IMG/VR virus record: IMGVR_UViG_3300005294_000076
Coordinates: 1 to 21,808 of that record
Strand: one strand, 5' to 3'
From: a virus
DNA: 21,808 bases
The notes below the pieces were generated by a model that worked only from the letters and a program-made list of their open reading frames with translations, did no database searches and was not told where the DNA came from. Numbering within the stretch: the stretch's first letter is position 1; each line of letters begins with the position of its first letter. The position numbers and the translations under genes were made by a program. Shown here piece after piece: positions 1 to 21,808 of this stretch.

Positions 1-3000
1 GCCGACAACCTCAAGAAGTGGCAACTCTACAACAGCGAAGATCTGATCCGGCAGCATAAGCAAGACGTGCGGCTGGAGCAAAAGGGGCTTCTGGATTACC
101 AGACTGCCGGAATGTCGACTGCTCAGATCGCACAGAAGTATGTCGACGCGCGGGTCAAGGTCAATCCTGACTGGTTCCAGCAGCACTACGCAGGGATACA
201 GCAGCCACCGACTCAGGCGACTCAGGTGCAGGCAGCCCCGACGCCGGTCAAGTTCGCGACGGTAGAAGCTGTGAAGACGGGCGGTGCAGGCTGGACTGAC
301 GTCGAAACCACCGAGCGGGCGAAGCTCCTCAAAGACCCCTCTTTCTACAAGTCCGGGCAGATCACACAATTTCCTGTTGCCGTGCGTGATCAGATCCTGA
401 ATGATCCGAACTTCGACTGGAAGCAGTTGCCCCGCTGGCAGAAGACATACTATGGCATCATCTCCAACCCCAAGATCATGGCCAGTCCCATGGCTTTGGC
501 GGGTGCTCATGCCGGTGGGATCTTCGGTCCTGTTGGAAAGGTTGCAGGTGCGGCTGTTGGTTATGGACTGGGACTTGTCGGCGGGCAACAGTATGACCCG
601 ACGCGGGGAGTCTTCGAGCAGCCAAGCGCAACTGCCGGACTGATGGCTGTCCTGAACAAGCTCTCAGAAGGAGCAGAGCAGACGGTCGGGTACACAGCTC
701 AGGCACTGGACGCAGCAATTGCCGGAGCGCAGGGGAATCAGGAAGCGGCAGCTAGCGCCAATAAGATGCTGACAGATCCTGCCTACCGGAAGGCGACTTG
801 GGAAGCGGGACGCTTTGCCTACGAAGCCAGCGACTTCATGGGCGCACGCAACTGGATACCAGGGATCGCGAGACTCTTGGGAGATGAAACCGCCGTCCTC
901 GCCAAGCCTGGGCAGGACTTCGTGGTCGGCGCATCTCAGCCGGTGGATCGAGCCGTAGCGCAGGGGTTCAACCCGGTGACCGGCAACTTCTACGATACCA
1001 ACGATGCTATGGGGATCTTGCAGGAAGCCAGGCTCACCATCCATAAGGCGATCATCAATGGTGAGGACCCTCGGGATGTGGTTCGGCAAATCATGGGCGA
1101 GCAGGGGCAGTATGTGGGCGCGACCGTGGCAGACTTTGCCGGACAAGCAGCCATTGACCCGCTGGAATACCTGCCGGAAGTGACAGCCAAGACGACCGGC
1201 AAACTCGCCAGCCTCATGGGGAACGAGACTGCGGCGCGTGCCTTCCTGGAATCCAAAGCGCCGGTCGAGGGATTGCGGAGGTATCAGACACTGGTGCAAA
1301 CCGGAGATGTGGCGCCAGGCTTCGACTATACCAAGATGAGTTCAGTAAGCAGATGGGTCGCAGGTCTCAACGAAGCCGGGCAGATCAAGAGCGGACCGCT
1401 CACACAGACCGGACTCCTGGACAAGCCAGCCAAACAGGCCGGGCTATGGTCGAAGCTCAAAGACGACTGGGCGGCACTGACACCGGAGGCACGCGCACGC
1501 GAAGGGGCGAACATGTTCTATAACAACCTCGGCGCGCTCCTCTCCACCTTCGACGATCCGCATGAGATCAGTAAATTTATGGGGTCACTCTCGAAGGGTG
1601 ACATGAAGGTCTGGGCAGAGATGGGCGGCAAGATCGCCCAAAGCCCGGAGTGGTACACGATCCTGCCCGCGCTCAAGGACTTTGATAGCGCCAAGGTCGA
1701 CGGACCGCTGGCAGCCTGGGATCTTGCACAACCCCATAGGGAGAGACTCCTTAGGATCGCCGATGTGTTGGGCGAGGAGCCAGGCACATTCATCGAAGAC
1801 CTAGCCAAGCGCGGCACAGATGAGCAGGACTTCCAGAGGCTAACCGAACGGCTGCAACAATCCACAGACCCGGGTGCCAAGGAACTGCTTGCCGACATGC
1901 AGCGCGGCGATTTCACCAAAGACAATCTCAAGCAGATGGTGGATGTCTTCACTGGTGACGGGGCATTGCCGTGGCATGTCGACCAATGGAAAGCCTCGAT
2001 GATGGATGCCCTCGGTTCTCACTTCGACGAATGGGCAGTCGAGAAGCTAGGGTTGGGGCGCGATACGCCGGAAGCGAAAGCCTTCTTCAGGACCACACAT
2101 CTTTTGAAGAGCGCGCAATCTGTCCTCCTGTTGGGCGGCAGTCCGGGCTATGCTTTGCAGAACGGCATGTCGAACATGGTCCATAGAGCCGTGACCGGCA
2201 TCTATGGATACATGACCCCGCGGCAGATCGACACATGGCTCGACCGATTCGGAGTGACACCCGCCAGACTGGAAGAGGGAGTTGGGATCGGCGGTGAAGT
2301 AGAACAGGCCGCATCAAAGAGCAGCGTCAAAACAGAAGCGATTCAAGCGGAAGTCAAGGGAAACCAGAATGACGCCCTGGGTCGAGCGCAGCGGATAGTC
2401 TCCGCCATCGGCAGGGGCATGCCGTTCAATAAGTTATCTTCCGCCTTCGAACAACTGGAGGGGAAGAACGGCTACATGATCGCCATGCGGGATATGTGGT
2501 CGCAGACGTGGCGCCGCGGGCGCGGCTTTGCCGAAGTGACACCGGATCTGAAGGGACACCTGGAGCAGGCAGGCATCAACCCGAACAGCATTTATTCTCT
2601 GATCGAGGCGGGCATGAACAAGGATGAGATCGAGCGCTTTGTCTTCCAGCGACAGTCAGGGATCATGTCTCGGACTCTGGTCAACGACGCAGCCCAGAAG
2701 ATGGGAATGCCGTCCACCCAGGCAGCCAGGTTATTGGAGAAGGTCGGCGTGCTGGATGAGCTGGATCGCGTCCTTGCCAAAGCCGATACCCCCGACCGTG
2801 TACGAGGCGCGTTCAGGTCTGCGATCAGGAAGGCTCAGGACTTCCAAGACATGCAGACCGCCCGCGATCTTAGGACAATGGCAGAGCAGGTCACGAATAA
2901 GGTTCAGGCAGAAGGACCGGCAGCCGCATTGGATGTAGTGCAGCGGGTGAACGGGGAATACTTCGACGCATGGCTGGATCACTACTCACGGTTCGGGGAG

Positions 3001-6000
3001 ACGTTCGAGGAATTGCGCGGCATCCCCGACGCTAGCCTACGCAGCAAAGCGATTGACCTGAATTACCAGATTTCCGATCAGGAGTTCAGGCGGATCAATG
3101 CGAGGACGGCGGCGAACTATCAGGGCATATTCGAAGCATGGGGCAAGTCTCGTAACCCAAAGGCGATGGAGATACTCGCCGCCGTCGCGCAGTCCGATGC
3201 AGCCATGAAGGAAGCCTACGACTTCATGAGAAGTGAGCGCAGATCTTTCTTCGATAGGCTACGAGAGAACCCGGATTCCATTCCTCCTGGAGAGTGGGAA
3301 GCCTCCCAGAAGAAGGTCGACCAGGCATTCGAGCGGGCCTTCAAGTCCAAGGGCAACGCCGAAAAGAATATGGGGAATGCACTGGGCAAGATCAACGAGG
3401 AGATGTACGGTCCGGCCGCCGGAGAAGCCGCCCGCAAATGGTGGGAGGATTACACAAAGTTCTCTGACGACATCGTGAAGCGTGAGCGCGACTTCCGTAA
3501 ATCCATCCAGTCACTGACGCGTGATCAGAGGGAAGCGGCAAAGCAGAAGTATTACCAGACGGAGAAGGTTGCCCAGATCGCAGAGCTTGAGCGCATCAAC
3601 CAGGAGGGGATACAGAGATTGGAACGCGTCATCAAGAACGGGAAGGGCGGGCAATCAGCAATCAGCGGTCAGCCTTCAGGTGGCACTCCCCCGCCCTCCC
3701 CCGGTGAAGCTATACGCACAGGTGGGGGAGCTGAGGAAATCAATAGTCTGATCGCCGACGCAGAACAGCGCACTGCCCGCGACGTTGCAGACAAAGCTGA
3801 GAAGGTGAAATCCGTTTGGGATGTGGCAGAGGAGTATTCCCGCGTTGGACTGCCCTACGACCGGACCATCCTGCAAGATCGCTTTGCCCTGATCGGTGCG
3901 CTCAGGAAAGAAGAGTACGGCGGGATCGCAGACCTGACCGGACTGGATGACCCGCGTCTGACGCCGGAGATGGTGCGGGATGTGATGGACAAGCGAGCCG
4001 AAGCCAAGAAGGTGGAAGAGTCCAACAAGGTAGACCTTGCCAGGGCGAAGGCAGAACAGGCCGCCAGGAAAACAGAAGGGATCTTAGGTCCCGACATCCA
4101 TGACGACACATCCATTCTCAAGGCCATCTCCGAACATGGCGGCTTGCAGATCGATCAGGCTCTTGACTTGACCGGCGAGAAGCGACCGCGCTCCATGCCC
4201 GGAGTGTTCAGGAAGAAGGGAATCGGCTTGGATGAAATGGCGCGCATGCTGGCTGATGACGGCTACCCAATCGACTTGAACTCTCCCGACGACCCAGGCG
4301 GAATCAGGCAGGCGACTGAACTTCTTACCCGCGCACGCCAGGGAGAGAAGATCTATCCAGCCGGTCACGACTACGAAGCCGCGCTCAAGCGAGCAGAGAC
4401 GGCTTTCGCCGAAGAGATGGCAGCGCAGGAACCCGTCTTCGATATGGCACTCTGGCAGAAGGATCTTGAAGACGCCACCTCGACCGGCGACCTGACGAAG
4501 ATGTATGAGAAGATCGGCGAGCTGCCAGAGGAGCTGACCAACGAGCGCGCCCCCTCCGGTGAGACCTGGACAGATTGGATGAGCCGGATCGCGGATGAGA
4601 CAGTGGCGCGTGTGGAGGATGCAACCAGAGAGCAGGCTGTTGCCGACACGATGAGCCGGATCGCCGATGAGACCAACTCCATGGAAGAGCGCGGGCAGGC
4701 AATGCAGACGAAGCGTATCCTGGAAGAGAAGTTCAGGGACGTCTTTGGGCTGACCGATGAGCAGGCCGCCGCCTACATGGAGTTGAGTGAAAGTGTTTCA
4801 GAATGGTACATGCGTATAACAGGAGAGAGCGGCGATGCTTTCTATTCCAGGTACTATGAAGATGTGGTCTCAGGCGGGGAAGGGGATCTCTTCCAGATTG
4901 AGCCAGTCAACAGAAGGATGACACCGCAGGAAGTCAGCGACTATGCGCGGGCACTGGTAAGAAGTGGAGCCGACGAGCTGAGGCGGGCAGTAGCTAATGA
5001 GCCGAACAAAGCCGACCGCGTTGCCATCCTGACCGAAGCGCACAACCTCAATCCGAAGCTAGCTGAGCAGGTTGCTAGGCAGTCGCTCAGTGTTCTCTTC
5101 CAGGAAGTGTGGCACGGCAGCCCGTATAAGTTTAACAAGTTCACCCTCGACAAGATCGACACCGGCGAAGGTGCACAGGTCTATGGATGGGGGCTGTACT
5201 TTGCTGAAGAGAAACAGGTCGCAGAGTATTATCGACATGGTTTATCTCTGAACAAGATGGACCCGGAAACACGGAAGCTGTACGACTACTGGGAAGTAGT
5301 GGATAAGAAAAAGGAACTTGTCGACGCATTGCGAGAAAAGCAATCACAGCGCCCAAGCGACAGGCAGTTGCAGACGCGCTTGAAAGTAGCCGAGTCTGAA
5401 TACAACTATATACTCGAATCAGCCCAGGGGATTGGAGAGCGCCCACCAGAAGCTGGACAGCTTTATCGCGTTCATGTCCCTGACGAGAATTATCTGTTGT
5501 GGGATCAGCCATTGAGCGAGCAGCCGCAGGTGGTACAGGATGCTGCGAGGAAATGGTACGACAGTCAACCTGGGTGGAAGGGTGCACCGCCTGAAATGTT
5601 CGAACGGTTCCTGGCAGCCACAAAAGGAAAAGATTTTTACGACCGACTAGCCGAAGCTCACGGAACCGAGAAGACATTTACCGGAGGCTGGACTGGGAAA
5701 GTTAAGAGTGATAAAGCCGCATCTCTTGCTTTGAACGAAGCAGGTGTCAGTGGCATCAAGTATCTGGACGAAGCCAGCCGCGGCGCGGGCGAAGGCACAT
5801 ATAACTTTGTGATCTTCGACGACAACGCCACCAAGATTCTGGACACCTACTACCAGATCGCCAATGGGACCGGCGCAAAGCGCGGCGCCGTCACCTTCGG
5901 ACCAGACGGCATCAAGGCAACCATCCACGCCTTCGAAGCCAGGAACTTCTCGACCCTGATCCACGAGAACGCCCATGTCTTCCGGCGCGTGCTGGCAGAT

Positions 6001-8985
6001 GTGGCGACCCGCACCGACAACCAGAAGATCAAAGCCGACCTTGTCACCATCGAAGAATGGGCAGGGGTCAGGGATGGCGAGTGGACGCGTGAGCACGAGG
6101 AGAAGTTTGCACGCGGCTTCGAGAAGTACATTGCCGATGGAGAAGCGCCGACGCCCAAGCTGAAGCGTGCCTTCGAGAGTTTCAAGAGCTGGATGCTTCA
6201 AGTTTATAAGCAGATCACCGGAAGCGCTATCGATGTGCAGTTGACCGACGACGTAAGGAGTGTATTCAACCGGATGCTTGGGGAAGAGAAGCCGATAGAG
6301 AAGATGCTCAGCGACCGCAGACAACCCGCACACAAGCAACTCAGGGACGCATGGGGCACCCTCGACCCGACCCAGCAGCAGGAGGTCATGGATTGGATCT
6401 TCAAGAAGACGCTGGTGGATCCACTCTCAGGACTGGAAACGCTGGTTGCAAAGGGCATCGAGGGAGCCAAGCCCGCTGGATGGGTGGAGGCCATCTCCGA
6501 CCTGAACGCCCTGACTGCTATCAATAATGCCTGGGGGCACGGGGGGGGCGACCAGGTCATCAAGGGGATCGGCGGGATCGCAAAGGTGGAAGTGGAGAAG
6601 GTCGGCGGGCGCGCCTTCCGTGTCGGCGGCGATGAGTTTTCCTATTGGTTCCCCAGTGAAGAAGCCGCACGCACCGCGCTTGACGCCATCGACAAAGGAG
6701 TCCGGGAACATGTCTTCACCATCGGCGACACGAAGCGCAAGGGCTTCACCATCTCCTATGGAATCGGCGACAACCTACCCAGCGCCGACAAGTCCCTGTA
6801 TGACGACAAGTCCCGGCGCATTGAACTAGGGCAACGCTCGACGGTCCGTGATCAAATGCCGCCCTCGGTCCAGACGTTGTTCCAGGCAGACTACCCAATG
6901 GGCACAATGGAGGACGCCTCAGGCTTCAAGGCAGATAGTGAATGGCAGGACGCGGGCTGGAAGTCGCGCGTCAGACCTCTGCTCGACGCGATGCAGACCG
7001 TCGCACTCGACAAGCTCACCAATGAGCGCCCGCTGGACGGAGCATATAAGGACATGTCAGCCGAGGGACAGCAGCTCCTCCGGCAGTATGTTCGTCAGGT
7101 ACAAAACGACATGGGCGCGGTGAAGAACTCGACCATCAAATGGGGAGAGTCACAGCGCGACTTCGCCATGTTGAATTACAACAGGCGGTACGGGTTCGAC
7201 CGTGGACTGGAAGCCGTCGCACCCTACCAGTTCTATTACACCCGCAGCCTCATGACCTGGGCGGCGCGCGGTATCGACAAGCCTGCCTGGTTCGCCAACT
7301 ACGCCCGCATTCGTAATCTCCAGAACAAGCATGAACGAGATGTGCCTGAGCGTTTGAGAAACAAGTTCCGCATCCCCGCGCCGTGGCTTCCCAAATGGAT
7401 GGGCGACGCGTTGTATATCGACCCGCTTTCCAATCTCTTCACGCCTGCCAATTTCCTGAGACCCTTCGAGACGATGATGAGGGATAAGAATTATCAGGTG
7501 ATCGAAGCGGAAAGAGTTTTGCAGGAGTGGGCACAGGATGGACAGGCAACCGACGACGCAATCGCCGAAGCCGCACAGAGTAGAAGCGGCAGCCTGTGGG
7601 AACGGGCACTGGCTGAGGCAGGCACGAGGAGAGAGTCGGAGATCTCCAACCCGTTTGATTTCATGGCTACGATGTTTGGTCCCGCATGGTATCTCTCCAC
7701 TCCACTCAATCTGTTGGGTGCCAAGGTTCCATTCCTGAGTAAGGGAGAGCCGAACAAAGTCACGACGACCCCACTCCTGAACACTGCCCGCGCGCTCGAA
7801 GCCACCACCAAAGGAACCTGGGCGGAGCCGATAGGACAGTTCGCCGCGCTCCTGGGGAAGCCCGAAGAGATGCTGCGAAAGAAAGCTGGACTGCCGGAGT
7901 TCGGCGAGTTCGGCGATTACTATGTCGACCGGCAGCTATCCAACATGGTAGCAGAAGGTGCAATCACCAGCCAGCAGGCACAGATGGCAATGATCGAGCG
8001 ACAAGGCGCGCTCTTCGACCAGGCACGCGAGCGGGTAAAGCTGGAGCTTGCGATGAGGACGCCCCTTGCCGGTGCGGTACTAGCTGGCACACATGAGGGA
8101 GTCGGCGCAGGTGTGAAGTCTTTCTTGCCGTCGCTGTTCGGGTCGGGGTTGTTACCAGCCGGTGAGCTGGAGTATCGCGGCTTGAAGGGTGAATGGAACG
8201 AAGCCTGGAAGAAGTACGACGGTGGCGATAAGACCGCGATCAATGGCTTCTTCTCAGACCACCCCGAATATGAAGCCTACCTTGCGAAAGGCAAGCCGCC
8301 CGAGGAGCGACTGCGATCTTTCCTGATCGGTAACATCTGGGATGCGTACATGGGCTTGGGTCCCACCAACCAGAAACAGGCCCGCTCTGAAATGGGCGAC
8401 GACTTCAACCGTTCCTTCCTGGACAAGGAGACTCGCTCTTACGATAGCCTGGACGTGAAGACCCTGACGCAGTGGGCGCAGCTCCTGGGCGGCATGATCC
8501 CGAAGACTCCGGAGACCGCGCCAGTGCTGGCGGTGCCGGCAGCCGAGCGACCCAAGCTCAACCTCTACGACCGGCAGGTGACGAAGATCACGGATCAATT
8601 CTTCAACCAGCGCACCAAGTATTACGGCAACTATTATGAGCTGGAGCAAGGCTACTATTCATTGCCAAAGAGCCAGCGCGCCAGTTATCTCTTGAAGAAC
8701 CCTGAGCTGAGGAAGTATTGGGATTGGAAGGATAAATGGATGAAGAGCTACCCAGATCTGGAACCGATATTTAAGGGGCAGGTTTTCAAACGGGTGGATA
8801 CTTCGACATGGGCACCGGGTCTCCTCGATTACGTCACGACCTATGCCTACAGCGGGAAGAAGTTGCCGAAGGGAGCCTACAAAGCCCTGGAGCAGCAGTG
8901 GATTATGGAGGGTCGACCGATGGACAATCTCAATTCGTGGCTCAATTCTCAGGTTGTTCCCGCCTTACTTTATGGCGGTCAATAA
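1..8985 (+). CDS. Giant phage polyvalent protein (ART, zincin and GGDEF domains), 5' end outside window
   Basis: The frame is open from base 1. A GTG at 67 could start it, but the 22 codons before it read as ordinary protein, so I call it 5'-partial; 2994 residues are visible. Order: a Gly/Ala-rich hydrophobic segment (478-585) that could insert in membrane; long helical regions; a Pro/Gly linker (about 3643-3730); an ADP-ribosyltransferase-type domain (about 5107-5858) with WHGSP and GWGLYFAE motifs; a zincin with HENAH at 5962-5976 and a downstream EKFARGFEKYI segment; a GGDEF domain (about 6418-6870) with GHGGGD and GGDEF at 6625-6639; then a conserved C-terminal region with PYQFYYTRS and PLSNLFTP. 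Multi-effector proteins of this kind are known from phages and conjugative elements as polyvalent proteins. Size, position before the capsid genes and membrane segments suggest a packaged, ejected virion protein, comparable in role to T7 gp16. That role is inference; the domain calls rest on motifs. Confidence 0.9.
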   Translation, partial: ADNLKKWQLYNSEDLIRQHKQDVRLEQKGLLDYQTAGMSTAQIAQKYVDARVKVNPDWFQQHYAGIQQPPTQATQVQAAPTPVKFATVEAVKTGGAGWTDVETTERAKLLKDPSFYKSGQITQFPVAVRDQILNDPNFDWKQLPRWQKTYYGIISNPKIMASPMALAGAHAGGIFGPVGKVAGAAVGYGLGLVGGQQYDPTRGVFEQPSATAGLMAVLNKLSEGAEQTVGYTAQALDAAIAGAQGNQEAAASANKMLTDPAYRKATWEAGRFAYEASDFMGARNWIPGIARLLGDETAVLAKPGQDFVVGASQPVDRAVAQGFNPVTGNFYDTNDAMGILQEARLTIHKAIINGEDPRDVVRQIMGEQGQYVGATVADFAGQAAIDPLEYLPEVTAKTTGKLASLMGNETAARAFLESKAPVEGLRRYQTLVQTGDVAPGFDYTKMSSVSRWVAGLNEAGQIKSGPLTQTGLLDKPAKQAGLWSKLKDDWAALTPEARAREGANMFYNNLGALLSTFDDPHEISKFMGSLSKGDMKVWAEMGGKIAQSPEWYTILPALKDFDSAKVDGPLAAWDLAQPHRERLLRIADVLGEEPGTFIEDLAKRGTDEQDFQRLTERLQQSTDPGAKELLADMQRGDFTKDNLKQMVDVFTGDGALPWHVDQWKASMMDALGSHFDEWAVEKLGLGRDTPEAKAFFRTTHLLKSAQSVLLLGGSPGYALQNGMSNMVHRAVTGIYGYMTPRQIDTWLDRFGVTPARLEEGVGIGGEVEQAASKSSVKTEAIQAEVKGNQNDALGRAQRIVSAIGRGMPFNKLSSAFEQLEGKNGYMIAMRDMWSQTWRRGRGFAEVTPDLKGHLEQAGINPNSIYSLIEAGMNKDEIERFVFQRQSGIMSRTLVNDAAQKMGMPSTQAARLLEKVGVLDELDRVLAKADTPDRVRGAFRSAIRKAQDFQDMQTARDLRTMAEQVTNKVQAEGPAAALDVVQRVNGEYFDAWLDHYSRFGETFEELRGIPDASLRSKAIDLNYQISDQEFRRINARTAANYQGIFEAWGKSRNPKAMEILAAVAQSDAAMKEAYDFMRSERRSFFDRLRENPDSIPPGEWEASQKKVDQAFERAFKSKGNAEKNMGNALGKINEEMYGPAAGEAARKWWEDYTKFSDDIVKRERDFRKSIQSLTRDQREAAKQKYYQTEKVAQIAELERINQEGIQRLERVIKNGKGGQSAISGQPSGGTPPPSPGEAIRTGGGAEEINSLIADAEQRTARDVADKAEKVKSVWDVAEEYSRVGLPYDRTILQDRFALIGALRKEEYGGIADLTGLDDPRLTPEMVRDVMDKRAEAKKVEESNKVDLARAKAEQAARKTEGILGPDIHDDTSILKAISEHGGLQIDQALDLTGEKRPRSMPGVFRKKGIGLDEMARMLADDGYPIDLNSPDDPGGIRQATELLTRARQGEKIYPAGHDYEAALKRAETAFAEEMAAQEPVFDMALWQKDLEDATSTGDLTKMYEKIGELPEELTNERAPSGETWTDWMSRIADETVARVEDATREQAVADTMSRIADETNSMEERGQAMQTKRILEEKFRDVFGLTDEQAAAYMELSESVSEWYMRITGESGDAFYSRYYEDVVSGGEGDLFQIEPVNRRMTPQEVSDYARALVRSGADELRRAVANEPNKADRVAILTEAHNLNPKLAEQVARQSLSVLFQEVWHGSPYKFNKFTLDKIDTGEGAQVYGWGLYFAEEKQVAEYYRHGLSLNKMDPETRKLYDYWEVVDKKKELVDALREKQSQRPSDRQLQTRLKVAESEYNYILESAQGIGERPPEAGQLYRVHVPDENYLLWDQPLSEQPQVVQDAARKWYDSQPGWKGAPPEMFERFLAATKGKDFYDRLAEAHGTEKTFTGGWTGKVKSDKAASLALNEAGVSGIKYLDEASRGAGEGTYNFVIFDDNATKILDTYYQIANGTGAKRGAVTFGPDGIKATIHAFEARNFSTLIHENAHVFRRVLADVATRTDNQKIKADLVTIEEWAGVRDGEWTREHEEKFARGFEKYIADGEAPTPKLKRAFESFKSWMLQVYKQITGSAIDVQLTDDVRSVFNRMLGEEKPIEKMLSDRRQPAHKQLRDAWGTLDPTQQQEVMDWIFKKTLVDPLSGLETLVAKGIEGAKPAGWVEAISDLNALTAINNAWGHGGGDQVIKGIGGIAKVEVEKVGGRAFRVGGDEFSYWFPSEEAARTALDAIDKGVREHVFTIGDTKRKGFTISYGIGDNLPSADKSLYDDKSRRIELGQRSTVRDQMPPSVQTLFQADYPMGTMEDASGFKADSEWQDAGWKSRVRPLLDAMQTVALDKLTNERPLDGAYKDMSAEGQQLLRQYVRQVQNDMGAVKNSTIKWGESQRDFAMLNYNRRYGFDRGLEAVAPYQFYYTRSLMTWAARGIDKPAWFANYARIRNLQNKHERDVPERLRNKFRIPAPWLPKWMGDALYIDPLSNLFTPANFLRPFETMMRDKNYQVIEAERVLQEWAQDGQATDDAIAEAAQSRSGSLWERALAEAGTRRESEISNPFDFMATMFGPAWYLSTPLNLLGAKVPFLSKGEPNKVTTTPLLNTARALEATTKGTWAEPIGQFAALLGKPEEMLRKKAGLPEFGEFGDYYVDRQLSNMVAEGAITSQQAQMAMIERQGALFDQARERVKLELAMRTPLAGAVLAGTHEGVGAGVKSFLPSLFGSGLLPAGELEYRGLKGEWNEAWKKYDGGDKTAINGFFSDHPEYEAYLAKGKPPEERLRSFLIGNIWDAYMGLGPTNQKQARSEMGDDFNRSFLDKETRSYDSLDVKTLTQWAQLLGGMIPKTPETAPVLAVPAAERPKLNLYDRQVTKITDQFFNQRTKYYGNYYELEQGYYSLPKSQRASYLLKNPELRKYWDWKDKWMKSYPDLEPIFKGQVFKRVDTSTWAPGLLDYVTTYAYSGKKLPKGAYKALEQQWIMEGRPMDNLNSWLNSQVVPALLYGGQ
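4579..4673 (+). repeat. Internal direct repeat (two 23-base copies, 72 bases apart)
   Basis: Positions 4579-4601 and 4651-4673 match at 22 of 23 bases. Both are in frame in the giant gene and both encode MSRIADET, exactly 24 codons apart. This looks like a small in-frame duplication in a helical linker just before the ADP-ribosyltransferase domain. Confidence 0.75.
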
Positions 8986-9010
8986 ATCATTCACCTAAAG
9001 GAGTAAAGAT

Positions 9011-9283
9011 ATGGCACTCACAACTGTTCGCGCAAAATTTTCTTGCACATCTGTAACTAAGCTGATGGGAGGCAAGTACAACAACGACGGCAAGTATGAG
9101 AGCGGAATAGTCTATAACTACCGCTTCCAGGCTGTGACTGGTGGACCGGGCGCGGATGAAGAGGACAAGAAGTTCTTCGCATCGACACCAAGCGGCACGA
9201 TAGAACTGCAAGCCGTTCGCGACGATCTGTTTGAAATCAACGAGGAATACTATCTTGATTTCACACCTGCTGTGAAAGTGTAA
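9011..9283 (+). CDS. Small conserved phage protein, function unknown
   Basis: 90 residues, started by an ATG behind a good AAAGGAG ribosome binding site, 25 bases after the giant gene. The protein begins with an alternating strand (TTVRAKFSCTSVTK) and ends EEYYLDFTPAVKV, with a TPSGTIEL segment in the middle. This pattern is familiar from small beta-rich proteins of tailed phages and environmental viral contigs, none of which I can link to a function. There is no signal peptide or membrane segment. Spacing suggests co-transcription with the giant gene and the following DUF5662 gene. Confidence 0.85.
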   Translation: MALTTVRAKFSCTSVTKLMGGKYNNDGKYESGIVYNYRFQAVTGGPGADEEDKKFFASTPSGTIELQAVRDDLFEINEEYYLDFTPAVKV

Positions 9284-9286
9284 AAG

Positions 9287-9820
9287 ATGGCATACGATTG
9301 CACGGATGACGTGCTTGAGCATAAAGAGAAAGTCGTGTATTGGATGCGCCGATTCTGGACGCTACTGGAAGGGCGTTCCAAATATCACGACGACAGCAAA
9401 CTCAAGAACCCGACCGAAAAAGCAATGTTCGATAGGTGGGTTCCTGAGTTGAAAGCCCGCACACTCGGCAGCCCTGAATACAAAGAAGCACTAGAGCAGA
9501 TGGGCGAAGGATTGCGGATGCACTACGAAGCCAACCGACATCATCCTGAACACTTCAAAAACGGCGTGGATGACATGACACTCATAGACATCGTGGAGAT
9601 GGTTGCCGACTGGATGGCAGCCGCGCAAGCGAAGAATGTACACGTTGATTTGGATTACCTCGCAAATCGATTCCATCTATCTGAGCAACTGGTGAAGATC
9701 ATTGCAAACCAGTTGCGCGAAGAAGATTTATTCAACGCCGCCGACAATATTCCTGTCACTTTATTCTGCCCACCCGATAGACGCAGGGGATATGTCGACG
9801 GCTTCGAACAAGTGGAATGA
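9287..9820 (+). CDS. DUF5662 family phage protein
   Basis: 177 residues, starting three bases after the preceding stop, so probably translationally coupled; there is only a weak A/G-rich binding site. Family marks are visible: an N-terminal helix with H-KEKVVYWM, then RSKYHDDSKL, a central SPEYKEAL, the NRHHPEHF motif, and DIVEMVADWMAAAQ. The conserved H and D residues (HDDSKL, HHPEH) recall an HD-type metal site, but activity for DUF5662 is not established to my knowledge. The family is common in phages that infect diverse bacteria. The tail of the protein (about the last 35 residues) is less typical and ends in an ATGA overlap with a doubtful mini-ORF. Confidence 0.88.
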   Translation: MAYDCTDDVLEHKEKVVYWMRRFWTLLEGRSKYHDDSKLKNPTEKAMFDRWVPELKARTLGSPEYKEALEQMGEGLRMHYEANRHHPEHFKNGVDDMTLIDIVEMVADWMAAAQAKNVHVDLDYLANRFHLSEQLVKIIANQLREEDLFNAADNIPVTLFCPPDRRRGYVDGFEQVE

Positions 9821-9897
9821 GAACCTTTCGCCGCGCCCTCTTCCTGCTTTGGTTCGTGTTAATATTCACGCCCGTGATTTGGGATTGTCTCAGATGA
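9817..9897 (+). CDS. Possible 26-residue membrane peptide
   Basis: The ATG overlaps the DUF5662 stop as ATGA. The product begins MRTFRRALF and contains a hydrophobic stretch (about residues 8-22, rich in L, F, W, V, I) after a basic N-terminus, as expected for one membrane-spanning helix oriented N-in. No strong ribosome binding site is seen, so expression would depend on coupling. It could be a lysis-related or host-membrane peptide, but chance is a real alternative at this length. Confidence 0.35.
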   Translation: MRTFRRALFLLWFVLIFTPVIWDCLR

Positions 9898-10112
9898 ATT
9901 CATGTCCCACACTTCTCTCCATCCCGACCTACGACTATATGCTCGTAAAGCTTTGGATGCAGTCCACTCACAGCGCAGGTCAACGGCGCGAGATTGAAAG
10001 CAGGAAGCGCCTGTTACAGCGGAGTAACACCCAACAAAAACACAACTGCCAGCTTGGCTACAGACCTCTGGCAGTTGCATCGACGGACAGCACTATCATG
10101 CACGCCACATGA
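9894..10112 (+). CDS. Doubtful 72-residue basic ORF
   Basis: This frame starts at an ATG sharing ATGA with the stop of the 26-residue ORF and ends at 10112. The product is Arg/Gln/Ser-rich with no recognisable motif. A different frame from 9902 gives a short peptide containing LHPDLRLYARKALDAV, which looks more protein-like but stops after 31 residues. The region may be a decayed gene. I record it because of the start/stop overlap, with low confidence. Confidence 0.2.
   Translation: MNSCPTLLSIPTYDYMLVKLWMQSTHSAGQRREIESRKRLLQRSNTQQKHNCQLGYRPLAVASTDSTIMHAT
10043..10077 (+). repeat. Inverted repeat, 10-bp perfect stem
   Basis: CAACTGCCAG at 10043-10052 is the exact reverse complement of 10068-10077, with a 15-base loop. 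No U-tract follows, so it is not an ordinary intrinsic terminator. It could be an RNA structural element or a protein-binding site. Confidence 0.6.
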
Positions 10113-10129
10113 GGAAGTGCAGGAGTTTC

Positions 10130-10155
10130 GAGAACAGCGCGGCGTCGGTGTTCTC
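10130..10155 (+). repeat. Hairpin, 7-bp stem
   Basis: GAGAACA at 10130-10136 pairs exactly with TGTTCTC at 10149-10155 around a 12-base G/C-rich loop. No T-run follows. It may be part of a structured RNA. Confidence 0.4.
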
Positions 10156-10250
10156 TAGGCGGTGTACAGGCTCACCTACTCTACAGGAATAGCCGCCGCC
10201 CTGATTATAGATGGGTTGAGTCGAAAATTCAACGGCTGAAATTTGCAGTC

Positions 10251-10279
10251 TTGACAGGCGATTCTGTTTGCGGTAATCT
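10251..10279 (+). promoter_or_regulatory. Possible sigma70-type promoter
   Basis: TTGACA (10251-10256) is separated by 17 bases from TAATCT (10274-10279). The -35 box is perfect and the spacing ideal, but the -10 box matches consensus at only three of six positions. A transcript would begin near 10286, just at the base of the 10287-10324 hairpin. Confidence 0.35.
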
Positions 10280-10286
10280 TGCGTTC

Positions 10287-10324
10287 GGCGGTGTTCAGCC
10301 TGCCCCCCTCAGGCCAGAGCCGCC
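10287..10324 (+). repeat. Two-tier hairpin
   Basis: GGCGG (10287-10291) pairs with CCGCC (10320-10324), and inside it GCCTG (10298-10302) pairs with CAGGC (10310-10314) around a C-rich loop. The unpaired flanks form an internal loop. There is no T-run directly after it, so it looks more like an RNA structural element than a terminator. Confidence 0.45.
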
Positions 10325-10351
10325 ACTTTACTGCGATGCTTTATTTTAGAT

Positions 10352-10386
10352 GGTTCCCGATTGTTTGCAGAGAGCAGTCGGGAACC
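10352..10386 (+). repeat. Strong hairpin, 9 perfect base pairs extendable to 14
   Basis: GGTTCCCGA (10352-10360) is the exact reverse complement of 10378-10386. The stem extends inward to 10365/10373 with two G-U pairs, leaving a 7-base loop. Only a weak T-containing stretch follows (TGCATTTA). It lies directly before the TTGACA box at 10399, so it could end upstream transcription or be an operator or RNA element. Confidence 0.55.
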
Positions 10387-10398
10387 TGCATTTAACTC

Positions 10399-10427
10399 TT
10401 GACAACCACGCCATATTCGGCGATACT
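10399..10427 (+). promoter_or_regulatory. Sigma70-type promoter before the methyltransferase
   Basis: TTGACA (10399-10404), a 17-base spacer and GATACT (10422-10427; four of six consensus bases). Predicted initiation is near 10434, inside the Shine-Dalgarno stretch at 10431-10438, so the leader would be nearly absent. That makes its use as the main promoter uncertain despite the good boxes. Confidence 0.45.
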
Positions 10428-10446
10428 GCAGGGAGGAGACACAGCC

Positions 10447-11154
10447 ATGAACTATAAAGGCGGTAAGAACGCAAGCGGCATCTACCAGCGGATCATCAAT
10501 CAGATCCCACCCCACACAACCTATATCGAACCCTTCCTGGGATCAGGCGCGATCATGCGCTTGAAGAAACCGGCGATCGTAAGCATCGGCATAGACGTCG
10601 ATATGAACGTTATCAAACAATGGGAGGACTGGGGTGCCGGGCACCTCGCCACGCATGGCGATGCGATATCGTTTCTCAGTTCTTACGACTGGCAGGGCGA
10701 CGAGTTTGTTTACTGCGACCCACCCTACATCATGTCGACCCGGTCACATCAGAAGCCGCTCTACAGGCATGAGTTCTGTACAGAGGAAGAGCACGCCGAA
10801 CTTTTGAAAGTGTTGAAATCCCTGCCTGCCATGATCGCAATCTCCGGCTACAAGTCCGGTCTCTACGATAAGATGCTCAAGGATTGGCGCGTGATTTCCT
10901 ACCAGACCCGGACGCGTGGAGGCACGGTGGTCACGGAATATTTATGGATGAACTACCCGCAGCCGTTTGAACTCCACGACTATTCCTATCTCGGCGACAA
11001 TTACCGAGAGAGGGAGACTATCAGGAAGCAGCAGAAGCGATGGAGACGGATGCTGGCAGAGATGCCCGCGCTCAAACGGCTTGCGCTGTTGGATGTGATC
11101 CAATCTGCTAGGCAAATTGAGCAGAGAGATTCCGGAAGGCACCACCACGAATGA
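10447..11154 (+). CDS. DNA N6-adenine methyltransferase, D12 class (Dam-like)
   Basis: 235 residues from the ATG at 10447, chosen because GGGAGGAG lies about 10 bases upstream and the family N-terminus (YKGGK) starts right there; an upstream in-frame ATG would add 16 atypical residues. The enzyme transfers a methyl group from S-adenosylmethionine to adenine in DNA. Visible motifs: GGK near residues 5-7, SAM-binding EPFLGSGAI at 28-36, and catalytic DPPY at 91-94. Length is close to the usual 250-280 of Dam-type enzymes. Specificity is not readable from the sequence; GATC is a reasonable guess for this class. No restriction gene is adjacent, so it is an orphan enzyme, probably protecting phage DNA or marking it. 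It overlaps the next ORF by ATGA. Confidence 0.93.
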   Translation: MNYKGGKNASGIYQRIINQIPPHTTYIEPFLGSGAIMRLKKPAIVSIGIDVDMNVIKQWEDWGAGHLATHGDAISFLSSYDWQGDEFVYCDPPYIMSTRSHQKPLYRHEFCTEEEHAELLKVLKSLPAMIAISGYKSGLYDKMLKDWRVISYQTRTRGGTVVTEYLWMNYPQPFELHDYSYLGDNYRERETIRKQQKRWRRMLAEMPALKRLALLDVIQSARQIEQRDSGRHHHE

Positions 11155-11324
11155 CGGTGCGGGATCTGATTTCCTCGAGGAACACCGCGGACGGCGATGC
11201 GGCCCGGGTAAGCACCGCCATCCATGGAGCGGCCGACATCGACGCGAGTGACGATGTGATCATTTCTAAAAGGTTACACCAGCTGACACCGCCATTGACG
11301 GCGATAAGATCTCGCGTGATATAA
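11151..11324 (+). CDS. Small 57-residue hypothetical protein coupled to the methyltransferase
   Basis: The ATG overlaps the methyltransferase stop (ATGA), with GGAAGG 11 bases upstream. The product begins MTVRDLISSRNTADGDAAR and includes IDASDDVIISKRL. It is mixed in composition, probably helical, with no membrane segment or known motif. Its stop codon lies inside the TATAAT of the capsid promoter, so it is the last gene of the preceding unit. I do not recognise the family; the coupling and codon pattern argue for a real gene. Confidence 0.5.
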   Translation: MTVRDLISSRNTADGDAARVSTAIHGAADIDASDDVIISKRLHQLTPPLTAIRSRVI

Positions 11325-11325
11325 T
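11295..11325 (+). promoter_or_regulatory. Extended -10 promoter of the capsid operon
   Basis: A perfect TATAAT at 11320-11325 is preceded by TGA (extended -10). A TTGACG box sits at 11295-11300 with a long 19-base spacer; the extended -10 would compensate. Initiation is expected near 11332, some 85 bases before the scaffold gene and upstream of the terminator at 11361. Confidence 0.65.
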
Positions 11326-11360
11326 CCCGCCAACTTAACATTCTTGCCGACAGACTTACG

Positions 11361-11390
11361 AGCGGGCACCCTAACCAGGTGCCGCTTTTT
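11361..11390 (+). terminator. Intrinsic terminator or attenuator before the capsid genes
   Basis: AGCGGGCACC (11361-11370) pairs with GGTGCCGCT (11378-11386), with one bulged G and a short loop, and the stem runs into TTTTT. This is a standard intrinsic terminator. It lies between the capsid promoter and the first capsid gene, so it either ends the methyltransferase transcript or attenuates capsid expression. Confidence 0.8.
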
Positions 11391-11417
11391 GTTTGCCAGC
11401 AATGGAGGAACATCACA

Positions 11418-12116
11418 ATGCCAGAGCCGACATCCCAAGCAACGCCAACGGAGTTGGTCACTCCCACAAGCGCAGAGGTTCAGGAGCCAATCACCCCAAA
11501 GGCTGAAACTCCAATCGAACCGCAGACGGAAACGCCGCTTACCCCTGAGCAGATCGCAGCCATCGAAAAGATCGCCGATCAGCGAGCCGCACGGATCGCA
11601 CAGTCTCAGACGGCAAAGAGTGAGAACCGCATTCAGAAGCAGATCACAGATAGGTTCGCAGCGTTGAGCCAAACCAAGGATACGCTCGGACTTACCGACG
11701 ACCAAGTCAAGCAGGCACAACAGAAGATCGTGACTGAGGCGTATGCTTCCCCACCCGAGGAAACCACGCCGACCACTCAGCCAGCTCCCGAAGTGTCAGA
11801 TACTGACGAGGCGATCCAGTACATGAATGCGCAGATCGCGAATGTCTTTGAAGAAGTAGGAGCGACCGTCACGCGCGCCGACCCTGAATTTGCAGACCTG
11901 CAAAAAGCAGTCGACAGCGCATGGAACGATCCGAAAGGATTAGTGAAGATCCTACGCGCGGCAGACAAAGCCGCCAACACAAAGGCAACGCGCCTCCAGG
12001 CTCAAAGCAGGAACGCCGCCGCCCGCGTGGTGGGTGGTGGATCACAGATCAGCGGACAGGTTCAGACCCCCGGCAGCGCACACGACGCCTGGGAGAACGC
12101 TTATAAGAAAGAGTAA
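11418..12116 (+). CDS. Probable head scaffolding protein
   Basis: 232 residues from the ATG at 11418, which follows GGAGG at a good distance; an in-frame ATG at 11379 lies in the terminator and is unlikely. The N-terminal third is low-complexity, rich in P, T, E and Q (ending near TPLTPEQIAAIEKIA), followed by charged helical, coiled-coil-like sequence and a second disordered part. The C-terminus ends ENAYKKE. Acidic, helical, low-complexity proteins directly before the major capsid gene are typical scaffolds, which guide capsid assembly and then leave the head. No protease motif is visible. The assignment rests on composition and position. Confidence 0.75.
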   Translation: MPEPTSQATPTELVTPTSAEVQEPITPKAETPIEPQTETPLTPEQIAAIEKIADQRAARIAQSQTAKSENRIQKQITDRFAALSQTKDTLGLTDDQVKQAQQKIVTEAYASPPEETTPTTQPAPEVSDTDEAIQYMNAQIANVFEEVGATVTRADPEFADLQKAVDSAWNDPKGLVKILRAADKAANTKATRLQAQSRNAAARVVGGGSQISGQVQTPGSAHDAWENAYKKE

Positions 12117-12151
12117 CCTGCCCGCCTTCAACCTAAACTTGGAGGCCTGAA

Positions 12152-13108
12152 ATGGCTTATACGCTTTTAGATTACGAGATGACCGCGCCGCCCCTGACGC
12201 GTGCAGTCATCAAGACCTGGCGGGAAGCATCCCTGATTATGGACATGCTCTCTCTCAAGACGGACGCCCAACTGTCACAGGAAGGCATCCGCTTCAATTC
12301 CCTGCCGACTGTGCCCTGGCGCAAGATCGGCGAATCATTCAGCGATGTGAAAGTCACCCCCGACCCCTGGCGTGAGCGGCTTCACTTCCTGGGGGCAAAG
12401 ATCGACGTGCCCAAAGAGTACGTCGAAGCCCGCTCTCTGGTGGACGTGCGCGCTCAACAGAGCGAAGCGATCATGCAGGGCAGTGCGTTCGCCTTCAACG
12501 ACGCCTTCTTCAACAACACCCCCACCGGCGACGAGGATGCGATTGTCGGCATGTGGTATCGCATCCATAACGACCTCGGCTCGAACCAGAAGTTCGACGC
12601 CGGGCTGGACATCTCCCCCGATACGTCTGTCACCAACTGGTGGTTCGATATGTTCGACAAGGTCGACGATCTGATTGACCGCGTCGACGGCGACGCCAGC
12701 CAGAAGATTTTGTTCATGGGTCGCACCATGTACTTCCGCTTTGTAGCAGCTCTACGCAAGGCCAACCAGGTGTTCAGCGAAGAGTTCCTGGGACGCAAGC
12801 TCTTGACCTACGGTCCGGGCGGCGCGAAGATCGCCCAGGCTGGATACAAGGTCGACCAATCTTCCCAGATCCTTGGCGATGCGGAAGTCAACAACACCGC
12901 CCTGACAGGTGGGAGTGAGTCCTCGATGTACTGCCTTCGCTTCGGTGAGCCGTACATCGCAGGTTGGGCGATGAAGATGCCGACCGCCGAAGATGTTGGA
13001 TTGCTCGAAGACCGTGTCAACTACCGCACAGTGGTCGATGGTTCCATTGGTCTCTATATAGTCAGCCCTCGACCGGCAGCCGTTGCTTGGGGCTGGACAG
13101 CGGCATAA
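12152..13108 (+). CDS. Major capsid protein
   Basis: 318 residues, ATG preceded by TTGGAGG. The sequence has the usual shape of an HK97-fold capsid protein: N-terminal arm (AYTLLDYEMTAPP), a middle with PKEYVEARSLVDVRAQQSEA, an aromatic-rich domain (WWFDMFDKVDDLIDRV), and a C-terminal part SMYCLRFGEPYIAGWAMK followed by EDRVNYRTVVDGSIGLYIVSPR, which recurs in phage major capsid proteins. It forms the icosahedral shell. It follows the scaffold gene by 35 bases and precedes a small decoration-like gene, as in many tailed phages. The fold is inferred, the gene identity is fairly secure. Confidence 0.88.
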   Translation: MAYTLLDYEMTAPPLTRAVIKTWREASLIMDMLSLKTDAQLSQEGIRFNSLPTVPWRKIGESFSDVKVTPDPWRERLHFLGAKIDVPKEYVEARSLVDVRAQQSEAIMQGSAFAFNDAFFNNTPTGDEDAIVGMWYRIHNDLGSNQKFDAGLDISPDTSVTNWWFDMFDKVDDLIDRVDGDASQKILFMGRTMYFRFVAALRKANQVFSEEFLGRKLLTYGPGGAKIAQAGYKVDQSSQILGDAEVNNTALTGGSESSMYCLRFGEPYIAGWAMKMPTAEDVGLLEDRVNYRTVVDGSIGLYIVSPRPAAVAWGWTAA

Positions 13109-13120
13109 GGAGAAACGATC

Positions 13121-13480
13121 ATGGATACCAATCTTGTATTACGCGCCGCTTCTGTTGGCAACCTGACCGCCGACTCGACCCTGACCGACGTCGATCTCAC
13201 CCCGATGATCGACCCGCTCTATCTGCATATCATCATCCCGTCCGTCAGTTCGGGTGATGTGTTGGATGTGACCGCAGACTTCGAGGACGGCTCGAACAAC
13301 ACCCTGCAACAGACGACCATCCCGCAGATCACGGCAGCCGGTCATTATGTGTGCCCGCTCTTTTGCGATCACCCGTCCCTTACCGACCTGTCGGTGATCC
13401 TGAACGTGACGCTGGACTCGACCGCAGCCGGTTCCTTTGGAGCCGTGGTGGTCTATATCTCCAACTCACGGCACTCGTAA
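13121..13480 (+). CDS. Small beta-rich head protein, possibly capsid decoration
   Basis: 119 residues with AAGGAG upstream, 12 bases after the capsid gene. The sequence is nearly all alternating beta strands (for example LYLHIIIPSVSSGDVLDV and LSVILNVTLDSTAAGSFGAV) with few charged residues and no helix signature. Position right after the major capsid gene, and before a terminator, fits a decoration or stabilising protein or a head-completion protein. I do not recognise a family, so the role is by context only. Confidence 0.7.
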   Translation: MDTNLVLRAASVGNLTADSTLTDVDLTPMIDPLYLHIIIPSVSSGDVLDVTADFEDGSNNTLQQTTIPQITAAGHYVCPLFCDHPSLTDLSVILNVTLDSTAAGSFGAVVVYISNSRHS

Positions 13481-13495
13481 CAACCAGCTGAATAG

Positions 13496-13522
13496 AGGCC
13501 CGCTCGGCGACGGGCGGGCTTT
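13496..13522 (+). terminator. Intrinsic terminator after the capsid genes
   Basis: GCCCGCTCG (13498-13506) pairs with CGGGCGGGC (13511-13519) around a GCGA tetraloop, followed by TTT and then CACTATA. The stem is very stable but the T-run is short, so termination may be partial. It separates highly expressed capsid genes from the tail genes. Confidence 0.75.
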
Positions 13523-13535
13523 CACTATACAAATC

Positions 13536-14132
13536 ATGAGAACTGTTGCTATTGTTGGACGCGCCAAAGAGACCCGCGACTTCGCCCCATTCGACAAGCC
13601 TCATATCGACATCTGGGCATTCAACGACTATGCCATGGGGTTGCCGCGTGTGAGTGGGGTCTTTGAAACCCATGCCGACTGCCTGACCACCGACCGTTAC
13701 GAGGAAGAATATAGGGACTGGCTTAGGCAGCCGCACCCCTTCCCGATCTGGATGCACGCAGCCGACCCCCAAATCCCTGCGTCACTCGCTTTCCCGAGAC
13801 ACAGCATCAGTGCGCTGTACTCCGGTCTCTGGCACGGTGCGGAGAAGGTTCAGGACTTCTACACCTCGACCACGCCCTATGCTCTTGCGCTTGCGATCTA
13901 TAAACACTACACCAGAGTAGAGCTGTACGGCATCGAACTCTATGACAACGGCTACCGCAAGCAGGGTGACAGCATCTTCTTCTGGCTGGGGCAAGCCGCG
14001 GCGCGCGGCATCGAAGTTGCGATCCACGAAAAGAGCAACCTATACCGGGATGCCCTGTATCCATTGAAAGGAGATTACCATGCCAAGGAAACAAAAACCC
14101 CAGAAAGAACCGGTTACGCTCGAATCCGTTGA
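13536..14132 (+). CDS. Phage Rossmann-like protein, function unknown
   Basis: 198 residues from the ATG at 13536. The frame stays open to 13437, but that part reads through the terminator and is not protein-like, while MRTVAIVGRAKETRDFAPF opens with a typical strand-glycine-helix. No clear ribosome binding site precedes it. Later marks are YALALAIYKHYTRVELYGIELYDN, where a second strand follows a helix, and AAARGIEVAIHEKSNLY. This resembles proteins found in many phage genomes with a fold related to DUF115/MptE-like or nucleotide-binding domains. I cannot name a substrate. It may modify a virion or DNA component. Its last 53 bases overlap the next gene in another frame. Confidence 0.75.
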   Translation: MRTVAIVGRAKETRDFAPFDKPHIDIWAFNDYAMGLPRVSGVFETHADCLTTDRYEEEYRDWLRQPHPFPIWMHAADPQIPASLAFPRHSISALYSGLWHGAEKVQDFYTSTTPYALALAIYKHYTRVELYGIELYDNGYRKQGDSIFFWLGQAAARGIEVAIHEKSNLYRDALYPLKGDYHAKETKTPERTGYARIR

Positions 14133-14352
14133 GGAAGTGCAGCCAACTGAAGAGACGGTGACTGAAAAACCTCAGGCCGGCGAAGTCGAGACTGTACACT
14201 TTCCTGCCTTCATCGCAGGCAAGCCAATTGTCAAACTCTCCGACCTGCAAACCGCTCGCGTGATCGTCGGCGATGAGAGGGGCAATTTCTTCTACCTCGA
14301 CCCGTCCGCTCGTCCGAACGAGTACGTCCTACGCGCCGTCCCGAAAGCCTAG
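14080..14352 (+). CDS. Small hypothetical phage protein
   Basis: 90 residues; AAAGGAG sits 6 to 7 bases before the ATG, deciding the start even though it lies inside the previous gene. The first 40 residues are a charged, disordered Lys/Glu/Thr-rich tail; the rest (VHFPAFIAGKPIVKLSD then ARVIVGDERGNFFYLDP) looks like a compact beta-rich domain. No known family is recognised. Position between head and neck genes suggests a minor structural or assembly role. Confidence 0.75.
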   Translation: MPRKQKPQKEPVTLESVEEVQPTEETVTEKPQAGEVETVHFPAFIAGKPIVKLSDLQTARVIVGDERGNFFYLDPSARPNEYVLRAVPKA

Positions 14353-14393
14353 GAGAAGATCGGACAGCGCACCCGCCAAATAACGAGGACTAT

Positions 14394-14564
14394 ATGCCAC
14401 TCAAAAAAGGAACCAGCCAATCAGCCGTCTCCTCCAACATCCGCATGATGATGGATGAAGGCAGGCCGCAGATGCAGGCAATCGCCATTGCGATGCACAA
14501 GGCAGGCAAGCGCAAGCCGCCAGCCTGGGCGAAGAACATCCCGAAGCGTTGGAGGGGTAAATGA
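14394..14564 (+). CDS. Small conserved phage protein (PLKKG... type)
   Basis: 56 residues, translated by hand: it begins MPLKKGTSQSAVSSNIRMMM, continues DEGRPQMQAIAIAMHKAGKR and ends KRWRGK. This pattern (PLKKG, SNI, EGRPQ-QAIAIA-KAGK) is widespread as a tiny basic protein next to structural genes in tailed phages, function unknown. A weak CGAGGA lies upstream. Its stop overlaps the next start as ATGA, so the two are translationally coupled. High positive charge would permit DNA contact. Confidence 0.8.
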   Translation: MPLKKGTSQSAVSSNIRMMMDEGRPQMQAIAIAMHKAGKRKPPAWAKNIPKRWRGK

Positions 14565-15355
14565 CCGCCACTCTCGCCGACCTCACCCGCCAGGTGGCAA
14601 GACTTGTGACCCGCACCGTGATCGGCGCAGCCACATCCAGCCCAGGCAACGCAACCCAGATCATTGATACGGTCAACCTTGCAGGCTTCCCCGACAATAA
14701 CTTTGTAGGCGGCACTGCCTGGATTACGAGCGGAGCCAATGCAGGCCGCAGCCGGGCGGTGACGGCCTTCTCCGACACAAACGACCGATTGACCGTTGCT
14801 GCGTTCCCCTCCAACATCGTCAGCGGTGTGACGTTCGAGGTGGCAGCTTCTGATTTTGTCGAGTACCGTGACCTCCGGCAGGCGGTGAACCTTGCACTTC
14901 GAGAGATCGGAAAGATCCTCTACGACAACGAAACCCTTACCAGTGTAGAGAGTCAGCTCATCTATACCCTGCCGGCAGGCGTCACGCACGTGGTTGACGT
15001 CACTATCGACACAGACACCCTGACCCAGCCGGAGCCGAATAATCATTGGGAGGAGCGATTCGGGAAGCTCATCTTCGAGCAGTATCGGGAACCGGCAGCC
15101 GACAAAACCATTCACATTTTTTACGAGGGGTTCCACAGCGAACTGAACGCAGACACTGATGAATTGTTTTATCAGGTGGACGAAGAGTATCTGGTCTATC
15201 TCGCCGCGCGCCAGGCAATGCGACTAGCCTACAAACGCTTCGGCAAGGCAGGCACGGACACGATCCCTGAATGGTTGAATGAGGCTATCGAATCCGCGAA
15301 GGCTCATATAAAACCAAATCAACATAAGCCGCGCCTAAGAGTGAGAACCGCATGA
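14561..15355 (+). CDS. Probable head-tail connector / tail adaptor protein
   Basis: 264 residues, ATG preceded by GGAGGGG. An N-terminal part (about 1-95) is beta-rich with GG-AWITSGANAGRSRAVTAF. It is followed by helical sequence DFVEYRDLRQAVNLALREIGKIL, a beta segment, and a C-terminal helical pair (EEYLVYLAARQAMRLAYKRF, then PEWLNEAIESAKAHIKP). Helical bundles of this kind typify neck proteins such as T7 gp11 or P22 gp4 that bridge portal and tail. It lies between capsid genes and the large tail gene, where a connector is expected. The assignment is from context and secondary structure, not from a recognised family signature. The stop overlaps the next gene by ATGA. Confidence 0.6.
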   Translation: MTATLADLTRQVARLVTRTVIGAATSSPGNATQIIDTVNLAGFPDNNFVGGTAWITSGANAGRSRAVTAFSDTNDRLTVAAFPSNIVSGVTFEVAASDFVEYRDLRQAVNLALREIGKILYDNETLTSVESQLIYTLPAGVTHVVDVTIDTDTLTQPEPNNHWEERFGKLIFEQYREPAADKTIHIFYEGFHSELNADTDELFYQVDEEYLVYLAARQAMRLAYKRFGKAGTDTIPEWLNEAIESAKAHIKPNQHKPRLRVRTA

Positions 15356-18300
15356 CCACCGAGCCGGATGTCAGCCCGACCAACAAAATCAACACGCACC
15401 ACATCTCTTTGCAGGACCCAGCCGGTATGAAGTACGGTCTCATACTTTCTCCGAACGGCAACGCCATCGAGCGCCGACCCAAAGGAAACAGCCAGCACGT
15501 CCCATTCACACAGAACGATTGGAGCGGCGGGCGCGGCTTGAAAGTTGCCACCGATGACCGCTCACGCTTCGCCGACAGCAAGCGCCTGAACACCCGCAAG
15601 CCTGGGCTTGTCACCCTGGGAGGGTTGGAAACTTATACAGGATGGTTTAGAAACGTAGAGCAGTACATGCCTGCCGATGCTAGCGGGCTGACGTGGCAAT
15701 CTCTCAATGGGTCCAGTCGTTATATCGCCGTGCAGATCACGGCTTCTGCCTCGGGCAACCGGGCCCGTATCTATACTTGGATACGCAGGCGCGGAACGCC
15801 CGCCAGCACCCTAATCGCCGAACTGTGCGCCAACAACGCCGGCGCGCCGGGCACGGTGCTCAAGAGTGTCTCAGTTGCCGTCTCGGACATTGGAGATACC
15901 GTCAGCCAGCTTTATGAGTTCGCATTTTCCTCTGTGCAAGCCGTGGCCAGCGGTGCGACCTACTGGGTAGTGCTCTGTGCAGTCGGCACGGATACCGCGA
16001 CCGACTACTGGCAGGTAGGCACAGATGTAGCCGCAGGCAGCGCCTACTCAACAATCGCCGCTCCCGATGGTGTGAGCTGGGGCGCAGCGACGTATGACCT
16101 ATTCTTTCGGCTGGTCGACGACAGCGCCATACTGGGAATGATGTTTTTTGTCTATAAATCGCAGCTCTACATGCTCACCCGCCCACCTGGATCGACTGCG
16201 CCGAAGCTCTATATGAACGGCTACCGCGGCGTGGCAACCGCCAGTACCGCCGCCCTGACCGACAGTACCCAAAACTGGACAACCAACGCACTCGTAGACG
16301 CGCTGCTCCTAGTGATCGAGGGCGCGAACAGTGAATGGAGCCAGCCATACAAGACCATTGTCTCTAACGAATCGGACACAGTACACCTACCAGGCAAGCG
16401 ACCCTTCGGGAAAAACTTCGAGGCAGGCAAGAGTGTGTATGTCATTTTGGGTACAGATGTCTGGACGGAGATCACCGGGCATGGGCTGACGGTCCTGCCG
16501 ACTTCAATCCTGGTGACAGGTGACATGGTCTACTTTGCCCAGGGAGACGCGATCAAGATGCGCCGGATGAGGGAGTACAACAATAACGGCACCTGGACCA
16601 GGTTATTCGCCCAGGAGGACAACTATGCGAAGCATCTTCTGAGCTTCCAACACAAAACCAAGGGGCTGACGATCTGCAAAGCCAACGACTTCGACAACGC
16701 TGGCCGCCCGTCTTTTGCACAGGCTACGGCAGAGCCATGGGGCAGGCGGTTGAAATTCCCGTGGCTGGTCAACGATTGCGAAGTGACCACTGGCTGGACA
16801 GCCGGGGCCGGTGCGGCGATTGCCGTCGACACCGCAGATTTCATGACAGGCTCAGCGTCACTCAAGATCACCGTCTCCTCAGGTCCCGCCAATCCGGTAG
16901 CTTATTTCTCTGTTGGCAATGAGTTTGCGCGGCAGACGAACGCGAACGTTTTGGCAGGACAGCGGCAACTCCGGTTCTGGTTCAAATCGGCAAACGCGAC
17001 CGCCGAGGGAGATGTGAAGGCGTTCCTGTCCATCTCTGGCACTGCCGCCTCAAGTATCCAGGATCTACCCCTGCCCGCCCTGGTACCAAATGAATGGTTC
17101 CAAATCACCCTGCCTTACATAGACACCGCGGCAGGGTTGAATGTCGTTCTTGCTCTTGGCTTACGTGTGACCGCCGCAACTGGTAACTACTGGATCGACG
17201 GCATTGAATCCATTCCAAACGGGTCCGAGGTGCCACTCGGCAAACCTGGAGACAAGGTCACGGGGCTGGAACTCTACGGCGACCCGGAGGTTCCATGGAT
17301 CTTTCGGGCTGGATCGCTTGGGTATATCGACAACGGCACCTATACCCCTGTGCCCTTGCGGGAGTACAGTCAGGTCGAGAATATCCATAACGGCGCAGGG
17401 CACCTGGTGCATGATGTCTACCTGTACTTCTCGTTTCTCCAAGGACTCGAGGAGTATTACCGCTCGAACCTAGACGACGTGGGCCCGAACAAGGATGAGG
17501 GGTTACCGCTAGAGAGGCAGGGCTACGTCACGTCGATGGTCGGCTACCCGGACCGCTTCCTGTACAACTACGACGCGGGCACGACTGGTTACTCCTCCAT
17601 CATGACTCGCAAGGGCGGCGGGCACCACGAAGATTATCGGTGTGATGCGGCAGGTAAGCGCATCCACGCGATCTTCCTGCAAGTCATCCCAGGCGACATG
17701 GCGGACCGGCTATGGTTTAGTGAGGGCGAAGACGTTGCCTACCTGCCGATGCCGGGCAACACGGTCAACGAACTGACGGACGGGACTTACCGATTCACCC
17801 ATGAAGGCGTGCTTGAACTTGCCTGGATCGGCGACGATCAGCAGCGGATCTTCTCTTATGTGAAGCTTGGATTGGAGAATGTGAGTGCGGCGAGGTGTAT
17901 CGAGTGGGATTACAGACTGGACGAAGAAACCGCCTGGACGCCCAGCGCGACACCCTTCACCTCGGGACCCGTGCAGACCATCCTTTTGAACAAGACCGGC
18001 AAACGGCTCAAGGTGCGCTTCCGTCTCCAGTCTAACGACAACACCGAGACACCCAGGATCACGAGTATCAACGTCTCGACCACCGTGCAGCCGGATACCC
18101 GCTATGCCTACTCGATGACCTTTGTGTATTCGGACAACGGGCGGGATCTGTTGGGGAATGCCGAGAAGTATTCACGCGCAGAAATCCTCATCGCACAGCT
18201 GGACACCTGGATGACCTCGAAGACGCCGCTCACCATGCGCTCCATCTCTGAGACCTTCGACAACAAGACCATCACCCTCGACCCGACGCCCTTGCGGCCT

Positions 18301-18369
18301 GTTGCCAACGAAACACAGGAGCAGCAGGAGAAGATGTCCGGCACCCTGACCGCGGTGGAGCCGCAGTGA
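15352..18369 (+). CDS. Large tail structural protein with inserted beta-sandwich domains (nozzle-like)
   Basis: 1005 residues; ATGA overlap with the connector gene. After a short N-terminal region (about 1-95, with NDWSGGRGLK), residues about 97-253 resemble a choice-of-anchor-type extracellular beta domain (VEQYMPADASGLTWQSL, then GTPASTLIAELCANNAGAPG). Residues about 472-621 form a jelly-roll like a carbohydrate-binding module (GSASLKITVSSG, LRFWFKSANA, YWIDGIESI). The parts around them (GHLVHDVYLYFSFLQGLEEYY, LDDVGPNKDEGLP, DRLWFSEGEDVAYLPMPGNT) look like a propeller-type tail protein, with a final beta domain from about 843. In gene order this matches the tubular/nozzle protein of short-tailed phages (T7 gp12, P22 gp10). 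The inserted domains may touch host surface glycans. Confidence 0.72.
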   Translation: MTTEPDVSPTNKINTHHISLQDPAGMKYGLILSPNGNAIERRPKGNSQHVPFTQNDWSGGRGLKVATDDRSRFADSKRLNTRKPGLVTLGGLETYTGWFRNVEQYMPADASGLTWQSLNGSSRYIAVQITASASGNRARIYTWIRRRGTPASTLIAELCANNAGAPGTVLKSVSVAVSDIGDTVSQLYEFAFSSVQAVASGATYWVVLCAVGTDTATDYWQVGTDVAAGSAYSTIAAPDGVSWGAATYDLFFRLVDDSAILGMMFFVYKSQLYMLTRPPGSTAPKLYMNGYRGVATASTAALTDSTQNWTTNALVDALLLVIEGANSEWSQPYKTIVSNESDTVHLPGKRPFGKNFEAGKSVYVILGTDVWTEITGHGLTVLPTSILVTGDMVYFAQGDAIKMRRMREYNNNGTWTRLFAQEDNYAKHLLSFQHKTKGLTICKANDFDNAGRPSFAQATAEPWGRRLKFPWLVNDCEVTTGWTAGAGAAIAVDTADFMTGSASLKITVSSGPANPVAYFSVGNEFARQTNANVLAGQRQLRFWFKSANATAEGDVKAFLSISGTAASSIQDLPLPALVPNEWFQITLPYIDTAAGLNVVLALGLRVTAATGNYWIDGIESIPNGSEVPLGKPGDKVTGLELYGDPEVPWIFRAGSLGYIDNGTYTPVPLREYSQVENIHNGAGHLVHDVYLYFSFLQGLEEYYRSNLDDVGPNKDEGLPLERQGYVTSMVGYPDRFLYNYDAGTTGYSSIMTRKGGGHHEDYRCDAAGKRIHAIFLQVIPGDMADRLWFSEGEDVAYLPMPGNTVNELTDGTYRFTHEGVLELAWIGDDQQRIFSYVKLGLENVSAARCIEWDYRLDEETAWTPSATPFTSGPVQTILLNKTGKRLKVRFRLQSNDNTETPRITSINVSTTVQPDTRYAYSMTFVYSDNGRDLLGNAEKYSRAEILIAQLDTWMTSKTPLTMRSISETFDNKTITLDPTPLRPVANETQEQQEKMSGTLTAVEPQ

Positions 18370-18809
18370 CAGACTTCAAGTTCAAGACACGCCGGGCGCG
18401 ACCCTTGAAGGTGGAGAGGTTCACCCTGCCCAGGAAAGTCAAGCCGCCAGAAGAACCCAGGGGGTTGATCCAGGGCATCTACCCGGACTCGAAGGAGGAA
18501 TGGTGGACGTCTCTCTGGCTGGACCGCAAGCAATTGAGCTACAAATATCAATACCAACTGGGAGCCGTCGACCACTTTTACAAGATCGACTTCGTTGTCT
18601 GGACTGTGCCACTTGCCACGATGGTGGAGCCACTCGGTAACCACTGGCATACCGACGAGCTTGGACAGGATGACCGCAAGCGCCAGGAGGAGATCGAAGA
18701 CCTGATGCGCGACATCGCCAAGATCCCCATGCAATTCATCTTCCCTCCCGACATGATTAGCCGCGATACATTGGAGGCGGCGCTCGAAAGGATCTTCCGT
18801 GAAACCTAG
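18366..18809 (+). CDS. Putative Vsr/DUF559-like (PD-(D/E)XK-fold) protein
   Basis: 147 residues starting with GTG in a GTGA overlap with the tail gene. After a basic N-terminus (about 1-30), SKEEWWTSLWLDRKQLSYKY matches the helix seen at the start of Vsr/DUF559-type domains. It is followed by KIDFVVW (D75), MVEPLGNHWH (E88, W94, H95), then DDRKRQEEIEDLM and QFIFPPDMI. This is the order of the PD-(D/E)XK fold: D, then E, with WH and a following D-R helix. The usual third catalytic residue after E (E-x-K/Q/D) is L here, so nicking activity is doubtful. It could be a nuclease packaged or expressed late, or a domesticated structural protein. It sits between tail genes. Confidence 0.6.
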   Translation: MTDFKFKTRRARPLKVERFTLPRKVKPPEEPRGLIQGIYPDSKEEWWTSLWLDRKQLSYKYQYQLGAVDHFYKIDFVVWTVPLATMVEPLGNHWHTDELGQDDRKRQEEIEDLMRDIAKIPMQFIFPPDMISRDTLEAALERIFRET

Positions 18810-21261
18810 ACCCAACTCCTGGAACGACCTCGACGCGCAGGAAGTCTCAACTTCGACCCGATTGCAGGACAGTCAGGCATGGTACGAACAGCAACTGGCA
18901 GAAGCGACCAAGGAATTGAGTGAGCGGGTCGGAATGCAGGGGTCGCTTGGTCAGGTCAGTGCGGGCGGCGTGCAGATCTCCTCAGGCCTGGGTCTCGGCG
19001 CGTACGAGGGCGGCATTCTCAAGAGCACCATCGAGCCAGACGGGGATGTCTTTATCGGCTCGAACATCGAGCAACACTCAGGCGTGAGCTTCGCGGTCTT
19101 TGTGAATACACAAGCCTACAACGCCGAGGAGATGCAGGAGGGCGACATCCTGATCGGCAACAATTCCGACAGTGTCTCGAACATGAAGTGGGATGCGAGC
19201 GAAGGGCAGTTCCAGTTCCGGTTCGGCACGACCGTCACCGCCTACATGGACACAGATGGAACATTGAAGTTTCTGGCAGGCGAGATCGGCGGGTGGGTCA
19301 TCGGTCCCGATTCCATCAAGGACGCCGCGGGAGTGGTGGGGATGCTCTCGACCGTCACAGGCGGAGATGATATACGCTTCTTTGCCGGGCACGCAACGCC
19401 TGCAAGCGCGCCATTCCGGGTAACAGAAGCCGGGGCGCTTGTTGCCAGCAACGCCACGATCACGGGATCTATCACCGCGACGAGTGGCTCTATTGCTGGC
19501 TGGCAAATTTCAGACACGCGCATACAAAAATACACTGGCTTAATCGGCATTGCCCTCGACAGTGACGTTCCACAAATCCGGGTCGGAGATACAGGCGGGA
19601 CGTATATCATCATCAACGGTGATGCCCTTACTCCCGGCATTAGCTCCAGCAACTACGACGCGGGTGTATCGGGCTTCAACATCGACGCCGATACCGGCGA
19701 TGCGGAGTTCAACAACCTGACCGCCCGCGGCGAATTGAGAACATTCCTGCTCACATCCTCCAACCAGATGGCAGTCGCGGGAAATATCATCGTCAGTAAG
19801 GACGCGGGCAAACTGGGGGCGGATGTATCCTCGGGAGCAACGACTGTCAACTTTGGGAAAGCCTTGACTGTCGGCGACTGGATCAAAATTCAGGGGCCGG
19901 ACGACGCAGGCTCGAACAATCTGGAATGGATGCTGATCGGTTCTCTTGTCTCCGGTACGACCTACAATGTCACGCGCAATGTGGACGGCTCAGGTGCTAA
20001 TGGTTGGCTGAAAGATACCCCCTTTGTGGTGATCGGCGCGTCAGGCGACTCTCGAATTGAACTGGTTGCAGGTTCAAGCGGGTCTATTCAGTTGATTACC
20101 CAAGGGGCAACGTGGAACACCCAGACCGTGCAGGCTTCGATGTCTACTGTTGCCGGAGCAATCACCGCAGGTGGGGGATCTGTGAACATCGACTCGACTG
20201 GCATTACGACAGATAACAACTACCCAGGAGTTAGTTTTCTCGCTACAAACCCGCTCAAAACCGCTTATCTGAAAATGTCGAGTACTGACGATTTTGCTAT
20301 AAGGAACTCTGTTGCAGGAAAAAAGATAAGCCTCACAATTGATCTAGCTGATGCGTCAACCCCTGCTGTGCAGTGGTCGGAAGATGGCAACAATGCAAAC
20401 GTATCCCTGTTGACGGTGAACGCCAGCCCAACAGCCCCCGCGCGCCTTACTATTGGCGGGATAGCGGCAGCGAATGTGGGGATTGATCTATGGGCAAACA
20501 AGGACGGCAAAGCAACTGTATTCAATGACAATTCTTACGATATAGACTTTCGCATTGAAGGCTCGACCGAAGCCAATATGTTCTTCATCGACGCCGGCAA
20601 TAATCGCGTGGGGATTGGGACGGGTTCCCCAAGCGCCGCATTCAACGCAGAGGGCGGCGCGGTGTTCAATGATTTCGGTGCAGACGTGGATCACCGCATC
20701 GAAGGAGACACAGACCCCAATCTCCAGGTATGGGATGCCGGCTTAGACGCAATCGGCATGGGCGGCGCGGCGGAGAGCGGGTACAAACTCAAAGTGACGG
20801 GTGACGAGAAGGTGACAGGGAAGATCGTCGCCGATGCGATTGAAGTTGCAAACGGCAGCGCGACACTCGGCAGCACTTTCTCAATTACCGGAACTGCCGG
20901 GACCTACCAGGACACAGGATTATCTGTGACACTGCCCAGCGCGGGCAGCTACCGAATTACCGCCAATGTGCGCGGCGTGCTACAGGGAAATGCCGGGACT
21001 CTCTGGTGGATTACTGCAAAACTCTACAACTCCACGGATGCCGCCGATGTCACCGATTCTGAGCGCATCGTAACGCTCACTGGCACGACTGGGTTGAACC
21101 TGCAAAACACCGCGCCCATTGTTACCCGTGTTACGGTCGCTGCTTCTAAAACGATCAAGCTGTATGCATTTCGGAATGGCGACGGGTCGCCCTCATGGAC
21201 GCAAAGCAATATCGGGAGCGACGCGAACGGCAGAACGACCCTAATGTATGAAAAAGAGTAG
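18799..21261 (+). CDS. Tail fibre / receptor-binding protein
   Basis: 820 residues; GTG start overlapping the previous stop by 11 bases. A short helical N-terminus (to about 45) probably attaches to the virion. Then come repetitive beta elements typical of phage fibres: GEIGGWVIGPDSI, FRVTEAGALVASNATITGSI and SGSIAGWQI, followed by long Ser/Thr/Gly-rich beta sequence. Two 48-residue repeats (from 20518 and 20662) include NRVGIGTGSPS. The last 130 residues (from TFSITGTAGTYQDTGLSVTL, including KLYNSTDAADV, and ASKTIKLYAFRN) resemble the C1q/TNF-like globular tips seen at the ends of fibres. It should bind the host surface. No enzymatic motif or chaperone domain is seen. Confidence 0.85.
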   Translation: MKPRPNSWNDLDAQEVSTSTRLQDSQAWYEQQLAEATKELSERVGMQGSLGQVSAGGVQISSGLGLGAYEGGILKSTIEPDGDVFIGSNIEQHSGVSFAVFVNTQAYNAEEMQEGDILIGNNSDSVSNMKWDASEGQFQFRFGTTVTAYMDTDGTLKFLAGEIGGWVIGPDSIKDAAGVVGMLSTVTGGDDIRFFAGHATPASAPFRVTEAGALVASNATITGSITATSGSIAGWQISDTRIQKYTGLIGIALDSDVPQIRVGDTGGTYIIINGDALTPGISSSNYDAGVSGFNIDADTGDAEFNNLTARGELRTFLLTSSNQMAVAGNIIVSKDAGKLGADVSSGATTVNFGKALTVGDWIKIQGPDDAGSNNLEWMLIGSLVSGTTYNVTRNVDGSGANGWLKDTPFVVIGASGDSRIELVAGSSGSIQLITQGATWNTQTVQASMSTVAGAITAGGGSVNIDSTGITTDNNYPGVSFLATNPLKTAYLKMSSTDDFAIRNSVAGKKISLTIDLADASTPAVQWSEDGNNANVSLLTVNASPTAPARLTIGGIAAANVGIDLWANKDGKATVFNDNSYDIDFRIEGSTEANMFFIDAGNNRVGIGTGSPSAAFNAEGGAVFNDFGADVDHRIEGDTDPNLQVWDAGLDAIGMGGAAESGYKLKVTGDEKVTGKIVADAIEVANGSATLGSTFSITGTAGTYQDTGLSVTLPSAGSYRITANVRGVLQGNAGTLWWITAKLYNSTDAADVTDSERIVTLTGTTGLNLQNTAPIVTRVTVAASKTIKLYAFRNGDGSPSWTQSNIGSDANGRTTLMYEKE
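20518..20775 (+). repeat. Two tandem protein repeats in the tail fibre
   Basis: From 20518 and from 20662 the fibre encodes two copies of a pattern VFND..-D-D-RIEG-T--N----DAG, 48 residues apart (residues about 574 and 622). They are diverged at DNA level, so the duplication is old or under selection only for protein. Confidence 0.6.
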
Positions 21262-21340
21262 ACTCCTCCGCGGCATCCTCAACGGCTTATTATTTGAACT
21301 GGCGATTCTCGCCATCATTCTGATCATAGTATGGAGATAA
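21248..21340 (+). CDS. 30-residue single-span membrane peptide
   Basis: The ATG lies inside the last codons of the fibre gene (14-base overlap in another frame). The product starts MKKSRLLRGILNGLLFELAI and continues with a strongly hydrophobic run to a final IVWR, so it has a positively charged N-terminus and one membrane helix. Small peptides like this occur near tail genes and in lysis cassettes; a holin or other lysis role is possible but not shown. No strong ribosome binding site is seen. The stop is three bases before the next start. Confidence 0.5.
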   Translation: MKKSRLLRGILNGLLFELAILAIILIIVWR

Positions 21341-21342
21341 AA

Positions 21343-21516
21343 ATGCTCACTCAGGAACAAAAGAAAATACTCTTGGATTTACTGAACAACGCTCAGGTCT
21401 CAGGCAACCGGCAGCAGATCGGGAAGATGCTGGAGAAGCTGGACGAACTGGCACGGGTGCTCGAAGCGATGCCGACCGAGCCGGACGCGAAGACCGAGAC
21501 CAAGAAGAAAAAGTAG
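21343..21516 (+). CDS. Small helical hypothetical protein
   Basis: 57 residues from the ATG at 21343, which has GGAG about 6 bases upstream; an ATG at 21331 is in frame but lies in that binding site. The protein is an amphipathic helix pair (LTQEQKKILLDLLNNAQVSG then QQIGKMLEKLDELARVLEAM) followed by a charged Lys-rich tail ending KKKK. It is not recognised as a known family. It is the last gene before the convergent integrase. Confidence 0.7.
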   Translation: MLTQEQKKILLDLLNNAQVSGNRQQIGKMLEKLDELARVLEAMPTEPDAKTETKKKK

Positions 21517-21571
21517 GTCCGGCATCGCCACGATCGACGATACCACCAGGTACGGCGGTGCCAGCTGCGAT

Positions 21572-21808
21572 CTACAGCCGCCAGTTATCCACAGGACTTG
21601 CTCTTCTGTGAACTGTATCCACATCCACTTGAGCCAGTTGGAGATAGTGCTTTACCATCTCAAGAGACGAGTGCCCAAGCATCGCCTGGAGCGTGTACGC
21701 GTTACCCCCATTTCTCAGGTACTGAATTGCAAACGTGTGACGAAAGCGGTGAGGGTGGACGTTTGCCACCCCTGCCCGCCTGCCGATCCCTGAAAACATC
21801 TCGGCGAG
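21572..21808 (-). CDS. Tyrosine recombinase / phage integrase, C-terminal end only
   Basis: The frame is open through the right edge, so only the last 78 residues are visible; the start is outside the window. Catalytic marks of the family are present: HPHRFRHTFA contains the H-x-x-R box, MLGHSSLEMV the LGH box, and KHYLQLAQ the nucleophile tyrosine. It catalyses site-specific integration and excision between attP and attB through a covalent phosphotyrosine. It runs opposite to all other genes and converges on the fibre end. An attachment site should lie near it, but no tRNA fragment or repeat is recognisable in 21517-21571. Nothing here suggests that it is broken. Confidence 0.93.
   Translation of the reverse strand, partial: LAEMFSGIGRRAGVANVHPHRFRHTFAIQYLRNGGNAYTLQAMLGHSSLEMVKHYLQLAQVDVDTVHRRASPVDNWRL

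Follow-up and report, generated by a model that had tools for sequence, protein, structure and literature searches.

What could a single reading frame of nearly 3,000 codons, set among the head genes of a phage and carrying three enzyme-like domains in its middle, do for the virus? The window, by which we mean the whole 21,808-base stretch of a virus record analysed here, opens with a stop-free frame on the plus strand (1..8985, +; 2,994 amino acids) whose 5′ end is open. Among 100 base shuffles of positions 1–8985 the longest stop-free run was 355 amino acids, which rules out a chance origin of the frame. The IMG/VR contig G001 (40,216 bases), 100% identical to the window across the 9,545 bases compared, supplies 17 further codons up to an ATG (L002:1406), so that the complete gene encodes 3,011 amino acids, the first 17 of them outside the window. 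An earlier note on this DNA had described a single frame of almost 3,000 residues placed before the capsid genes, and was right on both counts. On G001 the genes 5′ of the giant gene are those of a GH25 endolysin and the small and large terminases, together with a 615-amino-acid gene in the portal position, assigned by that position and by a weak 23% match to a like-placed, unannotated gene of MW202608. The major capsid protein gene lies at 12152..13108 (+; phrog_212, E 1.8e-19; tblastn matches in 18 phage records), giving the order terminase and portal-like genes, giant gene, major capsid gene. A D12 adenine methylase gene is found at 10399–11154 of the window, between the giant and capsid genes.

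The locus has two features of phage-type polyvalent proteins: a phage with terminase–portal packaging (TerS and TerL on G001; the portal by position and weak match) and at least two unrelated enzymatic domains in one polypeptide (GGDEF by Pfam; ADP-ribosyltransferase, ART, and zincin through profiles and motifs). No RNA polymerase family was detected in the frame (Pfam scan to E 1, PHROGs to E 0.1), and an identity as an N4-like RNA polymerase was rejected, the single-subunit polymerase domain being missing in both scans. The protein also lacks any 19-residue hydropathy peak of 1.3 or more, contrary to the membrane-active regions suspected in the earlier note; such peaks occur in six of the ten family frames looked at.

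The answer we favour, with a probability of roughly 0.6, is that the gene encodes an ejection protein that would be packaged in the virion and would deliver exchangeable enzymes to the host, a diguanylate cyclase being among them in this phage. Packaging, cleavage and enzymatic activity are what we infer; the ejection reading draws on the position among head genes, the pattern of chassis and cargo, the general plan of the N4 vRNAP, and the alignment of the ART domain to a cyanophage A4 pre-ejectosome chain. It suggests that a signalling enzyme may enter the host alongside the DNA of such phages.

As judged from sequence comparison, the protein is composed of conserved N-terminal (~1,300 amino acids) and C-terminal (~700 amino acids) chassis parts around a variable slot of interchangeable enzymes. 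The N-terminal chassis (residues 60–1350; 178..4050, +) and the C-terminal chassis (residues 2292–2991; 6874..8973, +) were delimited with our own HMMs, built from alignments A8 and A7, respectively, both of which include the window sequence. The slot starts with residues 1351–1688 (4051..5064, +), which are partly common to some relatives. Eight PHROG matches were obtained for the frame, each with its best stretch inside residues 1702–2274; one family has a second, unplaced stretch. Both chassis parts are present in 57 frames, with a slot of about 65–3,137 amino acids (median 820) and a C part of ~719 amino acids; single slot lengths are rough because this set still includes near-duplicates (such as L146/L149 and L062/L153), frames truncated where a contig stops, and incomplete matches to the N-chassis (L004, L136, L195 and others). 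The C part is the more conserved, with a mean column identity of 51% (15 rows) versus 42% for the N part (16 rows). Its model is mostly helical, at low confidence (pLDDT 61.7), and gave no Foldseek match with an E of 0.001 or lower; neither chassis profile matched a solved protein among the PDB sequences (best E 0.12 and 0.42).

Relatives differ in the cargo of the slot. In the sister phage G002 (L006; C end 79% identical, support 99/98) none of the ART, peptidase and GGDEF domains was matched, and together with the IMG/VR relatives G004 and G005 it passes from the N to the C chassis without the three domains. G003, with a frame of 4,698 amino acids, keeps zincin and GGDEF, has no ART match and carries different cargo. 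A clear Pfam ART follows the zincin in L024, at the place of the window's GGDEF, and the cargo comprises LPD5 and LPD1 in L022 and N6-methylase and helicase matches in L028. The explanation of cargo-less relatives as assembly errors was rejected, because the chassis tree has frames lacking the three domains on several distinct branches.

Other frames of the family show peculiarities of their own. The longest chassis frame seen, of 7,021 amino acids, belongs to the 86,691-base virus record G116 (L193, L194) and has zincin and GGDEF in its N-terminal piece. In L136 the chassis extends over two overlapping frames (431–4138 and 4023 onward; 1,235 and 2,497 amino acids), which may reflect an error, a gene split in two or programmed frameshifting. 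The cargo of G003 (L011, residues ~1760–3800) contains twice a stretch with the motifs VEEIQSDWHQ and TTGxQQA(D/E)RYN, for which no Pfam match above cut-off was obtained. In G005 (L012/L013) the giant frame spans both contig ends with a repeated stretch, so this record may represent a closed circular genome.

The first enzyme-like domain of the slot, the ART (residues 1689–1949; 5065..5847, +), was recognized by our own HMM, built from alignment A6, which includes the window sequence, and by sequence and structural alignments. Its match to Pfam ART-PolyVal PF18760 reaches 20.5–23.5 bits, below the cut-off of 31.2, and 12 of the 31 members of A6 match that family at E 0.001; on these scores the predicted domain is left outside PF18760. 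The H-Y-D ARTs are defined by a His in strand 1, a Tyr in strand 2 and an Asp in strand 5 (PMC5512222), and the H, Y and D residues are present in the window's domain by alignment. In an AlphaFold model of residues 1640–2300 the ART part (pLDDT blocks 66–97) aligns best to a cyanophage A4 pre-ejectosome chain (PDB 9k3a; Z 10.1, 157 residues, r.m.s.d. 4.8), followed by tankyrase PARPs (Z 7.4–7.7) and a diphtheria toxin chain (Z 7.4), a range that the tool rates as middling. In the structure list most entries are helical stretches that have nothing to do with an ART, and many match a single long helical pair only. Tankyrase was reached by sequence profile at E 0.05 only. Foldseek returned nothing at E 0.001 or better for the same model, and structural support for the ART is counted as modest because the Z list re-examines Foldseek candidates, none of which was significant in Foldseek itself.

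The zincin-like metallopeptidase domain (residues 1959–2098; 5875..6294, +) has no match in the Pfam scan of the frame. It matches phrog_9880, a family of unknown function, with an E of 4.6e-42, and was also found by our own HMM. A HENAH motif is encoded at 5962–5976 and a candidate third ligand, a Glu, at 6121–6123; the corresponding residues H349, E350, H353 and E402 (A6 numbering) are nearly invariant and make up an HExxH motif with a downstream Glu. The HExxH is retained in 43 of the 45 frames bearing the domain (duplicates included). In the AlphaFold model the zincin stretch has pLDDT blocks of 51–89, and no zincin chain appears in the structure lists. Of the 41 frames whose slot measures at least 439 amino acids, 36 have the domain, as against none of the 16 whose slot is at most 377, nine of which (185–377 amino acids) would be roomy enough. 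This distribution fits a cargo-handling role, and the peptidase may free the cargo.

The GGDEF domain (residues 2102–2280; 6304..6840, +) is matched by Pfam PF00990 with an E of 5.3e-8 and 33.2 bits, above the cut-off of 23.8 (33–38 bits across scans). A two-row phage profile matches solved GGDEF proteins from E 5.8e-9, the first named diguanylate cyclase being DgcB at E 1.9e-7; against the phage collection the window's GGDEF yielded one record, at E 0.4. The active-site residues are present as Asp2167, Asn2175, Asp2184 and GGDEF 2209–2213 (6625–6639), with roles and near-equal spacing that we take to be those of PleD. The RxxD site of product inhibition is missing. From its residues, the domain is a predicted cyclase with an intact active site. 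Diguanylate cyclases work as dimers, and the window's frame has one GGDEF only. The GGDEF stretch of the AlphaFold model, built on two alignment rows, has pLDDT blocks of 33–89, and no GGDEF chain is found in the structure lists. The succession of ART, zincin and GGDEF domains read in the earlier note is borne out by profiles and active-site residues, while structure prediction lends modest support to the ART and leaves the zincin and GGDEF folds unsupported.

A search of 136 virus records with PF00990 gave matches in 2 of 50, 1 of 36 and 7 of 50 records of three sets. With the records divided by presence of the N or C chassis, a division then checked with HMMs, GGDEF was found in 9 of 69 chassis records (18 + 1 + 50) versus 1 of 67 non-chassis records (G071); the Fisher p of 0.017, or 0.033 with eight positives when one sub-cut-off match (G098) is omitted, is a guide only, because many records are fragments and the two groups compared were gathered with different queries. 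In the carriers GGDEF and chassis share the same frame (our own HMM did not confirm the GGDEF of G098), and the position of the domain varies, some carriers having it directly behind the N-chassis and others behind the zincin. In a tree of the C-chassis (51 rows, nine of them GGDEF carriers) the label calls for at least eight gains or losses, each imposed by branches with good support; of 500 shuffles of the labels, 204 required no more changes than this. The carriers are thus not clustered on the tree, and the term recurrent rests on counts, positions and divergence for that reason. The sister L006 without GGDEF (99/98) adjoins G003 with GGDEF, and its absence in L006 is most simply read as a loss. 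The tree excluded rows without an N-chassis match or with less than 550 amino acids of C-chassis, and dropped L153, L174, L152, L164, L177, L149, L139 and L161 as duplicates or fragments. GGDEF labels were set by hand for L190 (from Pfam) and L193 (GGDEF in L194, the other piece of its frame). G098 (L197), with its sub-cut-off GGDEF, is among the 9 of 69, a non-carrier in the tree and outside the alignment; G128 (L173), matched by our own HMM only, is a carrier in the tree and alignment and outside the 9 of 69.

Across the ten aligned GGDEF domains (nine chassis carriers and G071) the Asp, the Asn and the GDEF are invariant in all ten, which argues, at the level of sequence, for kept catalysis. 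The domain might instead have ceased to be a cyclase, binding GTP or playing a regulatory or structural part within the chassis. The region after the GGDEF hairpin is indeed strongly variable, the second Asp is missing in two copies (G118, G071) and a dimer is not indicated by any observation; we nevertheless consider such a loss of function unlikely, given that the first-metal Asp, the Asn and the GDEF have stayed invariant despite wide divergence and differing positions.

Proteins of this kind have been known since 2017, GGDEF included, when Iyer et al. named them polyvalent proteins (PMC5512222). That work describes a protein of a prophage that unites GGDEF, SWI2/SNF2, adenine methylase, zincin and ART domains, discusses GGDEF domains in polyvalent proteins and proposes interference with host nucleotide responses (PMC5512222). 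GGDEF in such proteins is therefore not a novelty, though the earlier note knew of no thorough study of this exact order with a GGDEF domain; its domain calls stand, and the virion-delivered toolkit that it suggested would still be the best reading. With the phage-type proteins of Iyer et al. the window shares unrelated enzymes in one giant chain, a zincin hub and an H-Y-D ART. It differs from the polyvalent proteins described there in its ~1,300- and ~700-residue chassis around the slot, in having close relatives with and without cargo, in the order ART–zincin–GGDEF and in its relatives in Chloroflexota MAGs; the word Chloroflexi has no occurrence in the main text of PMC5512222. The giant protein of G071 (4,394 amino acids), which is like the Acetonema protein of Iyer et al., shares with the window's the joining of GGDEF and ART in one frame. 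It is unlike the window's in having no chassis match, a much-diverged GGDEF, and helicase- and methylase-like stretches (by eye). A virus assigned to Methanomicrobiales (L005; BK063671, vir555) carries, in a frame from 10357, an ART and zincin pair 36% identical to the window's. Iyer et al. note few polyvalent proteins in archaea (PMC5512222).

The interference proposed by Iyer et al. points to another use of the same packaged protein, in which the GGDEF product would be a decoy or competitor against cyclic-nucleotide immunity of the CBASS or Panoptes type and would not steer c-di-GMP. Panoptes is a case of the host guarding such nucleotide pools (PMC12657218), and the turnover of cargo resembles an arms race. 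The guanine-recognition Asn of GGDEF proteins (PMC12657218), however, has an invariant counterpart in ten of ten domains, and c-di-GMP is therefore, on sequence grounds, the expected product; we regard a decoy as improbable.

A precedent in overall plan for an ejected enzyme is the N4 vRNAP gp50, of 3,500 amino acids, in which an N-terminal helical region is linked to injection, the enzyme occupies the middle, and a mostly helical C-terminal region with an HExxH is required for packaging (PMC5512222; preprint PMC12633501). The window's protein resembles it in being giant, in its central enzyme domains, in its HExxH and in its predicted, mostly helical C-terminal part. In contrast to gp50, its frame has no RNA polymerase family in Pfam or PHROGs; the two are compared by plan, and packaging of the window's protein would follow by analogy. 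A PDB sequence search at E 1 matched 21 sequences, none of them an N4 chain. The likeness to the cyanophage A4 pre-ejectosome chain (PDB 9k3a) concerns the modelled ART domain alone, at an r.m.s.d. of 4.8, and the chain is not labelled as an ART; none of the literature matches listed names cyanophage A4.

Cellular genomes give a hint of where such phages may live. A first genome-collection scan produced 115 candidates, none of them confirmed, and a broader alignment gave 50 candidates, of which three loci held up, each in a MAG that carries the label Chloroflexi or Anaerolineaceae. These three Chloroflexota MAGs hold the only cellular-genome relatives found, with 59%, 35% and 30% identity to the window over the best C-end segment, as relatives and not the window's phage; binning errors behind these loci are possible. 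The three MAGs contain 22, 4 and 10 GGDEF matches. Contig C29 of one of them bears the C-chassis, an integrase some 20 kb from it and, at 26 kb of the same contig, a GGDEF gene of cellular type; a second MAG has an integrase ~10 kb from the chassis. The Chloroflexi MAG G139 has a weak GGDEF match (contig 320, 9362–9817; E 8.5e-6) in a 1,952-amino-acid frame, perhaps another phage giant.

An integrase stands on the chassis contig in both MAGs searched (2 of 2) and matches in 10 of the 37 chassis virus records searched, none of the matches being in G001. Some relatives thus belong to temperate phages, and the protein could be one that is never packaged, made late or in the lysogen and acting in the phage-producing cell, for example against rival phages. 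The location of the giant gene among head genes and the precedents of the N4 vRNAP and the cyanophage A4 pre-ejectosome speak against this, and we hold it to be quite improbable.

Under the preferred reading, that of a packaged ejection protein, several copies would be packed in the head, probably by means of the C-terminal chassis, and the protein would exit along with the DNA, a step in which the N-terminal chassis would assist, as in the N4 vRNAP. The peptidase may release the cargo through self-cleavage. In the newly entered cell the ART would modify host proteins at once, and the cyclase would raise c-di-GMP before phage gene expression, in hosts that already use c-di-GMP; this rise could turn either the behaviour of the host or its nucleotide-based defence to the phage's advantage, and both are possible. 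A more specific proposal, which we put forward tentatively and at somewhat less than even odds, is that Chloroflexota-linked phages have repeatedly plugged an intact cyclase into the slot of an ejection protein, resetting host c-di-GMP before transcribing a gene.

What is new, as far as the literature searched shows, is the chassis family, a slot that is empty in some sister phages and filled in others, intact GGDEF cargo that recurs, and the Chloroflexota link; apart from Iyer et al., who discuss GGDEF domains, that literature gave no paper on a packaged cyclase. If the proposal is true, phages act on a main bacterial lifestyle signal at the onset of infection with a packaged enzyme. The chassis with its variable slot offers a sequence handle by which candidate effectors injected by phages could be gathered for uncultured hosts, and the chassis family provides a natural panel of nearly matched phages that do or do not carry cargo.
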